A stretch of DNA of 64,000 bases from Streptomyces sp. SS1-1 (GTDB lineage: Bacteria; Actinomycetota; Actinomycetes; Streptomycetales; Streptomycetaceae): positions 310,001-374,000 of the forward strand of contig NZ_WBXN01000004.1 in NCBI RefSeq assembly GCF_008973465.1, read 5' to 3'. Below the pieces are notes generated by a model. It was not told where the DNA came from. It saw only the letters and a program-made list of their open reading frames with translations, and searched no databases. Below, piece by piece: positions 1 to 64,000 of this stretch. Made by a program: the position numbers and the translations under genes. The number at the start of each line of letters is the position of its first letter. The first letter of the stretch is position 1.

Positions 1-1503
1 CACGAACGGCGCCATGGCGCGCCCGGTGCCGTGCTCGGCCTTGAGCGTGCCGCCGGCGCCGAGGACGAGGTCGACCATGTCGGCGGTGAAGCGGGCGTAC
101 CGCTCCAGCTCCCCGTCGGAGTCGAACTCCTGGGTGAGCATGAAGTGCAGGTTGCCGTCCCGGGCGTGCCCGAAGATCACGGCGTCGTCGTAGCCGTGCC
201 GGGCGAACAGGTCGATCAGCCCCTCGCCGGTGGCGGTGAGCCGGTCCATCGGCACGGCCACGTCCTCCAGCAGGGCGGTCGTGCCCGGACGGCGCGCCCC
301 CGCGACCGCCGTGTAAAGGCCCTTGCGCAGCCGCCACAGCCGGTTCCGCTCCGCGGCGTCCCGGGTGAGCGTGGCGGGGGTGAGCGTGGGCAGCAGCCGC
401 AGCGCGGGCCGCGCGGCGGCGACGGTGTGCTCCAGCGCCTCGGCCTCGTCCTCCGCGAACTCGACGAGCAGGGCCGCGTGGCCGGCGACGGTGAGCCCGC
501 GCAGGGCCTCCACCGGGTCGCCGTACCGCTGGGCCACCTTGAGGGAGGCCGCGTCGAGGAGTTCCACGGTGCGGGCGCCGGCGGCGAGCAGCACGGGCAG
601 GCAGTCGGTCGCCTCGGCGAGGCCCGGCAGGACGAGCAGGCCCGTGGCGGTGTGCGGCAGGAGCGGGACCGTACGGAAGACGGCCTCGGCGACGAACCCG
701 AGCGTGCCCTCGCTGCCGACCATGAGCCGGGCCAGCGTCTCGGCCGGGGTGTCGTGGTCGAGGAAGGAGTTCAGCCCGTAGCCCATGGTGTTCTTCATGG
801 CGAAGAGCCGTTCCACCGTGGCCCGGGACGCGGCCGAGCCGCGCACGCGGTCCCGCAGCCGTAGCAGTCCCGCGTGCAGCTCGGGCTCGCGGGCCCGCAG
901 GGCCGCGTCCGCGTCGGCGTCCGCCGTGTCGACGACGGTCCCGGACGGCAGGACGAAGCGCAGGGACTCGATCGTGCGGTACGCGTTGTCGCGGGTGCCG
1001 CAGTTCATGCCGCTGGAGTTGTTGGCCACCAGACCGCCGATCGTGCAGGCGCTCTCACTGGCCGGGTCCGGCCCGAGCCGCCTGCCGTACCGGGCGAGAC
1101 GGGCGTTGGCCTGGCGGACGGTCAGCCCGGGCTGAAGCTGGATGCGGTGCCCGTCGTCCAGGATCTCCGCGTCCCGCCAGTGCGTACGGACGTCGATCTG
1201 GACGCCGTCGCCACCGGCCTGACCGGCGAGGCTGGTGCCGCCCGACCGCAGGGTCACGGGGACGCCGGCCTCACGGGCCCCGGCCATCAGCGCCCCGACC
1301 TCGTCTGCGGAGGCCGCGCGGACCACGGCGCGCGGGGTGAAGAGGTACGGGGAGGCGTCGTGAGCCGCCGCGATCCGGCGGGGCAGCGCGGTCGTGACCC
1401 GGGCCGGGTCGGCCACGCAGGAGGCGAGGACCTGAGCCAGCCGCTCGTCCGAGGGGGGCGGTGTCGCGGCGGCGGACGGGACGGAGGCGGTGGGGTGGTT
1501 CAT
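1..1503 (-). CDS. FAD-linked oxidase (D-lactate/glycolate oxidase type), C-terminus cut by window edge
   Basis: Reading leftward from ATG at 1503, 501 codons are open to the edge. The product resembles FAD-binding PCMH-type oxidases acting on 2-hydroxy acids (D-lactate, glycolate). Visible are the FAD-pyrophosphate loop RSGGTSLAGQ near residue 85, a VANNSSGMNCGT stretch, GSEGTLGFV, a C-terminal cap region with GHARDGNLHFM, and EHGTGRAMAPFV at the cut. That last motif is followed in many actinobacterial homologues by an Fe-S/CCG domain, which would lie outside this window. The cofactor class is clear; the substrate is inferred only at the level of 2-hydroxy acid. Confidence 0.9.
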   Translation of the reverse strand, partial: MNHPTASVPSAAATPPPSDERLAQVLASCVADPARVTTALPRRIAAAHDASPYLFTPRAVVRAASADEVGALMAGAREAGVPVTLRSGGTSLAGQAGGDGVQIDVRTHWRDAEILDDGHRIQLQPGLTVRQANARLARYGRRLGPDPASESACTIGGLVANNSSGMNCGTRDNAYRTIESLRFVLPSGTVVDTADADADAALRAREPELHAGLLRLRDRVRGSAASRATVERLFAMKNTMGYGLNSFLDHDTPAETLARLMVGSEGTLGFVAEAVFRTVPLLPHTATGLLVLPGLAEATDCLPVLLAAGARTVELLDAASLKVAQRYGDPVEALRGLTVAGHAALLVEFAEDEAEALEHTVAAARPALRLLPTLTPATLTRDAAERNRLWRLRKGLYTAVAGARRPGTTALLEDVAVPMDRLTATGEGLIDLFARHGYDDAVIFGHARDGNLHFMLTQEFDSDGELERYARFTADMVDLVLGAGGTLKAEHGTGRAMAPFV

Positions 1504-1757
1504 GGCTCCTCGGCGGCGCGACGGGGGGCGGGTCGCGGGGGAAGGCGGCTCGACGGGTCGCGTGGGACGACGGTGGGTCACGGGAGTATCAGGAGCAGGC
1601 CCGCCCGGTGTCAATAACTTTCAATCGGATGCGTGCGATGAAAATTAGTTACATCGAGACCGGTCCTGCTGAGTGACCTGAGCCACCTCACATCCGTCCG
1701 GCCTGCGTCGTCATGTCGGTGAGGGCAGCGAACGGCGCCCCGGAACGGAGTGAGGAC
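1504..1757. promoter_or_regulatory. divergent promoter region with an ECF41-like element at 1609-1635
   Basis: The segment separates the oxidase (leftward) from the SDR (rightward). On the plus strand TGTCAAT (1609-1615) is followed after exactly 16 nt by CGTG (1632-1635). The ECF41 promoter consensus as I remember it is TGTCACA and CGTC about 16 nt apart. An ECF41 sigma gene lies immediately downstream of the SDR. The stretch 1610-1665 is visibly AT-richer than its surroundings. The match is imperfect and the assignment is an inference. Confidence 0.45.
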
Positions 1758-2492
1758 ATGAAGGTTTTCATCGCTGGTGGACGCGGCCGCGTGGGGTCCC
1801 GCCTCGCCGACACCCTGGAGGCCGAGGGCATCGAGGTCGTCTCGGGAGGGCTGGAGGACGGGATCGACGTGATCTCGGGCAAGGGGCTCGCGGAGGCCCT
1901 TGTGGGAATCGACACCATCGTGAACGTCCTCAACACCCCCCGATTCGACGCGGAGGGGGCGGTCTCGTTCTTCGAGGGATCGATCGACACGCTCACCGCG
2001 GAGGGCGTGCGGGCAGGTGTGCGTCACCACATCGTGCTCTCCATCGTCGGCGTCGGGGAAGGTGACGCGTCCGAGGTCGGGTACTACCTCGGCAAGGTGG
2101 CACAGGAGAGGGCCCTGCGATCCGCGCCGATCCCCGCCACCATCGTTCGGGCCACGCAGTTCCAGAGCTATATCCCTGTCCTCATCGACCAGCACACCGT
2201 GGACGGAAAGGTTCTCGCTCCGCGGTCCTACATCCAGCCCGTCGCACTGGACGAAGTCGTCGATCTGCTCGCCGAGGCCGTCACGATGCCGGAACCGGGC
2301 AGTGAGGTCGAGATCGCCGGGCCCGACCGCTTCTTCCACGACGATCTCTTCCGCGCCACTCTGGCCCATCGCGGAGACCCTCGTGAGGTGGTCACCGTGG
2401 ACGGAGAGGGGCCCGTCGGGGCCATGGTCCCGCGTGGCGCGCACCGGAAAGGAACCGTGCGATACCCGATCACGGGAATCCCCACCGCCTGA
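1758..2492 (+). CDS. NmrA-type atypical SDR (NAD(P)-binding epimerase-like), partner of the ECF41 sigma gene
   Basis: The product has 244 residues. It begins with the dinucleotide-binding motif of atypical SDRs (GGRGRVGSRLA, residues about 7-17), then HHIVLSIVGVGE, the active-site-like YYLGKVAQE (Y and K spaced as YxxxK), and IVRATQF, all typical of the NmrA/SDR_a5 group. The start at 1758 is preferred over an in-frame upstream GTG because GGAGTGAGG lies just before it. The ECF41 sigma gene starts 46 nt downstream. ECF41 factors are known to sit beside COE proteins (carboxymuconolactone decarboxylase, oxidoreductase, epimerase), so this is the likely partner and target. A relative is at 36154. 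Confidence 0.88.
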   Translation: MKVFIAGGRGRVGSRLADTLEAEGIEVVSGGLEDGIDVISGKGLAEALVGIDTIVNVLNTPRFDAEGAVSFFEGSIDTLTAEGVRAGVRHHIVLSIVGVGEGDASEVGYYLGKVAQERALRSAPIPATIVRATQFQSYIPVLIDQHTVDGKVLAPRSYIQPVALDEVVDLLAEAVTMPEPGSEVEIAGPDRFFHDDLFRATLAHRGDPREVVTVDGEGPVGAMVPRGAHRKGTVRYPITGIPTA

Positions 2493-2538
2493 ATGCGAAG
2501 ATGAACACCGACGTGAATGACGAAACCAAGGGTGCCCC

Positions 2539-3528
2539 ATGTCGGAAGGCCTTCCCAACGCCTCAGCGCAATCCGCGGGAGCCGAGCGTGCGGAATCACG
2601 GGGCCTGGATTCGGTGATGGCGGAACGCCATCGTCTGCTGTCGCTGGCCTTCCGCATGATGGGCACCCTGGCGGACGCCGAGGACGTCGTGCAGGAGACA
2701 TACGTGAGGTGGTACCGCCTCGAACCCGAGGAACGGGACGCGATCGCCGTGCCCTCGGCATGGCTGACGCGCGTGGCCAGCCGCATCTCACTCGACCTGC
2801 TGGGTTCCGCACGCGCACGACGGGAGACGTACGTCGGGCAGTGGCTGCCGGAGCCGGTTCCGGCGGATCTCTTCGCAGGCACGGCGAATACACCACTGAA
2901 TTCCGGTCACTCCTCTGCCGATCCAGTGGAGCGCGTCACCCTCGACGAGACGGTCAGCATGGCGTTGCTGACGGTCCTCGAGGCCATGACCCCGGCAGAA
3001 CGAGTGACGTTCGTGCTGCACGACGTCTTCGGGGTCCCGTTCGGCGAGATCGCCGGTGTCGTGGGCCGTTCAGCCGCAGCAACAAGGCAATTGGCGACGT
3101 CCGCACGCCGCCACGTCCGACGAGGAAGACGCGCTGAGGTCTCTCCACACCAGCACGACGGCGTCGTCCGGGCCTTCCGTGACGCTGCCGTCGGAGGGGA
3201 CATCGAGGACCTGCTCCGCCTGCTGGCTCCGGACGTCGAACTGCGAGTCGAAGGCGGCGGTTTCGTCAATGCGGCGCCACGGGCCATCCGTGGCCCGGAT
3301 CATGTCGCCCGGTGGTTCCTTGGAGTACTGCGCAAGCAGCCGGCACTCCGTCTGGAGCGACGCGACACGGCTGACGGTCTCGGTTATGTTCTTCGAAATG
3401 GAGAGCACGGGCACGGAATTGCCACCTTCGACGTCAGCGATGATGGCATCACGCACGTGTGGCTGATGCTGAATCCGATGAAGCTGACGCATTGGCCGCT
3501 GGGTCGGTTCTCGGGATCACGCGTGTGA
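2539..3528 (+). CDS. ECF RNA polymerase sigma factor, ECF41 group (SigJ-like) with SnoaL-like C-terminal domain
   Basis: The product has 329 residues. Region 2 is at about 30-100 (FRMMGTLADAEDVVQETYVRW) and region 4 at about 150-190 (LTPAERVTFVLHDVFG-type helix, then FGEIAGVVGRS). A fused SnoaL_2-like domain runs from about 205 to the end. ECF41 proteins use this domain, not a separate anti-sigma, to tune activity through DGGGK-like and NPDKL-like motifs. Here these read EGGGF and LNPMKL, so both are present in variant form. The neighbouring SDR and its TGTCA-N16-CGT element support the group call. The ligand or signal is unknown. Confidence 0.9.
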   Translation: MSEGLPNASAQSAGAERAESRGLDSVMAERHRLLSLAFRMMGTLADAEDVVQETYVRWYRLEPEERDAIAVPSAWLTRVASRISLDLLGSARARRETYVGQWLPEPVPADLFAGTANTPLNSGHSSADPVERVTLDETVSMALLTVLEAMTPAERVTFVLHDVFGVPFGEIAGVVGRSAAATRQLATSARRHVRRGRRAEVSPHQHDGVVRAFRDAAVGGDIEDLLRLLAPDVELRVEGGGFVNAAPRAIRGPDHVARWFLGVLRKQPALRLERRDTADGLGYVLRNGEHGHGIATFDVSDDGITHVWLMLNPMKLTHWPLGRFSGSRV

Positions 3529-3555
3529 GCCGAGCCCGAAATGCCGGCTCCGCGC

Positions 3556-4479
3556 CTACGGCTGGCGCTTCCTCCGCCGCTGCACCGCCGTGTACGTCTC
3601 CTGGAGTGCCTCCGCCGCCGCGTCGTAGGTGCGCTGGGCCACGGCGACGAACAGACAGTCGACCAGGGCGAGTTGGGCGATGCGGCTCACCGTGGCGCCG
3701 GAGCGGAACGGGGTTTCGCGGGCGGATGTGGTGAGGACCAGGTCGGCCGCCTCCGCCAGGGATGACCGGGGGAAGTTGGTGAGGGCGACCGTGGTGGCGC
3801 CGCGGGCGGCGGCCACGGTCAGCGGCTCCACCGTGTCCTCCGTCTCGCCGGAGTGGGAGATCCCGATCGCCACGTCACCGGGGCCCAGCAGGGCGGTCGC
3901 CGTCAGGGCGGCGTGCACGTCCGTCCACACGAACGCGATGTGCCCGATGCGATGCAGCTTCTGGTGCAGGTCCTGGCCGACGAACGCGCTGGCGCCGACG
4001 CCGAAGATGTCGATGCGCCGGGCCTCGGTGATCGCGTCGACGGCACGGCCGAGGACCCCCGGGTCCACGCTGCGGGCGGTCTCGTCGAGCGCCCGGACCT
4101 CGTTGTAGATGATCTTCTTGACCACCTGTTCCAGGCTGTCGGACGGGTCGATGTCCGTCCCGAGCGCGGATCGCTCCCCGCCCACGGCCCGCTCGTGCGC
4201 GACCGCGGCGGCCAGCGCGAGCCGCAACTGGGGGTAGCTGCCGAAGCCGAGCGTCCGGCAGAACCGCAGCACCGTCGCCGGTGACGTGGCGGCCTGTTCG
4301 GCGAGCGCGCCGATGGAGAGTTCCGAACTGCCCGCCGGGTCCGCGAGCACGGCGTCCGCCACCCGCCGGAGAGACGGGGGCAGCGTGGGCCGGCCCGCCC
4401 GGATGCGGGTGAGGGCGTCGGCTCCGCCCCCACCGGAGGGGGCGCGCTCCGGCATCGAGGGCTCGTCCCGGCGGGTCAT
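3556..4479 (-). CDS. MurR/RpiR family transcriptional regulator (HTH plus SIS domain)
   Basis: The product has 307 residues from ATG at 4479, chosen because GGAGGAGG stands 7 nt upstream; an ATG eight codons earlier lacks a site. The N-terminal HTH_6 domain (about 30-100) contains AATSPATVLRFCRTLGFGSYP, a typical RpiR recognition helix region cut here for length. The C-terminal SIS domain (about 140-270) shows IDIFGVGASAFV and GISHSGETEDTV, the sugar-phosphate binding loops. Such regulators sense phosphosugars such as MurNAc-6-P. No sugar catabolic gene is adjacent, so the target is not visible here. It converges on the ECF41 gene with 27 nt between. Confidence 0.9.
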   Translation of the reverse strand: MTRRDEPSMPERAPSGGGGADALTRIRAGRPTLPPSLRRVADAVLADPAGSSELSIGALAEQAATSPATVLRFCRTLGFGSYPQLRLALAAAVAHERAVGGERSALGTDIDPSDSLEQVVKKIIYNEVRALDETARSVDPGVLGRAVDAITEARRIDIFGVGASAFVGQDLHQKLHRIGHIAFVWTDVHAALTATALLGPGDVAIGISHSGETEDTVEPLTVAAARGATTVALTNFPRSSLAEAADLVLTTSARETPFRSGATVSRIAQLALVDCLFVAVAQRTYDAAAEALQETYTAVQRRRKRQP

Positions 4480-4574
4480 CTGCTTCCTCCTCCACCGGAT
4501 CACGGGCGCTTACACACCGCGACAGGCAGTTAATCACAACGCCGACGAGTGCCCACTTCGGTTCCACGACCTGG

Positions 4575-5567
4575 TCACGGGCCTCCGCGCAGCCTCAAGG
4601 ACGCCGCCACCGGGAGGTGATCACTGTCCGTAGCCGGAAGTGTCCAGGCCGACCGGGGCTCCACTCCCCGGACCAGGATGTGGTCGATCCGCGCCAGCGG
4701 GAACCAGGCGGGCCAGCTCAGGCCGAAGCCCTTCCCCGCCACGTCCTGGGCCGAGCGCAGATCCGAGGTCAGGACGGACAGGGCGTCGTCGTCCGTCGTG
4801 CCGTTGAGGTCACCCACGAGGACCGTCCGGGCGAGTGGTTCGGCACGCAGCGCGGCGGCGAGACGCCGGGCACCGGCGTCCCGGGCGTCCGTCCCGAACC
4901 CCGACGTGACGCCGAAGCGGACGGACGACAGATGGGCGACGTACACGGCGACGGGCCCCTCAGAGGTGCGGACGGTGGCCCGCAGGGCGCGGGGCCAGGG
5001 CGCGATGTCGACGGTGCGGGCGTCGGCGAGGGGATAGCGGCTCCACAGGCCGACCGTGCCGTGCACCGAGTGGTACGGGTGACCGGCGGCCAGCGCGCGC
5101 TCGTAGACCGGCGTGTTGTCCCCCAGCTCCTCCAGGGCGAGTACGTCGGCGCCGGAGGCGGCCAGGGCGCGGGCCGTGCGGGCCGGGTGCGGATTGTGCT
5201 CGTTGACGTTGTGCGTCACGACGGTCAGGTCTCCGCCCGCCGCACGCTTGTCGACGCAGCGCCCGCCGAACAGGGAGGTCCACACGATGGCGGGCAGGAG
5301 CAGGGCCACGGCGGCCGTGGCGGAGCGCCGGACCACCGCGCACACGAGGAGCACCGGGACCGCGAGGCCGGTCCAGGGCAGGAACGTCTGGAGCAGACTT
5401 CCGAGGTGGCCGGGCCGGTCGGGGATCAAGGAGGGGGCCGGCATGGTCGCGGCGGCCAGAAGCGCGAGCAGGGCGATGATCCGGCCTCTGCGCCAGATGC
5501 CGTCGTACCGGTCCGGGCGTCGTGGACGGGCGGGGGTAACCGGCGAGGGGTCGAGGAGTGCGGTCAT
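4575..5567 (-). CDS. VanJ/StaP-like membrane-anchored endonuclease/exonuclease/phosphatase-family protein
   Basis: The product has 330 residues. Three hydrophobic segments occupy about residues 30-100 (starting IIALLALLAAATMPAPSLI). They are followed by an extracytoplasmic EEP domain with THNVNEHN, LEELGDN, GLWSRYPL, VAYHLSS-type VYVAHLSS, GDLNGT, DHILV and SDHLPV. These are the metal-binding and catalytic motifs of the fold. The architecture and several strings match VanJ of S. coelicolor, a teicoplanin-resistance protein reported to act on undecaprenyl pyrophosphate. It starts 7 nt after the carboxypeptidase stop, so the two are co-transcribed. The family is sure; the exact substrate is inference. 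Confidence 0.85.
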   Translation of the reverse strand: MTALLDPSPVTPARPRRPDRYDGIWRRGRIIALLALLAAATMPAPSLIPDRPGHLGSLLQTFLPWTGLAVPVLLVCAVVRRSATAAVALLLPAIVWTSLFGGRCVDKRAAGGDLTVVTHNVNEHNPHPARTARALAASGADVLALEELGDNTPVYERALAAGHPYHSVHGTVGLWSRYPLADARTVDIAPWPRALRATVRTSEGPVAVYVAHLSSVRFGVTSGFGTDARDAGARRLAAALRAEPLARTVLVGDLNGTTDDDALSVLTSDLRSAQDVAGKGFGLSWPAWFPLARIDHILVRGVEPRSAWTLPATDSDHLPVAASLRLRGGP

Positions 5568-5574
5568 GGCCGCC

Positions 5575-6573
5575 TCACCGGCTTCCGGCGGCGTTCACGG
5601 CCCCGGACTCGGTACCGGACATCCGGTGCCGTACCGCCTCAACGAGTTCGCGGCTGCTGTCGAAGACCGCCCGCAGACCCTCCTGGGGGCTGGTGCCGGC
5701 CCGTTGGTGCAGGACGACGCCGAGGGCGAGGTGCTCCCGTCCGCGCCGGTCGGGCACGGTGACCGCCCACATCAGCGCGCCGCCCGCGGGGGTGCTGGAG
5801 CCGGTCTTGATGCCGATCACGCCCGGGGTGTCCAGCAGCGTGTTGGTGTTCGGGAGGGTGCGGGGCGAACCCGGAACGGTGGTGCGGGGCTGGGCGACGA
5901 CGGACCGGAACGCCTTGTCCCGCATGACCTGGCGGGCGAGTCTCAGCTGGTCGGCGGCGGTGCTCGTGGTGGTGGGCTCGAGGCCGCTGGCTCCGGTGTA
6001 GGTGGTCCGGCGCATGCCGAGCGCGTCGGCGGCCCGGTTCATCTTCGTCACGAACGCCTCCTCCGAGCCGGCGTCCCAGCGGGCCAGCAGCCGGGCGACG
6101 TTGTTCCCGGACGGGACCAGCATCAGTTCCAGCAGTCGCCGTTCGCTCAGCCGTTCCCCCCGCTCCAGCGGGACGGTCGACTCCACGCCGGAGACGGACT
6201 CGTCGGCGGCCCGCTGGTCGACGGTGATCCGGGGGCCGGGCGTGCCGTCCCGCAGCGGGTGGTCGCTCAGGATCACGTAGGCCGTCATGACCTTCGTGAC
6301 GCTGGCGATCGGCACCGGTGTGCGCGAGCCGTGGGAGCCCAGGTCGCCTCGGTCGCCGAGGCCGTCGATCCGTACGGCCGCCTGCCCTTCCTGGGGCCAC
6401 GGCAGCTTCCACGACGGCGCCGGTGGGGTGCCCGGTGGGTCACCCGCGCCGAGGACGGTGGCGCCGAGCGTCAGCAGGGCGGCCAGGGACAGAGTGCCGG
6501 TCGAGATGAGCAGGGGGCGGCGCCTGAGGGGCCAGGTCCGGGGGCGGAGTGCGGGGTCGGGCGTCGGGGGCAT
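5575..6573 (-). CDS. secreted or membrane-anchored D-alanyl-D-alanine carboxypeptidase (peptidase S11)
   Basis: The product has 332 residues. A twin-arginine-rich start with one hydrophobic segment (about 20-42) acts as signal or anchor. The three penicilloyl-serine transferase motifs are intact: SVTK at 91-94 (nucleophile S91), SGN at 155-157 and KTG at 256-258. The enzyme should trim the terminal D-Ala from peptidoglycan stem peptides outside the membrane. It is followed at once by the VanJ-like gene and preceded, 143 nt away, by a two-component system in the same direction. That context suggests a cell-envelope adaptation unit. Short length and lack of a PBP5 C-terminal domain fit the DacF/VanY-like streptomycete type. 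Confidence 0.92.
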   Translation of the reverse strand: MPPTPDPALRPRTWPLRRRPLLISTGTLSLAALLTLGATVLGAGDPPGTPPAPSWKLPWPQEGQAAVRIDGLGDRGDLGSHGSRTPVPIASVTKVMTAYVILSDHPLRDGTPGPRITVDQRAADESVSGVESTVPLERGERLSERRLLELMLVPSGNNVARLLARWDAGSEEAFVTKMNRAADALGMRRTTYTGASGLEPTTTSTAADQLRLARQVMRDKAFRSVVAQPRTTVPGSPRTLPNTNTLLDTPGVIGIKTGSSTPAGGALMWAVTVPDRRGREHLALGVVLHQRAGTSPQEGLRAVFDSSRELVEAVRHRMSGTESGAVNAAGSR

Positions 6574-6716
6574 GGGGGCGTCTCCACAGGTCGGCGTGCG
6601 CGGCGTTCACGCACACCGGTCACTGTGGGCGGTCCGGATGTCGGGGTGACCGTGGCCGGGTCTTCGCTTCCGCTCGGCCATGCGTCCGTCACGTAACAGG
6701 GTCCGAGGGAGGGGTG

Positions 6717-7973
6717 CTAGCCGGTCGCCGGCAGGCGGAGCGTGGCGACAGCGCCGCCGTCGGGGGCGTTCGCGAAGGACAGCGACGCGCCGATGACGCG
6801 GGCCTGGCCGAGCGCGATGGTGAGGCCCAGACCGTGGCCGCGGCCCCGTTCCGGTGTCCCGGTGCGGAAGCGCTGGGGTCCGTCGGCGAGCAGGTCCTCG
6901 GGGAAGCCGGGACCGTGGTCCCGCACGGTGACCGTGGTCCCGGCGACCGTCACCTCGACGGGCCGCCGACCGTGCCGGTGGGCGTTGACGACCAGGTTGG
7001 TGACGATACGGTCCAGGCGCCGCGGGTCGGTCTCGACGCGGGCGGCGTCGTACGTGGTGAGGGGCGTCTCCAGCCCCGTACGGCTCAGGGACTCCGCCAC
7101 TGCCTCCGCCAGCGGCACGGGCCTGGCGTCGGCCCCCTCGGCGCCCGCGTCGAGCCGGGAGATCTCCAGCAGGTCCTCGACCAGTGTGCGCAGGACGTGG
7201 ACGCGGTCCTGGACCAGCTCGGTGGCCTCGCCCTCGGGCAGCAGTCCGCTCGCGGTGACCAGGCCCATCAGCGGGGTGCGCAGTTCGTGCGCGACGTCGG
7301 CGGTGAAGCGCTGCTCGGTGAGGAGCCGCTGGTGCAGGCTGTCGGCCATCGAGTCGACCGTGGCCGAGATGTCGGTGATCTCGTCGCCGCCCCGGCCGCC
7401 GGCCTTCGTGCGGGCGGTCAGGTCACCGGCGGCGATACGGCGTGCGGTGTGCGCGACCCGCCGCAGTCTTCGGTGCGGGAGTTCCGCGGCGAGCGCCGCG
7501 AGCGGCACCACGACGCCCAGCGTGAGCAGCGAGTACTTCCACATGTGCCGGTCCAGGGCCCGGCGGGTGAGCAGATCGCTGGTCATGTCGGTCTCCACGG
7601 CGGCCGGCTCGCCGTGGTAGGTCCTCGCCGCCCACATGGAGGGGTGGTCGCCGGGGCCGTCCGCGTCGTACCACGTGACGGACCCGCCGCTCGTGTCCTG
7701 GCCGCCGCGCAGCCGGTGCAGCAGTTCGCCGGGGAGTTCCCCGGGAGCGGTGCGGAGGCCGTCCGGTGGGGTGCCGTCGCGCTCGTAGTCGTCCAGGGCC
7801 CGGTCCAGTGCCGCCACGGCCTTGGCGCCGCCGTCGTTCATGGACCGGTCGAGGGTGCTGGTGTGCACCAGCCGGCCGACGGTCAGCGCGACGGCGCAGC
7901 AGCAGACGGCGACGAGCAGGGCGATCTTCCAGCGCAGCGAACGCCAGTTGCGCAGGTCACGGAGGACGTCCAT
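6717..7973 (-). CDS. sensor histidine kinase of a two-component system
   Basis: The product has 418 residues from ATG at 7973, one nucleotide after the regulator stop (TGACATG). TM1 is at about 16-36, an extracytoplasmic sensor of about 110 residues follows, TM2 is at about 147-165, then HAMP, and a HisKA box FTADVAHELRTP with phospho-accepting H229. The ATPase domain has N (NLVVNAHRHG), G1 (VRDHGPGFP) and G2 (GRGHGLGL) boxes. A longer reading frame extends upstream inside the regulator gene, but the start used here gives the normal N-terminus of the class. The signal is unknown; the downstream carboxypeptidase and VanJ-like phosphatase point to envelope state. Confidence 0.93.
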   Translation of the reverse strand: MDVLRDLRNWRSLRWKIALLVAVCCCAVALTVGRLVHTSTLDRSMNDGGAKAVAALDRALDDYERDGTPPDGLRTAPGELPGELLHRLRGGQDTSGGSVTWYDADGPGDHPSMWAARTYHGEPAAVETDMTSDLLTRRALDRHMWKYSLLTLGVVVPLAALAAELPHRRLRRVAHTARRIAAGDLTARTKAGGRGGDEITDISATVDSMADSLHQRLLTEQRFTADVAHELRTPLMGLVTASGLLPEGEATELVQDRVHVLRTLVEDLLEISRLDAGAEGADARPVPLAEAVAESLSRTGLETPLTTYDAARVETDPRRLDRIVTNLVVNAHRHGRRPVEVTVAGTTVTVRDHGPGFPEDLLADGPQRFRTGTPERGRGHGLGLTIALGQARVIGASLSFANAPDGGAVATLRLPATG

Positions 7974-7974
7974 G

Positions 7975-8712
7975 TCAGCGCCGCAGCTTGTAGCCGAAGC
8001 CGCGTACGGTCTCCACGCGCTCGGCTCCGATCTTCCTGCGCAGCCGCTGCACGCACAGGTCGACGACCCGGCTGTCGCCGTCCCAGCCGTAGTCCCACAC
8101 GGTCCGCAGCAGGGTCTGCCGGTCGAGCACGATGCCGGGATTGGCGGCGAACTCCAGCAGCAGCCGCAGTTCCGTGGGGGCCAGCGCGACGGCACGCCCC
8201 GCCACGGAGACCTCGAGACCCGCGGTGTCGATGACGAGGTCGCCGAAGACGAGCCGGGTGCCGGGCTCGGGGAGCGAGGGTTCCGTGCCTGCGGGGGCGG
8301 CACGGGGTCCGTCGGGGGTGGGGGCGTAGACCGCCCGCCGCAGGAGGGAGCGGATACGGGCCACCAGGACGGCGGTGTCGACGGGCTTGACCACGTAGTC
8401 GTCGGCGCCCGCCTCCAGGCCGGAGACGATGTCCAGGGCGTCGCCGCGCGCGGACATCATGAGGATCGGGTCCATGCTGGTCTCCCTGATCCGGCGGCAC
8501 AGCCCGATGCCGTCGAGGCCGGGCAGCATCACGTCGAGCAGCAGCAGGTCGTGGCGGCCCTCCCGGAACAGCTCCAGGCCGGTCAGACCGTCGGCGGCGC
8601 CGGTGACGCGGTAGCCGTAGCGCTCCAGCGCCAGGGTGAGAGATCTGCGGATCACGTCGTCGTCCTCGACCAGCAGGATCGACACGGGTGCCGGGGTGTC
8701 CCCGTCAGCCAT
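7975..8712 (-). CDS. OmpR-family response regulator (CseB-like in its receiver sequence)
   Basis: The product has 245 residues. The receiver domain has the acidic pocket E16-D18, phospho-acceptor D60 (LLLDVMLPG), S87 and K109. A winged-helix domain starts near 150, with LAPTELRLLLEF and a C-terminal VRGFGYKLRR that is standard for OmpR/PhoB regulators. ATG 8712 is preceded by GAAGGAAGG. It forms an operon with the kinase, and probably with the carboxypeptidase and phosphatase. OmpR-type regulators bind direct repeats about 11 bp apart. Such an array lies 170-240 nt upstream, in the region shared with the divergent monooxygenase. Confidence 0.94.
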   Translation of the reverse strand: MADGDTPAPVSILLVEDDDVIRRSLTLALERYGYRVTGAADGLTGLELFREGRHDLLLLDVMLPGLDGIGLCRRIRETSMDPILMMSARGDALDIVSGLEAGADDYVVKPVDTAVLVARIRSLLRRAVYAPTPDGPRAAPAGTEPSLPEPGTRLVFGDLVIDTAGLEVSVAGRAVALAPTELRLLLEFAANPGIVLDRQTLLRTVWDYGWDGDSRVVDLCVQRLRRKIGAERVETVRGFGYKLRR

Positions 8713-9013
8713 GGGGCCCGACCTTCCTTCTTGCGTGCCGTGCACCGTCCGCATCAGCCGCGGCGGCCTGTCGTTCGACTGCGCATTATGTCCGCCGAAC
8801 CCATCCATCGTGTATCGGTCTCGGCTCGGCCGGGTATCGGCCGGGGCCTCGGGGGGTGTGTCACCGCCTCGCCGGAGGCCTGTCGGGGCGGTGTCGGGGC
8901 GGTGTCGGAGCTGTCGGCTCACTGTCGGTGACCCGTCGGCGGCGGTCGGCACGGTGGGAGCGAAGGCCGGCCGGATCTCGCCGGGCGGCTCGCTGACGAA
9001 GGAGAGCCCCATC
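8713..9013. promoter_or_regulatory. divergent intergenic region between response regulator and monooxygenase
   Basis: Three hundred bases with no gene. It holds the SD of the response regulator (minus strand, about 8720-8728), a moderately AT-containing stretch at 8770-8800 and the TGTCGG repeat array at 8881-8949 listed separately. The monooxygenase SD (AAGGAGAG) is at 8999-9006. No convincing -10/-35 pair could be fixed by eye. Confidence 0.6.
8881..8949 (+). repeat. direct repeats of TGTCGG with about 11-bp period (putative response-regulator binding array)
   Basis: TGTCGG occurs at 8881, 8892, 8903, 8912 and 8923, with degenerate copies CGTCGG at 8934 and GGTCGG at 8944. Spacings are 11, 11, 9, 11, 11 and 10 bp, close to one helical turn, so all copies face one side of the DNA. 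OmpR-family regulators typically bind such tandem half-sites, and the gene for one starts 170 bp away. The array ends 64 bp before the monooxygenase start. A simple expansion of a GC-rich repeat is the alternative. Confidence 0.55.
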
Positions 9014-10153
9014 ATGCAGACCCCCGTCACGATCATCGGAGCCGGACTCGGCGGCCTCACGCTCGCCCGTGTCCTGCACCTCCACGCCATACCCGTCGCG
9101 GTGTACGAGGCCGAGTCCTCCCCCACGGCCCGCGCGCAGGGCGGACTGCTCGACATCCACGACTACAACGGACAACTCGCTCTGGAAGCAGCCGAGTTGA
9201 TGGAGAAGTTCGGTCCCCTCGTCCTGGCGGGCCGGCAGGCGACGCGGGTGCTCGACACCGACGGGAAGGTCGTGTTCGAAGTGGCCGACGACGGTACGGG
9301 CGGGCGTCCCGAGGTGCAGCGCGGCGACCTGCGGCAGTTGCTGCTCGACTCCCTGCCCGAGGGGACCGTGCGCTGGGGGCACAAGGTCACCGGTGTCCGC
9401 CCGCTCGGTGCGGGCCGCCACGAGGTGGCGTTCGCGGGCGGCGGCACGGTCGTCACCGGCCTGCTGGTCGGCGCGGACGGGGCCTGGTCGCGCGTACGGC
9501 CGGTGCTGTCGGCCGCCGAGCCCGAGTACCTCGGCAAGACGGTGGTGGAGACGTACCTGTTCGACGCCGACACCCGCCATCCCGCCGCGGCGAAGGCGGT
9601 CGGTGGCGGCATGCTGATCGCGCTGTCGCCGGGCAGGGAGATCTTCGCCCACCGGGAGAAGGGCGACACGCTGCATGCCTATGTGGGCCTCTCGGAACCG
9701 CGGGACTGGTTCGCGGCGATCGACGTCTCCGACCCGGCGGCGGCCCTCGCCCGCATCGCCCGGGAGTTCACCGGCTGGGCGCCCGAACTGACCGCCCTGA
9801 TCACGGAAAGCGACACCGCGCCGGTGCTGCGTCCGCTGTACGCCCTGCCGACGGGGCACCGGTGGGACCGGGTGCCGGGGGTGACCCTCCTCGGCGACGC
9901 CGCCCATCTCGCGGCCCCCAACGGCGAGGGCGCCAACCTGGCCATGCTGGACGGCGCCGAACTGGGCCAGGCGCTCGCCGCGCACCCCGAGGACGTGGAG
10001 GGGGCGCTGACCGTGTACGAGGAGGCCATGTTCGCCCGCGCCGCGGAGACGGAGGAGGACGCCATGCCCGACATCGACTCCCCGGACAACACGGCACATG
10101 GCCTGGTCGCCTTGTTCCACCAGGCCCAGGAAGGCGCCCAGGGCACGCGATGA
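9014..10153 (+). CDS. FAD-dependent aromatic-hydroxylase-type monooxygenase (TetX-like)
   Basis: The product has 379 residues; ATG 9014 follows AAGGAGAG. The FAD-binding GxGxxG motif is IIGAGLGGLTLA (about 6-17), the DG motif is LLVGADGAWSRVRP, and the GD motif is GVTLLGDAAHLAAP with NGEGANLAM behind it. The long ARAQGGLLDIHDYNGQ loop resembles TetX and related small-molecule hydroxylases, which use NADPH and O2. It faces the two-component operon across the TGTCGG array and is followed by a strong terminator at 10159. A paralogue lies at 19714. The substrate cannot be told from sequence. Confidence 0.9.
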   Translation: MQTPVTIIGAGLGGLTLARVLHLHAIPVAVYEAESSPTARAQGGLLDIHDYNGQLALEAAELMEKFGPLVLAGRQATRVLDTDGKVVFEVADDGTGGRPEVQRGDLRQLLLDSLPEGTVRWGHKVTGVRPLGAGRHEVAFAGGGTVVTGLLVGADGAWSRVRPVLSAAEPEYLGKTVVETYLFDADTRHPAAAKAVGGGMLIALSPGREIFAHREKGDTLHAYVGLSEPRDWFAAIDVSDPAAALARIAREFTGWAPELTALITESDTAPVLRPLYALPTGHRWDRVPGVTLLGDAAHLAAPNGEGANLAMLDGAELGQALAAHPEDVEGALTVYEEAMFARAAETEEDAMPDIDSPDNTAHGLVALFHQAQEGAQGTR

Positions 10154-10158
10154 GGGGT

Positions 10159-10202
10159 CGACGCTGCACGCCGGAGGGTAGAACGTCCGGCGTGCAGCGT
10201 CG
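10159..10202 (+). terminator. perfect 17-bp stem-loop terminator after the monooxygenase
   Basis: CGACGCTGCACGCCGGA (10159-10175) is perfectly complementary to 10186-10202, with a 10-nt loop. It begins 6 nt after the TGA. There is no U-tract, as is common for streptomycete terminators. Confidence 0.85.
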
Positions 10203-10329
10203 GCACCGCACCTCATGCCGGAAGGAAGTCCGGTCACCACGGGGGACGTTGCCGGGGCGCAACGACACCCGGTTCGAGCGTCACCAATACGATGACGCAC
10301 TGCAGTTCTGAGTGAGGGGGAAGCGGTTC

Positions 10330-10824
10330 GTGGAAAGGTTCGAGACGGCGAGCCTGGCGCTCATGCCCGGCCAGAAGGTGCAGGCCAGGGTGCTCAGTCA
10401 TCACCCATGGGGTGTGCTCGTCGAGATCGTTGGTTACGAGAACGCAGGTCTGTCGGCCTCTGTCGACATGATCCAGCAGTTCTCCCGGACGACGAGCAGC
10501 CATGACGAACTGCTCGCTCTCTTTCCACCCGTCGGTTCCCGGATCGACGCGGTCATCGAGCAGATCACCCGCTGGCATCCGCCGGTATCGGTGCGGCTGT
10601 CCATCCGGCCCGCCGACCTTGAGTCGCTGGTCTGGAGCTGCGACTTCTGTGGTGAACCGATCAAGTTGGGCCCAGGTGGAGACGCCCTCGTCCTGGACTC
10701 GCGCAGCATCGACGGTCCAGGAAGCCACACCATCATCTCGCACCGGCACTGCCTGGCCGAGCGCATCCGTCCGGAGAACGGTGGAGAGCGGGCGCGAGCG
10801 TTGCGGATCGGGAAGATGTGCTGA
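10330..10824 (+). CDS. small protein with S1-like OB fold and a C-terminal Cys/His cluster, function unknown
   Basis: The product has 164 residues from GTG 10330, chosen because GAGGGGG lies 10 nt upstream; a GTG at 10312 has no site. Residues about 10-75 read like an S1 RNA-binding domain (PGQKVQARVLSHHPWGVLVE, then PPVGSRIDAVIEQI). The C-terminal half has CDFCGEPI about 40 residues before SHRHC, a possible zinc knuckle. The two together suggest a nucleic-acid or ribosome-associated protein, but this is inference. It is followed by another orphan gene in the same direction. Confidence 0.72.
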   Translation: MERFETASLALMPGQKVQARVLSHHPWGVLVEIVGYENAGLSASVDMIQQFSRTTSSHDELLALFPPVGSRIDAVIEQITRWHPPVSVRLSIRPADLESLVWSCDFCGEPIKLGPGGDALVLDSRSIDGPGSHTIISHRHCLAERIRPENGGERARALRIGKMC

Positions 10825-10981
10825 AGTCGGGAGGCCCGCGCCTACCGGAATGGAGGAGCCAGGCATGTCATCCGCCGCGACCCAAACAATGGCTCGGTTC
10901 AGAGAAGTACCCACGCCGCCCGGCGACGCAATCTGGCAAGGCAGCCTCCGAACGTGTGGGCGTCGGTGCGAGGATGTGCCG

Positions 10982-11413
10982 ATGGCGAGCGACGACAGCG
11001 AGAGCGTCCAGTACGTGCGGTTCCAATCGCCGCACCGCAACGGCCGAGGTCACTTCACCGGGCTCTTCGGGCTCGTGAACAACCTGGCGCGGGAGGGCAG
11101 GCTGTCGGAGGAGCAGGAGGACTTCCGGCGCCGTAACAACCGTTGGTACGACGCCGCGTACACCGACCCCTCGACCGTCGACCCCGGCGTCTACGACGAC
11201 GCCGTGAACCCTGGCGCCGCCGCGTGGTTCAAGCCGTCGGCCACGCATCTCCTCGCCCGGGTGCCGGGGTACCTGGAGATCCTGGCCGCGCACGGCGTCG
11301 AGTGCCGGTTGCTGCGCTCGGCCGATCCTGGGCGCGTCGTCTACGAGGACGACGTGCAGATCGTCGTCGTGCCGTACGCGCGGCACCCGCGGGACGGCGC
11401 CGCCCGGAGTTGA
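10982..11413 (+). CDS. conserved hypothetical protein, about 143 aa
   Basis: ATG 10982 follows GCGAGG at a workable distance. The protein is acidic, soluble and has no signal peptide or membrane segment. It contains GRGHFTGLFGLVNNLAREG, NRWYDAAYTDPS and WFKPSATHLLARVPGYLEIL, which suggests a compact globular fold, but I recognise no family with confidence. It ends 13 nt from the converging TetR gene and is not obviously in an operon with it. Confidence 0.75.
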   Translation: MASDDSESVQYVRFQSPHRNGRGHFTGLFGLVNNLAREGRLSEEQEDFRRRNNRWYDAAYTDPSTVDPGVYDDAVNPGAAAWFKPSATHLLARVPGYLEILAAHGVECRLLRSADPGRVVYEDDVQIVVVPYARHPRDGAARS

Positions 11414-11426
11414 GCCGCGGCACCGC

Positions 11427-12026
11427 TCAGTCGAGCGCGTGCGCGCGGCAGGTCCGCAGGATCTCGTCGGACAGTTCGGGCTCGACGTCGCGTACGGCGC
11501 GGGCCAGCACCATCGCGCCGACCAGCCGGCTGAGCAGCAGCACCGCCTGTTCGCGGGCCTCCGGCGAACCCGGCTCGCCGTCGTGCTCCCGGGCGAGTTC
11601 GGCGGCGAAGCCGGTCAAGTAGCCCTCCACGCCCGCCGCGTACGAGCGCTGGATGGTCTCGTCGTGGCGTCCGGCGTCGATCACGAGGGAGGCGGACGGG
11701 CAGCCGCCGTCCGGGGCGTCGCGGTGCTCGGCCGACAGGTAGTCGTCCACCACCCGTCGCAGCGGTGACCCGGCGGGAGCGTCCCCGTCCTCGATGGCCT
11801 GAGCGAGCACGCCCAGGGAGGCCGTGAACGAGGCGTTGCAGACCTCGGCGGCCAGGTCGTCCTTGGACGCGAAGTGGTTGTAGAAGCCGCCGTGCGTCAG
11901 GCCGGCCTCCTTCATCAGGTCGGCGATGCCGACGGCGTCGATGCCCTGCGCGCGGAACATGCGCCCGGCCGCGTCCACGATGTTCCGCCGGTTCCTGGCC
12001 TTCTCTTCCTTGGTGATCCGCGGCAT
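11427..12026 (-). CDS. TetR/AcrR family repressor of the adjacent reductase operon
   Basis: The product has 199 residues. The N-terminal HTH reads IVDAAGRMFRAQGIDAVGIADLMKEAG followed by GGFYNHFASKDDLAAEV, the most conserved TetR signature; here it is in the subgroup controlling reductases and short-chain enzymes. The C-terminal ligand domain contains DGGCPSASLVIDAGR. It is divergent from the MDR gene at 12127. The 100-bp gap holds overlapping palindromes at 12080-12108, so autoregulation and repression of the reductase genes by an electrophilic ligand is likely. Confidence 0.93.
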   Translation of the reverse strand: MPRITKEEKARNRRNIVDAAGRMFRAQGIDAVGIADLMKEAGLTHGGFYNHFASKDDLAAEVCNASFTASLGVLAQAIEDGDAPAGSPLRRVVDDYLSAEHRDAPDGGCPSASLVIDAGRHDETIQRSYAAGVEGYLTGFAAELAREHDGEPGSPEAREQAVLLLSRLVGAMVLARAVRDVEPELSDEILRTCRAHALD

Positions 12027-12079
12027 GTCCGCCCTCCCTCGCTCACCGGCCCGTGTTTGACGTTTTCAAGGTTACCTCT

Positions 12080-12108
12080 CATCATTATTTTAATGATGCT
12101 CGTCATCA
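12080..12108. promoter_or_regulatory. TetR-type operator between repressor and MDR reductase genes
   Basis: CATCATTA (12080-12087) and TAATGATG (12091-12098) form a perfect 8-bp inverted repeat around TTT. The second arm is reused in TGATG-N5-CATCA (12094-12108). The AT-rich palindrome stands out in this GC-rich DNA and lies 19-47 bp before the MDR start codon, where a promoter is expected. Confidence 0.7.
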
Positions 12109-12126
12109 AAACGGTTCGGAGGAGCC

Positions 12127-13167
12127 ATGCGCACCGTCGTGCACACCCGCCAGGGGAACCCCGCAGACGTACTGACACTGAGGGAGGACCCCGATCCGCC
12201 GCCCCGTCCCGGCACCGGACAGGTCCTCGTCCGGCTGCTGGTCCGGCCCGTCCATCCGGGTGACCTGGCCGGCGTCGAGGGCATGCCGGGCCTCGCGGAA
12301 CAGCGGCTGGGAGAGGTCCGGACGCCCGGCGTGGAGGGCATGGGCGTCGTCGAGAGCGTCGGGCCGGACGTGCGGGGGCTGCGGCCCGGTCAGCGCGTCG
12401 CGGTCTTCCCGGCGCCGGGCACCTGGGCCGACTTCGTCGTCGTCGCGGCCGAGCGTGCCGTGCCCGTGCCGGACGGCGTCGATGACGAGACGGCGGCCCT
12501 GCTGCTGGTCAACCCGCTGACGCTGCGCATGCTGTACCGGGCGCTGGAGAACGCCCTGGGCGAGCAGGACAAGGGGCCCGTCCTCCAGACGGCCGCCGGT
12601 TCGTCCATCGGGCGGCTCGTCAGCGCGGCCGCCGTCCGGCACGGTCTGCCGCTGGTCAACCTCGTCCGCAGCGCGTCCGGCGCGCAGCGGATGCGGGAGG
12701 CGTATCCCACGCTGCCGGTCGTCACGACCAGCGACGGCGACTGGCGGGAGCAGGTCCGGCGCCACACCGGCGGCCGCCCTCTCCAGGCGGTTCTCGACTG
12801 CGTCGGCAACCCCCTGACCCAGGACCTCGTCACGCTGCTCGCCGACGGCGGCACCCTGATCACGTACGGACGGCTCGGTTCCGGCACAACGGCCCTGGAG
12901 GAGCTGCCCGTCGTCCAGCGGGGACTGACGGTCCAGGGCGTGACGGTGTGGCACTGGACGCGCCGCGGCCCGGAGGAGCGTGCCCAGGACGTCGCCTTCG
13001 CGCTGGACCTCGCGCGGAACACGCCGGAGCTGTTCGAGGTGGCGGCCCGCTACGACCTCGCGGACGTCGAGGCGGCCGTCGAACACGTCCGTCGGCCGGG
13101 GAAGAGCGGGACCGTCCTGCTCACCTCGCCGCGATCGACCGGCGCCGGGCAGGAGGCCGTCCGGTGA
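12127..13167 (+). CDS. zinc-independent MDR-family reductase (quinone/2-enoyl reductase type)
   Basis: The product has 346 residues. The GroES-like N-domain has VRPVHPGDLAGVEG and GVEGMGVVESVGPDV; the nucleotide-binding domain has VLQTAAGSSIGRLVSAAA in place of the usual AxGGVG loop and LITYGRLGSG. The catalytic zinc cysteines of alcohol dehydrogenases are absent, as in quinone and 2-enoyl thioester reductases (MECR-like). It is the first gene of a rightward operon whose second gene overlaps its stop by 4 nt. Regulation by the divergent TetR is likely. Likely substrates are alpha,beta-unsaturated carbonyls or quinones. Confidence 0.9.
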   Translation: MRTVVHTRQGNPADVLTLREDPDPPPRPGTGQVLVRLLVRPVHPGDLAGVEGMPGLAEQRLGEVRTPGVEGMGVVESVGPDVRGLRPGQRVAVFPAPGTWADFVVVAAERAVPVPDGVDDETAALLLVNPLTLRMLYRALENALGEQDKGPVLQTAAGSSIGRLVSAAAVRHGLPLVNLVRSASGAQRMREAYPTLPVVTTSDGDWREQVRRHTGGRPLQAVLDCVGNPLTQDLVTLLADGGTLITYGRLGSGTTALEELPVVQRGLTVQGVTVWHWTRRGPEERAQDVAFALDLARNTPELFEVAARYDLADVEAAVEHVRRPGKSGTVLLTSPRSTGAGQEAVR

Positions 13168-13766
13168 GGATCGGCATGCTCGGAGCCGGGACCATCGCCC
13201 AGGCCGTCGCGCGGCACGCGATCCGGCACGGTCACGAGGTCGTGCTCAGCAACAGCCGGGGGCCGGACTCCCTGGCCCCTCTGGTCGCGGATCTCGGCCC
13301 GCTCGCGTCGGCCGCGACGCCCGAGGAGGCCGCCGCCGCGGATCTCGTCGTCCTCGCCGTCGGCTGGACGCGTGTCCCGGACGTCGCCGCCCGGCTCCCC
13401 CACCTGGACGGGACCGTCGTCATCGACGCCACCAACCAGTTCGAGTCCCTTCCACCGCACGCACGGATCGCCGACCTCGGCGACCTCACGGGGAGCGAGT
13501 ACGTGGCCTCCCTGCTGCCCGGCGCACGCGTGGTCAAGGCCTTCAACTCCCTGTTCGCGCGGTACATCGCGCCCGACCCGCGCCATGAGGCCGGGCGGCA
13601 GGTGCTGTTCCTCGCCGGTGACGACGCGGACGCGAAGAACACCGTGATCGGCCTGACCTCCGCGTTCGGGTTCGCGCCGGTCGACCTCGGAAGCCTGCGC
13701 GAGGGAGGACGTCTCATGCAGCTCGGCGGCCCCCTCTCCGGCCTCCACGTCCTCAAGCAGGACTGA
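13164..13766 (+). CDS. NADP-binding F420-dependent-reductase-fold protein (NADPH-dependent oxidoreductase)
   Basis: The product has 200 residues from GTG 13164, overlapping the MDR stop by 4 nt (GTGA), which shows translational coupling. It starts IGMLGAGTIAQAVARHA, a Rossmann motif as in the F420_oxidored family (NADPH:F420 oxidoreductase and YdhF-like relatives). This is followed by VVLSNSRGPDSL, VVLAVGW, VVIDATNQF, VVKAFNSLFARY and a C-terminal QLGGPLSGLHVL. Whether it binds F420 cannot be said. With the neighbours it makes a reductase operon with three different folds. Confidence 0.88.
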   Translation: MRIGMLGAGTIAQAVARHAIRHGHEVVLSNSRGPDSLAPLVADLGPLASAATPEEAAAADLVVLAVGWTRVPDVAARLPHLDGTVVIDATNQFESLPPHARIADLGDLTGSEYVASLLPGARVVKAFNSLFARYIAPDPRHEAGRQVLFLAGDDADAKNTVIGLTSAFGFAPVDLGSLREGGRLMQLGGPLSGLHVLKQD

Positions 13767-13790
13767 ACCCGCTCCCCCGCTGACCCACAC

Positions 13791-13816
13791 GTCCTCCCCG
13801 CGTCCGCGAGGAGGAC
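13791..13816 (+). terminator. hairpin between the F420-reductase-fold gene and the OYE gene (attenuator or terminator)
   Basis: GTCCTCCCCGCG (13791-13802) and CGCGAGGAGGAC (13805-13816) pair with one mismatch over a 2-nt loop. It lies 24 nt after the stop and 35 nt before the next start. It may reduce expression of the OYE gene rather than end transcription. Confidence 0.45.
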
Positions 13817-13851
13817 ATCAGCCCAGCCTCGACCTCACGAAAGAGACGTTC

Positions 13852-14964
13852 ATGTCCGACCAGACCTCGGCACCCGGCACCCAGCCCCTCCTGCGTCCCG
13901 TCCAGTTGGGCGCGCTCGAACTGCCCAACCGGGTCGTCATGGCGCCCATGACACGCGCCCGCGCCACGAACGCCGCACTGGCCCCGACCGAACTGCACGC
14001 CACGTACTACGCGCAGCGGGCCGGCGCCGGCCTGCTCGTCAGCGAGGGGACCTGGGTCAACCGGGAGGCGATCGGCTACATCCACGTCCCCGGCATCTAC
14101 ACCGACGAACAGACCGACGGCTGGGCGAGGGTCACGGAGTCCGTACACGCGGCGGGAGGCAGGATCGTCTCCCAGATCGGGCATCTCGGTGCCGCCTCGC
14201 ACCCCGACCACCAGGGCGGCCGCCTTCCCGTCGGCCCGTCGGCGGTCAACCCGCAGGAGATGTCCTTCACCGCCGAAGGGCCGAAGGACACCGTCACGCC
14301 GCGCGCCCTGACCGGCGCGGAGATCGCGGCCACCGTCCGCGACTACCGGAAGGCCGCCGCCAACGCCCTGCGCGCCGGGTTCGACGGCCTGGAGATCCAC
14401 GCCCAGGGCTCCCACCTCATCGCCCAGTTCCTCAACCCCCGCCTCAACCAGCGCACCGACGCCTACGGCGGCACCAGCGAGAAGCGGGCCCAGCTCCTCC
14501 TCGACATCGTGGAGGCCGTGAGCGAGGTGTGGGGCGGCGAGCGCGTCGCCGTCAAGCTGTCCCCGTACTGGAACACCGGGCCCGCGTTCACCGCGGACGC
14601 CGAGGCACTGGCCGACTACGACCTGCTGCTCAAGCGCCTCGGCGACAGCGACCTGGCCTATCTCCACCTCGTCGGTCCGGCGCCCGGCACGCACACCGAC
14701 GACACGTTCACCGCGTTCTCCCGCTTCCGCGGCCACTACCGGGGCGCCGTCGTCGCCAACCTCGGCTTCACGCAGGCGACGGCGAACGAGCTGCTCGAAC
14801 GGCGGCTGGCGGACGCGGTGTCCTTCGGTGAGCCCTTCATCGCCAACCCGGACCTCGTCGACCGCTTCGCGCACGGCCACCCGCTCGCCGACGGCGACCG
14901 CGACACGTACTACGGCGGTGGAGCGGAGGGTTACACGGACTACCCCACGGCGGCCCGTTCCTAG
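13852..14964 (+). CDS. Old Yellow Enzyme family alkene reductase (FMN, NADPH)
   Basis: The product has 370 residues. It begins LLRPVQLGALELPNRVVMAPMTRARA, the FMN-binding start of OYE proteins (first 20 shown in family terms only). It continues with GLLVSEGTWV, SQIGHLGAAS (a His pair position expected to bind substrate), GFDGLEIHAQGSHLIAQFL, NQRTDAYGG, a C-terminal VVANLGFT and FGEPFIANPDLV. It reduces activated C=C bonds of enals, enones or nitro compounds. It is third in the TetR-controlled set and fits a detoxification role. The canonical HAxHGYL motif is HAQGSHLI here, so one substrate-binding residue may differ. Confidence 0.92.
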   Translation: MSDQTSAPGTQPLLRPVQLGALELPNRVVMAPMTRARATNAALAPTELHATYYAQRAGAGLLVSEGTWVNREAIGYIHVPGIYTDEQTDGWARVTESVHAAGGRIVSQIGHLGAASHPDHQGGRLPVGPSAVNPQEMSFTAEGPKDTVTPRALTGAEIAATVRDYRKAAANALRAGFDGLEIHAQGSHLIAQFLNPRLNQRTDAYGGTSEKRAQLLLDIVEAVSEVWGGERVAVKLSPYWNTGPAFTADAEALADYDLLLKRLGDSDLAYLHLVGPAPGTHTDDTFTAFSRFRGHYRGAVVANLGFTQATANELLERRLADAVSFGEPFIANPDLVDRFAHGHPLADGDRDTYYGGGAEGYTDYPTAARS

Positions 14965-14997
14965 ACGGGGCACACGCCCGTTCGAGTGAGGGGGCGA

Positions 14998-15051
14998 GGG
15001 AAGGCGGGGCTCCGAGGCAATGAAGTCGGCGTTCTGGGCACCCGCCTTCCC
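14998..15051. terminator. 11-bp inverted repeat with long loop after the OYE gene
   Basis: GGGAAGGCGGG (14998-15008) and CCCGCCTTCCC (15041-15051) are perfect complements separated by 32 nt. It lies 34 nt after the OYE stop. The long loop makes it a weak terminator candidate. Confidence 0.35.
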
Positions 15052-15099
15052 ATGACGTGACGCAAGGCCGTGTCGACGGGACAGAGGAGTGGCGTGCGG

Positions 15100-15531
15100 A
15101 TGAGCAGCCTCACGGGATGGGAACAGGCGCTGGAACGGGTCGGCGGGCGGCTGTGGGAGCGGTGGTTCCCCAAGGAGCCGGTCGAACTGGTCGACGCGCT
15201 GCGGCGCGAGTGCGACCGTCAGGCGGTGGTGTGCAGCGAGAACCGGGTCGTGGTCCCCAACGCCTACGACGTGGAGCTCGCCGAGCACGTCCACGCCGAA
15301 CTCGGCGGCCACGGCGCCCGGGTGGGTCAGGTCCTCACCGACAAGCTGGCGCAGTACGGCGCACGCCGCGGCTACGAGTGGGCGGGACCCCTGGCCGTGC
15401 ACGTGACCACGTCCCGTGACGTCCCCAACGACCGCTACCGGGTGACGAGCAAGGCGATGGCCCATGTGAGCGCGGTCGGCTTCCCCTCCGTCAGCGGCCT
15501 GACGCACTCCTCGAGCGCCGTGGAGGTGTGA
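15100..15531 (+). CDS. stand-alone DUF3662 (FhaA N-terminal) domain protein
   Basis: The product has 143 residues from ATG 15100, with AGAGGAGT 9 nt upstream. It aligns by eye with the N-terminal domain of FhaA: ALERVGGRLWERWFPKEPVE, then ALRRECDRQAVVCSENRVVVPNAY and YEWAGPLAVHVTTSRDVPNDRYRV. In FhaA this domain precedes a linker and an FHA domain in the cell-division and peptidoglycan-signalling cluster with PknB and FtsW/RodA. Here the FHA part, kinase and division genes are all missing. It is an orphan copy whose binding partner is unknown. Confidence 0.8.
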   Translation: MSSLTGWEQALERVGGRLWERWFPKEPVELVDALRRECDRQAVVCSENRVVVPNAYDVELAEHVHAELGGHGARVGQVLTDKLAQYGARRGYEWAGPLAVHVTTSRDVPNDRYRVTSKAMAHVSAVGFPSVSGLTHSSSAVEV

Positions 15532-15622
15532 CGAGCGCCGTCTCGTCCGGGGCCCGCCGCCCCTCCTGACCTCGTCTGGCCTCGTCGCCGGGCGGCCGCG
15601 CGCGGTGCGTATGCTCCCGGGC

Positions 15623-16450
15623 ATGCGATTCTTCCGGCGTGGCCGAAGTGACGACGAGCGTATGAAGGGAACGCCGGTCGCCGAAGCCAAGGCGCTCTAC
15701 GAGGCCGGGCGTTACGCCGAGGCGGAGGCCGAGGCGCGTGCCGTGGCCGGGTCCCGGCCGCGTGAGGACGAGTACACGGCCGTGGCGCTGAACATCGCCG
15801 CCCTCGCGGCGGGCGCCCAGGGCCGGCACGCCGAGGCGGTCGACACGTACGACGAGGCGCTGCCCGTCTTCACCGGGCTGTTCGGTGCCGATCACTTCCT
15901 GACGCTCAAACTGCGCTCGGACCGCGCCCAGCAGATGGTGTCGCTCGACCGGCACTCCGAGTCCGCCGCGGAGTGCGCGGCGGTCGCCGATGCGGCGGCG
16001 CGCGGCACCGGGCCCGAGATGGCCTTCCTCGCGTCGGCCGCCCGCAACGGGCTGGTCTTCGCGCTCAACGCGCAGGGCCGTCACAAGGAGGCCGAGGCGC
16101 ACGCCCGCGAGGCCCTGGCCGCCCATGCCGCGCGGGACCGGGCCGCCCTGGTCCTGAGGCTCGGGCTGGCGCGCAGCCTCAACGGGCAGGCCCGCCACGA
16201 CGAGGCCCTCGCCGTGGCCGAGAGCGCCGACGAGCTGTATCGCGCGCTTCCCTCGGACCTCCGCCGGCCGGACACGGGCGCCGTCGAACTCGTCCTCGGC
16301 AACGCCCTGTTGGGGCTGGGGCGCACCTCGGACGCCCGTCACCGCGCCGCGGTCGCGCACGACGCCTGTCTGGCGTCATTCGGTCCGGAGCACCGCCGTA
16401 CCGTCGAGGCCGCCACACTGCTGGAGCGCATCGACGGCGTCCAGCCGTAG
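15623..16450 (+). CDS. tetratricopeptide-repeat protein
   Basis: The product has 275 residues, with ATG 15623 (MRFFRRGRSDDERMK) as the likely start. Helical TPR-like units with A/Y patterns run through it, for example ALYEAGRYAEAEAEARAVA (about 28-46), ALAAGAQGRHAEAVDTYDEAL, and ALNAQGRHKEAEAHAREALA. The family serves as a protein-protein scaffold; related streptomycete proteins are often called TPR proteins of unknown function. There is no membrane segment. It precedes katG with 180 nt between and is not obviously functionally linked to it. Confidence 0.85.
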   Translation: MRFFRRGRSDDERMKGTPVAEAKALYEAGRYAEAEAEARAVAGSRPREDEYTAVALNIAALAAGAQGRHAEAVDTYDEALPVFTGLFGADHFLTLKLRSDRAQQMVSLDRHSESAAECAAVADAAARGTGPEMAFLASAARNGLVFALNAQGRHKEAEAHAREALAAHAARDRAALVLRLGLARSLNGQARHDEALAVAESADELYRALPSDLRRPDTGAVELVLGNALLGLGRTSDARHRAAVAHDACLASFGPEHRRTVEAATLLERIDGVQP

Positions 16451-18826
<2,376 letters not shown>

Positions 18827-18875
18827 GGCCTCTCGCTCTCGGGTCGGCACGCGGTACGCCGGCCCGGGAGGCGGG

Positions 18876-18889
18876 ACGAACGCGTTCGT
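18876..18889. promoter_or_regulatory. TetR operator copy 1 (ACGAAC-GC-GTTCGT), upstream of the tetR gene
   Basis: A perfect 14-bp palindrome, 13 bp before the repressor ATG. A TAGCAT hexamer directly follows at 18890-18895 and could be the -10 box, giving a near-leaderless transcript. The same half-sites occur twice before the monooxygenase at 19714. Confidence 0.75.
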
Positions 18890-18902
18890 TAGCATCGGCG
18901 TC

Positions 18903-19601
18903 ATGGTTGCGAGAAGAGAGCCGGTCAGCCGCCGTGAGCGTCCCGCCAAGCCCGCCCTGTCGCGGCGGGTGATCGTCGACACGGCGGTGGCGCTCATGCG
19001 GGCCGAGGGACTGGAGAAGGTGACCATGCGCCGGCTGGCGCAGGAGCTGGACACCGGCGCGGCCTCGCTCTACGTCTACGTGGCCAACACCGCCGAGCTG
19101 CACGCCGCCGTGCTGGACGCCCTCCTGGGCGAGGTCGACCTGACGGGCGCGGACGCCGGGGACGACTGGCGGGAGCGGCTGAGGGCCGTCGTCACGTCGT
19201 ACACCCTCGTGCTGTTCGCGCACCCGCAGCTCGCCCGGTCCGCGCTCGTGGCCCGGCCCAGCGGGGAGAACTATCTGCGGCTGGTCGACCGTGTCCTTGA
19301 TCTGCTATCCCACAGCGGGGCCTCCCGGGCGCAGGTCGCCTGGGGCGTGGACAAGGTGCTGCAGGACGCCACCGCCACGGCGGCCGAGCACTCCGCCCAG
19401 GACCGCGACCCGGCCGCCGCGGACGACTGGAACGCCGCCGTCGCCGCGCTGCGTGCCGTGAACGAGGACACGCACCCGGCGATCGCCGCCCATATGCCCG
19501 AGCTGATCAGCGGCACCGCCCAGGAGCGGCTGCGCTGGGGCTTCGACGTGATCGTCAACGGGATCACGCACACGCCTGTTTCCGGTCCGGCGGCCGGCTG
19601 A
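18903..19601 (+). CDS. TetR/AcrR family repressor (TetR_C-like ligand domain)
   Basis: The product has 232 residues. The HTH reads IVDTAVALMRAEGLEKVTM then RRLAQELDTGAASLYVYVANTAELHAAV, where LYVYV replaces the common LYRHF, as in TetR-class repressors of the TetR_C_1 type. There is no SD before ATG 18903. A -10-like TAGCAT ends 7 nt upstream, which suggests leaderless translation. Operators with the same sequence sit before this gene and before the TetX-like monooxygenase 112 nt downstream. It most likely represses both and is released by a substrate of the monooxygenase. Confidence 0.93.
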   Translation: MVARREPVSRRERPAKPALSRRVIVDTAVALMRAEGLEKVTMRRLAQELDTGAASLYVYVANTAELHAAVLDALLGEVDLTGADAGDDWRERLRAVVTSYTLVLFAHPQLARSALVARPSGENYLRLVDRVLDLLSHSGASRAQVAWGVDKVLQDATATAAEHSAQDRDPAAADDWNAAVAALRAVNEDTHPAIAAHMPELISGTAQERLRWGFDVIVNGITHTPVSGPAAG

Positions 19602-19641
19602 CCCCCTCTCTCCCCCCGGCCGTACCGACGCACACCCACGA

Positions 19642-19670
19642 ACGAACTTGTTCGTCACGAACATGTTCGT
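19642..19670. promoter_or_regulatory. two TetR operators (copies 2 and 3) overlapping the monooxygenase promoter
   Basis: ACGAAC-TT-GTTCGT (19642-19655) and ACGAAC-AT-GTTCGT (19657-19670) are centred 15 bp apart. A possible promoter TTGTTC (19649-19654), 16-nt spacer, TACGGT (19671-19676) runs through them, so repressor binding would block RNA polymerase. The half-sites are identical to copy 1 at 18876. Confidence 0.8.
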
Positions 19671-19713
19671 TACGGTGGAGAGGTCAGCACCCACCCCACC
19701 CACGGAGGCGACC

Positions 19714-20856
19714 ATGTCCGTCCCCCACCACCCCATCGCGATCATCGGCGGCGGTCTCGGCGGTCTCGTCGCCGCCCGTGTCCTGCACGTCCACGGCATC
19801 GAGGCGGCCGTCTTCGACCTGGAGTCCGGACCCGAGGCCCGCACGCAGGGCGGCATGCTGGACATCCACGAGGAGAGCGGGCAGCGGGCGCTGCGCGCGG
19901 CCGGTCTGTACGACGGGTTCCGGGCGATCGTCCACCCCGGAGGCGAGGCCCTGCGCCTGGCCGGTCCCGACGGCACCGTCCTGGTGGACATCGCGGACGA
20001 CGGCTCCGGTGGCCGTCCGGAGGTCGATCGCGGCGCTCTGCGCGACCTGCTGCTGGCGTCCCTGCCCGACGGCACGGTCCGGTGGGGCCGCAAGGTCACC
20101 GGCGCGCGTCCGCTCGGCGACGGCCGTCACGAGGTCGCGTTCGCCGACGGCTCGGCCGTCACCACCGGACTGCTGATCGGCGCGGACGGCGCCTGGTCGC
20201 GCATCCGGCCCCTCGTCTCCGCCGCCCGGCCCGCCTACACCGGCATCTCCTTCGTGGAGACGGACCTGCACGACGCCGACACCCGGCATCCGCGCGGCGC
20301 CGCCCTGGTCGGCGGTGGTTCGTTCATGTGCCTCGGCGACGAACGCGGCATCCTCGCCCACCGCGAGACCGACGGCAGCCTCCACGTCTACACGGCGCTC
20401 AAGGCGGCCGAGAACTGGCTCGGCACCGTGGACTTCGCCGACCCCGCCCTCGCGAAGAAGGCGGTCCTCGCCCACCTGGAAGGCTGGCACGAGGATCTGC
20501 GCGGCCTGGTCGCCGAGGCGGTGACCGTGACCCCGCGCCACATCCACGCCCTGCCCGTCGGACACCGCTGGGAGCGCACCCCCGGGGTGACCCTGCTGGG
20601 CGACGCCGCCCATCTCATGTCGCCGTTCGCCGGCGAGGGCGCGAACCTCGCCCTCCAGGACGGCGCCGAACTGGCCCTCGCGCTCGCCGCGCACCCCGGC
20701 GACGTGGAGAGCGCCCTCGCCCGCTACGAGGAGGCTCTCTTCCCCCGCGGCCGGGCGGCTGCCGCCGAGTCCGCCGACAACCTGCGGGACATGTTCGCGC
20801 CCGACGGCCTCCGGCGGATGGCCGGGTTCTTCGCCTCCCACCCGGGCGCGGCCTGA
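19714..20856 (+). CDS. FAD-dependent monooxygenase (TetX-like), paralogue of the gene at 9014
   Basis: The product has 380 residues; GGAGG precedes ATG 19714. It has IIGGGLGGLVAARVLHVHG at the start, ARTQGGMLDIHEESGQ, LLIGADGAWSRIRP and GVTLLGDAAHLMSPFAGEGANLA. It is collinear throughout with the protein at 9014, including the KVTGxRPLGxGRHEVAF segment. This copy has its own TetR and three operators, as expected for an inducible hydroxylase that inactivates or modifies a diffusible aromatic compound. The identity of that compound is unknown. Tetracycline is one family precedent only. Confidence 0.92.
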   Translation: MSVPHHPIAIIGGGLGGLVAARVLHVHGIEAAVFDLESGPEARTQGGMLDIHEESGQRALRAAGLYDGFRAIVHPGGEALRLAGPDGTVLVDIADDGSGGRPEVDRGALRDLLLASLPDGTVRWGRKVTGARPLGDGRHEVAFADGSAVTTGLLIGADGAWSRIRPLVSAARPAYTGISFVETDLHDADTRHPRGAALVGGGSFMCLGDERGILAHRETDGSLHVYTALKAAENWLGTVDFADPALAKKAVLAHLEGWHEDLRGLVAEAVTVTPRHIHALPVGHRWERTPGVTLLGDAAHLMSPFAGEGANLALQDGAELALALAAHPGDVESALARYEEALFPRGRAAAAESADNLRDMFAPDGLRRMAGFFASHPGAA

Positions 20857-20887
20857 CCCGGGCCCTCCACCCCGGTAGGGTCGCCGG

Positions 20888-21877
20888 ATGCGCCGGTTCG
20901 CGGAGGGTGAAGCCCTGTCGGGGGTCGTACGGGAAGCACTGGGGGCGGCGGCCCGCGTCACCGGCGTGGAGCGGTTGCGCGGCGGGAGCAAGAAGGGCGT
21001 GTACCGCGTCCGCACGGACGGACCGCGGCCCGCGCGGGTGATCGTCTACAGCTGGGCCGAGGCCGAGAACTTCTGGCCCGGCGCGGACGGCGTGGACACG
21101 GCCCACCCCTTCGCCCCGGCCTCCGGCCTCGCCCCCTTCCTGGCCGCTCAGCGCGTGCTGGACGGCCTCGGCGTCCGGGTGCCCGCCGTGCTCCTCGCCG
21201 ACGACAGCCGAACCCGGTTCGCGGCGGACGTGGCGGTCGTCGAGGACGTCTCCGGGGGCACGCTGGAAGCGCTGTTCGAGGCGGATCCCGTACGGGCGTC
21301 GGGTGCCCTGCGCGAGCTGGCGGCCATGCTCGACGTGATGCACGGGCAGCGTGGTGCGCGGTACGGCCGTGTGGACGTGCTCGAACGCGGCGGCGCGGCC
21401 CCCGGTGAGTCGTGCCAGGGGCTGGTGCTGGAGCGGGCTCTCGGCGATCTCGCGGAGGCGGCCGGCCGGGACCCCGCGATCGGTGCGGCCGCGTCCCAGC
21501 TGCGGGACCGGCTGCGGGAGCTGGCCGCGCGGGTCGCTCCGCGCACCGGGCACGGGCTGATCCACGGCGAGCTCGGGCCCGACCATGTCCTCGTCGACGC
21601 CGACGGGCGGCCCGTGCTCATCGACATCGAGGGCCTGATGTACTTCGACGTCGAGTGGGAGCACGTCTTCCTGAAGCTGCGCTTCGCCGAGCGGTACCCG
21701 GTCCTGTCCCGTCCCGGACTCGATCCGGCACGGCTCGACCTGTACACGCTCGCGACGCACCTGTCCCTCGTCGCCGGTCCGCTGCGGCTCCTCGACGGCG
21801 ACTTCCCGCACCGCGACGTGATGCGGGGGATCGCGGAGCACAACGCGGGGGCGGCGCTGGCCCTGCTGCCCCGCTGA
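20888..21877 (+). CDS. aminoglycoside-phosphotransferase-fold protein with HGE in the catalytic loop
   Basis: The product has 329 residues. The N-lobe has GGSKKGVYRV and a VYSWAEAENFW strand. The C-lobe has LIHGELGPDHVLVD at about 225-238, followed by VLIDIEGL. In APH and choline kinases the loop is HGDxxxxN. Here the catalytic Asp is E228 and the metal-binding Asn is H233, while the DFG-like D246 is kept. It may still be active or may be a pseudokinase. It lies 31 nt after the monooxygenase in the same direction. The substrate is unknown. Confidence 0.85.
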   Translation: MRRFAEGEALSGVVREALGAAARVTGVERLRGGSKKGVYRVRTDGPRPARVIVYSWAEAENFWPGADGVDTAHPFAPASGLAPFLAAQRVLDGLGVRVPAVLLADDSRTRFAADVAVVEDVSGGTLEALFEADPVRASGALRELAAMLDVMHGQRGARYGRVDVLERGGAAPGESCQGLVLERALGDLAEAAGRDPAIGAAASQLRDRLRELAARVAPRTGHGLIHGELGPDHVLVDADGRPVLIDIEGLMYFDVEWEHVFLKLRFAERYPVLSRPGLDPARLDLYTLATHLSLVAGPLRLLDGDFPHRDVMRGIAEHNAGAALALLPR

Positions 21878-21921
21878 CCAGGAGCGGGAATCAACGAGGG
21901 CGTCCGGGCGCTGGGGAGAGT

Positions 21922-22944
21922 GTGAAGAGAATCGGCTTCCTCTCCTTCGGTCACTGGTCGCCCGGCGAGTACTCCCGGACCCGGACGGCCACGGACATGC
22001 TGCACCAGTCGATCGACCTCGCGGTCGCCGCCGAGGAGATCGGCGTGGACGGCGCGTACTTCCGGGTGCATCACTTCGCCCGGCAGGCGGCCAGCCCGTT
22101 CCCGCTGCTCGCGGCGATCGGGGCGCGGACCTCGACGATCGAGATCGGCACCGGCGTGATCGACATGCGCTACGAGAATCCGCTGTACATGGCGGAGGAC
22201 GCGGGCGCCGCCGACCTCATCGCGGGCGGCCGGCTGCAGCTGGGCATCAGCCGGGGTTCACCGGAGCAGGTCATCGACGGCTGGCGGCTGTTCGGCCACG
22301 AACCGGCGCCCGGTGAGTCGGGCACCGACATGGCGCGCCGGCGCACCAAGGAGTTCCTGAAGGTCCTCGACGGCGAGGGGTTCGCGGAGCCCAACCCGCG
22401 GCCGATGTTCCCCAACCCGCCCGGCCTGCTGCGCGTCGAGCCGCACTCCGAGGGGCTGCGCGACCGGATCTGGTGGGGTTCCGGGTCGAACGCGACCGCC
22501 GTCTGGGCGGGCGAGCTCGGGATGAACCTGCAGAGCTCGACGCTGAAGGACGACGAGACCGGCGAGCCGCTGCACGTGCAGCAGCGCAAGCAGATCGAGG
22601 CGTACCGGGAGGCCTACCGCGAGGCCGGCCACACACGGGAGCCCCGGGTGTCGGTCAGCCGCAGCATCTTCGCCCTGACCAGCGACCTGGACCGGGCGTA
22701 CTTCGGACGTGACCGGCGGTCGCGGGACCAGATCGGCATGATCGACGACACGACCCGGGCCATCTTCGGGCGGTCGTACGCCGGGGAGCCGGACGAACTG
22801 GTGAAGCTCCTCCAGGACGACGAGGCGATCCAGGCCGCCGACACCCTGCTGCTGACGATCCCGAACCAGCTGGGCGTCGACTACAACACGCACGTGCTGG
22901 AGAGCATCCTCACGCATGTGGCACCGGAACTCGGCTGGCGCTGA
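21922..22944 (+). CDS. LLM-class (luciferase-like) flavin-dependent oxidoreductase
   Basis: The product has 340 residues from GTG 21922 after GGGGAGAG. The bacterial-luciferase barrel signature shows as IGFLSFGHWSP, AAEEIGVDGAYFRVHHFA, EIGTGVIDMRYENPLYMAEDAG and GRLQLGISRGSPEQ. It uses reduced FMN, or F420 in some actinobacterial relatives; the cofactor cannot be decided by eye. Typical reactions are monooxygenation or hydride transfer. It follows the kinase-fold gene by 44 nt and may share its transcript. Confidence 0.9.
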   Translation: MKRIGFLSFGHWSPGEYSRTRTATDMLHQSIDLAVAAEEIGVDGAYFRVHHFARQAASPFPLLAAIGARTSTIEIGTGVIDMRYENPLYMAEDAGAADLIAGGRLQLGISRGSPEQVIDGWRLFGHEPAPGESGTDMARRRTKEFLKVLDGEGFAEPNPRPMFPNPPGLLRVEPHSEGLRDRIWWGSGSNATAVWAGELGMNLQSSTLKDDETGEPLHVQQRKQIEAYREAYREAGHTREPRVSVSRSIFALTSDLDRAYFGRDRRSRDQIGMIDDTTRAIFGRSYAGEPDELVKLLQDDEAIQAADTLLLTIPNQLGVDYNTHVLESILTHVAPELGWR

Positions 22945-22964
22945 GCGGGTGGCACAGTGAGGCC

Positions 22965-23369
22965 GTGAGCTACAGCGTCTTCCTGCTCCGGTTCGTGGAC
23001 GGCGAGCCCGTCGCCCTGGACACCGGACGTCTCCTGCGGACGACCGAGCCGTACGTCGTGCCGGACGGGCGCGACGACGGCTTCTCCGCCCTGCGCGCGG
23101 AGGACGGCGGTGAGGCCGACCTATACCACGCCTGCGAGGGCGACGAGGGGCTGACGTGTGTGACGGCCACGCATTTCGCCCGCGGGGAGATCAGCGGTCT
23201 GCTCGCCCGGCTCGCCGTGGACCTCGGGGCGGTGATACTGCCCCAGGACGGCGGCGCCCTCATCTTCCACGAGGAGGAGCGCCGCCATCTCCCCGCCGCC
23301 TTGCAGGACGGCGCGGTGGTCATCGCGCCGACCGCCGACGCCTTTCAGGCCGCGTTGGAGGCGTGCTGA
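22965..23369 (+). CDS. small hypothetical protein, 134 aa
   Basis: The start is GTG 22965, only 20 nt after the LLM gene, which suggests co-transcription. It is an acidic soluble protein with EADLYHACEGDEGLTCVTATHFARGE and a C-terminal GGALIFHEEERRHLPAAL. There is no signal peptide. I do not recognise the family, although similar small proteins are common in streptomycetes. It converges on the CU044_5270 gene with 45 nt between. Confidence 0.75.
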   Translation: MSYSVFLLRFVDGEPVALDTGRLLRTTEPYVVPDGRDDGFSALRAEDGGEADLYHACEGDEGLTCVTATHFARGEISGLLARLAVDLGAVILPQDGGALIFHEEERRHLPAALQDGAVVIAPTADAFQAALEAC

Positions 23370-23414
23370 CGCGCCGCGAAGGACGGCGGCGGCCAGTGCG
23401 GGCCGCGTCTGCGG

Positions 23415-24482
23415 TCAGCTCGCTCCTCCGGGGACCTGCCTGTTCGAGTCCACGACCGCGCGCTGCGTGATCGCGCTGGTGAAGACGACGGTGCCCACCT
23501 TGAACGGGCTTCCCGCCACGGCCTTGACCACGACGACCCGTTCGCCGAGAAAGCGCAGCGTCTTCTTGTCGAAGATCCATTCCGTGCGTTCCCCGGTGCC
23601 GTCCTCCCGGGCGATGGCGACTCCGTGCCGGCCCGTGGCGTCGACCGCGTCGTCCACCGCGACGACACCGGGGATCTTCGCCGCCGCCTTGTAGAGGGCG
23701 GCGCTGACGTCGGCGGGCGGGTAGCTCTCGGTCAGCAGGTCCCCGATGGCGGTGAACGCGGCCTGGTCGCGCGGGACTTCGTGGTCCCGGGTGGCGTCCG
23801 ACTCCCGGTAGATGCGCCGCAGCAGCGCGTCCGGGTCGGTCGGCAGCGTGGCGAGGACGTCGTAGGCCCCGCTCATCACCACCTCACTGGCCAAGGTGAT
23901 GCCCTCGTCGCCCGTCTGGCCGGGTTCGATCAGCCAGCCGTCCTTGCCGTCGAGGGAGTTCCACACCTGGCGGGGGTGGAGTTCCTCGCTGACGACCGAC
24001 GTCTTGTCGCCGACGGAGCTGGCGTAGGTGCTGGCCACCTTCGACTCGATGTAGATGTACTGGCCCTTGCGCGGCGTGGGCGTGGAGGTGTCGGCGGCGG
24101 CCAGGGAGATCCGGTCGAGGAGCCGGGGGGCGCCCTCGGCGTCGGCGGCGCCCACCGTGGTGGTCAGGGCCGGGCCGGTGGCCAGCGCGGTCCTGCCGTC
24201 GTGCGGGTCGCCGCTGCTGAGGGCGAAGCCGCCCGCGACCGCTCCGGCCAGCGCCAGGGCCGCAGCGGGCAGCAGGACCGTGCGGCGCAGGAACGGGTTG
24301 GGGCGGCGCTTCGGGGGCTCGGGGCGGGTGGTGGTGCGCAGGTCTTCGTGGATCCGGGCCATCAACTGCTCCTTGTGGAACTGGTGGCGGCCCGCCGGCA
24401 GATCCCGCTCGACACAGGGCAGCAGGCTCTGCGTCTCCGTCCACTCAGCCGGGTGCGGCTGGTGGGAGGGGCTGGCGTTCAT
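23415..24482 (-). CDS. CU044_5270 family membrane-anchored protein, partner of an ECF sigma factor
   Basis: The product has 355 residues. A cytoplasmic N-terminus of about 70 residues contains LLPCVERDLPAGRHQFHKEQLMARI. One transmembrane segment follows (about 70-90, VLLPAAALALAGAVAGGFAL), then a 260-residue outside domain with KGQYIYIESKVAS and REDGTGERTEWIFDKKT, as expected for the CU044_5270 family. Its ATG overlaps the sigma stop by 4 nt (ATGA), so translation is coupled. Proteins of this layout are thought to serve as the anti-sigma-like partner, though that role is inferred from position. Confidence 0.85.
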   Translation of the reverse strand: MNASPSHQPHPAEWTETQSLLPCVERDLPAGRHQFHKEQLMARIHEDLRTTTRPEPPKRRPNPFLRRTVLLPAAALALAGAVAGGFALSSGDPHDGRTALATGPALTTTVGAADAEGAPRLLDRISLAAADTSTPTPRKGQYIYIESKVASTYASSVGDKTSVVSEELHPRQVWNSLDGKDGWLIEPGQTGDEGITLASEVVMSGAYDVLATLPTDPDALLRRIYRESDATRDHEVPRDQAAFTAIGDLLTESYPPADVSAALYKAAAKIPGVVAVDDAVDATGRHGVAIAREDGTGERTEWIFDKKTLRFLGERVVVVKAVAGSPFKVGTVVFTSAITQRAVVDSNRQVPGGAS

Positions 24483-25150
24483 CGGTTTCCTTCCTGTGCG
24501 GACCGGACCGCATATCCGCGGTCATCCTGTATCTGCCGGTTTGCGGGGGTTGGTTCCCGTTTTTCGCGGAGCAGTTGAGCGTCGGTGAGCCGACGCAGCC
24601 TGCCGCGGGCGCGGGACAGGCGGGAGCGGACGGTCCCGACGGGGATCCCGAGGACGCGCGCCACTTCGGCGTACGCCATCCCCTCGTGCAGGCACAGGGT
24701 CAGCACTTCGCGCTCGGCGCGCTTGAGCAGGCTCAGGGCGGTCAGCGTGGCCTGGAGCGTGCGCCGGTCGTCCACGCGTCCGGCGATCTCCTCGGCGTGG
24801 TCCCCGACGTCCTCCATCGCGGCCGCCGCGGCGCTCGCCGCGGCGCGGTAGCGGCGGTCGCTGCGATGGTGGGAGCGCGCCACGTTGGTGGCGATGCCGA
24901 GCAACCACGGCCGCAGCGTGCCCCCTTCGGCGTCGACCGTGTCCCTGCGCCGCCAGGCCTCCATGAACGTCGTGGCCATGACGTCCTCGGCCGTCGACCA
25001 GTCGGCGGTCAGGCGGAAGGCGTGGTTGTACACCGCGCGGGCACACTCGTCGAAAAGCTCCGCGAAGGCATCCGGATCCCCGTTGCGCACCCGCGCTCGT
25101 CTGTCTGTGGTCACGACCTGAACTGTCGGCTCGCGCGGAGGAGTTCCCAT
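24479..25150 (-). CDS. ECF RNA polymerase sigma factor (SigE-like) upstream of the CU044_5270 gene
   Basis: The product has 223 residues. Region 2 (about 20-90) reads AFAELFDECARAVYNHAFRL then STAEDVMATTFMEAWRR. Region 4 (about 140-190) reads LTALSLLKRAEREVLTLCLHE and YAEVARVLGIPVGTVRSRLSRARG. There is no C-terminal extension with a recognisable domain. ATG 25150 has no clear SD and an in-frame GTG 12 codons later is an alternative start. It forms a two-gene operon with the downstream membrane protein. The regulon is unknown. Confidence 0.9.
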   Translation of the reverse strand: MGTPPREPTVQVVTTDRRARVRNGDPDAFAELFDECARAVYNHAFRLTADWSTAEDVMATTFMEAWRRRDTVDAEGGTLRPWLLGIATNVARSHHRSDRRYRAAASAAAAAMEDVGDHAEEIAGRVDDRRTLQATLTALSLLKRAEREVLTLCLHEGMAYAEVARVLGIPVGTVRSRLSRARGRLRRLTDAQLLREKREPTPANRQIQDDRGYAVRSAQEGNR

Positions 25151-25360
25151 GAGCTACGTCACATCCATGGTGCACCACGGCAGAACCCTCGGGATCACCC
25201 GGGGCCCCGTCGGGTGCATCCGCCGGTGGGGCACCCGCCCGAGCGGACACCGTCGTGCGGTGCGCGCGGCGCGATGCGCGGGACGGCCGCCTGTGGTGAG
25301 CTGATCGCGTGCGGCCCGGCTCCGTGCGCGCCGCGCCCCGGCGACCCAGGGAAGGGCGGA

Positions 25361-26548
25361 ATGACGGAACCCAGGCAGCGGGAATTCCCTTGGTACGTCG
25401 TCGCGGCCGTGGTGTTCGCCGTCGGCATGGCCGGCACCACGCTGCCCACGCCGCTGTACGGGCTCTACCGCGAGGAGATCGGCTTCTCACAGTTCATGAT
25501 CACGGTGATCTTCGCCGTGTACGCCGTCGGGGTCATCGTGGCCCTGCTGCTGGCCGGCAACTTCTCCGACGTCATCGGCCGGCGGCCGGTGATCTTCACC
25601 GCGCTGGTGCTGTCGGTCCTGTCCGCGCTCTGCTTCCTCTTCCAGGACGGTCTCCCGCTGCTGTTCGCGGGCCGGGTGTTCTCCGGGTTCGCGGCCGGGC
25701 TGCTCAGCGGCGCCGCCACCGCCGCCGTCACCGAACTGGCCCGCCCCGGCGAGCGGGCGCGCGCCGCGTTCGCGGCCACCGCGGCGAACATGGGCGGGCT
25801 GGGGTGCGGGCCGCTGCTGGCCGGAGTCCTCGCCGAGTACGCCCCGCATCCGCTGCGCCTGCCCTTCCTCGTCCACCTCGGCATGCTGGCCGTCGCCACG
25901 GTCCTGGTGGTGGCGTTGCCCGAGTCCGTGCACCCGCCGGTCCCGCGTCCGCCGCTGCGCCCCGAGGGCATGGTGGTGCCGCCGCCGACCCGGTCCGTCT
26001 TCGTGCCCGCCGCGCTGGCGTCCTTCGCCGGCTTCTCCGTGCTCGGCCTGTTCACCGCCGTCGCCCCGTCGTTCGCCGCGCGGTATCTGGGCGTCGACAA
26101 CCTGGCCGTGGCCGGCGCGATCGTCCTGGCGGCCTTCCTGGCCTCCACCGCGGGACAGTTGCTGAGCCAAGGCGGCCCCGACCGCGCGCTGCCGCTGGGC
26201 TGCGCGATCCTGATCGCCGGTCTCTTCCTGATCGGCGGTTCCCTGCTGGCGGAGTCGCTGGGGCTGCTGGTCGCGGGGGCGGTCGTCGCCGGTGGCGGGC
26301 AGGGCATGTCGTTCCGCGCCTCGGTCGCCACGGTGGCGCGGGCCGCGCCCGCCGAGCAGCGCGGCGCGACGATCTCCGCGCTCTTCGTCACCGCCTATGT
26401 CGGCATCTCGCTGCCGGTGGTCGGCATCGGCGCCCTCTCGGTCCCGCTCGGCCTGCGGAGCGCCGGTCTGATCTTCGTGGGGTGCGTCATCGCCGTCGCG
26501 GCCGCGGTGACGGTCCGTCTCCTGCGGAGCGGCGACCGTACGACCTGA
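25361..26548 (+). CDS. MFS transporter (12-TMS drug/metabolite exporter type)
   Basis: The product has 395 residues; GAAGGGCGGA precedes ATG 25361. Twelve hydrophobic segments are visible. The loop between TM2 and TM3 carries GNFSDVIGRRPVIF, the MFS signature, and TM5 has GLGCGPLLAGVLAEYAPHPLRLP, resembling the drug:H+ antiporter motif C region. No adjacent regulator or biosynthetic gene tells the substrate. The gene is followed by the 168-bp palindromic element, which may act as its terminator. Confidence 0.88.
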   Translation: MTEPRQREFPWYVVAAVVFAVGMAGTTLPTPLYGLYREEIGFSQFMITVIFAVYAVGVIVALLLAGNFSDVIGRRPVIFTALVLSVLSALCFLFQDGLPLLFAGRVFSGFAAGLLSGAATAAVTELARPGERARAAFAATAANMGGLGCGPLLAGVLAEYAPHPLRLPFLVHLGMLAVATVLVVALPESVHPPVPRPPLRPEGMVVPPPTRSVFVPAALASFAGFSVLGLFTAVAPSFAARYLGVDNLAVAGAIVLAAFLASTAGQLLSQGGPDRALPLGCAILIAGLFLIGGSLLAESLGLLVAGAVVAGGGQGMSFRASVATVARAAPAEQRGATISALFVTAYVGISLPVVGIGALSVPLGLRSAGLIFVGCVIAVAAAVTVRLLRSGDRTT

Positions 26549-26870
26549 CGGGCCGACACCTCCCGGCGATGACGCGGGCGGACGTCCGAGGCGAGGCGCG
26601 GGCCGTGGCCTAAGGGCTGTCCCGTGATTCCCGGCGGGCGTGCGACGACAGCTACGGCACCTCGCCGCGTTGTCGGGTCGTCCGCATACATCCAGTATGC
26701 GGACGACCCTCCGCCTTGCGACGCACCGCATCTGACGCCGCACGCTGATCCACCGGGAATCACGGGACAGCCCTTAGCATGACCGGCATACGAAACGGGA
26801 CATGTCGGCCATTTGGGTCCCCCACGGTGCCGTCGCCCCGCGCACCCGCGAGTCCGGACGAAAAGACACG
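26549..26870. other. 322-bp intergenic region between the MFS gene and cydA
   Basis: No gene is present. The middle is filled by the palindromic element 26610-26777. The remaining 93 nt before cydA (26778-26870) contain ACGAAACGGGACATGTC and GGGTCCCC. I find no Rex site (TGTGAA...TTCACA) and no clear SD. An upstream in-frame GTG at 26802 would extend CydA by 23 residues, but the conserved protein begins at 26871. Confidence 0.7.
26610..26777. repeat. 168-bp MITE-like palindromic element with 25-bp perfect terminal inverted repeats
   Basis: The left end, beginning CTAAGGGCTGTCCCGTGATT (26610-26634 in full), is exactly complementary to 26753-26777. In the centre 26675-26689 pairs perfectly with 26695-26709 around the loop ATCCA, giving a 15-bp stem with core TCCGCATAC. 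No open reading frame lies inside. From memory, elements with this CATACATCCAGTATG centre recur between streptomycete genes. It is too short to code for a transposase. It could be a non-autonomous mobile element or a bidirectional terminator. Confidence 0.85.
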
Positions 26871-28298
26871 ATGCTCACACTCGACACGGTCCTGCACGGT
26901 CTCGCCACCGCTGCGGACGAGCCGGCCCAGTTGCTCCCCGCCCGCCAGCAGATGGCCTTCACGCTGGGCTTCCACATCATCCTGGTCCCGTTCGGCGTCG
27001 CCCTGACCAGCCTCACCCTCATCGCCCACCACCGGGGGCTGCGGCACGACGACTCCACCGCCCTGCTCCTGGCCCGGCGCTGGTCGAAGGCGGCGGCCGT
27101 CCTGTTCGCCGTCGGCGCGGTCACCGGCACCGTCCTCACCTTCGAACTGGGCGTCCTGTGGCCCGGCTTGATGGGGACCTTCGGGTCCGCGTTCGGGTTC
27201 CCGTTCTCCATCGAGGGCCTGTTCTTCTTCCTCGAGGCCATCTTCGTCTCGATCTACATCTACGGCTGGAACCGGCTGCCCCCGTGGGCGCACTTCTGGA
27301 CCGGTGTCCCCGTGTCCCTGTCCGGCATCGGCGGCACCGCCTCCGTCGTCGCCGCGAACAGCTGGATGAACCAGCCCGGCGGCATCACGATGCGCGACGG
27401 GAAGGTCGTCGACGTCGTCCCGTCCCAGGTGTTCTTCAACGGGGCGTTCTGGGGCGAGACCATCCACATGCTGCTGGCCGCGTACATCGTGGCGGGCTTC
27501 ACCGTCGGAGGCGTGTACGCGGTGGGCCTGCTGCGGGGACGCGACAACCACTACCACCGCACCGGGTTCCTCATCGGCTTCGTCACGGCCGCCTGCCTCA
27601 TGCCGGTCCAGCTGCTCGTCGGCGACACGATCGCCCGTGACGTCTTCAACGACGAACCCGCCAAGTTCGCCGCGATCGAGATGGTGCCCACCACCGACGA
27701 CCACGTGCCCGAGACGCTGGGCGGCGTCATGATCGACGGCGAGGTCCGCTACGGCTGGCAGATCCCCGACCTCGGCTCGATCCTGGCCGACTTCTCGCCG
27801 TCGACGACGATCAAGGGGCTCGACGCGATCCCGGCCGACGTACGGCCCGACGACCGCACGGTGAGCGTCGTCCACCTCGCCTTCGACGTCATGGTCGGCA
27901 CGGGCAGCCTGCTGACGCTGCTGGCGGCGTGGTTCGCCTGGCTCTGGTACCGGCACCGGCGCGTCCCGGACAACCGCTGGTTCCTGCGCGCCGCCGCCGT
28001 CAGCGGCGCCCTCGCCGTGGTCTGCCTGGAGAGCGGATGGGTCGTCACCGAGGTGGGACGGCAGCCGTGGACCGTCGTCGGCCTGCTGCTGACCCGCGAC
28101 GCGGTGACCACCGAAGGCAACATCTGGGCGCTGTTCGCCTGCGTGCTGGCGCTGTACGCCGCGGTCGGCGCGGCCGCGATCTGGGTGCTGCGCTCCATGC
28201 GGCGGCGCTGGCGCGCGGAGGGCGACGACAACGTCACCGTCCCCTACGGCCCGGCGCCCGAGCCCGTGGCCGCCCGTCCGGGTTCGAGGGAGCAGTAG
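26871..28298 (+). CDS. cydA: cytochrome bd oxidase subunit I
   Basis: The product has 475 residues from ATG 26871. Haem ligand H35 lies in ARQQMAFTLGFHI (E. coli H19). Conserved acidic residues are in EGLFFFLEAIFVS, a second haem-ligand His is in ETIHMLLAAY, and the quinol-binding EVGRQPW motif is in the last third. The Q loop is short, as in actinobacterial CydA. With CydB it forms the high-affinity quinol oxidase of the membrane, used at low oxygen. The start used here gives a conventional N-terminus. cydB begins directly after the stop codon. Confidence 0.96.
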   Translation: MLTLDTVLHGLATAADEPAQLLPARQQMAFTLGFHIILVPFGVALTSLTLIAHHRGLRHDDSTALLLARRWSKAAAVLFAVGAVTGTVLTFELGVLWPGLMGTFGSAFGFPFSIEGLFFFLEAIFVSIYIYGWNRLPPWAHFWTGVPVSLSGIGGTASVVAANSWMNQPGGITMRDGKVVDVVPSQVFFNGAFWGETIHMLLAAYIVAGFTVGGVYAVGLLRGRDNHYHRTGFLIGFVTAACLMPVQLLVGDTIARDVFNDEPAKFAAIEMVPTTDDHVPETLGGVMIDGEVRYGWQIPDLGSILADFSPSTTIKGLDAIPADVRPDDRTVSVVHLAFDVMVGTGSLLTLLAAWFAWLWYRHRRVPDNRWFLRAAAVSGALAVVCLESGWVVTEVGRQPWTVVGLLLTRDAVTTEGNIWALFACVLALYAAVGAAAIWVLRSMRRRWRAEGDDNVTVPYGPAPEPVAARPGSREQ

Positions 28299-29294
28299 AT
28301 GCAGGACACCGTCGCCATCCTCCTGTTCGTCGGCGTGGTCGCCTACGCCCTGCTCGGCGGAGCCGACTTCGGGGCCGGGTTCTGGGACCTCACCGCCGGG
28401 GGCGCCGACCGGGGCCGCCGGCCCCGGCATCTGATCGACACCTCCATCGGACCGGTGTGGGAGGCGAACCACACCTGGCTGATCTACTGCCTGGTCATCC
28501 TGTGGTCCGGCTTCCCCACCGCGTTCACCGCGATCACCACGACGCTGTATCTGCCCCTGGTGTTCGCCGCCCTCGGCATCGTGCTGCGCGGCTCCGGCTT
28601 CGCGTTCCGCCACAACGCCCTGCGCACGCCCGAGCAGCGGCTGTACGGTGCGGTGTTCGCGCTGTCGAGCGTCCTCACGCCGTACAGCTTCGGGGCGATC
28701 GCCGGGGCCATCGCCTCCGGACGGGTGCCGACCGGCGGCAACGGCAACGCGCTGACGAGCTGGAACCACCCGACCTCCCACCTGGGCGGCGTCCTGGCCG
28801 TCGTGGTCTGCGCCTACCTCGCCGCCGTGTACCTGCACGTGGAGGCGCGGCGCGCGGGCGACACGGCCCTGGCCCGGTACTTCCGCGACCGGGGCCTCGC
28901 CGCGGGCGCAGCGGCGGGAGCGGTGTCCGTGGCCGGCGTCTTCGTCCTGCACTCCGACGCGAAACGGCTGTTCCACGACCTCAGCCATGTCGCGCTGCCG
29001 CTCGTCATCGGGGCCGCGGTGTGCGGCGTGGCCTGCATCCTCCTGCTGCTCACCCATCGCACGGTCCTGCTGCGGCAGACGGCGGCGGCCGCCGTGGCGC
29101 TCGTGGTGTGCGGGTGGGGGGTCGCCCAGTACCCCTATCTGCTGGGCACCCACCTCACGATCGACGAAGGCGCCTCGCCCCGGGCCACGTTGCAGGTGCT
29201 GATCGTCGTCGCCTGCGTCGCCGGGGTCACGGTCCTGCCCTCCCTCGTCCTGCTCTTCCGGCTCGCGGGCCGGGGGCGCCTCACCATCCACTAG
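28299..29294 (+). CDS. cydB: cytochrome bd oxidase subunit II
   Basis: The product has 331 residues and starts immediately after the cydA TAG, so the two are co-translated. Motifs are ALLGGADFGAGFWDL near the N-terminus, GPVWEANHTWLIYCLVILW, and GTHLTIDEGASPRATL near the end, as in CydB/AppB. Eight or nine membrane segments are predicted by hydrophobicity. The cydCD ABC exporter genes that often follow in actinobacteria are not here; the next gene on this side is the oppositely oriented alcohol dehydrogenase. Confidence 0.95.
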   Translation: MQDTVAILLFVGVVAYALLGGADFGAGFWDLTAGGADRGRRPRHLIDTSIGPVWEANHTWLIYCLVILWSGFPTAFTAITTTLYLPLVFAALGIVLRGSGFAFRHNALRTPEQRLYGAVFALSSVLTPYSFGAIAGAIASGRVPTGGNGNALTSWNHPTSHLGGVLAVVVCAYLAAVYLHVEARRAGDTALARYFRDRGLAAGAAAGAVSVAGVFVLHSDAKRLFHDLSHVALPLVIGAAVCGVACILLLLTHRTVLLRQTAAAAVALVVCGWGVAQYPYLLGTHLTIDEGASPRATLQVLIVVACVAGVTVLPSLVLLFRLAGRGRLTIH

Positions 29295-29339
29295 TCGGGC
29301 GACCATCCACCGGTCACGCGCCGGCCGGTGCGGCGCGGG

Positions 29340-30362
29340 TCAGTCCTCGGCGCTCAGGTCGAACACGATGCGGGCCTTGACCTGGCCGCGCAGCACCTCG
29401 TCGACGCAGTCGTTGACGGCGGCGAGCGGCCGGGTCTCCCGGATGACCCTCGTACGTCCCTCGGCGTGCAGCTGGAAGACCTCGGCGAGGTCCTGGCGGG
29501 TGCCCACGATGGAACCGATCACCGAGGTGCCGTTGAGGACGGTGTCGAAGATCGGGAGCGGGAGGGTTCCATGGGCGGGCAGGGCCACCATGACGAGCTT
29601 TCCTCCGCGCCGCAGACCGGAGTTGACGGCGGCGAAGGCATCCGGGTTCACCGCGAGGGCGAGCGCCGCGTGGGCTCCGCCGTGCCGCTTCAGCTCGGCG
29701 CCGACGTCCTGGGCGCGGGCGTCGATGACGAGGTCGGCGCCGAGCTCCCGGGCCAGGGCCAGCTTGTCGTCGGTCACGTCGATCGCGGCGACCCGGGCCC
29801 CGGCGATCTTCGCGTACTGCACAGCGAGATGCCCCAGACCGCCCACACCCGAGATCGCGACGAGCTGGGCGGGCCGGACCCCGGCGACCTTGAGCGCCTT
29901 GTAGGTGGTGACGCCCGCGCAGGTCAGCGGGGCGGCGTCGAGGGCGCCGACGCCGTCGGGCACGGGCTGCGCGAAGTCGGCCCAGGCCAGCATCTTCTCG
30001 GCGTAACCGCCGTCGCAGCCGTACCCGGTGTTGATCTGGCTCTCGCACAGCGTCTCCCAGCCGGAGAGGCAGTGCTCGCAGCGCCCGCACGCCTTGCCGA
30101 GCCAGGGCACCGCGACACGCTGCCCGACGGCGAGGTGGGTGACGCCCTCACCCAGTTCCTCGACGAGGCCGACGCCCTCGTGGCCGGGCACGAACGGCGG
30201 GACGGGCTTGACCGGCCAGTCGCCGTGGGCGGCGTGGATGTCGGTGTGGCACAGCCCGGACGCCTCGACGCGTATCCGGACCTGCCCCGGTCCGGGCCGC
30301 GGATCGGGCCGGTCCTCGATGACCAGTGGGGCGCCGAACGCCCGGACGACCGCTGCCTTCAT
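29340..30362 (-). CDS. adhP: zinc-dependent alcohol dehydrogenase (AdhP type)
   Basis: The product has 340 residues. Catalytic zinc ligands are C38 (GLCHTDIHAAHGDW) and H61-E62 (PGHEGVG), with a later Cys in APLTCAG. The structural zinc cluster is in GKACGRCEHCLSGWETLC, and the NAD site is AISGVGGLGHLAVQYAK. It oxidises ethanol or reduces acetaldehyde with NAD. It lies 37 nt after the universal stress gene and is probably its operon partner. That pairing and the upstream DevR-like boxes suggest expression under oxygen limitation. Confidence 0.93.
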   Translation of the reverse strand: MKAAVVRAFGAPLVIEDRPDPRPGPGQVRIRVEASGLCHTDIHAAHGDWPVKPVPPFVPGHEGVGLVEELGEGVTHLAVGQRVAVPWLGKACGRCEHCLSGWETLCESQINTGYGCDGGYAEKMLAWADFAQPVPDGVGALDAAPLTCAGVTTYKALKVAGVRPAQLVAISGVGGLGHLAVQYAKIAGARVAAIDVTDDKLALARELGADLVIDARAQDVGAELKRHGGAHAALALAVNPDAFAAVNSGLRRGGKLVMVALPAHGTLPLPIFDTVLNGTSVIGSIVGTRQDLAEVFQLHAEGRTRVIRETRPLAAVNDCVDEVLRGQVKARIVFDLSAED

Positions 30363-30399
30363 GGTGCATACTCCTCCCGGTTCTCCTCGGTGGACCGCG

Positions 30400-31305
30400 T
30401 CACTCGTGCGCGACGACGGCGACGGGCGCGACGGCGTGGTGCATGACCGCGTGGGTGACCGCGCCGATGTGGATGCCGAACGGGCTGCGGCGCACCCGGC
30501 GCCCGACGACGACGAGGGAGGCGTCGCGGGCCGCGTCGACGAGGTGGTTCGCGGGGCTGCCGATCCGGGACACCTCGGTCACCTCGACGTCCGGGTACTT
30601 CTCCCGCCACGGCAGCAGCACCTCGGTGAGCGCGGCGGCCCGCTCGCGGATCATCTCCTCGCGGGGGTCGACGCCGGCAGCCAGGCTGTAGACGGAGGCC
30701 GGCGGCAGGTTCCAGCCCTCGACGGCGGTCAGGGTGGCCTCACGGCGGCGGGCCTCCTCGAACGCGAACGAGATCACCGTCCCGTCGGGGCCGCGGGTGT
30801 CCACGCCCAGGACGACGGGCCGGAATCCGGTGGCGGCGGACGGTATGCCGGCGGGGTCCTTCACATGTTCGTCGGCGGCCTGTGCGCCCGCCCGGACCAG
30901 CACCACGGGCACCTCGGCGCGGGCCACCACCGACTGGCCGACGGATCCGACCAGGAAGCCCGCGAGGCCGCTCAGCGCCCGCGAACCCAGCACCAGCAGC
31001 TCCGCGTCCCGAGAGGCTTCGAGCAGGACGTCGGCGGGTGCTCCGGGCCACTGTTCGGTGGTCACCTCGACCCCGGGGTGCCGCAGCCGAAGGCCCTCGG
31101 CGGCGTTCCGGGGGATCCGCTCGGTCCAGTGCTGCTGGGTCTCGGCGCCGAGGAGCGGGGCCTGCGCGAGGGGTTCCGGGACGGGCTGCCACACGTGCAG
31201 CAGCCGTACCGGCACCCGGCGGAGCGCCGCTTCACGGGCCGCCCACTCGGCGGCCGCCCGGCTCTCCCCCGAACCGTCGAGTCCCACGGTGATCGTGCGG
31301 GCCAT
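30400..31305 (-). CDS. universal stress protein with two UspA domains
   Basis: The product has 301 residues from ATG 31305, preceded by GAGGAGGAG. Domain 1 (about 1-140) starts ITVGLDGSGESRAAAEWAAREA and ends with the ATP-binding LVLGSRALSGLAGFLVGSVGQ. Domain 2 (about 155-300) has VVLGVDTRGPDG and LVVVGRRVRRSPFGIHIGAV, where the G-rich loop is less canonical. Tandem Usp proteins are hallmark members of the DosR/DevR dormancy regulon. Two DevR-like boxes lie 65-98 bp upstream. Its partner in the operon is the alcohol dehydrogenase. Confidence 0.93.
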   Translation of the reverse strand: MARTITVGLDGSGESRAAAEWAAREAALRRVPVRLLHVWQPVPEPLAQAPLLGAETQQHWTERIPRNAAEGLRLRHPGVEVTTEQWPGAPADVLLEASRDAELLVLGSRALSGLAGFLVGSVGQSVVARAEVPVVLVRAGAQAADEHVKDPAGIPSAATGFRPVVLGVDTRGPDGTVISFAFEEARRREATLTAVEGWNLPPASVYSLAAGVDPREEMIRERAAALTEVLLPWREKYPDVEVTEVSRIGSPANHLVDAARDASLVVVGRRVRRSPFGIHIGAVTHAVMHHAVAPVAVVAHE

Positions 31306-31369
31306 GCCGATCTCCTCCTCAGTCCGCTGTCCTGTCTCCACCCTGTCTCCGGGTACGGGCGCGGGGCAG

Positions 31370-31403
31370 GGGCCTGAGGTCCCGGGGGCGGGCCGATGGT
31401 CCC
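31370..31403 (-). promoter_or_regulatory. tandem DevR/OsdR-like dormancy boxes upstream of the universal stress gene
   Basis: Read in gene direction the boxes are GGGACCATCGGCCC (31403-31390) and GGGACCTCAGGCCC (31383-31370), identical except for the central bases and exactly 20 bp apart. The M. tuberculosis DosR core is GGGAC-N4-GTCCC, and streptomycete OsdR/DevR is reported to bind related sites. Position 65-98 bp before the ATG is suitable for an activator. The binding protein is not encoded in this window. Confidence 0.65.
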
Positions 31404-31453
31404 TACCGGCGGGCGGGTGGTGAGGGCGGACCTCCGGACGGCCCGGGCCACGA

Positions 31454-32152
31454 TTGAATGAGCGGATGGATGAACCGATGGATGAGCGGACGGGTGAGCG
31501 CACGCGTGGCCGGGTGACGGATGGCCGGGCGGACGGGCCGAGGGATGCGGACCGGCCGAGGGATGCCGACGGGCCGAGGGATGAGACCGCCGCGCTGCGC
31601 CTCCGGCAGGCCGTCCGGCGGATCGCCGACCACACCCGGGACCGTGCCGCGACCGGGGTGGGCCCGGAGGAGGCCGACGAGGTGGCCGGGACGTTCGGCA
31701 CGGACGGCGCGCTCGGCTTCGACCCGTTGCCGTTCCTGCGGGCGCTGCACGAGGCCGGCTCCCGGGCGGTGGTCGTCGGCCAGGTGGCCGGCATCCTGCA
31801 CGGCTCCACGGACCTGACGGGCGACCTCGACCTGTTGTGGGACGGCACGCCCGAGCAGGCGGACGCCCTGCGCCGGGCCCTGACCGCCACGGGCTGCGCG
31901 GACCTGCCCCCGCTGGACCGCCCTCAGGTGCTGTACCGCGTGACCGGCGCGAGCGGTGACCTCTGCACGCCGGCCCTGCCGTGGGGCCCCATGGACGTGA
32001 CCCCCTGCCTGGACCGGGCGGCGGTCACGTACGACCCGGCGGGCTTCGCCATCCGCTACGCCGGCCTGGACGACCTGATCCTCATGCGGCGCTCCCTCGG
32101 CCGGCCCAAGGACCGGCGCCGCGCGGCCGAACTGGAGGCCCTGCGCGCCTGA
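31454..32152 (+). CDS. nucleotidyltransferase-fold hypothetical protein with a repetitive N-terminus
   Basis: Up to 232 residues. The start is unresolved (TTG 31454, ATG 31466 or later), since the first 45 residues are a low-complexity R/D/G stretch built on the 18-bp repeats at 31535-31588. The folded part, from about residue 80, has AVVVGQVAGILHGSTDLTGDLDLLWDG, which fits the GS-x(7-10)-DxD pattern of minimal nucleotidyltransferases. It is followed by TPCLDRAAVTYD and YAGLDDLILMRRSLGRPKDR. Similar proteins are annotated as hypothetical or as AbiEii-like. No partner toxin gene is adjacent. It is divergent from the stress operon. Confidence 0.75.
   Translation: MNERMDEPMDERTGERTRGRVTDGRADGPRDADRPRDADGPRDETAALRLRQAVRRIADHTRDRAATGVGPEEADEVAGTFGTDGALGFDPLPFLRALHEAGSRAVVVGQVAGILHGSTDLTGDLDLLWDGTPEQADALRRALTATGCADLPPLDRPQVLYRVTGASGDLCTPALPWGPMDVTPCLDRAAVTYDPAGFAIRYAGLDDLILMRRSLGRPKDRRRAAELEALRA
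31535..31588 (+). repeat. three tandem 18-bp repeats inside the nucleotidyltransferase-like gene
   Basis: Units begin at 31535, 31553 and 31571, each close to GGCCGAGGGATG plus six variable bases. They encode a PRDADG-like hexapeptide repeated three times. Together with the nearby GATGGATGA repeats this makes the 5-prime end of the gene repetitive and possibly length-variable. Confidence 0.8.
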
Positions 32153-32215
32153 GCCGTCACCGCAGGTGACGGGCTTCGGAGGGCGGAGGCGACACGCGCC
32201 CACGAGATCATCGCG

Positions 32216-33223
32216 TCACGCCGGTTCCGTGGTCTCCGCCGGCAGGCGGGCGGGGAGGCCGAGGTGGGGGAACTGGGTGCTGTCGAAGATGGTGATCTCG
32301 GTGATCGCCCCGCCGGTGACGCGCAGGACGTCGATCGTCAGGGGCAGGTAGGCGTTCTCGCGCTCCTGCCAGAGGTAGTAGGCGACGGCCGGCTGGCGGT
32401 TCACGGCGGTGGGCAGGGGGCGCAGGCCCGTCATGCCCTCGTAGCCGTCCTCGATCCAGCTGTTCAGGACCGTGGCGCGGCCGACGGCCAGGCCCGGGGT
32501 CGGCGGCATCGAGCAGCGGACGTCGTCGCGGAGCATCGCGGTGAGCGCCGGGATGTCCGTGGCCACGCTGGCCTCGGTGAAGCGGCGCACGAGTTCGCGG
32601 GTCCCGGCGTCCTCCTCGCCGCCGGTCCAGTCCTGGCGCTCGGCGGGCAGGTGCTCGCGCAGGCCGGCGCGGGCCCGTTGCAGGGCGCTGTTCACGGAGT
32701 TCACCGAGTCCCCCAGGAACTCCGCGACCTCCTTGGCCCGCCAGCCGAGCACGTCCCGCAGGATCAGCACGGCGCGGGGGCGCGGCGCGAGATGCTGGAC
32801 GGCGACCAGGTAGGCCAGCTCGATCGTCTCCCGGGCGACGGCGACGGCTTCCGGCTCGTCGGCGTCGTCCGCGGTGAGCTCGTCGAGCAGGCGGTCAGGG
32901 TAGGGCTGTAGCCAGGGCACCTCTCCGCCGGTCGCCGGTTCCGGGCGGCACCTGGCGAGCAGGTCGAGGCAGGCGTTGGTGGCGATCCGGTACAGCCAGG
33001 CCCGGAACGTCGAGCGTCCCTCGTACGTCTCCCGGCGGCGCCAGGCCCGCAGGAACGTCTCCTGGACGGTGTCCTCGGCGTCCTCGAACGACCCGAGCAT
33101 GCGGTAGCAGTGCACGTGCAGCTCCCGCCGGTGCCGCTCCGCGAGGCCCGCGAACACCGGCTCCTCGATCTCGCCCAGCCCGTGCGGGGCCAGGTCCTGC
33201 TCCGGCCGTGTGTCGGCACTCAT
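32216..33223 (-). CDS. ECF sigma factor, TIGR02960 (SigX5/SigG-like) type with SnoaL-like C-terminal domain
   Basis: The product has 335 residues from ATG 33223, preceded by GGAAGGA. Region 2 has ELHVHCYRMLGSFEDAEDTVQETFLRAWRRR, and region 4 has LAPRPRAVLILRDVLGWRAKEVAEFLG with VNSVNSALQRARAGL, the specific signature of the TIGR02960 group. A SnoaL-like domain from about 205 has FTEASVATDIPALTAMLRDDV and a C-terminal FDSTQFPHLGLP. No anti-sigma gene is adjacent, so the fused domain probably regulates it. It diverges from the lipoate ligase. Confidence 0.92.
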   Translation of the reverse strand: MSADTRPEQDLAPHGLGEIEEPVFAGLAERHRRELHVHCYRMLGSFEDAEDTVQETFLRAWRRRETYEGRSTFRAWLYRIATNACLDLLARCRPEPATGGEVPWLQPYPDRLLDELTADDADEPEAVAVARETIELAYLVAVQHLAPRPRAVLILRDVLGWRAKEVAEFLGDSVNSVNSALQRARAGLREHLPAERQDWTGGEEDAGTRELVRRFTEASVATDIPALTAMLRDDVRCSMPPTPGLAVGRATVLNSWIEDGYEGMTGLRPLPTAVNRQPAVAYYLWQERENAYLPLTIDVLRVTGGAITEITIFDSTQFPHLGLPARLPAETTEPA

Positions 33224-33374
33224 CGCGTCGTCCTTCCGCCTCGTCGTGTCCCGTCGTACGTGTGACGGGTGGGAGCGCGGAAACTCATCACCGGGCGTCG
33301 CCCGCCGGTCCGGCCGCGGGAACACTCCGGCCGTCCCGCCGGTTCCAGCTTGTCGGAGAAGGGATGGCGACATC

Positions 33375-34439
33375 GTGCACGGTGAGTACAAGGTTCCGGG
33401 CGGCAAGCTCGTGGTGGTGGACGTCGAGGTGGCGGACGGGGTGCTGCGGCACCCGCAGGTCGCCGGTGACTTCTTCCTGGAGCCGGACGAGGCGCTCCAC
33501 GCGGTCAACCAGGCTCTGGACGGCGCCCCGGCCGACACCGACGCCGCCGGTCTGGCGAGCCGTATCGACCGGGCGCTGCCCGAGGGCACGGTCATGTACG
33601 GGCTGACCTCGGAGGCCGTCGGCATCGCGGTGCGCCGGGCGCTCGCGCACGCCACGGACTGGACGGACTACGACTGGCAGCTGATCTACGACGGTCCGCA
33701 GAGCCCGGGGCTGCACATGGCGCTGGACGAGGTGCTCACCGCGGAGGTCGCCGCGGGGCGCCGCCCGCCGACGCTGCGGGTCTGGGAGTGGGCCGCGCCG
33801 GCGGTGATCATCGGCAGTTTCCAGTCGCTGCGCAACGAGGTCGACCCGGCCGGCGCCGAGCGGCACGGCATCGAGGTCGTCCGCCGTATCTCGGGCGGCG
33901 GCGCGATGTTCGTGGAGCCCGGCAACACGATCACCTACTCGCTGTCCGTGCCGGACGCCCTCGTGCAGGGGCTGTCGTTCCAGGACAGCTACGCCTACCT
34001 CGACGACTGGGTGCTGGAGGCGCTCGGTGAGATGGGGATCAAGGCCTGGTACCAGCCGCTGAACGACATCGCCACCGAGCAGGGGAAGATCGCCGGCGCC
34101 GCGCAGAAGCGGGTCGTGGGGCCCGACGGCGGGCCCGGGGCCGTCCTGCACCACGTGACCATGGCGTACGACATCGACGCCGACAAGATGCTGGAAGTGC
34201 TGCGCACCGGCCGGGAGAAGATGTCGGACAAGGGCACGAAGAGCGCGAAGAAGCGGGTGGACCCGCTGCGCCGGCAGACCGGTCTGCCCCGGCACGAGGT
34301 CATCGCGGGGATGGTCGACTCGTTCCGGCGCCGCTACGGGCTCACCGACGGCAAGGTGACGGACGCCGAGCTGGCCCGGGCGCAGGAGCTGGTCCGCGAC
34401 AAGTTCTCCACGCCCGAGTGGACGGCCCGCGTTCCCTGA
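33375..34439 (+). CDS. lplA: lipoate-protein ligase family protein with the accessory domain at the N-terminus
   Basis: The product has 354 residues from GTG 33375. Residues about 1-90 (GEYKVPGGKLVVVDVEV, GDFFLEPDEALHAVNQALDG) correspond to the small C-terminal domain of E. coli LplA (LplA-CTD/LplB). The catalytic domain follows from about 100: WEWAAPAVIIGSFQ, VRRISGGGAMFVEPGNTITYS, KIAGAAQKR with the catalytic lysine, and ALHHVTMAYD-like VLHHVTMAYD. It should attach free lipoate to E2 or GcvH proteins using ATP. The order of domains is permuted relative to E. coli LplA and is a feature of this actinobacterial subgroup as far as I recall. Confidence 0.88.
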   Translation: MHGEYKVPGGKLVVVDVEVADGVLRHPQVAGDFFLEPDEALHAVNQALDGAPADTDAAGLASRIDRALPEGTVMYGLTSEAVGIAVRRALAHATDWTDYDWQLIYDGPQSPGLHMALDEVLTAEVAAGRRPPTLRVWEWAAPAVIIGSFQSLRNEVDPAGAERHGIEVVRRISGGGAMFVEPGNTITYSLSVPDALVQGLSFQDSYAYLDDWVLEALGEMGIKAWYQPLNDIATEQGKIAGAAQKRVVGPDGGPGAVLHHVTMAYDIDADKMLEVLRTGREKMSDKGTKSAKKRVDPLRRQTGLPRHEVIAGMVDSFRRRYGLTDGKVTDAELARAQELVRDKFSTPEWTARVP

Positions 34440-34470
34440 CCGCACGGGGAGAGGGAACGCGGGCCGGGCG

Positions 34471-35892
34471 TCAGCCCATCTCCTCCAGTTTCTTGCCCTT
34501 GGTCTCCTTGACGAACTTCAGGACGAACGGGATCGAGAGCGCCGCGAAGGCCGTGTAGATCACATACGTGGCCGACAGGTTCCAGTCGGCCAGCGACGGG
34601 AAGCTCGCGGTGATCGCCCAGTTGGCGATCCACTGCGCGGCCGCCGCCACACCCAGGGCGGCGGCGCGCAGCCGGTTGGGGAACATCTCGCCGAGCAGGA
34701 CCCACACGACGACGCCCCACGACAGGGCGAAGAACAGCACGAACACATGGGCGGCGATCAGCGCGACCCAGCCCTGCGTGGCGGGCAGCTTGCCGTCGAC
34801 CAGGTCGTAGGAGAACGCCCACGCCTCCAGGCCGAGGCCGACGACCATGCCGACGGAGCCGATCAGCGCGAGCGGTTTGCGGCCGATCCTGTCGACGAAG
34901 ATGATCGCGATGACCGTGCCGACGATGTTGATGATCGACGTCGTGAACGAGTAGAAGAACGAGTCCGTCGGGTCGACGCCGACCGACTGCCACAGCGTGG
35001 ACGAGTAGTAGAAGGCCACGTTGATGCCGACGAACTGCTGGAACGCCGACAGGCCGATGCCGATCCAGACGATCGGCTTGAACAGGAACGTGCCGCCCAG
35101 CAGGTCCTTGAAGGAGGACTTCTCCTCACGGTGCATCGCCGCCTCGATCTCGGAGATCCGGGCGTCGAGGTCGACGTCCTCGCCCTCGACCTCCGCGAGG
35201 ATGCTCCGGGCGCGCTCCCGCTTGCCGACCGAGATCAGGAAGCGGGGCGACTCGGGGATCGCGAAGGACAGCAGGCCGTACAGGACGGCCGGTACGACCA
35301 TGACGCCGAGCATGACCTGCCAGGCCTCGAGGCCCATCAGCCGGCCGCGCTGGTCGCCTCCCGCCGCGTTGAGGATGCCCCAGTTGACCAGCTGTGACAT
35401 CGCGATGCCGACGACGATCGCGGCCTGCTGGAAGGAGCCGAGGCGCCCGCGGTAGGCGGGCGGGGCCACCTCGGCGATGTAGGCGGGGCCGATCACGGAC
35501 GCCATGCCGATCGCGAAACCGCCCACGATCCGCCAGAAGGCCAGGTCCCACAGCGCGAACGGCAGCGCCGAACCGACGGCGCTGATCGTGAACAGCACGG
35601 CGGCGATCTGCATGCACCGGATACGGCCGATGCGGTCGGCGATCCGGCCCGCGGTCGCCGCGCCGATGGCGCAGCCGATCAACGCGATCGCGATGACCTG
35701 GGCCAGTGCCGCCGAGCCGATGTCGTAGCGGTCGCGGACGGCCTCGACGGCCCCGTTGATCACCGAGCTGTCGTAGCCGAACAGGAAGCCGCCCATCGCG
35801 GCCGCCGCCGCGATGAAGACGACGTGCCCGAGATGATCGGGGTGAGCCGTCGAGGCTCCTGACCGGGGTGGTTGCGACGCGGTGCTGGTCAC
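34471..35892 (-). CDS. sugar-porter-family MFS transporter
   Basis: The product has 473 residues from GTG 35892, with GAGGAG 7 nt upstream. Sugar-porter signatures are FLFGYDSSVINGAV in TM1, GRIADRIGRIRCM, PESPRFLISVGKRERA after TM6, QQFVGINVAFYYSSTLW in TM7, DRIGRKPLALIG and PNRLRAAALGVA near the end. These match glucose/xylose/arabinose:H+ symporters such as GlcP and XylE. No sugar catabolic gene is adjacent. The upstream region has a repeated TGATCA-ACGGCAG element at about 35937-35965 that may bind a regulator. Confidence 0.93.
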   Translation of the reverse strand: MTSTASQPPRSGASTAHPDHLGHVVFIAAAAAMGGFLFGYDSSVINGAVEAVRDRYDIGSAALAQVIAIALIGCAIGAATAGRIADRIGRIRCMQIAAVLFTISAVGSALPFALWDLAFWRIVGGFAIGMASVIGPAYIAEVAPPAYRGRLGSFQQAAIVVGIAMSQLVNWGILNAAGGDQRGRLMGLEAWQVMLGVMVVPAVLYGLLSFAIPESPRFLISVGKRERARSILAEVEGEDVDLDARISEIEAAMHREEKSSFKDLLGGTFLFKPIVWIGIGLSAFQQFVGINVAFYYSSTLWQSVGVDPTDSFFYSFTTSIINIVGTVIAIIFVDRIGRKPLALIGSVGMVVGLGLEAWAFSYDLVDGKLPATQGWVALIAAHVFVLFFALSWGVVVWVLLGEMFPNRLRAAALGVAAAAQWIANWAITASFPSLADWNLSATYVIYTAFAALSIPFVLKFVKETKGKKLEEMG

Positions 35893-36040
35893 GTGTACTC
35901 CTCGGGCCGCCGGCAGAGCCGCCGGGCGATGGACGGTGATCACGGCAGTGATCAACGGCAGGGCTTCTATCCGGTGCCCCCTGCGCGCGCCGATATGCCT
36001 GGACCGGGGCACCCTGGGAACCGTCCGCCTCCCCCGGGGC

Positions 36041-36067
36041 TGTCACAGACGGGACCGCCGCCCGGTC
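36041..36067 (+). promoter_or_regulatory. ECF41-type promoter candidate upstream of the second SDR gene
   Basis: TGTCACA (36041-36047), an exact copy of the -35 consensus I recall for ECF41, is followed after 16 nt by GGTC (36064-36067), one base off CGTC. The start codon is 87 nt further on. A similar element precedes the related SDR beside the ECF41 sigma gene at 2539. Confidence 0.6.
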
Positions 36068-36153
36068 AGTAGGGATGCGAGCAGTCGTCGCCGGAGCCGT
36101 GCCGCACCAGCCAGACGGACGGACGGACGGGGCCGCGAACGAAGGGATGATTC

Positions 36154-36900
36154 ATGAAGGTCGTAGTGATCGGTGGGACCGGGCTGATCGGTTCGAAGGT
36201 GGTCGCCGAGGTCACCGGACACGGGCACGAGGCGGTGGCCGCCTCACCCAGCACCGGGGTGGACACGCTGACGGGTGAGGGCCTGGCCGAGGTGATGAAG
36301 GGGGCGTCGGTCGTCGTCGACGTCACGAACAGCCCGTCGTTCGCCGACGACGCCGTGCTGGACTTCTTCCGGCGCTCCACCGCCAACCAGCTGGAGGCCG
36401 AGCGGGAGGCCGGGGTGGCCCATCACGTGGCGTTGTCCGTCGTGGGCACCGACCGGCTGCAGGAGGCCGGCTACTTCCGCGCCAAGCAGACGCAGGAGGA
36501 CATGATCCGGGGGTCCGGGATCCCCTTCTCGATCGTGCGGGCGACGCAGTTCTTCGAGTTCGCCCAGGGTCTGGCGGACTCGGCCACCCAGGGCGACACG
36601 GTGTCCCTCGCCCCCATCAAGATCCAGCCGATGTTCTCCGGGGACGTGGCGGCGGCCGTGGCCCGCACGGCCGTCGGTACGCCGGTCGGCGGGATCGTCG
36701 AGGCCGCCGGGCCGGACGTCTTCGCGCTGGAGGACTTCATCCGGCAGGCTCTCGCGGCCCAGGGTGACCCGCGCACGGTGGTGACCGACCCGCGGGGCCT
36801 GTACTGGGGCGCCGCCCTCGAGGACTCCGACCTGCTGCCGGGCCCGGACGCGTCGATCGGCGCGACCTCCCTGGCGGAGTGGACGGCGCGCCAGGCATAG
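36154..36900 (+). CDS. NmrA-type atypical SDR, relative of the gene at 1758
   Basis: The product has 248 residues. It starts VVVIGGTGLIGSKVVAEVTG, the Rossmann motif, followed by VVVDVTNSPSFADDAVLDFF, HHVALSVVGTDRLQEAGYFRAK (Y and K as YxxxK), IPFSIVRATQFFEF and a C-terminal LAEWTARQA. It is collinear with the SDR at 1758, which is the partner of the ECF41 sigma. It is flanked by a sugar porter and an AraC-type gene with which it has no clear link. The TGTCACA element upstream suggests it belongs to the ECF41 regulon. Confidence 0.9.
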   Translation: MKVVVIGGTGLIGSKVVAEVTGHGHEAVAASPSTGVDTLTGEGLAEVMKGASVVVDVTNSPSFADDAVLDFFRRSTANQLEAEREAGVAHHVALSVVGTDRLQEAGYFRAKQTQEDMIRGSGIPFSIVRATQFFEFAQGLADSATQGDTVSLAPIKIQPMFSGDVAAAVARTAVGTPVGGIVEAAGPDVFALEDFIRQALAAQGDPRTVVTDPRGLYWGAALEDSDLLPGPDASIGATSLAEWTARQA

Positions 36901-36956
36901 ACCGGCCGAGGCGCCGGACCGGCGACACGGTCCGGCGCCCAGGCGTGGTCGCTGCC

Positions 36957-37826
36957 CTACGCGGGCTCGACGGGCAGCCAGAGCTCGCAGGTCGCGGTGG
37001 TGAAGTCGGCCGCGCGGTCCAGGACGGCGACGATCGAGGGGCCCGACCGCAGCCGCCACGGGTTGGACGGGAACCACTCGGTCGCGGTCGCCGCCCAGGT
37101 GGTCTGCAGGGTCCCCGGATGCGGTCCGGCGGTCCGGAAGACCGCCCACGTCCCGGCCTCCACCTCGATGACGTCGAGGCCGTCCGGGGCGGGCGTGTCA
37201 CGGCCGAGGGCGACCCCGTGGAGATAGGTCAGCTCGCTGCCCTCCGTGCCGTCCGGGTCGACGTCGTCGCTGACCTGCAGCAGGCCGGCCGGTTCGCTGT
37301 CACCGAGGGCCTTGAGCCGGGCGTGCTCCTCCTGGGGCAGGGCGGCGATGTGCCGCTGGATGTGCGGGTTGACGCCCCGGTGGACGAGCGGGACGCGGGC
37401 GGCGTGGCCGGCGAGCCGGAACGCGGGGCGGTCGACGAGACGGGTGTCCATGGGAGTGCTTCCTTCGACGGTCAGGCGGAACCTGAGCTGCGGTTGTGTG
37501 CGCAGGGGACCTCCGTCACGGCGTACGTCACCGGGGCCGGCACCGTGGACCGCGCGGAACGCCCGGCCGAACGCCTCGCTGGAGCCGTAGCCGTGCCGGA
37601 CGGCGATGTCCAGCAGGTCGGCGTCGCCCCGGACGACGTCCGCGGCGGCCACGGTCATGCGGCGCCGCCGCACATACTCCGACAGGGGCATGCCGGCGAG
37701 CGACGAGAACATCCGCCGCAGGTGGTACTCGGTCGTTCCGAGCTCTCCGGCGAGTGCGCCGATGTCGAGCTCCTCGCCGAGGTGCCGCTCGACGTGGTCG
37801 ACGAGCCGGTTGAGTGCCGAGATCAT
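36957..37826 (-). CDS. AraC-family regulator with C-terminal GyrI-like effector-binding domain
   Basis: The product has 289 residues from ATG 37826, with GGGAGA before it. The AraC DNA-binding domain is N-terminal (about 1-110: GELGTTEYHLRRMFSSLAGMP, VRHGYGSSEAFGRAFRAVHG). A GyrI/BmrR-like small-molecule domain follows (about 130-289: VDRPAFRLAGHAARVPLVHRG, ending CELWLPVEPA). This is the Rob-type order. Such proteins bind lipophilic or cationic compounds. The nearest possible targets are itself and the SDR at 36154, but no operator is obvious. Confidence 0.9.
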   Translation of the reverse strand: MISALNRLVDHVERHLGEELDIGALAGELGTTEYHLRRMFSSLAGMPLSEYVRRRRMTVAAADVVRGDADLLDIAVRHGYGSSEAFGRAFRAVHGAGPGDVRRDGGPLRTQPQLRFRLTVEGSTPMDTRLVDRPAFRLAGHAARVPLVHRGVNPHIQRHIAALPQEEHARLKALGDSEPAGLLQVSDDVDPDGTEGSELTYLHGVALGRDTPAPDGLDVIEVEAGTWAVFRTAGPHPGTLQTTWAATATEWFPSNPWRLRSGPSIVAVLDRAADFTTATCELWLPVEPA

Positions 37827-37946
37827 GAGGTCTCCCTTCACGGACAACCCTGGCAGCGGGCACTCCGGCCGCGCCCGATCGTCGCGGTCCGATCCGATCA
37901 TGCGCGCTCGGCGTCCGGCGCACGACGGAGTCGTGAACCGCCCCGC

Positions 37947-38999
37947 CTACTCCCTGTGGGCCTCCTGCAGGGCCCGCTCCACGGCACCTTGGACGCGGGC
38001 GGCCTCGCGTTCCTTGCGTCGCGCGCGGGCCCGGCGTACCAGGAACAGCGTCGCGGCGACGGCGAGGAGGAGCAGGACGACGATCCAGGGGACGGCCCAG
38101 GTGTGCGCGGTGGCCTCGACCGGCTTCAGGGGGGTGGTGGAGCCGGAGGGGTCGGTGAGCAGGGGCAGCAGCGTGGCGGTGGCCGTGAGGCGGACGCCGG
38201 GTGCGACGCCGTGCACGGGCACCTTCACTGTCCACCGCTCCCCCGGCAGCAGCTTCGGGGTGTCCTTGAGGTCGTCCGCCGCCGTGCGCAGCGAGCCGAA
38301 CGGCCCCTGGACGGAGACGTCCTGGCGGGCGGAGAGCAGGGCGTTGCCCGTGTTGCGGACCGTGTAGGTGACGGTGGCCGTGCCCTTCGCGAACGGGTTG
38401 GCGGTGCCGTCGTAGTCGACGTGCAGGTCCTCGACGGCGAGGCGGGGCGTGAGCTCGCCGCCGACGCGCAGGGCGACACGGACGCCGAGGCGCCGGTCGA
38501 CGTTGATGCCGGCGGCGGAGTCGGACTGCTTGAGGGAGGTGAGCAGGCCGCCCACATGGTCTCCGGGCGTGGCGTTCCTCGGGACGCTGACGGTGAAGGG
38601 GACGTCGGCGGATTTGCCGGGCGCGAGGGTGAGGGAGGTGGCCCGGGGGTGCACCCAGGCGCCGACGCCGACGGACTTCTTCTCCCGGGTGAGCAGGTCG
38701 AGTTGACCGGCGTCCGTGGTGTAGCCGTCGGAGGCGTAGACGGCGAGGCGGAGCGTGGTCCGGCCGCGGTTGGTGACGACCATCGTGTCCTCGACGGTGC
38801 CGCCCGGGTTCACGGCGTAGCCGAAGCTGGAGCGGTTGTCGCCGTACGCGTTCGCGGCGGTCCGGACCGTCCAGCTGACGTCGCCGTCGGCGGCCGCGGC
38901 GGGGCCCGCGCGCAGGCCGGTGAGCGCGAGGGCGGTGAGCAGGACGAGGGCCGCGGCGCGCAGGAGCGCGGCGGGGCGGAGACGTCGGTGCGTGGGCAT
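37947..38999 (-). CDS. DUF916 (WxL-interacting-protein type) secreted, membrane-anchored protein
   Basis: The product has 350 residues. A signal peptide (about 1-37, ending AGPAAAAD) is followed by a DUF916-like immunoglobulin fold: FGYAVNPGGTVEDTMVVTNRGRTTLRLAVYASD, SLTLAPGKSADVPFTVSVPRNATPGDHVGGL. A second beta domain has VRNTGNALLSARQDVSVQGPFG, then one TM segment (about 305-325) and a basic, coiled tail inside. In Firmicutes such proteins (WxLIP) hold WxL proteins at the cell wall. The gene lies directly downstream of a metallophosphoesterase carrying a WxL-like domain, in the same direction. Confidence 0.85.
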   Translation of the reverse strand: MPTHRRLRPAALLRAAALVLLTALALTGLRAGPAAAADGDVSWTVRTAANAYGDNRSSFGYAVNPGGTVEDTMVVTNRGRTTLRLAVYASDGYTTDAGQLDLLTREKKSVGVGAWVHPRATSLTLAPGKSADVPFTVSVPRNATPGDHVGGLLTSLKQSDSAAGINVDRRLGVRVALRVGGELTPRLAVEDLHVDYDGTANPFAKGTATVTYTVRNTGNALLSARQDVSVQGPFGSLRTAADDLKDTPKLLPGERWTVKVPVHGVAPGVRLTATATLLPLLTDPSGSTTPLKPVEATAHTWAVPWIVVLLLLAVAATLFLVRRARARRKEREAARVQGAVERALQEAHRE

Positions 39000-39024
39000 C
39001 TGGGGGGGTTCTCCTGGAGCGGGA

Positions 39025-39060
39025 GGCGTGGCAGGGCGCCCGCGGGCACCCTGCCACGCC
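39025..39060 (-). terminator. 12-bp stem-loop between metallophosphoesterase and DUF916 genes
   Basis: GGCGTGGCAGGG (39025-39036) pairs perfectly with CCCTGCCACGCC (39049-39060), and the 12-nt loop is itself partly self-complementary. It lies between the two co-oriented genes, 26 nt before the DUF916 start, so it may tune the DUF916 gene instead of stopping transcription fully. Confidence 0.65.
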
Positions 39061-39071
39061 GGTGGAACGGT

Positions 39072-39101
39072 CCTGCCGCCCCGCTTCAGCGCGGCGGCAG
39101 G
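39072..39101 (-). terminator. hairpin directly after the metallophosphoesterase stop
   Basis: CCTGCCGCC (39072-39080) pairs with GGCGGCAGG (39093-39101), and inner bases extend the stem. It lies 14 nt after the stop codon on the minus strand. With the hairpin at 39025 it makes a double structure within 90 nt. Confidence 0.65.
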
Positions 39102-39114
39102 GTGGGGTGTCCGG

Positions 39115-41076
39115 TCAGCTGCTCAGCGCGGTGATCGTGAGGGTCGCGCGGTACGAGCCCTTCTCGACGCTGTCCGGGATCTTCAGGTCGAGGTCGGCGC
39201 CCAGCCGGGCACCGCCGCGCGGGTGGCCCTGCTCGGCGGAGGCGAGGCCCCGCGAGACGGACAGGCCCGCGCCCTGGTCGTCGTAGCCGGAGGCGACCGC
39301 GTTGGCGGCCGTGGCACCGGCTCCGGCGTCGAGGACGTACGGCTTCCAGCCGAGGTAGGAGCCGGAGAACTTCTTGCCAGCGTCCTTGAACTCGCTCACG
39401 TCGGCCGAGATCGACCAGGGGGCGAGCGTGCGGCGGCTGTCCGTCACGAGGAGGGGGTTGATCTTGCCGGCGGCCTCGAAGTGGTCGCCATTCTTCTCCT
39501 TGGCGGTGCCGAGGTCGACCAGGCCGTTGTAGCCGTCGATGGTCCAGCCGAACTCGCCGGGGGCCGCGTTCGGGACGTTGACCTGGAGCGACTGGCCGTC
39601 ACCCTGGTAGGGGTGGACGGTGACCTTGTCGACCACGGAACCGACGGGCTTGTCGCCGGAGTTCGCGCAGGGGACGCTGCCGTTGTCCACGGAGGGGTTC
39701 GGCGTGGCGCAGGTGCCGGAGCGCAGGTTCTCCAGGACGAGCTTGTCGGACCTGACCTTGACCCGGACGTAGGAGCGGACGTGCTCCTGGTTCTCCACCG
39801 AGTTGAACCAGAAGTTGTCCTTGTTCAGCGGGTCGGGGCCGTTGCCCTGGACGCCCGTGCCGGTGCCGTCGGGCTTCTTGAGGTCGTAGTACTTCGAGCC
39901 CGAGGCCGAGTTGGCGGTGACGTAGATGACGCCGCCGGGGCCGGGGTAGACCTCGGCCTGGCCGGGCTGCTCCTCGGGGTTGGCCTTCTGGCCGTTCTTG
40001 ATGGCGTAGCTGCGGGAGTAGCTGTGGTCGTGGCCCTGCAGCACCATGTCGATGCCGAGGTCGGAGAAGGCCGTCGTGAAGTCCTTGCGGCGGTCCTTGT
40101 TGCCCTGGTCGAGGGAGTGGCTGGCGGGCGAGTAGATGGAGTGGTGGTAGACCAGCACCTTCCACTTGGCTTCCGAGCCGTGCTTCTTGATGACGTCGGT
40201 GATGTAGCCGACGTGCTGGGCGTCCTTGGTGTCGCTCTGGGCGTTGCTGTTGATGTCGATGAACAGCACGTCCTTGTGGATGAACCAGTAGTCGCCGCCC
40301 GACCGGGTCGCCGCGTTGCTGTCGTAGTACGCGTCGGACTTGTCGGTGTTGGGCGTGAAGTGGTGCTGCTCGTAGGACTTGCCGCCGACGTCGTGGTTGC
40401 CGATGGTGGCGGCGAGGGGGACCTGGCGGAGCTGGTCGGGGGCCAGGAACGACTTCCACTGGTTCTCGTCGTTGGCGCTCTCGACGTGGTCGCCGCCGGA
40501 CACGAGCAGTTCCGCGTCGGGGTTGGCCTCGGTCGCCACCTTGAGGGTGTCGGCCCAGCCCGCGCCGTCCTTCTGCGCGTCGCCGCTGGAGCCGATCTGC
40601 GGGTCGCCGAGGAAGAGGAAGTCGTAGTCGCCCTCGAAGTCCCGCGTCTTGAAGGTGTACGTCGGGGACCAGGCGCCCTCGCCGCCGACCCGGTAGGAGT
40701 AGGCGACGTTCTCCTTGAGGCCGGTGATCGTGGCGTGCCGGTTGTAGCCGCCGCTGGAGGCGATGTTGGCGCCGCCGGTGGCCGCGAAGGTGGCCGCGTC
40801 GGCCGGGAACCGGCCGTCGACCAGGGTGGCGGTGGGGGCGACCTGGAGCTGCTGCGGGGTGTCCGCCGCGGAGTACCAGGTGACGATCCGCTGGGTCTCG
40901 TCGGCGCCCACGCCGAGGATGACGCCGGACAGGTCGGCGGAGCCGGCCGCGGCGGCCGGAGCCGCACCGCCGGCGCCGAGGGCCATGGTCAGCCCCAGCA
41001 CGGCCGTGGCGGCACCGCCGGCGACACGGCGTCGCGCGGCGCGGTCGGTCTGCGTCGTTCTACTGCTCGATCTCAT
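39115..41076 (-). CDS. secreted metallophosphoesterase with fibronectin-like N-domain and WxL-like C-terminal domain
   Basis: The product has 653 residues. A long signal peptide ends near residue 44. A purple-acid-phosphatase-type N-domain follows (about 48-145, ILGVGADETQRIVTWYSA, ATITGLKENVAYSYRVGG). The calcineurin-like catalytic domain has metal ligands in LFLGDPQIG, SGGDHVE, TIGNHDVGG, LVYHHSIYS and LQGHDHSYSR. The last 160 residues contain LLVTDSRRTLAPWSISADVSEF and LDLKIPDSVEKGSYRATLTI, the pattern of a WxL cell-wall domain. It should hydrolyse a phosphate ester outside the cell and be retained at the wall. The DUF916 gene downstream is the probable anchor partner. Confidence 0.9.
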   Translation of the reverse strand: MRSSSRTTQTDRAARRRVAGGAATAVLGLTMALGAGGAAPAAAAGSADLSGVILGVGADETQRIVTWYSAADTPQQLQVAPTATLVDGRFPADAATFAATGGANIASSGGYNRHATITGLKENVAYSYRVGGEGAWSPTYTFKTRDFEGDYDFLFLGDPQIGSSGDAQKDGAGWADTLKVATEANPDAELLVSGGDHVESANDENQWKSFLAPDQLRQVPLAATIGNHDVGGKSYEQHHFTPNTDKSDAYYDSNAATRSGGDYWFIHKDVLFIDINSNAQSDTKDAQHVGYITDVIKKHGSEAKWKVLVYHHSIYSPASHSLDQGNKDRRKDFTTAFSDLGIDMVLQGHDHSYSRSYAIKNGQKANPEEQPGQAEVYPGPGGVIYVTANSASGSKYYDLKKPDGTGTGVQGNGPDPLNKDNFWFNSVENQEHVRSYVRVKVRSDKLVLENLRSGTCATPNPSVDNGSVPCANSGDKPVGSVVDKVTVHPYQGDGQSLQVNVPNAAPGEFGWTIDGYNGLVDLGTAKEKNGDHFEAAGKINPLLVTDSRRTLAPWSISADVSEFKDAGKKFSGSYLGWKPYVLDAGAGATAANAVASGYDDQGAGLSVSRGLASAEQGHPRGGARLGADLDLKIPDSVEKGSYRATLTITALSS

Positions 41077-41200
41077 GGGTTCTTTCGTTCCTTATGCATG
41101 CATGAATGCACGGATTGGAGGTCTGTACGATCACCGGGCGGCGTGAACCGGAGGGAAACGATCCGGCGGTGTTGGTTGAACGTCCCGCCAAACAGGGGCT

Positions 41201-42412
41201 TCAGAGCCCCGCGAGCCGCTGCGCGAACCACGTCAGACCCATGACGGCCACGCCCGCCGCGACCAGTCCCGTCGCCCGGCGCCCGGCGCGCGGGGACCGG
41301 CGCCGCAGGACGGCCAGCGCCGGGAAGAGCAGCCCGACGATCGCCAACTGCACCGCCTCTATACCGAGGTTGAACACCAGCAGCGACCACAGAAGGGTCC
41401 ACGACCACGCCGCCTCGATGCCGAGCGCGCCCGCGAACCCGAGGCCGTGCACCAGACCGAAACAGAAGACGACGCCCAGCCGCGTCCAGCCGGCCCGGTC
41501 GAGCCGGAGGTGACCGGTCCCGCCCGGCTCCCGGGACTCAGGAGCCCGGTCGTCGCGCCGGGCGAGCCGCCACAGGTGCCAGCCCGCGACGACGGCGATG
41601 GACAGGGCGATGACGGGTTCCACGACACCGGCCGGGACCTCGACCAGGCCGAGGGCGGCGAGCAGGAAGGTCACTGAGTGCGCGAGCGTGAACGCGGTGG
41701 CGGTCAGGACGACTTCGCGCGGCGAGCGCGATCCCGCGATGAGCGCGAGCAGGAACAGGATGTGGTCGATCCCGGTCAGCAGATGCTCGGCGCCCAGGCG
41801 GAAGAACTCCCAGAACCTCTGGTACCAGCTCTGGCCGACCAGGAAGGAGGGATGCGCGGCGTCGAGGGCCGCGCTGCCGGTGAGCCCGTCGACCGCGTAC
41901 GTGACGATCGTCTTGGTGCCCTTGACGTACTGCTCCGCGTCGGGGAACAGCGTGCTGCGCACCTCCAGTCCCGCGTCGCCGCCCGGGCAGGTCCAGTCAA
42001 GGGTCAGGACGGCGTAGGGCGCGCCGTCGCGCCGGGTCGTCGTGAAGCCGCCGTGCCGGCGCGGGACGCAGGGGCGGCCGTCGGAGGAGAGCGTGAAGCG
42101 GCCGGTGACATAGCCGACGGCCGCGTCGGCGTGGGCGTCGAGCACGGCGGCCCGGCCGCGGGCGTCCCCGGACTCGAAGGCGGCGGTGCCCTGCCGGAAG
42201 AGGGCGTCGTCGTGGGCGGCGTCGGCCGCGGACACGACGAGGAGGTCGTACTCGAGCGCGACGGTCGTACGGGGACGGCCCGCGTCGTTCTCCTTGACGT
42301 CGGCGTAGGCAGTGGACGCGAAGCCGTGCGCGTGGGCCGGCGCGCCGGTGCCGACGAGGGCGACGACGGCCGCGCACAGGGCGATGAGGATGCGGCGAAC
42401 CCGCTGTGACAT
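41201..42412 (-). CDS. HupE/UreJ-like membrane protein with an extracytoplasmic N-domain
   Basis: The product has 403 residues. A signal peptide (about 1-29, ending APAHAHG) precedes an outside domain of about 170 residues rich in beta strands. Six hydrophobic segments follow, with FRLGAEHLLTGIDHILFLLALIAG (the HupE/UreJ_2 signature), TAFTLAHSVTFLLAALGL and CFGLVHGLGFAGALG. Histidines recur in the membrane part, as in metal (Ni/Co) transport relatives. It runs leftward upstream of the metallophosphoesterase, with a 124-nt gap. The transported substance is unknown. Confidence 0.88.
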   Translation of the reverse strand: MSQRVRRILIALCAAVVALVGTGAPAHAHGFASTAYADVKENDAGRPRTTVALEYDLLVVSAADAAHDDALFRQGTAAFESGDARGRAAVLDAHADAAVGYVTGRFTLSSDGRPCVPRRHGGFTTTRRDGAPYAVLTLDWTCPGGDAGLEVRSTLFPDAEQYVKGTKTIVTYAVDGLTGSAALDAAHPSFLVGQSWYQRFWEFFRLGAEHLLTGIDHILFLLALIAGSRSPREVVLTATAFTLAHSVTFLLAALGLVEVPAGVVEPVIALSIAVVAGWHLWRLARRDDRAPESREPGGTGHLRLDRAGWTRLGVVFCFGLVHGLGFAGALGIEAAWSWTLLWSLLVFNLGIEAVQLAIVGLLFPALAVLRRRSPRAGRRATGLVAAGVAVMGLTWFAQRLAGL

Positions 42413-42587
42413 GGTGCTCCTTCAGGTTTCCGGAGCACCGTGCGGGGCGCGGGTGAACAACGCGGGACCACGCGGCGAAGCGTCGGACAACAAGCCGTGC
42501 GCCGGGCCGCGAGAGGGCCTTTCGGGGGTGCGGGGCAGCGCAGGATGGGCGCGGCACCATCCGTCATCGCTCCGAGGGACGATCGTC

Positions 42588-43322
42588 TTGCGCCCACCGC
42601 TCGTCTTGCGTTCGCCACGCCCCCTGTCCGCCTCGCGCGTTTCGCGTGCACCGCTTCCGCTGCGGGCCGCCGTGGCGCTGGCCGCCGTCGCCGCCCTGGC
42701 CACCGGGTGCGCGTCGGCCGACGCCTGGTCGGGGCCGCACGCCTCCCCCACGCCCGTCGGCGCCCTCGCCCCCGGGTTCGTCGACCCGTCCGCGTCCCCC
42801 ACGCCCGAGGCCACCGTGACACCGCGGCCGGGCTCCTGGGACGACGTGCATCCGCCCACGGGCTACCGCGTGGTCCTGGTCACCGCCGGCGACGACCGGC
42901 CGACCACGGCACTCGTGACCGCCGTACGGGACTGGGCGAAGGAGGAGGACGTCGATCTGCGCACGGTGACCGCCGACGATCCCACCCGTCATGTCGCCGC
43001 GCTCACCCGGGCCATGGACATGGACCCCGACCTCGTCGTCACCGCGGGCAACGACCTGGTCGACCCGCTCGCCGCGGTCAGCCCCAGCCATCTCGACCAG
43101 CGATTCCTGGTCGTTGGGGCCGAGTTGGCCGAGCCGACGGAGAACGTGACGGCCGCCGACTGGACCGGGGCGTCCTTCCGCGGCGAGGGGCTCGGGATGT
43201 CCTCGGCGTACGACGCCCGCTCGTTCACCGCCGCGCGCTGCGCCGCCGCCGTCCGGGCGGGCGTGGCGGCCGTGCTCAACGACCTGACCGGGATCGTGCT
43301 CTGGCTGGACGACGTCAAGTAG
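42588..43322 (+). CDS. lipoprotein related to periplasmic-binding (BMP-like) proteins
   Basis: The product has 244 residues from TTG 42588, chosen because GAGGGAC lies 7 nt upstream and the signal peptide starts there. The lipobox is ALATGC, at about residues 41-46 (AAVALAAVAALATGC). After a Ser/Pro-rich linker, a Rossmann-like domain has GYRVVLVTAGDDRPTTALVTAV, DPDLVVTAGNDLVDPLAAVSPSHLDQRFLVVGAEL and AEPTENVTAADW, as in the PnrA/BMP group. The ligand domain is short, so it may be only half of a binding fold. It diverges from the HupE-like gene. Confidence 0.75.
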   Translation: MRPPLVLRSPRPLSASRVSRAPLPLRAAVALAAVAALATGCASADAWSGPHASPTPVGALAPGFVDPSASPTPEATVTPRPGSWDDVHPPTGYRVVLVTAGDDRPTTALVTAVRDWAKEEDVDLRTVTADDPTRHVAALTRAMDMDPDLVVTAGNDLVDPLAAVSPSHLDQRFLVVGAELAEPTENVTAADWTGASFRGEGLGMSSAYDARSFTAARCAAAVRAGVAAVLNDLTGIVLWLDDVK

Positions 43323-43473
43323 GGCGCCCCTGGGGGGCGGTGGGGGTGGCGGTGGCGGTGGTCGCGTTGTACCGGGAAGAGCCGTGGCTCCCGCCGGCGC
43401 GCGGCCGGGCCGTCGCCGCACGATCCGCACGAGCGGCCCGACGGGACGGTTCGTCGACCCGTGACCGGCGTGG

Positions 43474-44211
43474 TCAGGCCTGCGCGGTCGGGCGGACGAC
43501 AATCTCGCTGACGTCGACGCCCTCGGGCTGCTCGATGGCGTACCCGATGGCCGAGGCGACGGCCGACGGGGGCATGGCGATCTCGTCGCGCTGCCTGACC
43601 ATGGCGGCGGCGGCCTCGGGGGCGGCGCCCTTGCCGACGCCCTCGGTGTGCGTGAACCCGGGCGAGACGAGGGTGACCCGCAGGTCGGGCCCCGACTCCT
43701 GGCGCAGCCCTTCCGTGAGCACCTTCACGGCCGTCTTGGTGGCCGCGTAGACGCCCTGCGGGCTCTTCACGACGTACGCCGCCGTCGAGCCGACGTTGAC
43801 GAACTGGCCGGAGCGCTGCCGGCGGAAGACGGGCAGGGCGGCCCCGATGCCGTTGAGCAGGCCGGTGATGTGGGTGGCGACCATGGCGTCCCAGTCGTCC
43901 TGGCGCAGGTCGTCGAACGGGGAGACGGCCATCGTCCCGGCGTTGGAGACGAGCACGTCGAGCCGTCCGTACCGCTCGACGGCCGTGTCCGTGAGGCGGC
44001 GGAGGTCCTCGCGGCGTGTGACGTCCACGACGACGCCGACGGCGGTGCCGCCCCTCGCCGTGATGCCGTCGACGACGGCGTTCAGCCGGTCCTCGCGCCG
44101 CGCTCCGAGGACCAGCCGGGCGCCCCGCTCGGCGAGGTGGGCGGCGGTCGCCTCCCCAATACCGCTGCTGGCTCCGGTGATGGCGACGACCTTGCCCTCG
44201 ATACCCGACAT
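43474..44211 (-). CDS. classical SDR family oxidoreductase
   Basis: The product has 245 residues. TGxxxGxG is ITGASSGIGEATAAHLAERG, NNAG is VSNAGTMAVSPFDD, the catalytic Ser is in VNVGSTAAYVVKSPQG and YxxxK is YAATKTAVKV. It is a cytoplasmic NAD(P)-dependent dehydrogenase or reductase. It is divergent from a TetR gene at 44351. Their 139-bp gap holds three inverted repeats, so this is very likely the regulated gene. Chain length and the DVSEIVVRPTAQ tail match the common SDR_c YdfG/CsgA-like group. Confidence 0.93.
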   Translation of the reverse strand: MSGIEGKVVAITGASSGIGEATAAHLAERGARLVLGARREDRLNAVVDGITARGGTAVGVVVDVTRREDLRRLTDTAVERYGRLDVLVSNAGTMAVSPFDDLRQDDWDAMVATHITGLLNGIGAALPVFRRQRSGQFVNVGSTAAYVVKSPQGVYAATKTAVKVLTEGLRQESGPDLRVTLVSPGFTHTEGVGKGAAPEAAAAMVRQRDEIAMPPSAVASAIGYAIEQPEGVDVSEIVVRPTAQA

Positions 44212-44238
44212 GATCAGCGTCCTTTCGCGGGTGTGCGC

Positions 44239-44313
44239 AGGTCACGCCAGGTGACCTACAGTGAAACGGAGGCGCCTCCGGTTCACCCAGCCTAAGTGGG
44301 GGCGCCCCCGTTT
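44239..44313. promoter_or_regulatory. three palindromic operators between the SDR and tetR genes
   Basis: AGGTCAC-N5-GTGACCT is at 44239-44257. A 26-bp near-perfect palindrome spans 44261-44286, with core ACGGAGGCGCCTCCG. A third, with core GGGGGCGCCCCC, is at 44298-44309 and is flanked by imperfect arms. The centres of the last two are 30 bp apart. The GNGGGCGCCNC cores suggest one protein binds both. The first repeat may serve the SDR promoter. Confidence 0.75.
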
Positions 44314-44350
44314 AACAAGCGAGGGCTTTCGAAGGGGAGGACGACCACCG

Positions 44351-44923
44351 ATGAGCGAAGGAGCGCGGAGGCCGCTGCGGGCGGACGCACAGCGCAACAG
44401 GGACAAGATCCTCGCCGCCGCCGTGCGCGCGTTCACCACGGAGGGCCTGGACGCCCACCTGGAACACATCGCGAAGGAGGCGGGGGTGGGCAGTGCCACG
44501 CTGTACCGCCACTTCCCCACCCGCGAGGCCCTGATCGAGGCCGTCTACCGCAACGAGGTGGCACAACTCTGCGACGCCGCTCCCGCGTTGCTCGCCGAGA
44601 AGGCCCCCATGGACGCGCTGCGCGCCTGGACGCGCCTCTTCCTCGACTACGTCACCGCCAAGTACGGCATGATCGACGCGCTGCGCTCGATCGCCGCCAC
44701 CGGCGCCAACCCGTACGGCCACAGCCGGGAGTTGATCCGGACGGCCATCGCCCTCCTCATGGACGCCTGCGCGGACGCCGGGGCGATCCGCCGCGACATC
44801 CCGCCGTCCGACATCGCCGCCGCCCTCGAAGGCATCGCCTCCACCTCGGCGGGCGCGGACCACCGGGAGCAGGCGGAGCGGCTGCTCGACCTCACCCTGG
44901 ACGGCCTCACGGTCGGCGCCTGA
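44351..44923 (+). CDS. TetR family repressor of the adjacent SDR
   Basis: The product has 190 residues. The HTH has ILAAAVRAFTTEGLDAHLEHIAKEAGVGSATLYRHFPTREALIEAVY (the classic LYRHFP recognition region). The ligand domain is short, with ALRSIAATGANPYGHSRELI. GGGGAGGA precedes ATG 44351. It is divergent from the SDR at 43474 and probably represses it and itself through the sites at 44261-44309. It belongs to the small single-domain subgroup controlling SDRs and efflux genes. Confidence 0.93.
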   Translation: MSEGARRPLRADAQRNRDKILAAAVRAFTTEGLDAHLEHIAKEAGVGSATLYRHFPTREALIEAVYRNEVAQLCDAAPALLAEKAPMDALRAWTRLFLDYVTAKYGMIDALRSIAATGANPYGHSRELIRTAIALLMDACADAGAIRRDIPPSDIAAALEGIASTSAGADHREQAERLLDLTLDGLTVGA

Positions 44924-44974
44924 GAGGCCGGAGACCCACCGCGCCCCCGCTCGACGCCATCTCTGTCAGAAGCA

Positions 44975-45004
44975 TTGACAACGATGTCAGCAGCGTGATC
45001 TAGT
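44975..45004 (+). promoter_or_regulatory. promoter with LacI-like operator for the GH92 gene
   Basis: TTGACA (44975-44980), 18-nt spacer, TCTAGT (44999-45004) resembles a vegetative promoter. TGACAACGATGTCA (44976-44989), nearly palindromic around a central CG, overlaps the -35 box, as is common for LacI-family operators of glycosidase genes. The half-site TGTCAG also occurs at 44964. No LacI gene is in the window. Confidence 0.55.
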
Positions 45005-45106
45005 CCCCAGCGATCCAGTCGGATGCCACTGATCGCCGGTCAAGCGCGCGCGTGGAGAGGTGACTTCGGCGTGACGGACGTGGCCGAGGAACAGGAGACC
45101 GCCTTC

Positions 45107-48100
45107 ATGCACAGATCCCTGCACCATCGACTACGTGAGCGCGCGTCGACGGTGTTCGCCGCCCTCCTCGTCACCGGCGCCGCCCTGAGCCCGGCGCCGG
45201 CCGTCGCCCAGGACCGTGCGGACACCGCCGCGCTGACATCGCTGGTCAACCCGTTCATCGGCACGCAGAACTTCGGCAACACCTTCCCCGGCGCGAGCGC
45301 CCCCTTCGGCATGGTCCAGGTCAGCCCGGACACCGGCGGCCAGGGCGGCTACGACTACCAGCAGGACAGGATCTACGGCTTCAGCCAGACCCATCTCTCC
45401 GGCGTCGGCTGCTCCGTCATGGGCGAACTGCCGCTGATGCCGACGACCGGCGCCGTCGACCGCGTGGACGCCGACTCCTACCGCTCGACGTACTCTCACG
45501 ACGACGAGGACGCCGAACCCGGCTACTACCGCGTCGGGTTGAAGACGTACGGCATCGACGCCGAGCTGACCGCCACCCGGCGCACGGGCTGGCAGCGGTA
45601 CACCTTCCCGGAGACCGGCCGCGCCAACGTCCTGTTCAACACGGGCAAGGCCAACCAGCGGGTGTACGGCTCGGAGGTCCACGTCGTCGGCGACCGCACC
45701 GTCGAGGGGCGGGTCGAGGCGGGCAACTTCTGCGCGGGCAAGGACCGGCACACCGTCTACTTCACCGCGACCTTCGACCGGCCCTTCGCCTCGCACGGCA
45801 CCTGGCGCGGCAGCACCCCGGCGCCCGGCGGGCGCGACGCCGCCGGTGAGGGCGGCAACGGCGCCTGGGTGACCTTCGACGCCGGCACCGACCGGGACGT
45901 CGTCGTCAAGGTCGGGCTGTCGTACACCGGCCTGGAGGGCGCCCGGAAGAACCTGAAGGCCGAGACGGGCGACTCCTACGACTTCGACGCCACCCGGGCG
46001 GCGCTGCACGCCACGTGGGAGAAGCAGTTGGAGGCGGTCCGGGTCACGGGCGGCCCGGCGGAGCGGCAACGCGCCTTCTACAGCGCGCTCTACCACGCTC
46101 AGCTGCACCCGAACCTCGCCGGAGACGTCGACGGCCGCTACGCCGGATTCGACGGCAAGACGCACACCGCGTCGGACTTCACCCCGTACCAGAACCTGTC
46201 GCTGTGGGACACGCACCGGCCGCAGAACCAGTTGCTGCAGATGCTTCAGCCGAAGGTCGCGCGGGACGTGGCCCTGTCGGTCGTCGCGATCGGGCGGGAC
46301 GGCGGCTGGCTGCCCCGCTGGTCGCTCGCCAACAGCGAGACCAACATCATGACCGGCGACCCGGTCACCCCGTTCCTGGTCGAGGCGTGGTCCAAGGGCC
46401 TGCTGAAGGGCTACGAGAAGGAGGCGTACGCCCTCCTGCGGAAGAACGCGACGAGCACGCCGCCGGACGGCTCCCCCTACAACGGCCGTGCCGGCGTGGC
46501 GGATTATCAGCAGCGCGGCTACATCCCGAGCGGGCTGGAGCTCGGCAAGGACTGCGCGGACAAGGGCGGTGACAACGACTGCGTCCATCCCGCGTCGGCG
46601 ACCATGGAGTACGCGGCGGCGGACGCGTCGCTGGCCCTGATGGCCAAGGCCCTCGGCCACACCGCGGACGCCCGGATGCTCGCGGCCCGCGGCCAGTGGT
46701 ACCGCAACCTGTGGGACTCCTCCATCGGGCAGTTCCGGCCGCGCACCAAGGACGGCACGTGGCTGACGCCGTACGACCCGGTCGAGGCCGGTCACCAGTT
46801 CCATGAGGGCGGCGCCTACCAGTACCAGTGGCTGGTGCCCCAGGACCCGGCCGGTCTGGTGTCCCTGATGGGCGGCAGGAAGGCCACCGAGAAGCGGCTC
46901 GACGCCTTCTTCGCCTACGACAAGCTGCTCGCGGACCCGGCGGGGACCGCCCGCGAGGACTGGATCTCCGCGCCGTACGACTACTACGGCAAGCCGACCT
47001 ACAACCCGAACAACGAGCCCGACCTGCACTCCCCGTACATGTACCTGTGGGCGGGCGCGCCCGCGAAGACGGCCACCGTGGTCCGCGCCGCGATGACGCT
47101 GTTCACCGACGGGCCCGACGGCATGACCGGCAACGACGACCTGGGCACGATGTCCGCCTGGTACGTCTTCTCCTCGCTGGGCCTGTACCCGACGACGAAC
47201 GGCGGCGGCTTCCTCGCGGTGTCCAGCCCGCAGTTCCCCTCGGCACAGATCCGCATCGGCTCCTACGGGAAGCTGCAGGGCGGCACGCTCACCGTCAAGG
47301 CGCCCGGCGCGAGCGACAGCCGGCGCTACGTCGAGCGGGCCACCTTCGACGGGAAGGACCTGCGGGCCACTTGGCTGGACTGGGACGCGGTCGCCGGCGG
47401 CGGCAGGCTGTCGTTCGCGATGAGCACGAAGCCGTCGGCGTGGGGCACCGGCAAGGGCGCCGAGCCGCCGTCCGTGAACCGTGCGGCGGCCGACTCCCGC
47501 CGGCACCTCGACGCCGCGCTGCGCACCAGCGCCGACGTGGTCCCGACGGCGGACCGTGCGCAGAGCGTCCGCCTCCAGCTGGACGTGCTGGGCCAGTCCC
47601 CCGGCACCCTGCGCGTGGACGTCGACGCGAAGGCCCCGAAGGGCTGGACCGCGAGGACGTCCCCGTCCCTCTCGCTCGCCTCGCACCGGCTTCCCGTGCA
47701 GCGCACGGCGACCGTGGACGTGGGCGTGCCCGCCGGGACCGCGCCGGGCACGTACGCCGTGCGGATCACCGCGGCCGCGAAGGCCGCCCAGGGCGTGAAG
47801 GCCGTGGAACGCACGGCGACCGTCGAGGTCCGCGCGGCGGCGCACTGCGCGCCGGGCGCCGGGGACGTGTGCGCCGTCGACCTGGCCAAGGAGGCGAACC
47901 ACGACGGCACCGCGACCGTCGCCGCGCCCGACGAGGGCGACTTCGACGGAGGCGGCTGGAGCTACGACGCCGGCCTGCTGCCGAAGGCCGGTCCGGTGGT
48001 CTGGGACGGCGTCGCCTATGACGCTCCCGGCCCGTCGGGGACGGCCCCGAACTTCGTGGAGACCCGCGGCCAGGCCATGCTGCTCCCCGCCGGCTCGTAC

Positions 48101-48403
48101 GGCACGCTGCGCCTGGTCGCCGCGTCCCACCACGGCCCGGTGTCCACGGCCCTCACCGTCCGCTACACCGACGGAAGCACCGCCGAGGTACCGGTGACCG
48201 TGGGCGACTGGGCGGGCTCCACCCCGCAGGGCAGCACCGTCGTCCTGGAGATGCCGCACCGCATCAAGCACGGGCAGGGCGTCGACGGCCCGCCGGTCCG
48301 CCTGTTCGGGACGTCGGCGAAGCTGGACGGCTCCAGGACCGTGCGTTCCGTGGGACTGCCGAACGATCCGCGCGTGCAGATCTACGCGCTGACGCTCGGG
48401 TAG
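45107..48403 (+). CDS. secreted GH92-family alpha-mannosidase with C-terminal carbohydrate-binding domains
   Basis: The product has 1098 residues from ATG 45107 (AGGAG 9 nt before). A signal peptide ends near residue 33 (PAPAVAQ). The GH92 N-domain begins SLVNPFIGTQNFGNTFPGASAPFGM. The catalytic half has WDTHRPQNQ, NSETNIMTGDPVTPFLVEAWSKG, HEGGAYQYQWLVPQD and GNDDLGTMSAWYVFSSLGLYP, close to GH92 calcium-dependent exo-mannosidases. From about 790 there is an NPCBM-associated NEW3-like domain, then a jelly-roll domain with a conserved Cys pair. It releases mannose from N-glycans or mannans outside the cell. A strong terminator follows. Confidence 0.95.
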   Translation: MHRSLHHRLRERASTVFAALLVTGAALSPAPAVAQDRADTAALTSLVNPFIGTQNFGNTFPGASAPFGMVQVSPDTGGQGGYDYQQDRIYGFSQTHLSGVGCSVMGELPLMPTTGAVDRVDADSYRSTYSHDDEDAEPGYYRVGLKTYGIDAELTATRRTGWQRYTFPETGRANVLFNTGKANQRVYGSEVHVVGDRTVEGRVEAGNFCAGKDRHTVYFTATFDRPFASHGTWRGSTPAPGGRDAAGEGGNGAWVTFDAGTDRDVVVKVGLSYTGLEGARKNLKAETGDSYDFDATRAALHATWEKQLEAVRVTGGPAERQRAFYSALYHAQLHPNLAGDVDGRYAGFDGKTHTASDFTPYQNLSLWDTHRPQNQLLQMLQPKVARDVALSVVAIGRDGGWLPRWSLANSETNIMTGDPVTPFLVEAWSKGLLKGYEKEAYALLRKNATSTPPDGSPYNGRAGVADYQQRGYIPSGLELGKDCADKGGDNDCVHPASATMEYAAADASLALMAKALGHTADARMLAARGQWYRNLWDSSIGQFRPRTKDGTWLTPYDPVEAGHQFHEGGAYQYQWLVPQDPAGLVSLMGGRKATEKRLDAFFAYDKLLADPAGTAREDWISAPYDYYGKPTYNPNNEPDLHSPYMYLWAGAPAKTATVVRAAMTLFTDGPDGMTGNDDLGTMSAWYVFSSLGLYPTTNGGGFLAVSSPQFPSAQIRIGSYGKLQGGTLTVKAPGASDSRRYVERATFDGKDLRATWLDWDAVAGGGRLSFAMSTKPSAWGTGKGAEPPSVNRAAADSRRHLDAALRTSADVVPTADRAQSVRLQLDVLGQSPGTLRVDVDAKAPKGWTARTSPSLSLASHRLPVQRTATVDVGVPAGTAPGTYAVRITAAAKAAQGVKAVERTATVEVRAAAHCAPGAGDVCAVDLAKEANHDGTATVAAPDEGDFDGGGWSYDAGLLPKAGPVVWDGVAYDAPGPSGTAPNFVETRGQAMLLPAGSYGTLRLVAASHHGPVSTALTVRYTDGSTAEVPVTVGDWAGSTPQGSTVVLEMPHRIKHGQGVDGPPVRLFGTSAKLDGSRTVRSVGLPNDPRVQIYALTLG

Positions 48404-48412
48404 AAGTCCCAC

Positions 48413-48451
48413 CCGTACGCCCGCCCCGGCGCCGCCGGGGCGGGCGTACGG
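48413..48451 (+). terminator. perfect 18-bp hairpin after the GH92 gene
   Basis: CCGTACGCCCGCCCCGGC (48413-48430) is fully complementary to 48434-48451 with a 3-nt loop, 9 nt after the stop. It is one of the strongest terminator stems in the window. Confidence 0.9.
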
Positions 48452-48567
48452 CTGTCTCCTGTGCCGGACACGCCGCCCGCCCGGTGCGGGACAGGTGTGC
48501 GGCGGCCCCGCACGGTGTAGTACGCCTGGACGGTCCGAGGTTCTTGCCGATCCGTCAGGAGACGCCG

Positions 48568-48924
48568 ATGTCCCCGCAGTCCGTTCGCCGTGTCATGCCC
48601 GTCTTCCGGTCGGAGGCCGTGGAGGAGAGCCGGGAGTTCTACGGCCTGCTCGGGTTCGAGGAGGTCATGAACCACGGCTGGATCATGACGCTGGCCTCGC
48701 CGTCGAACCCCGCGATCCAGATCAGCGTCATGACCCGCGACAAGACGGCCCCGGTCACCCCCGACGCGAGCATCGAGGTCGACGACGTCGACGCGGCGTA
48801 CGCCGCCATGCGGAACAGCGGCGCGGAGATCGTCCATCCGCTGCAGGACGAGGAGTGGGGCGTGCGGCGGTTCTTCGTCCGTGACCCCAACGGCCGTGTG
48901 ATCAACGTCCTCAGCCACCGCTGA
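48568..48924 (+). CDS. VOC superfamily (glyoxalase/bleomycin-resistance fold) protein
   Basis: The product has 118 residues; TCAGGAG precedes ATG 48568. The sequence shows two beta-alpha-beta-beta-beta units, with RRVMPVFRSEAVEESREFYGLLGFE and a C-terminal VRRFFVRDPNGRVINVLSHR; RDPNG is the strongest VOC signature. Metal-ligand positions (H/E) are not fully conserved, so it could be a binding protein rather than an enzyme. No linked gene tells its substrate. It converges on a TetR gene with 20 nt between. Confidence 0.88.
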   Translation: MSPQSVRRVMPVFRSEAVEESREFYGLLGFEEVMNHGWIMTLASPSNPAIQISVMTRDKTAPVTPDASIEVDDVDAAYAAMRNSGAEIVHPLQDEEWGVRRFFVRDPNGRVINVLSHR

Positions 48925-48944
48925 GGCGTCGGCGCGACGGCCGG

Positions 48945-49667
48945 TCAGCCCCGTGCGCCGCGGGCCGTCGCGCCGCCCGCCGCCGCGCGCTCGGCGCGCT
49001 GCGGGACCGACGCGATGGGGAGGTCGCGGAGCGCGAGCGCGGCGGGGGGCGGCAGCGGCCGGGCGGCCGCCCCGCCGGCCCGGAACGACTGGAGCAGGTA
49101 GGCCACCAGGCGCCGGGAGGCCGCGCGGTCGTCCGGCAGCGCGGTCACCAGTCCGCAGTGGGCGAGCAGGACGACGGCCAGGTCGGACGGATGGAAGTCG
49201 GCCCGCAGCTCGCCCGCCGCCTGGGCCCTGCGGACGAGGGCGGTGAAGGCACGCTCGGCCTGTTCCCTGGCCTGGGCCTGCTCCGCGGTGCTCTGCGGAA
49301 ACGCCCCGAGGAACGCGGCCGGGAACCCACGCTCCTCCCGTTGCAGCTCGCACACGGTCTCGACCAGGCGCTGGAAGCCCTGCCACGGGTCGGGCTCGTC
49401 CAGTGCGTCGGTGAGCGCCCGCGCACAGGTCTCCATCTGCCGTCGGTAGGCGCCTTCGACCAGGGCGTCCCGTGTCGGGAAGTGCCGGTACAGCGTGGCC
49501 ACTCCGACTCCGGCCCGGCGGGCCACGGTGGCCATGGGGGCGTCGATGCCGTGCTCGGCGAAGACGGCGCGGGCGGCCGCCAGGACACGCTCGCGGTTGC
49601 GCCGGGCGTCCGCCCGCGCCCCGGCCGTTGCCCGGCCCCGGGCCGCGATCCGAGAGGATTCACCCAT
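48945..49667 (-). CDS. TetR/AcrR family repressor of the adjacent MDR dehydrogenase
   Basis: The product has 240 residues from ATG 49667; an ATG eight codons earlier has no better site. The HTH has RVLAAARAVFAEHGIDAPMATVARRAGVGVATLYRHFPTRDALVEGAY. A ligand domain and a Pro/Ala-rich C-terminal tail of about 35 residues follow. It is divergent from the MDR gene at 49767. The gap contains the perfect 22-bp palindrome 49690-49711. It very likely represses itself and the dehydrogenase. Confidence 0.93.
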   Translation of the reverse strand: MGESSRIAARGRATAGARADARRNRERVLAAARAVFAEHGIDAPMATVARRAGVGVATLYRHFPTRDALVEGAYRRQMETCARALTDALDEPDPWQGFQRLVETVCELQREERGFPAAFLGAFPQSTAEQAQAREQAERAFTALVRRAQAAGELRADFHPSDLAVVLLAHCGLVTALPDDRAASRRLVAYLLQSFRAGGAAARPLPPPAALALRDLPIASVPQRAERAAAGGATARGARG

Positions 49668-49689
49668 CACTGTCTCTCGCTTCCGCCTC

Positions 49690-49711
49690 AAACGGACGAT
49701 GTCGTCCGTTT
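49690..49711. promoter_or_regulatory. perfect 22-bp TetR operator
   Basis: Half-sites AAACGGACGA (49690-49699) and TCGTCCGTTT (49702-49711) flank TG. It is centred between the two divergent start codons (49667 and 49767). Confidence 0.85.
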
Positions 49712-49766
49712 ACGAGCCTACCGTCGGCGTCGGAAGCCCGTACGACCACGGCAGCGGAGGCAGGAC

Positions 49767-50732
49767 ATGGACGACCGCATGATGAAGGCAGTGCTCTACG
49801 ACCGCTACGGCGGCCCCGACGTGCTCTACGTGGGCCGGGTGCCACGGCCCGAACCGGCCGCCGGGGAGGTGCTGGTGAAGGTGCACGCGTTCAGCGTCAA
49901 CGGCGGCGAGCTGTCGGCGCGCGCCGGCCGGCTCCGCCTGCTGACCGGCCGTTCCTTCCCCCGGCGGGTCGGCCTGGACTTCACCGGTGAGGTCGCCGCC
50001 CTGGGCACCGGGGTCACCGGCTGGCCGGTGGGCGACCGCGTCTGGGGCGTCCTGGGCCGCACCTCGGGATTCGGCAGCGCGGCCGAGTACGTGACCGTGC
50101 CAGCCGCGCGGATCGGACGGGTCCCGGACGGACTGGACCTGGTGGACGCGGCCTCGCTGCCGGTCGCCACGACGGCCGTCACCGCGCTGCGCGACAAGGC
50201 GCGGCTGCGGCCCGGCGAACGGCTCCTGGTGCGGGGCGCGGCGGGAGGCGTCGGCAACGCGGCGGTCCAGCTGGGACGGGCGTACGGCGCCGAGGTCACC
50301 GCGCTCGCCCGGCCCGCCGGCCATGACTTCGTCCGGGGGCTCGGGGCGCACGAGGTGGTGGACCACCGGAGTGTGGAACCGGCGGAGCTGGGCCGCTTCG
50401 ACGTGGTCGTGGACACGGTGGGCACCGCCCTGCGGGCCCATCGGCGTCTGCTCGGTCCCGGCGGGCGCATGGTCACCATCGCGTTCGACCTGAGCCGGCC
50501 CGTCAGGTCGCTCGGCTATGTCGCGGCCAGCGCGCTCCACGGCCGCGGCCGGGTCCGCTTCTTCAGCGGCGATCCCCGGCGGCGGGACATGGACGACCTC
50601 GCCCGTCTCGTGACCGAGGGCAGCCTGCGCCCGGCGGTGGACACCGTCTTCCCGCTGGACCGGACGGCGGCGGCCCACCGCGCGCTGGAGGCGGGCGGAG
50701 TGCGCGGGAAGTACGTGGTCAGGGTCGTGTGA
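49767..50732 (+). CDS. MDR-family NAD(P)-dependent alcohol dehydrogenase/quinone reductase (zinc-less)
   Basis: The product has 321 residues; GGAGG precedes ATG 49767. The N-domain has AVLYDRYGGPDVLYVGRVPRP, VHAFSVNGGELSARAGRL and VGLDFTGEVAALG. The nucleotide site is LLVRGAAGGVGNAAVQLGRAYGAEV (AAGGVG), followed by VVDTVG. Zinc-binding Cys/His of true alcohol dehydrogenases are absent, as in NADPH:quinone oxidoreductases and RTN4IP1-like proteins. It is controlled by the divergent TetR. It probably reduces quinones or activated carbonyls. Confidence 0.92.
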   Translation: MDDRMMKAVLYDRYGGPDVLYVGRVPRPEPAAGEVLVKVHAFSVNGGELSARAGRLRLLTGRSFPRRVGLDFTGEVAALGTGVTGWPVGDRVWGVLGRTSGFGSAAEYVTVPAARIGRVPDGLDLVDAASLPVATTAVTALRDKARLRPGERLLVRGAAGGVGNAAVQLGRAYGAEVTALARPAGHDFVRGLGAHEVVDHRSVEPAELGRFDVVVDTVGTALRAHRRLLGPGGRMVTIAFDLSRPVRSLGYVAASALHGRGRVRFFSGDPRRRDMDDLARLVTEGSLRPAVDTVFPLDRTAAAHRALEAGGVRGKYVVRVV

Positions 50733-50764
50733 CCCCCTCCGTGCGGGGGCGCGCCTCGCCGGGG

Positions 50765-51772
50765 TCAGGAGGCGCGCCGGAAGACCGCGGCCGGTCCGAT
50801 GACTCCGGGGCCGAACTTGTCCCGGACGCGGTCGACGGCGTCCTCGGCGACCAGCCGCGCCTCGCGGGCGTCGTCCAGGCTGATCTGCTGGGCGACCTGG
50901 TCGGCGCCGACGAGATCCGTGCCCTTGAGGGTCAGCCCGGTGAGGCGGCCGCGCTGGAGGCCGGCGGCGTCCATCAGCTGGTAGGCCACGGTCCGCAGGT
51001 CGTCGTCGTGCGCGGACACTTCGGGGAGGCGTCGGGTCCTCTCCCAGCCGCCGCCTCCGGCGAACGTCAGTTTCAGGGTGAGCGCGCGGGGGGCCTGGCC
51101 CCTGCGGCGCAGGAGCAGACCGAGCCGGACGACCAGGTCGAGGAGGGCGGCGCGGACGGCGGCGCCGTCCAGGGCGTGCCGGTCGAAGGTGTGCCGGACG
51201 GACGCCGTCGGGGGCAGCCCGCGCGGGACGACGGGGCGCGGGTCGATGCCGTGCGCCCGGTCGACCGCCGTACGGCCCGCACGGCCCCCGAGCAGGCGGT
51301 GCACGGTGGCGGGCGGCACGGCGGCGAGCAGGCCGACGCTGTGGACGCCGTACGCGCGCAGCGCCTCCGCCTGCCGGGGGCCGATGCCGTGCAGGGCGTC
51401 GACCGGCAGCGCCCCGAGCCAGGCGGTGACCTCGTCGGGGTGGACGGCCAGGACGCCGCCCGGCGCGGGGACCTGGGCGGAGGCGGTGGCCGCGACCGTG
51501 ATCGACGGCCCGATGCCGACGCGGACGTCGACGCCCAGCCGGGAGAGGGTGCGCACCCGCAGGACCTCGCCCAGGCGCCGGGTGTCGGTGCCGTGGTAGC
51601 GCAGGGCGCCCCTCAGTTCCACCAGGGCCGCGGAGGGGGGCAGGGCCTGGACGACCGGGGACAGCTCCGACAGTTCCTCCAGCACCCGCCGGTAGGTCTC
51701 CTCCCCCAGCCGCTCCGGGCACCGCACGTGCATCACCGTCGAGATCTTGCGCGCCGGTCCGTCCGTCGTCAT
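50765..51772 (-). CDS. Y-family DNA polymerase homologue (ImuB/DinB-like) lacking the catalytic N-terminus
   Basis: The product has 335 residues from ATG 51772 after AGGTGGGACC. It aligns with DinB only from the late palm onward: YRRVLEELSELSPVVQALPPSAALVELRGALRYHG, then VRVGIGPSITVAATAS, LPVDALHGIGPRQAEALRAYGVHSVGLLAAVP (thumb HhH) and a little-finger domain with LTLKLTFAGGG. The usual DxDAFFAxVE stretch is missing, and the SxDE motif reads SAALVE, so the carboxylates for metal catalysis are absent. It may be a mutasome adaptor (ImuB-like). It is not linked to dnaE2 or imuA here. Confidence 0.85.
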   Translation of the reverse strand: MTTDGPARKISTVMHVRCPERLGEETYRRVLEELSELSPVVQALPPSAALVELRGALRYHGTDTRRLGEVLRVRTLSRLGVDVRVGIGPSITVAATASAQVPAPGGVLAVHPDEVTAWLGALPVDALHGIGPRQAEALRAYGVHSVGLLAAVPPATVHRLLGGRAGRTAVDRAHGIDPRPVVPRGLPPTASVRHTFDRHALDGAAVRAALLDLVVRLGLLLRRRGQAPRALTLKLTFAGGGGWERTRRLPEVSAHDDDLRTVAYQLMDAAGLQRGRLTGLTLKGTDLVGADQVAQQISLDDAREARLVAEDAVDRVRDKFGPGVIGPAAVFRRAS

Positions 51773-51840
51773 GGTCCCACCTCCCGCACTCACCCCTTCA
51801 CGGTATCGAACAAAAAATCGAACACGCGAGGGCGCACACC
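51773..51840. promoter_or_regulatory. AT-rich divergent promoter with TCGAACA repeats
   Basis: In 68 nt between the polymerase-like and DUF6233 genes, ATCGAACA occurs twice (51805-51812 and 51817-51824) separated by AAAAA, an AT-rich stretch unusual here. A GTTCGAT copy in the opposite sense lies at 51869. It resembles LexA half-sites (TCGAAC) but not the full spaced palindrome. Confidence 0.4.
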
Positions 51841-52206
51841 GTGGATCTTGAGCATAGAATCAAAAATGTGTTCGATGACCTGCCGCCCGACCTGGACCGA
51901 CTGCGCACCCTGCGCGTCTGGCACGCCCTCTGGGTCCAGCGCATCGACGCCAAGATCGCGGCCCTGCAGCGGCGGCATGCCGAGGAGGAGAACGGCCGGC
52001 GGCGCCGCCCCGCACCCCCGGAGTGGATCGTCGAGCTCGGCATCGGCGCCGACCGGTCCCCGGTCCAGGTCCATGCCGGCGACTGCCACATGGCGGGACA
52101 GCGGCGCCGGGCCGTGAGCCGGGACGAGGCGCGCCGGCTGCTCGCGACGGGGCTGGAGGGGTGCAGCCACTGCGAGCCGGCCGCGCGGCTGCACATCATC
52201 GAGTGA
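51841..52206 (+). CDS. DUF6233 family small protein
   Basis: The product has 121 residues if GTG 51841 is used; GTG 51868 (VFDDLPPDLDRL) is an equally plausible start because many relatives begin there. Strings such as RLRTLRVWHALWVQRIDAKIAALQRR, PPEWIVELGIGADRSPVQVHAGDCH and ARRLLATGLEGCSHCEP identify the streptomycete DUF6233 family. A CxxC-like GCSHC near the C-terminus might bind metal. The function is unknown. It is divergent from the polymerase-like gene. Confidence 0.82.
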   Translation: MDLEHRIKNVFDDLPPDLDRLRTLRVWHALWVQRIDAKIAALQRRHAEEENGRRRRPAPPEWIVELGIGADRSPVQVHAGDCHMAGQRRRAVSRDEARRLLATGLEGCSHCEPAARLHIIE

Positions 52207-52626
52207 GAGCCGGGTTCCGGTACGCGGAGGGGGCGGGTACCCGACGGCGGGATCGGCGAGACCGGAGGGCGTCGGCGCGCGAAGGCGGGGTGACCGGCGG
52301 GCGCGCGAACCGACGACCGGCATGTGCGTGAGAAGCGCCGCCGGACGCCGATGGAATAAGGCTTCCGTGACGCCTTCGAAACGCCGATGTTTCAGCCGCG
52401 TAAGAAGTCCCGTGGAATGACCGGGGAATTGGCGCCCACGACGATGTCATACCGGATTCTCACCCTTCCCATAGGGGGCACTTCGGCCGCACCGCGCCCC
52501 GCGACCCCATGGGAATCGCGGCCAGAAGGCCGCATGTCACCGGCTGTTCGCGGCCACGTCACCTCCTTTACAAGGCTCGACAGCTGGTGATCAGATTCGG
52601 CTCGATCACCAGCTGTGGAGGCATTG
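52207..52626. other. 420-bp gap holding the leader of the S8 peptidase
   Basis: No gene seen. The DNA is visibly lower in G+C from about 52330. TGTCACC (52535-52541) with CGTC 15 nt later (52557-52560) is a weak ECF-type promoter candidate. CCTCC at 52563-52567 is complementary to the SD GGAGG at 52617-52621. The perfect hairpin 52581-52615 lies between them. Confidence 0.55.
52581..52615 (+). promoter_or_regulatory. 12-bp perfect hairpin abutting the Shine-Dalgarno of the S8 peptidase gene
   Basis: CAGCTGGTGATC (52581-52592) pairs with GATCACCAGCTG (52604-52615), with an 11-nt loop. It ends 1 nt before the SD GGAGG (52617-52621). In mRNA it would place the SD at the foot of a stable stem. 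It could also be a palindromic operator. Confidence 0.65.
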
Positions 52627-55600
52627 TTGAGGAATTCATCCATACGAAGATCCGCCGTATCCGTCGCCGTGGCGGTCGTGGCCGGACTGATAACCGCTCC
52701 AGCGGCGGCCGGCGCTCCACCCGGCGCCCCGCCGCTCAACCCGGCAGGACAGGGCGGCGCAAAGGACGCGCCTCTCTCGGTGACGCTGATCACCGGCGAC
52801 AAGGTGACGGCCATTCAGCGCTCCGGCGGTGCGGTCGCCGTGACCGATGTGCAGCGGGCATCGGGGGCCAGGGGCTCGGTGCGGGTGGCGTTCGAGAACG
52901 ACGACACCTACGTGTATCCCGATGAGGCGATGCCGTACATCGCGACCGGCCGGCTGGACCGCCAACTGTTCAACGTCACGCGGTTGGTGGCGCAGGGCTA
53001 TGACGACGCCCACACCGGCGCACTGCCTCTGATCGTCACTCAGTCCGAGGCGGCCGTCGCCCACCGGAGCCGTGCCGCCGAGGGCGCGCTGCCGTCCGGT
53101 GCGACGCTGCCCGGCGCGAAGGCCGCCCGGGAACTGCCGTCCATCAACGGTGCCGCCGTCAAGGCGCAGCGGTCCAAGGCCGCCACCTTCTGGTCGGCAC
53201 TCACCGACACCCCCTTCCGTGAGGCCGAGCGGTCGGCGTCCGGGAAGGCCGGGGCGACGGGCCGAGCGGCGGTGCCGTCGTTCGCCGAGGGCGTCGACGA
53301 GGTCTGGCTCGACGCCAAGGCGAAGGGCGCCATGGCGGAGACGAACGCGCAGATCGGTACTCCCGAGGTGTGGAAGGCGGGAGGCACGGGCGCGGGCGTG
53401 CGGGTCGCCGTCCTGGACACCGGGGTGGACTTCACCCACCCGGACCTTGCCGGTCGCGTCGTGGCGTCCCGCAGTTTCGTCCCGGGCCAGGAGGTCGTCG
53501 ACCGCCATGGCCACGGCACCCACACCGCGTCCACGATCGGCGGGACCGGCGCCGCCTCCGGTGGCAGGGAACGGGGGGTCGCCCCGGGTGCCGAGCTGAT
53601 CGTGGGCAAGGTGCTCGGAAACAACAACGCCGGCGCCATCTCGGGAATCATCGCGGGCATGGAGTGGGCCGCACGGACCGAGCACGCCAAGGTCATCAAC
53701 ATGAGCCTGGGCACGGCGTCGTGGCACACCCAGGACGATCCCCTGAGCCAGGCGGTGAACAGGCTGACCGCCGAGACGGGCGCGCTGTTCGTCGTCGCAG
53801 CGGGCAACTCGGCCAGTCCCACTCCCTACAGTCTGAGCGCGCCGGGCACCGCGGACGCCGCGCTGACCGTCGGCGGGGTGGACTCCTCCGACGCCCTGGC
53901 CTCGTTCTCCACCCTCGGCCCGCGGCTGGGCGACGACGCCATGAAGCCCGACCTGACCGCCCCGGGCGTCAACGTGCTGGCCGCGAACTCGCAGCAGGCA
54001 CCGGGCGCTTCCCTGGGCGACTACCAGGAGCTCAGCGGCACCTCCATGGCGGCGCCCCACGTCACCGGGGCGGCGGCACTGCTCGCGCAGAAGCATCCGG
54101 AGTGGACGGGTCAGCGGATCAAGGACGCGCTGATGAGCACCAGCGCGCCGACCCCCGACTACACCCCCTACCAGGCGGGCTCCGGGCGTCTGGACGTCGC
54201 CGCCGCCTACCGTGACGAAGTGATCGCGACCGGTTCCGTGGACGCGGGACTGGTGCGCTGGTCGAAGGACCACCGACGCGATCCGGTGAAGCGACGGATC
54301 ACGTACACCAACACCTCGAACAACGTTGTCACCTTGCGTCTCACGGTCGACCGCGGCGCTTCGCCCGCGGGTGTCTTCGCTCTGGGCGCCGATCACGTCG
54401 TGGTCCCGGCGCACGGCACGGCGACCGTCGACGTGGTCGCGGACCCGAAGGGCCTCGCGGCAGGCCAGTACGCCGCCCGGGTCACCGCGCGTTCGGCGAC
54501 CGGCACCATGCACACGGCCGTGGGGATGTCCGTCGAGCCCGAGAAGTACGACCTGACGGTCCGCCTCAAGGACAGGGAGGGCCGACCCGTCAGCGGCGAG
54601 GTCGAGATCACCGGCGCCGACGGGGAGACCACCGTCATGTGGGTCCCGGACGGCAAGCTCACAAGCCGATGGGCTCCCGGTTCCTACACCGTCGTCTCCA
54701 CCCTCGACGTCGAGGGCCGCAACGGCCCGCACTCCCTCGGCTACGCCCTGCTGACCGTGCCCGAACTCGACCTCACGGCCGACCGTGAGATCTCGCTGGA
54801 CGCGTCACGGGTCCGCCAGGTCAAGGTGGACACACCCAAGCCCACGGTCGTCACGACGAGCCGGATCGACCTGTACCGCTCCTTCACCTCCGACGAGCCG
54901 GCACCCGGCGACGCACAGGCGCTGCACCAGGTCGTCATGCCCTCGCCCGAGTACGACAGCCTGTGGGCCCTCCCGACCGGCGGCAAGGTGCGGAAGGGCA
55001 GCTTCGTCTTCACCACCCGCGTCCGCGCCAAGCAGACCCCGGTGAGGATCGGCTACGGCGGGCACAGCCTCGACGAGACCGTGCTGGCGCAGCCGGGCTC
55101 CGGGGCGTTCCCGGACGGCACCACGCAGGTCGACGCCGTCTTCGCCGGCACGGGCCGGGCCTCCGACTACACGGGCCTGTCCGCCCGGGGCAAGGCCGTG
55201 GTGGTGCGAGCCGACAGCGCGGTCACACCGGTCGAGCGAAGCGCGGCCGCCCGTGAAGCGGGAGCGACGATGCTCCTCGTGGTCAACGACGCCGACGGGC
55301 GTCTGGCCGAGTGGTACGGCGCTCCGGACGGCTACACCACGGGCCTGCTCCCTGTCGCCTCGCTCACCGTCGACGAGGGCGCGGACCTGATCAAGAAGAT
55401 CTCGTCGCCCGGGAAGACCAGGCTGAAGGTCGAGGCGCATCCCTCGCCGCAGTACCTGTACGACCTGGCCGACTACCACCGCGGGGGCATCCCCGACGAT
55501 CCCTCGGCGGCGACGGACCCCGGCAGTCTCGCCCGTGTCGACAACGTTTTCGCCCCCACGGGCTCTGCCGAGCCGGCTCGGGAGAGCCGAGAGGACCAGC

Positions 55601-56457
55601 CGCCGTACGAGAGGTATCCGGCCGGATACCCCTACAACACCTATGGCGGACCGTCGTTGCAGTTCCCGCGGGAGCCGGTGGCACCCGGTACCCGCACCGA
55701 CTGGGTGTCGGCGGACGTGCGATGGCAGCAGCACGTCACCGGCGTTCTGTCGGCCTACACCGACATCGTCAGCTACCGTCCCCGCAGCGAGCAGAGCGAA
55801 CACTGGCACGGGCCGCTCATGCGGCCTCGTATGGTCGGCTTCGAGCTTCCTCACCGCTCGGGCGACTTCATCTACGGGAAGGTCACGGGCTTCGGCGACG
55901 GAGGGTCCGCCCACAGCGGCGACACCGGCGCGATGTCGCGAGAGTTCGCCCTGTACCAGGGCGACGAGAAACTGACACAGGGCGGTATGTACCCGGACCT
56001 CGGTGCGGGTGGCCTGGCGCCGCAGAAGCTCCCCTACCGGCTTGTCGTCGACACGCGGGGAAACACCGACATCACGCCGTACTCCTCCACCACGCACACC
56101 GAGTGGAGGTTCCGGTCCGGAGCCGTCGCGGACCAGGCCATCGCGCTGGTCCAGCTCGACTACGACACGGCGGTGGACCTGGACGGGCGTGCGAAGCGGA
56201 CCTCCGCCTTCTCCGTCAAGCCCGTCGTCCTGGGCAGTGACGCCGCGAAGGACGCCGTCTCCTCGGTCCGTGTGGAGGTCTCCTACGACGACGGCGACAC
56301 CTGGCAGGCACAGGACGTGAAGGAGAGCAAGGGCAGCTGGCAGGCGCGGCTCCACGCGCCCGCCCGCGCGCACTACGTGTCCGTCCGTGTCACCGCCGAG
56401 CAGCGCAACGGCGGAGGCATCACCCAGACCGTCACCCGGGCCTTCGGCCTGAAGTAG
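52627..56457 (+). CDS. secreted subtilisin-like S8 serine peptidase, very large
   Basis: The product has 1276 residues from TTG 52627, chosen because GGAGG lies 5 nt upstream (in-frame GTG 52615 has none). A signal peptide ends about residue 30. A pro-domain-like region reaches about 230, with a possible I9-type fold. The catalytic triad is D264 (VLDTGVDFTHPDL), H296 (HGHGTHTAS) and S473 (GTSMAAPHV), with oxyanion N394. After the catalytic domain come several beta domains, including one with RASDYTGLSARGKAVVVRADS (PA-like). The protein has no wall-sorting signal, so it is released. Its role is extracellular protein breakdown or processing. Confidence 0.95.
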   Translation: MRNSSIRRSAVSVAVAVVAGLITAPAAAGAPPGAPPLNPAGQGGAKDAPLSVTLITGDKVTAIQRSGGAVAVTDVQRASGARGSVRVAFENDDTYVYPDEAMPYIATGRLDRQLFNVTRLVAQGYDDAHTGALPLIVTQSEAAVAHRSRAAEGALPSGATLPGAKAARELPSINGAAVKAQRSKAATFWSALTDTPFREAERSASGKAGATGRAAVPSFAEGVDEVWLDAKAKGAMAETNAQIGTPEVWKAGGTGAGVRVAVLDTGVDFTHPDLAGRVVASRSFVPGQEVVDRHGHGTHTASTIGGTGAASGGRERGVAPGAELIVGKVLGNNNAGAISGIIAGMEWAARTEHAKVINMSLGTASWHTQDDPLSQAVNRLTAETGALFVVAAGNSASPTPYSLSAPGTADAALTVGGVDSSDALASFSTLGPRLGDDAMKPDLTAPGVNVLAANSQQAPGASLGDYQELSGTSMAAPHVTGAAALLAQKHPEWTGQRIKDALMSTSAPTPDYTPYQAGSGRLDVAAAYRDEVIATGSVDAGLVRWSKDHRRDPVKRRITYTNTSNNVVTLRLTVDRGASPAGVFALGADHVVVPAHGTATVDVVADPKGLAAGQYAARVTARSATGTMHTAVGMSVEPEKYDLTVRLKDREGRPVSGEVEITGADGETTVMWVPDGKLTSRWAPGSYTVVSTLDVEGRNGPHSLGYALLTVPELDLTADREISLDASRVRQVKVDTPKPTVVTTSRIDLYRSFTSDEPAPGDAQALHQVVMPSPEYDSLWALPTGGKVRKGSFVFTTRVRAKQTPVRIGYGGHSLDETVLAQPGSGAFPDGTTQVDAVFAGTGRASDYTGLSARGKAVVVRADSAVTPVERSAAAREAGATMLLVVNDADGRLAEWYGAPDGYTTGLLPVASLTVDEGADLIKKISSPGKTRLKVEAHPSPQYLYDLADYHRGGIPDDPSAATDPGSLARVDNVFAPTGSAEPARESREDQPPYERYPAGYPYNTYGGPSLQFPREPVAPGTRTDWVSADVRWQQHVTGVLSAYTDIVSYRPRSEQSEHWHGPLMRPRMVGFELPHRSGDFIYGKVTGFGDGGSAHSGDTGAMSREFALYQGDEKLTQGGMYPDLGAGGLAPQKLPYRLVVDTRGNTDITPYSSTTHTEWRFRSGAVADQAIALVQLDYDTAVDLDGRAKRTSAFSVKPVVLGSDAAKDAVSSVRVEVSYDDGDTWQAQDVKESKGSWQARLHAPARAHYVSVRVTAEQRNGGGITQTVTRAFGLK

Positions 56458-56626
56458 CCCCGATGTGCGGCCGGTGCATCCACCCCGGTGGGTGCGCCGG
56501 CCGCCGCGCACGGCACAGGGTGCTGACCGCCGGTTCCCGACGTTGTGATGCTTGGACGCCGGGAGGCATCGGTGATGGGGCTCCGCGCGCCGGATCACGG
56601 ACGTCACCCATGGCCCGTGTCGCGAC

Positions 56627-57442
56627 TCAGGCCGTCTGCCGGGACAGTTGCCGCAGAGCACGTGTCGTGGGCGACCCCGGGTCGGCGGTGATCAGGACGA
56701 CCTCCTGGTCGTCCTCGGGCACGAGCAGGACGTCGCAGTTCAGCCGGAGCGGGCCGGCCTGGGGATGCTCGAAGGTCTTCGTGCGGTGGCCTGGGGCGTG
56801 CACCGGACGCGTCTGCCAGATCTGCCGGAACTCCTCGCTGCCCGCGTGCAGTGCGGCGAGCAGGGCCGTCAGCTCGGGGTCGTCCGGGTAGCGGTCGGCG
56901 GCCCGGCGCAGCCGCGCCACGACGATGTGCCCGAACTCCTCCGCCCCGGAGTCCGTGTACGCCGCTCCCTCCCCCAGGAACCGGCGCCGCGCCAGGTTGA
57001 CCGGCCACCGGCCGGGGTCGCCGCCGAGCAGCGCCTGGGCCAGCGGGTTCCAGGCGACGACGCCGTACGCCGCGTCGGTGACGACGGCCGCGGTCAGCGG
57101 CAACCGCTCCAGCATCCGGGCCACGTGCGGGCGCACCTGCCGTACGGCGCGCCGGGCGGGCGGCGTGTCCGCCCCGGCCAGCCGGAACAGGTGGCCGCGC
57201 TCGGCGGGGGTCAGGCGCAGGGCCTGGGCCAGCCCGTCCAGGATCCGGGGCGACGGCCGCGGTCCCCGGGCCTGCTCGAGCCGTGTGTAGTAGTCGACGG
57301 ACATGTGGGCGAGCTCGGCCAGCTCCTCGCGCCGCAGACCGGGTGTGCGGCGGGTGGCGCCCGTCGCCGGCAGCCCGACCTGGTGCGGGAGCAGGCCGGC
57401 CCGGCGGTCCCGCAGGAAGCGGGCGAGTTCCTGCCGCGCCAT
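56627..57442 (-). CDS. MmyB-like helix-turn-helix regulator
   Basis: The product has 271 residues from ATG 57442, preceded by GGAGGTGG. An N-terminal XRE HTH (about 1-80) has GLRREELAELAHMSVDYYTRLEQARGPRPS, then TPAERGHLFRLAG. The C-terminal MmyB domain (about 100-270) has VVTDAAYGVVAWNPLAQALLGG and LNCDVLLVPEDDQEVVLITADPGSPT, a PAS-like fold that may bind a lipid or other ligand. It is divergent from an SDR gene, a very common pair in streptomycetes, so it probably represses that SDR. Confidence 0.93.
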   Translation of the reverse strand: MARQELARFLRDRRAGLLPHQVGLPATGATRRTPGLRREELAELAHMSVDYYTRLEQARGPRPSPRILDGLAQALRLTPAERGHLFRLAGADTPPARRAVRQVRPHVARMLERLPLTAAVVTDAAYGVVAWNPLAQALLGGDPGRWPVNLARRRFLGEGAAYTDSGAEEFGHIVVARLRRAADRYPDDPELTALLAALHAGSEEFRQIWQTRPVHAPGHRTKTFEHPQAGPLRLNCDVLLVPEDDQEVVLITADPGSPTTRALRQLSRQTA

Positions 57443-57514
57443 GCCACCTCCAGGGGCGTGCCTGGTACAACCTGTCCCTGGCTGGTGGCCCCGCGCCAGG
57501 GGAACGTAGTCGCC

Positions 57515-58228
57515 ATGAACGATCGCACAGCTCTCGTCACCGGTGCCAACAAGGGCATCGGCCAGCACATCGCCCGGCTCCTCGCGGCCGAGGGCTTCAC
57601 GGTGTACGTCGGCTCCCGCGACCCGGAACGCGGGCGGCGGGCCGTCGAGGAGATCGGCGGCACCGCCCGGCCGCTGACCCTGGACGTGACCGACGCCGGT
57701 ACCGTCGAACGGGCCGCCTCCCGCGTCGACCGCCTGGACGTCCTGGTCAACAACGCCGGCATCTCACCGTCGCTCGCCCCGCCGAACGAGACCGGCGCCG
57801 AGGAGCTCCGGCGCGTCTACGAGACCAACGTGTACGGCGTGGTGACGGTGACCAACGCCTTCCTGCCCGCCCTGCGCCGGTCCCCGCACCCACGGATCGT
57901 GAACGTCTCCAGCGGTACGGCGTCGCTGACCTGGAGCACCCACCCCAACCCCCAGTTCACGCCGGGCAACGGGGCCGGCGCCGCGTACCGTTCCTCGAAG
58001 GCCGCGCTCAACGCGCTGACCGTCCTGTACGCGCAGACGCTGGCGGAGGACGGCTTCAAGGTCAACGCGCTCGCCCCCGGCCTGCGGGCCACCGATCTCA
58101 ACCCGAGGGCAGCGGCGGGCGGCGACCCTGCCGAGGCAGCCCAGGGCGCCGTCCACCTGGCCCTGCTCCCGGACGACGGCCCCACGGGCGCCTTCTTCTC
58201 CTGGGACGGAACGTCTGTGCCCTGGTGA
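57515..58228 (+). CDS. SDR family oxidoreductase divergent from the MmyB-like regulator
   Basis: The product has 237 residues from ATG 57515. TGxxxGIG is VTGANKGIGQHIARLLAAEG, NNAG is LVNNAGISPS, catalytic Ser is in IVNVSSGTASL and YxxxK is YRSSKAALNAL. The pattern matches carbonyl-reductase-like (CBR1-type) SDRs, which use NADPH. It ends 65 nt from a converging orphan gene. The 72-bp gap to the regulator contains GGTACAACCTGTCC, which may be the operator, though no clean palindrome is seen. Confidence 0.93.
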   Translation: MNDRTALVTGANKGIGQHIARLLAAEGFTVYVGSRDPERGRRAVEEIGGTARPLTLDVTDAGTVERAASRVDRLDVLVNNAGISPSLAPPNETGAEELRRVYETNVYGVVTVTNAFLPALRRSPHPRIVNVSSGTASLTWSTHPNPQFTPGNGAGAAYRSSKAALNALTVLYAQTLAEDGFKVNALAPGLRATDLNPRAAAGGDPAEAAQGAVHLALLPDDGPTGAFFSWDGTSVPW

Positions 58229-58293
58229 CGCCCCCGGGCCCCCTTTCCACGCCCTTCCCGGTCAGCGGGTGCTGATGCAGAAGGGGTGCCCGA

Positions 58294-58767
58294 CTACGTC
58301 AAGGTGCGCTGGGCCCAGTCGGAGACGGCGCTCAGGCGGGCGGCTGCGACGGCGGGGGCGCCGGTGCGGGTGGGCTGGTCCACCTCGAAGTCGTGACCAG
58401 TCATGCCGCTCTCCTCCTCGACCACGCGAGCGATCCGATAGGCCAGCTTCATGATCTCCGCCGCGCGTGCTCCCGAATGCCGGTAGGCGATCTCGATGTT
58501 GGCCGTGTCCCCGCAGTAGTCGAGCTGGACACGTCCTGGCGGACCCAGCGTCTCGAGGGTGAGGCTGTACAGGTACTCCCCGGACTCGACAGGACCCATG
58601 TCCCGCGACACCCGTCGCAGAATCCGCTCCCACTCGCCTCGCTGCGCGTCGGTGAGCTGGAGCACGGGCAGCTCGGCGTCGAAGTCGAAGCCGGCGTTGA
58701 GACGCTCGAGCGTCTGCCGCAACGTCAGGCCCGGATGCACGCGCACGAGCGAAATGTCGTAGGTCAC
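58294..58767 (-). CDS. conserved hypothetical protein, 157 aa
   Basis: The product has 157 residues from GTG 58767. No SD precedes it. TAGGTT at 12-7 nt upstream could be a -10 box, giving a leaderless mRNA. The sequence has FDFDAELPVLQLTDAQRGEWERILRRVSRD, GEYLYSLTLETLGPPGRVQLDYCGD and a long helix ARAAEIMKLAYRIARVVEEESG. It is soluble with no signal peptide. The helix-rich C-terminus and its place among SMI1/KNR4- and DUF4291-type orphans may hint at a toxin-immunity neighbourhood, but that is not shown. Confidence 0.8.
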   Translation of the reverse strand: MTYDISLVRVHPGLTLRQTLERLNAGFDFDAELPVLQLTDAQRGEWERILRRVSRDMGPVESGEYLYSLTLETLGPPGRVQLDYCGDTANIEIAYRHSGARAAEIMKLAYRIARVVEEESGMTGHDFEVDQPTRTGAPAVAAARLSAVSDWAQRTLT

Positions 58768-58851
58768 CGCACGAACCTACGCAGTCTCGCGTCGCCCGGC
58801 GACACAATAAACGCTCCGTCGGCCCGGCGTTCCCTCGATAGCGTGCTCGGC

Positions 58852-59653
58852 ATGACGGCTGAGGACGAGGCACTGACCGGCGGGATGGTGAACGCGGGGG
58901 CGGTCTTCCGCCGGGGCGAGCTGGTGGACCGCCCGGCGCCGCCCAACGCGCGCGCCCTGCACGCTTATCTGCTCGCACTGAAGCGGCACGGCTTCGACGG
59001 GGCGCCGACGCCTGTGGGTCTGACGGCAGATGGCCGCGAGCAACTGACGTTCCTTCCGGGCGAGGTGGCACTTGCCGCCCTTTCCGGCCTGGGCCATGAC
59101 GAGTACGGCCCTGACGTCGGTGGGCGGCCTGCTGCGTCGGCTGCACGAGACGAGCGCGACCGTCGCGATCGACACGGACGCGCAGTGGCCCCGGGATCTG
59201 GCCGATCCGGAAGGGGGGACGATGCTGTGCCACAACGACGTGTGCCCGGACAACGTCGTCTTCCGTGACGGCGGCGCCGCCGCCCTGATCGACTTCGACT
59301 TCGCGGCCCCGGGCCGTCCCCTCTGGGACATCGCCATGACCGCCCGCTACTGGGTCCCCATGCTCAACCCCGCGTCCGCCGCCGCTCTCTACCCCCTGGG
59401 GCTCGTTACGGCCGCCCGTCTTCGCACTCTCGCCGACGCCTACGGCCTCTCGGCGGAGGACCGCGCCGAGCTGCCCGCCGTCATCGAGCAGGCGACGGAG
59501 GTCTGCCGAGCCTTCGTCGCCCGCCGCGTGACCGACGGCGACCCGGTCTACCTCAAGGCGCTGGCAGAGCGGGGCGGTTGGGCGCGCTGGGACCGCATCC
59601 AGACCTGGCTGACCGACCACCGAGAGACGTTCGAGGCCACCCTCCTGGTGTGA
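58852..59653 (+). pseudogene. phosphotransferase (APH family) gene disrupted by a +1 frameshift
   Basis: From ATG 58852 the reading frame gives an APH-like N-lobe ending LTFLPGEVAL at about codon 74. The match then continues in the next frame as PPFPAWAMTSTALTSVGGLLRRLHE, with LCHNDVCPDNVVF (HND-type loop), LIDFDFAAPGRPLWD and a full C-terminus to TGA 59653. The junction is at 59072-59074 (CTTGCC), where one extra G relative to the expected frame is enough. Both pieces together give about 266 residues, the usual length. Either a true mutation or a single sequencing error explains it. Confidence 0.8.
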
Positions 59654-59671
59654 CCGGCGGTCGGTTCAGCG

Positions 59672-60097
59672 CTACAGCGCGATCCACTCGTTCGGTTCGC
59701 CGAACTGGCCGTTCCGGACGAAGCCGCTTATGACGGCCCATGCGTGAGCGGTGGACAGGACCACATCTCCCGTGAAGACGGCCGGTTCCTCCATGATCAC
59801 GACCTCGACTTCGGCGTCGGATGCGACGGTTCCATCACCCACGTGGAGACACGATCCGCCGGACTCGTCGAAGCGGTGGACAATCGCGTGATCCCCTCGG
59901 AATCCCAGGGTCAGGTAGGGGAAGTCATCGCCTTGCAGGCCGGCTTCGAGGTACCCCTCGCCGGAAAGGCGCAGTTCCTCGAAATGCTGCGCGAGCCCTT
60001 CGACGGCCGAGTGCCCTGCAAGGTCAGGCAACTTCTGGAAGTTCAAGACGTCACCCAGGTCCTCTCGGCGGGAGAATTCGTTGGCGTCAAAGGACAC
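59672..60097 (-). CDS. small hypothetical protein, possibly Imm1-like immunity family
   Basis: The product has 141 residues from GTG 60097. It is acidic, with LAQHFEELRLSGEGYLEAGLQGDDFPYLTLGFRGDHAIVHRF, VVIMEEPAVFTG and a final VLSTAHAWAVISGFVRNGQ with NEWIAL. The C-terminal A..A...F...G....W pattern is like Imm1-type immunity proteins, but the match is by eye and weak. There is no SD before the GTG. It diverges from the DUF4291 gene with 19 nt between the starts. Confidence 0.68.
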   Translation of the reverse strand: MSFDANEFSRREDLGDVLNFQKLPDLAGHSAVEGLAQHFEELRLSGEGYLEAGLQGDDFPYLTLGFRGDHAIVHRFDESGGSCLHVGDGTVASDAEVEVVIMEEPAVFTGDVVLSTAHAWAVISGFVRNGQFGEPNEWIAL

Positions 60098-60116
60098 GCG
60101 TGATCACCCTAGTCCG

Positions 60117-60710
60117 ATGACAGAACCCAAGCACCGAATCCGAGCGCTGCACACGGATCGAACGATCACCGTCTACCAGGCCTACTCCCGCCAGATCGGT
60201 CTGCCGGCCGCCCGGGACGGGCGGTTCCCGGCTCTGTGGCAGCGGGACCGGATGACGTGGATCAAGCCGTCGTTCCTCTGGATGATGTACCGCTGCGGAT
60301 GGGGCACCAAGGAAGGTCAGGAGACAGTGCTGGCCGTCGAGATCACGCGCGAGGGATTCGAGTGGGCGCTGAGTCACGCCTGCCTGTCCCACTACGAGCG
60401 TGGACTCCACACCGACCAGGCCGCGTGGAAACGCCAGTTGAAGCGGTCCCCTGCCCGGGTGCAGTGGGACCCCGAGCGCGATCTGCACCTCCAACCGCTT
60501 CCGTACCGGTCCCTGCAGCTCGGCCTCACCGGCGAGGCGTCTCATCGCTACGCCGACGAGTGGATCGTCTCCATATCCGATGTCACGCCGCTGGCCCAAC
60601 GCATCCACGGACACGTGCGAGACGGGGACCTGGATGCCGCGCGGGGACTCCTCCCCGATGAACGCCCCTACCCCGTGAGTGACGGGGCGCTGGCCCACCT
60701 GCACCGCTAG
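60117..60710 (+). CDS. DUF4291 family protein
   Basis: The product has 197 residues. The family signature is clear: HRIRALHTDRTITVYQAYSRQIG, RMTWIKPSFLWMMYRCGWGTKEGQETVLAVEITREGFEWAL. The function is unknown; the family is widespread as an orphan in bacteria and fungi. The start ATG 60117 lacks an SD and is only 19 nt from the divergent GTG at 60097, so the two genes must share a very compact promoter and at least one transcript is leaderless or nearly so. Confidence 0.92.
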   Translation: MTEPKHRIRALHTDRTITVYQAYSRQIGLPAARDGRFPALWQRDRMTWIKPSFLWMMYRCGWGTKEGQETVLAVEITREGFEWALSHACLSHYERGLHTDQAAWKRQLKRSPARVQWDPERDLHLQPLPYRSLQLGLTGEASHRYADEWIVSISDVTPLAQRIHGHVRDGDLDAARGLLPDERPYPVSDGALAHLHR

Positions 60711-60749
60711 CAGTCGCGGCCCAGCCCCAGCCCCCGCTCCGGCCCTTGG

Positions 60750-61430
60750 CTAGGCCGCCGGACGCGACCGCACCCAGGTGCCGTCCTCCGTCAGGTACGT
60801 CTCCACCGTCAGGCCCGCCTCCGCGAGAGCATCCTCGAACTGCTCCTTCGTCAGTGGTCGGGAGAGGAACGTCTGGGTCCAGGTGCCGTCCGGGAACTCG
60901 TACTCCACGAACACCGAGTTCGCCCCGTCACCCGTCGGCTCCGCCGACACCACCCGTACCGTGAAGCCACCGGGGTCGACTCGCTCGCGCGGCAGGTTCG
61001 CATGCCAGCCCTCGCCCTCCCTCTGGATCAGCACGCAGCCGCCCGGTGCGAGGTGTCGTACGCAGGCGCGCAGCAGTCCTCGCCGGACCTCGACGTCCGC
61101 CGCATGGACGAGGAACGATCCGAGCATCACGACGTCGAACGTCTCGCCCAGGTCGAGGCTCTCGATCGGGCTGCATATCGTCCGTGCCCCGCGGACGTGG
61201 TCCAGCATCTCCTGGGATTCGTCGACGGCCGTCACCGCGAAGCGCCGTTCCAGGAGGGGGTGGGTCACGCGTCCCACCCCGCACCCCAACTCCAGGATGC
61301 GCGCGCCCGGCGGCACCGCCGCCGTGACGACGTCCGGCTCCGCCCCGGCGGGCAATCGCCGGTACAGCTCGACCGCGCAACCGTCCGGGGTGATCGCACC
61401 GGGTCCGGTCCCCTGATATCCCGCCCGCAT
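60750..61430 (-). CDS. class I SAM-dependent methyltransferase
   Basis: The product has 226 residues from ATG 61430, chosen because GGAGACGAAG precedes it; an ATG four codons earlier is possible. Motif I is ILELGCGVGRVTHPLLERR, post-I acidic is VDESQEMLDHV, and motif IV is FDVVMLGSFLVHAAD. A C-terminal beta sheet follows with FVEYEFPDGTWTQTF. It is soluble, of methyltransferase type 11 (Methyltransf_25). The acceptor is unknown. It stands alone between the DUF4291 and SMI1/KNR4 genes. Confidence 0.9.
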   Translation of the reverse strand: MRAGYQGTGPGAITPDGCAVELYRRLPAGAEPDVVTAAVPPGARILELGCGVGRVTHPLLERRFAVTAVDESQEMLDHVRGARTICSPIESLDLGETFDVVMLGSFLVHAADVEVRRGLLRACVRHLAPGGCVLIQREGEGWHANLPRERVDPGGFTVRVVSAEPTGDGANSVFVEYEFPDGTWTQTFLSRPLTKEQFEDALAEAGLTVETYLTEDGTWVRSRPAA

Positions 61431-61579
61431 CTTCGTCTCCATGTCGGTGGAACGGGTCGGACCGGACAGCCGTTCCCCCAGCGCGCCGGTTCCACCTTTC
61501 GAGGTAATGAGCGGCACGTACCGACGTCACGAACGCAAGGCCGAGCCCTACCTCGCCTTCGCGGGCATCGCCGCGGCTC

Positions 61580-62173
61580 TCATCCGCTGTCGCCGCCTGG
61601 TTGACGGACCCATGTGATCTCCGGTCGGACGGGCGGCAGCGCCCAGGGATCCAGGACACCGCTCACCAGATCGGCCAAGAACTGAACCGCCCCACCGGTG
61701 TAGTGCCACCACGCACCGTTGCGCGAAGCGACGGTGACCGTCCATTCCTGCGGCCCGGCGGGGCGGGTGGTCCACAGGAAGTAGTCCCCCTGGTTGGAGA
61801 CGGCCCAGGGAAGCAGGCCGCCCGGCGCGGGGTACGGATGCATCGGGACGGCCAAGTCGGCGTCCTCACACCACTCGGCGACGATCTCCAAGTCCTCGGT
61901 GTCCTCGGCCCAGGCGACTTCGGCACCCGGCGTCGGGCCGCCGACGCGCAGGAAGTCACTCAGCTCGAACGCCGGGTACAGCTCGCAGAGGAGCTTGTAG
62001 TCAGCGGGCAGAGCCGTCCCCAGCACGCTCTCCAGCCGTGGCCAGTCGACAACCACCGGTGTCGGCAGTCGGTGGGCCGCAAGCCCGGGCAGCTTCCCTT
62101 CCAGTTCCGCGACCGACTCAGCGGGGTCGGTCAAGCGGCGGCCTGGGGCCTGCGTCCCCACGAGATCGTCCAC
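61580..62173 (-). CDS. SMI1/KNR4 (SUKH) family protein
   Basis: The product has 197 residues from GTG 62173. It has VDWPRLESVLGTALPADYKLLCELYPAFELSDFLRV, the typical W...E..LG..LP.DY..L...YP start of SUKH domains, and LPWAVSNQGDYFLWTTRPAGPQEWTV later. The family often provides immunity against polymorphic toxins, but many members are orphans. No toxin gene is adjacent. It has no signal peptide. Confidence 0.88.
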   Translation of the reverse strand: MDDLVGTQAPGRRLTDPAESVAELEGKLPGLAAHRLPTPVVVDWPRLESVLGTALPADYKLLCELYPAFELSDFLRVGGPTPGAEVAWAEDTEDLEIVAEWCEDADLAVPMHPYPAPGGLLPWAVSNQGDYFLWTTRPAGPQEWTVTVASRNGAWWHYTGGAVQFLADLVSGVLDPWALPPVRPEITWVRQPGGDSG

Positions 62174-62257
62174 GCGAGCAGACTGCCACAGCGCACTCCC
62201 TCGTGATCACCAAGTCACCAAGTCGCCCGCTTCCATGGGCCCGTGGCCCGTCCGTCC

Positions 62258-62554
62258 TCATGGCGTGTCCCCTGAGTGGTAGAGGCGGCAGGCCATGCCG
62301 GGGCCGGGCCCGCGGGTCTCCCCCGCACCCACGTCGTAGAGAGCCCGGCCGCCCGGGAAGCGGCCGAGCTCCGTCGGCAGCGCCACACCCCCGTCGATCT
62401 CGTCGGCACGCCATCCGGTGATGTCCAGCAGCAAGCCGTCCAACGGCCCGCCTATCAGCGCCGCATAGGTGCGGTGGGGCAGAGGGCACGGGTGGGGGTC
62501 GTCGTGGTCGTGGCCGTAGACCCGGCCCCGCAGCAGTTGCTCATCGCCGTTCAT
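62258..62554 (-). CDS. small hypothetical protein, 98 aa
   Basis: The product has 98 residues from ATG 62554. It starts HDHDDPHPCPLPHRTYAALIGG after a short N-terminus and has GPLDGLLLDITGWRADEIDGGVALPTELGRF. No membrane segment is seen. I do not recognise a family with confidence. Coding bias and the codon pattern support it as a real gene, and it reads away from the lamin-tail gene at 62962. Confidence 0.65.
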   Translation of the reverse strand: MNGDEQLLRGRVYGHDHDDPHPCPLPHRTYAALIGGPLDGLLLDITGWRADEIDGGVALPTELGRFPGGRALYDVGAGETRGPGPGMACRLYHSGDTP

Positions 62555-62961
62555 GGCACCAGCCTCGCAGCCGCCACCGACAACGGCCGGTCACCCAGAT
62601 CCACCGGCCCCCCGAACCGACATCGGCACCGGCACCGCGCACTTTGTTACTCACTTTCGGGTGAAGATCACCCCACTCCACGGCGTCCCCAATCCTCCCG
62701 AAACATCCCCACCCAGGTCACGCATGGGTTTCCGTGCTCCGCACCCCACTTGCGTCACACAAGCCCTCATAGATGAGCATTGCAGTCGAGAGTCATGGAA
62801 ATATCCACAAACGGTAACAACGGGCACGCCGTCGCGCCGCTTCCCCCGCAACGTGGACAAATGGCGTCCGCGGCCAACCGGTCGCCCTCGCACACCGCAC
62901 CGCTCCCGGGCAGCCATCCAGGCGTCCCGAGGGACGGTGTCCGCACCACCAGGGAGAACCT
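62555..62961. other. 407-bp gap before the lamin-tail gene
   Basis: No gene seen. The stretch 62635-62830 has the lowest G+C of the region and should hold the promoter and leader of the lamin-tail gene. No convincing riboswitch was found: the conserved ydaO (c-di-AMP) core is not visible. The SD AGGGAG (62951-62956) precedes a TTG start. Confidence 0.55.
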
Positions 62962-63537
62962 TTGTCCAGCTCCACCCGCACCCCCGCCTACATCACCGTG
63001 CGCCGCGTCGCCGCGGCCTCGCTCGCCACCGGCGCGCTCGTCTCGGCGATCACGCTGCCGGCCTCCGCCGCCGACCACTCCCGCCACCAGCGGGGACAGG
63101 TGGAGATCAGTGCGGTCCAGTACGACTCCCCCGGCCGTGACAACTACACCAACCGATCCCTGAACCGCGAATGGGTGGAGCTCACCAACACCACCCGCCG
63201 CGCCGTCAACCTGGACGGATGGACCCTGCGGAACCGGGACGGCGAGACCTACACCTTCGACCACTTCCGACTCGCCGGCCGCGCCACCGTCCGGATCCAC
63301 ACGGGCATCGGCCGCGACACCCGCACCGACCTCTTCCAGGACCTCCGTCACTACGTCTGGGACAACCGCTCCGACACGGCCACCCTCCGCAACGACCACG
63401 GGCGCCGCGTCGACAGCGAGTCGTGGGGTTACGAGCGCCACGGAGACAAGCACCGTCACGGCGACAAGCACCGCCACGGGGACAAGCACCGCCACGGTGA
63501 CAGCCAGCACCACGGCCGGTACCAGCACCAGCGCTGA
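62962..63537 (+). CDS. secreted lamin-tail-domain protein with His-rich C-terminal repeat
   Basis: The product has 191 residues from TTG 62962 (AGGGAG 5 nt before). The signal peptide ends about residue 37 (LPASAADH). The lamin tail domain follows, with VEISAVQYDSPGRDNYTNRSLNREWVELTN, AVNLDGWTLRNRDGETYTF, VRIHTGIGRDT and WDNRSDTATLRNDHGR. The tail is three GDKHRH hexapeptides and further His, with about 12 histidines in 30 residues. This may bind metal or polyanions. The fold is common in secreted streptomycete proteins of unknown role. Confidence 0.9.
   Translation: MSSSTRTPAYITVRRVAAASLATGALVSAITLPASAADHSRHQRGQVEISAVQYDSPGRDNYTNRSLNREWVELTNTTRRAVNLDGWTLRNRDGETYTFDHFRLAGRATVRIHTGIGRDTRTDLFQDLRHYVWDNRSDTATLRNDHGRRVDSESWGYERHGDKHRHGDKHRHGDKHRHGDSQHHGRYQHQR
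63442..63495 (+). repeat. three tandem 18-bp repeats encoding GDKHRH
   Basis: Units at 63442, 63460 and 63478 differ only at third codon positions. They encode the hexapeptide GDKHRH three times in the tail of the lamin-tail protein. Confidence 0.9.
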
Positions 63538-63594
63538 CCATCGGCGCGGTCCGTGAGCTGAAGTCCCCCATCCACGCTGCGACCCGACCCACCT

Positions 63595-63628
63595 GAGTGC
63601 ACCCGGCCTCCCACGGCCGGGTGCACTC
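63595..63628 (+). terminator. 14-bp hairpin after the lamin-tail gene
   Basis: GAGTGCACCCGGCC (63595-63608) pairs perfectly with 63615-63628, with a 6-nt loop. It lies 57 nt after the stop. Confidence 0.85.
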
Positions 63629-63630
63629 GC

Positions 63631-63800
63631 GTGCGTGCGGGCGCTCACCGTTTCGAGACGCGGGAGCGCGAACGCATCGAGGCGGAGGTAGTGGCCGTCC
63701 GCAGCGCCCCAGCGCCGGATGTGGGGGCTCCCGTACTCATTCTCAACGGGGAGAAGAACACCTTGTCCCGGGCCGGCGGGGCCGACTTCGCTCGCGCTCA
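63631..63800 (+). pseudogene. possible remnant of an alpha/beta-hydrolase gene
   Basis: A short open frame reads VLILNGEKNTLSRAGGADFARAHQ after EREREIEAEV-like residues. It resembles the end of alpha/beta hydrolases (strand 7, then the acidic and His region), but no catalytic domain precedes it and the preceding terminator cuts it off. The rest of the frame to 63903 is non-conserved in appearance. It may be only a coincidental ORF. Confidence 0.3.
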
Positions 63801-63840
63801 TCAGCGGGCCCGTGATCGATCCGTGTCGGCGGAAAGGCCG

Positions 63841-63883
63841 GCTCGTCGACGCCCCCCGCTGGATACGGGGGGTGCCGACGAGC
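63841..63883. terminator. hairpin before the right-edge partial gene (its terminator)
   Basis: 63841-63858 (GCTCGTCG...CCCCCCG) pairs with 63866-63883 at 16 of 18 positions around the loop CTGGATA. On the minus strand it is 7 nt after the stop of the partial gene at 63890. Confidence 0.75.
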
Positions 63884-63889
63884 GTGCGG

Positions 63890-64000
63890 CTACTTCAGCT
63901 TGACGGCGTCGCCCGTCGAGACGACCCGCGCCGTGGTGATCGTGCCGGGGAAGAAGTACCTCCAGCTGCCCGCCGAGGTGGCGGTGACCTTGGTGCGGAG
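63890..64000 (-). CDS. C-terminus of a secreted-type protein, cut by the right window edge
   Basis: Only the last 36 residues are visible: they end WRYFFPGTITTARVVSTGD plus AVKLK, followed by TAG (minus strand, 63892-63890). The beta-rich, Thr/Val-rich sequence suggests the last strand pair of a repeat or Ig-like domain of a secreted protein. Frame, codon bias and the following terminator support it. The identity cannot be told. Confidence 0.6.
   Translation of the reverse strand, partial: LRTKVTATSAGSWRYFFPGTITTARVVSTGDAVKLK

Follow-up and report, generated by a model that had tools for sequence, protein, structure and literature searches.

The gene at positions 50765 to 51772 of the 64-kb stretch of Streptomyces DNA analyzed here (the window, C4:310001-374000 of a 7.8-Mb assembly) is a real, functional-looking member of an orphan branch of a known group of inactive polymerases, the scDinB2/iPolY proteins. 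By its sequence, the encoded protein is catalytically inactive. SOS control of orphan iPolY genes is well supported, with binding of LexA in the window predicted from a conserved box. The reading that we favor, with moderate confidence, is that this dead, SOS-induced protein serves as an adaptor that connects RecA and the sliding clamp with a catalytic polymerase, DnaE2 being the foremost candidate. No description of the orphan branch as such was found in the literature searched; one distant member has already been noted in S. venezuelae as a LexA-controlled 'DNA polymerase IV' (PMC9380542).

The gene and its start site

The minus-strand reading frame proposed by an earlier, sequence-only reading of this DNA was confirmed. 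The gene and its upstream region comprise the following features:

50765..51772, minus strand: orphan iPolY gene, 335 aa, ATG start at 51772
51777..51785, minus strand: putative ribosome-binding site GGGAGGTGG for the ATG at 51772, assigned from sequence and graded good
51800..51805, minus strand: -10-like element TACCGT, abutting the LexA/SOS-type box
51806..51821, no strand assigned: LexA/SOS-type box TCGAACAAAAAATCGA, 9 of 10 specified consensus positions
51868..52206, plus strand: divergent DUF6233 gene, 112 aa, long helix and possible Ada-like zinc domain (Pfam, model and profile comparison)

An alternative GTG at 51793 would give a protein of 342 aa; its position approximates the transcription start expected from the -10-like element. 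The sequence-only reading had seen no upstream extension that could supply the missing polymerase motifs, and there is none: the whole open frame amounts to 364 aa, and a conserved promoter-like element lies just 5' of the start. Because this element and the LexA box stand upstream and the family starts at the same place, a longer N-terminus was rejected. The contig measures 7.55 Mb, and one of its ends is about 361 kb from the gene; the closest named match to its product is from Streptomyces sp. NRRL WC-3605 (96% identical).

Loss of the active site and of the fingers

The window protein was aligned, within a set of 18 iPolY proteins, to eight DinB1 proteins (four from the same genus and four from the same order). 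The parts discussed below are:

51722..51739, minus strand: first palm strand, residues 12-17 (DinB1 alignment; strand E13-17 in the AF2 model)
51629..51640, minus strand: PPSA, residues 45-48, in place of S-L-D-E (DinB1 alignment)
51344..51439, minus strand: thumb helix-hairpin-helix (IMS_HHH), residues 112-143 (Pfam; 119-150 in the 342-aa numbering)
50876..51202, minus strand: little finger (IMS_C), residues 191-299 (Pfam; 198-306 in the 342-aa numbering)
50873..50887, minus strand: QISLD, residues 296-300, degenerate clamp-binding-like motif (QLTFD in the dnaE2-linked paralogue)
50801..50863, minus strand: RecA-NT-like tail, residues 304-324 (..DRVRDKFGPGVI..), in the expected register

The three metal-binding residues of active DinB/Pol IV proteins, Asp, Asp and Glu, correspond to R17 (codon 51722-51724), S47 and A48, and the fingers insert, 64 columns of the alignment, is absent from the row of the window protein. 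All 18 iPolY proteins share one architecture, in which palm strand 1 is kept, the fingers insert is gone and the Asp-Glu of SLDE is broken; the first catalytic Asp is replaced by Arg, or by His in L230 and L177. In the larger set, Arg occupies the position of the first Asp in 66 of 68 orphans, in all 19 window-type proteins labelled as dnaE2-linked (18 plus L074) and in 28 of 29 DinB2-type proteins, L129 having been placed in no group. The Glu of SLDE occurs in none of 119 proteins. The second Asp is present in 25 of the 29 DinB2-type proteins and in no orphan, where Ser or Thr is found instead in 56 of 68 cases. The DinB2-type proteins themselves lack the first metal Asp and the Glu without exception (29/29), and the fingers are missing in the four that were aligned. 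The losses are thus family-wide and not peculiar to the window gene.

A protein with neither a metal site nor fingers cannot carry out synthesis, which bears out the earlier verdict that it cannot be a normal polymerase. Details of that verdict had to be revised. The N-terminal catalytic block and the first palm segment had both been considered absent; the Asp block is indeed gone, but palm strand 1 is present and reads VMHVRC where DinB1 has ILHLDMD. Nor does SAALVE represent the SxDE motif, since SLDE aligns with PPSA. The description of thumb and little finger as intact was sound, as Pfam recovers both (IMS_C 1.7e-12, HhH 1.2e-5). The palm family IMS matches only positions 73-147/148, with 15.8 bits against a cut-off of 23.2 and thus below it. 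An AF2 model (pLDDT 83, pTM 0.65) matches E. coli Pol IV far beyond chance (Z 22.4, rmsd 7.7, 272 residues aligned of a 342-residue chain), a modeled similarity that would be anticipated for a Y-family fold without its fingers. Structure prediction, which had been recommended as a check, thus upheld the family assignment; in the alignment, the missing piece is mainly the fingers, which the sequence-only reading had not described. Fold and domain order (palm, thumb, little finger) are shared with DinB1/Pol IV, whereas metal site and fingers set the window protein apart.

Two short elements follow the little finger or overlap its end. A search for a clamp-binding motif had been suggested, and a candidate was found, QISLD, weakened in comparison with the QxxLF type by the missing aromatic residue; Q296 and D300 are kept in 68 of 68 orphans. 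In the RecA-NT-like tail, the Phe/Tyr-Gly of the RecA motif is conserved among the orphans (F or Y in 67/68, G in 67/68). The similarity to RecA is weak: scores as high arose in 97 of 5000 shuffles and in 252 of 15812 background windows (nominal p about 0.02). The protein ends 14 residues after FG, and no further Pfam domain is found, the ImuB-C domain being absent.

Relation to DinB2, DnaE2 and ImuB

The window protein groups with dnaE2-linked Streptomyces DinB2 and away from DinB1 (support of 0.98 for the iPolY branch against five DinB1 proteins). The arrangement of dnaE2 and DinB2 is known from S. coelicolor, and DinB2 was called an inactive Y-family polymerase in 2019 (PMC6511836); in 2026, scDinB2-like iPolY was described as part of a putative DnaE2B-iPolY-RecA complex (PMC12926913). 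Neither of the two main texts uses the word 'plasmid', and the fingers of scDinB2 are undiscussed in passages of both. Our genome contains this arrangement as well: a full-length dnaE2 is directly followed by a dead paralogue (C4:1452443-1456929, the paralogue itself at about C4:1452443-1453417), 1.09 Mb from the window gene. The two proteins are 39% identical and homologous over nearly their full length. Both have lost the first Asp and the Glu, both lack the fingers and their tail motifs are similar. The window type differs from scDinB2-like iPolY in that it stands outside the dnaE2 operon, has its own LexA-type promoter, often lies beside a DUF6233 gene, is patchily distributed and often plasmid-borne, and mostly carries Ser or Thr at the Asp of SLDE where the DinB2 type mostly has Asp.

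The operon linkage with dnaE2 that is often seen for scDinB2-like iPolY is missing at the window locus. In agreement with the earlier statement that neither imuA nor dnaE2 lies beside the gene, its immediate neighbors are a gene of the zinc-binding-dehydrogenase family and the DUF6233 gene, and the 64-kb window contains no dnaE2 match. When the search for these partners was extended to the genome, as had been proposed, only one half of the pair appeared, namely the dnaE2 described above, and a partner would therefore be available in trans. ImuA was not recognized; a genome search with the RecA family (PF00154) returned RecA as its one match and no ImuA at E 0.001. Canonical ImuB was not recognized in the genome either (PF00817 search, with two matches below the cut-off elsewhere). 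Like ImuB, the window protein is a dead member of the Y-family, ImuB being thought to recruit DnaE2, and some ImuB proteins have also lost structural elements. Membership in the ImuB family was nevertheless rejected: the ImuB-C domain and the imuA/imuB/dnaE2 cassette are missing, no ImuA was found and the protein falls into a different sequence group.

The only apparently active Y-family polymerase gene recognized in the genome, dinB1, is broken up, its coding sequence being distributed over three or more frames:

C4:1043568-1044551 (L014:5560-6579), minus strand, outside the window: split dinB1 (reading-frame check)

The IMS domain lies in one open frame in all 22 other relatives with a match. 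The split gene is either a pseudogene or the product of assembly errors; if the split is real, this genome is left with dead Y-family proteins only.

A LexA-type box upstream of orphan iPolY genes

The conserved element CTCGCGTGTTCGAWTTNNNGTTCGATANNNT is found upstream of 67 gene copies without dnaE2 linkage, about 25-35 bp before the likely start codon. These copies remained from 87 loci after removal of 20, i.e., the 15 dnaE2-linked loci, L074, and L110, L116, L126 and L129, the matches of which lack the N-terminus. We compared the central 16 bp of the element with the consensus from LexA ChIP-seq in S. venezuelae, tCGAAC-N4-GNNCGa (PMC9380542). Nine of the ten specified positions agree in 60 copies, ten in six and eight in one, whereas 41 of 1320 random 173-bp stretches from the same loci score 9 or 10. 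The consensus came from the literature and the scoring used the same 67 copies; the pattern used to search for the element already specified some positions of the right half-site and of the -10 element, and therefore only the remaining positions are independent. The same applies to the TANNNT of the -10-like element, which is present in 66 of 67 copies and was partly required by the pattern. A predicted LexA-type box common to the orphan copies, with a score of at least 9/10 in 66 of 67, is what is new in this analysis.

GTTCGA-N6-GTTCGATA has a single exact match in this genome, the window element. Two mismatches separate the window box from a perfect palindrome; near-palindromes with at most one mismatch number 27 in this genome compared to 15 for a control pattern. 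The dnaE2 gene of this genome is preceded by a 10-of-10 box 77 bp before the open reading frame. A further LexA-type box (C4:3543319-3543334, L140) is located about 10 bp before an open reading frame that, by eye, resembles a primase-polymerase.

The distant relative from S. venezuelae offers a comparison from the literature. The pvnz_37140-pvnz_37135 operon on plasmid pSVJI1 is bound by LexA and induced 15- and 7.5-fold by mitomycin C (PMC9380542), and the exact published SOS box lies just 5' of a small gene that precedes an iPolY gene. The product of the latter, annotated as 'DNA polymerase IV', is 44% identical to the window protein and resembles it as an orphan plasmid homologue with a dead active site, a LexA box and both Ku and DUF6233 genes nearby. 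It differs in that the small gene precedes it in the operon and that small genes stand between it and DUF6233. The preceding gene (L176:4729-4980) encodes an 83-aa protein without relatives among the fetched loci at E 1e-3 and without a Pfam match, which could be another small accessory subunit.

At three loci (L097, L098 and L101), the orphan iPolY gene is immediately followed by a gene for a LexA-like protein (58-59% identity to a LexA annotated on a plasmid), and the left half-site of the LexA-type box differs there.

Distribution and evolution of the orphan branch

Homologues of the window protein at E 1e-25 or better were found in 125 of 147 genomes of an order-wide sample, all of them tallied to the same genus. 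A listed match of at least 57% identity is present in 41 of 295 genomes of the genus, five of which have two. We count 34 of the 41 as orphan carriers, judged by identity among the matches listed; three of the seven set aside have dnaE2 adjacent and the remaining four are G167, G173, G004 and G038. The best match reaches at least 60% in 34 records of a plasmid collection (32 among the matches listed, all Streptomyces), and six of these 32 that were inspected are all linear; one 40% match among those listed is from Actinacidiphila. Four of five single-contig carriers have the gene at most 0.55 Mb from one contig end. Since it lies about 4.1 Mb inside in the fifth, G207, location in the chromosome arms is a tendency only.

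Among the 87 loci, dnaE2 is located upstream on the same strand in 15, in 14 of them with the match ending at most 60 bp from iPolY and in L117 about 1 kb before it. With these and L074 set apart, 71 orphan loci remain, many of them shortened by contig ends. L074 (S. curacoi) was considered as a further dnaE2-linked case; what remains of dnaE2 there is a degraded fragment some 1.4 kb upstream. Three further dnaE2-adjacent iPolY loci are L038-L040. Most relatives with 59-63% identity to the window protein adjoin dnaE2 (L041, L118 and L129 do not), and loci with more than 63% identity have no intact dnaE2 alongside. In a phylogenetic tree, a clade of 69 tips (support 0.949), including L074, holds nearly all orphans, and 18 dnaE2-linked relatives form a clade (0.997) beside it, the joining nodes being weak (0.19, 0.38); in the tree labels, L074 counts as dnaE2-linked, giving 19. 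The 69-tip clade does not include the orphan L041 or the plasmid copy from S. venezuelae.

DnaE2 is encoded in 33 of the 34 orphan carriers, with 58-100% identity to the copy here, and is lacking in G279; given this exception and the fact that DnaE2 is common in the genus, the co-occurrence is not decisive. In the survey of 295 genomes, 17 are without a match better than about 1e-19 to the window protein. Two of them, G032 and G010, have DnaE2 (86 and 81% identity), at a contig edge in G032, and G010 holds a DinB2 fragment. The DnaE2 search yielded fragments only in G196, a more distant C-family homologue besides DnaE1 in G002, G113, G135 (37%) and G127 (35%), and only the 28-29% type in the other ten.

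Window-type orphans are shown by sequence comparison to be under purifying selection. For these GC-rich genes, dN/dS (NG86) is 0.16-0.36 between the window gene and six other orphans and 0.10-0.53 for ten other orphan pairs, with the highest values in the closest pairs; values of 0.56 against the dnaE2-linked L107 and 0.97 against the DinB2 gene L201 are unreliable because of divergence. A phage origin was rejected, as each of four matches in phage records is below 60% identity, and so was a role in anti-phage defense, since PADLOC gave no match at E 1 to either iPolY or DUF6233.

The divergent DUF6233 gene

A divergent DUF6233 gene lies within 250 bp in 40 of the 71 orphan loci and in none of the 15 dnaE2-linked ones. 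In the window, its start is most plausibly at 51868 (GTG-TTC, conserved in relatives). A model of the protein (pLDDT 90.5, pTM 0.58) shows a long helix plus a small domain. We suggest that its C-terminal half may be an Ada-like zinc domain in which His stands for the methyl-acceptor Cys. The Ada N-terminal zinc domain is among the structure matches of the model, with Z values of 3.9 (rmsd 2.7, 50 residues) and 2.1 that are weak and unconvincing alone. When the two Ada zinc domains encoded in this genome were used for comparison by local hhalign, P was 3.1e-5 and the probability 73% (reversed control 0.45); in global mode hhalign gave nothing (E 0.079, 5 columns), and the link is absent from family and PDB sequence searches. 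A Foldseek search of the PDB returned no significant match, and the absence of UmuD- or YolD-like folds from it excludes nothing. Four residues are invariant, H69, C73, C99 and C102, and would be the zinc ligands of the modeled domain. Their spacing resembles that in Ada; in DUF6233, the first ligand is His instead of the methyl-acceptor Cys and there is an extra, long N-terminal helix. A literature search found no paper on the DUF6233 family, for which the pairing with iPolY offers a first testable context.

Function of the orphan protein

According to the reading that we favor, DNA damage would activate RecA and lead to cleavage of LexA, the box at 51806-51821 would be freed and iPolY would be made. 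The palm remnant, the thumb, the little finger, the clamp-like motif and the RecA-like tail, all of them retained, could then provide a grip on DNA and on partner proteins, and the protein would bridge RecA, the sliding clamp and a catalytic polymerase, chiefly the DnaE2 encoded 1.09 Mb away. The orphan would thus be a second, mobile adaptor beside the dnaE2-linked copy. Contacts with DnaE2, RecA and the clamp are what we infer as most likely for this putative adaptor. The earlier suggestion of a clamp-binding adaptor in the manner of ImuB survives in its general sense, an adaptor being the best reading, but the protein is not ImuB and its clamp motif is weakened. The thumb of ImuB is one of two elements modeled to contact DnaE2, while the largest modeled ImuB-DnaE2 interface is located on ImuB-C (PMC12926913); the absence of ImuB-C from the window protein counts against this reading. 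A more elaborate and rather unlikely version would make iPolY and DUF6233 a mobile two-gene SOS module that combines a dead polymerase with a divergent Ada-like protein (methyl-acceptor Cys changed to His) and is spread by linear plasmids or arm exchange. As a second adaptor, it would direct the resident DnaE2/RecA mutasome to particular substrates, for instance broken ends or damaged backbones, and DUF6233 would be a small accessory subunit whose role is comparable to that of UmuD' or YolD.

Partners other than DnaE2 are also conceivable. The orphan could be an accessory of break or end repair on linear replicons, a scaffold of gap filling for end joining by Ku and ligase with other polymerases. 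Of the 71 orphan loci, 16 encode Ku and 11 an ATP-dependent ligase within up to 10 kb on each side (24 encode either), compared to none of the 15 dnaE2-linked loci. Ku lies at most 6 kb from iPolY on seven of ten plasmids listed with both (0.97 expected) and about 1 kb away in S. venezuelae. However, the plasmids sampled are related (five of ten from S. canus), the query for Ku came from next to an iPolY gene and the best 60 Ku matches were used, gene order varies, and the 64-kb window itself contains no match to Ku or ligase. As variable NHEJ genes favor variable chromosome regions and plasmids anyway (PMC5124664), the link is suggestive only, and we regard end repair as unlikely. Distinctly unlikely in our view is a negative regulator or decoy that limits mutagenesis by competing for DnaE2, RecA or the clamp against the dnaE2-linked copy. 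A paralogue that has the same retained parts, a weakened clamp motif and a fuller loss of the active site, with Ser or Thr for the Asp of SLDE that most DinB2-type proteins keep, would fit such a role; window-type relatives are themselves dnaE2-linked in 15 loci plus three, and this type can therefore serve as an adaptor.

A helper in filling 3' overhangs at ends capped by terminal proteins would be in keeping with the frequent occurrence of orphans on linear plasmids. DinB1 or DinB2 has, moreover, been reported to be required for linear replicons (PMC4513846). Such telomere patching is very improbable all the same, because only about 34 of 295 genomes, judged by identity, carry orphans, although Streptomyces chromosomes are typically linear, and the LexA-type box points to induction by damage over housekeeping. 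The least probable explanation is a decaying polymerase gene without function. About ten of the 34 carriers have only partial or interrupted copies among the matches listed (G027, G059, G091, G109, G141, G146, G193, G235, G237 and G292), and L110, L116 and L126 lack the first 89 residues. The window copy, on the other hand, is intact, its dN/dS against other orphans is well below 1, the promoter is conserved and the identity of 96% to the nearest relative is like the 94% for the dnaE2-linked copy there.

An adaptor role would suggest that Streptomyces has a reduced, fingerless version of the dead-polymerase adaptor known from ImuB. The sequence losses also make a puzzle more acute: linear replicons were reported to require DinB1 or DinB2, yet the DinB2-type proteins compared here lack the first metal Asp and the Glu and, in the four that were aligned, the fingers. 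DinB2 should therefore exert its effect by way of a different polymerase, or else the earlier conclusion has to be reconsidered. Our results further suggest that one branch of iPolY, now separated from the polymerase operon, is carried by linear plasmids together with an SOS-type switch of its own, so that plasmids may tune the mutation rate of their host under damage. Apart from the orphans, dnaE2-iPolY pairs with a 4-bp overlap occur on plasmids of S. anulatus (L050) and Streptomyces sp. S8 (L177), and whole mutasomes therefore also travel on plasmids.
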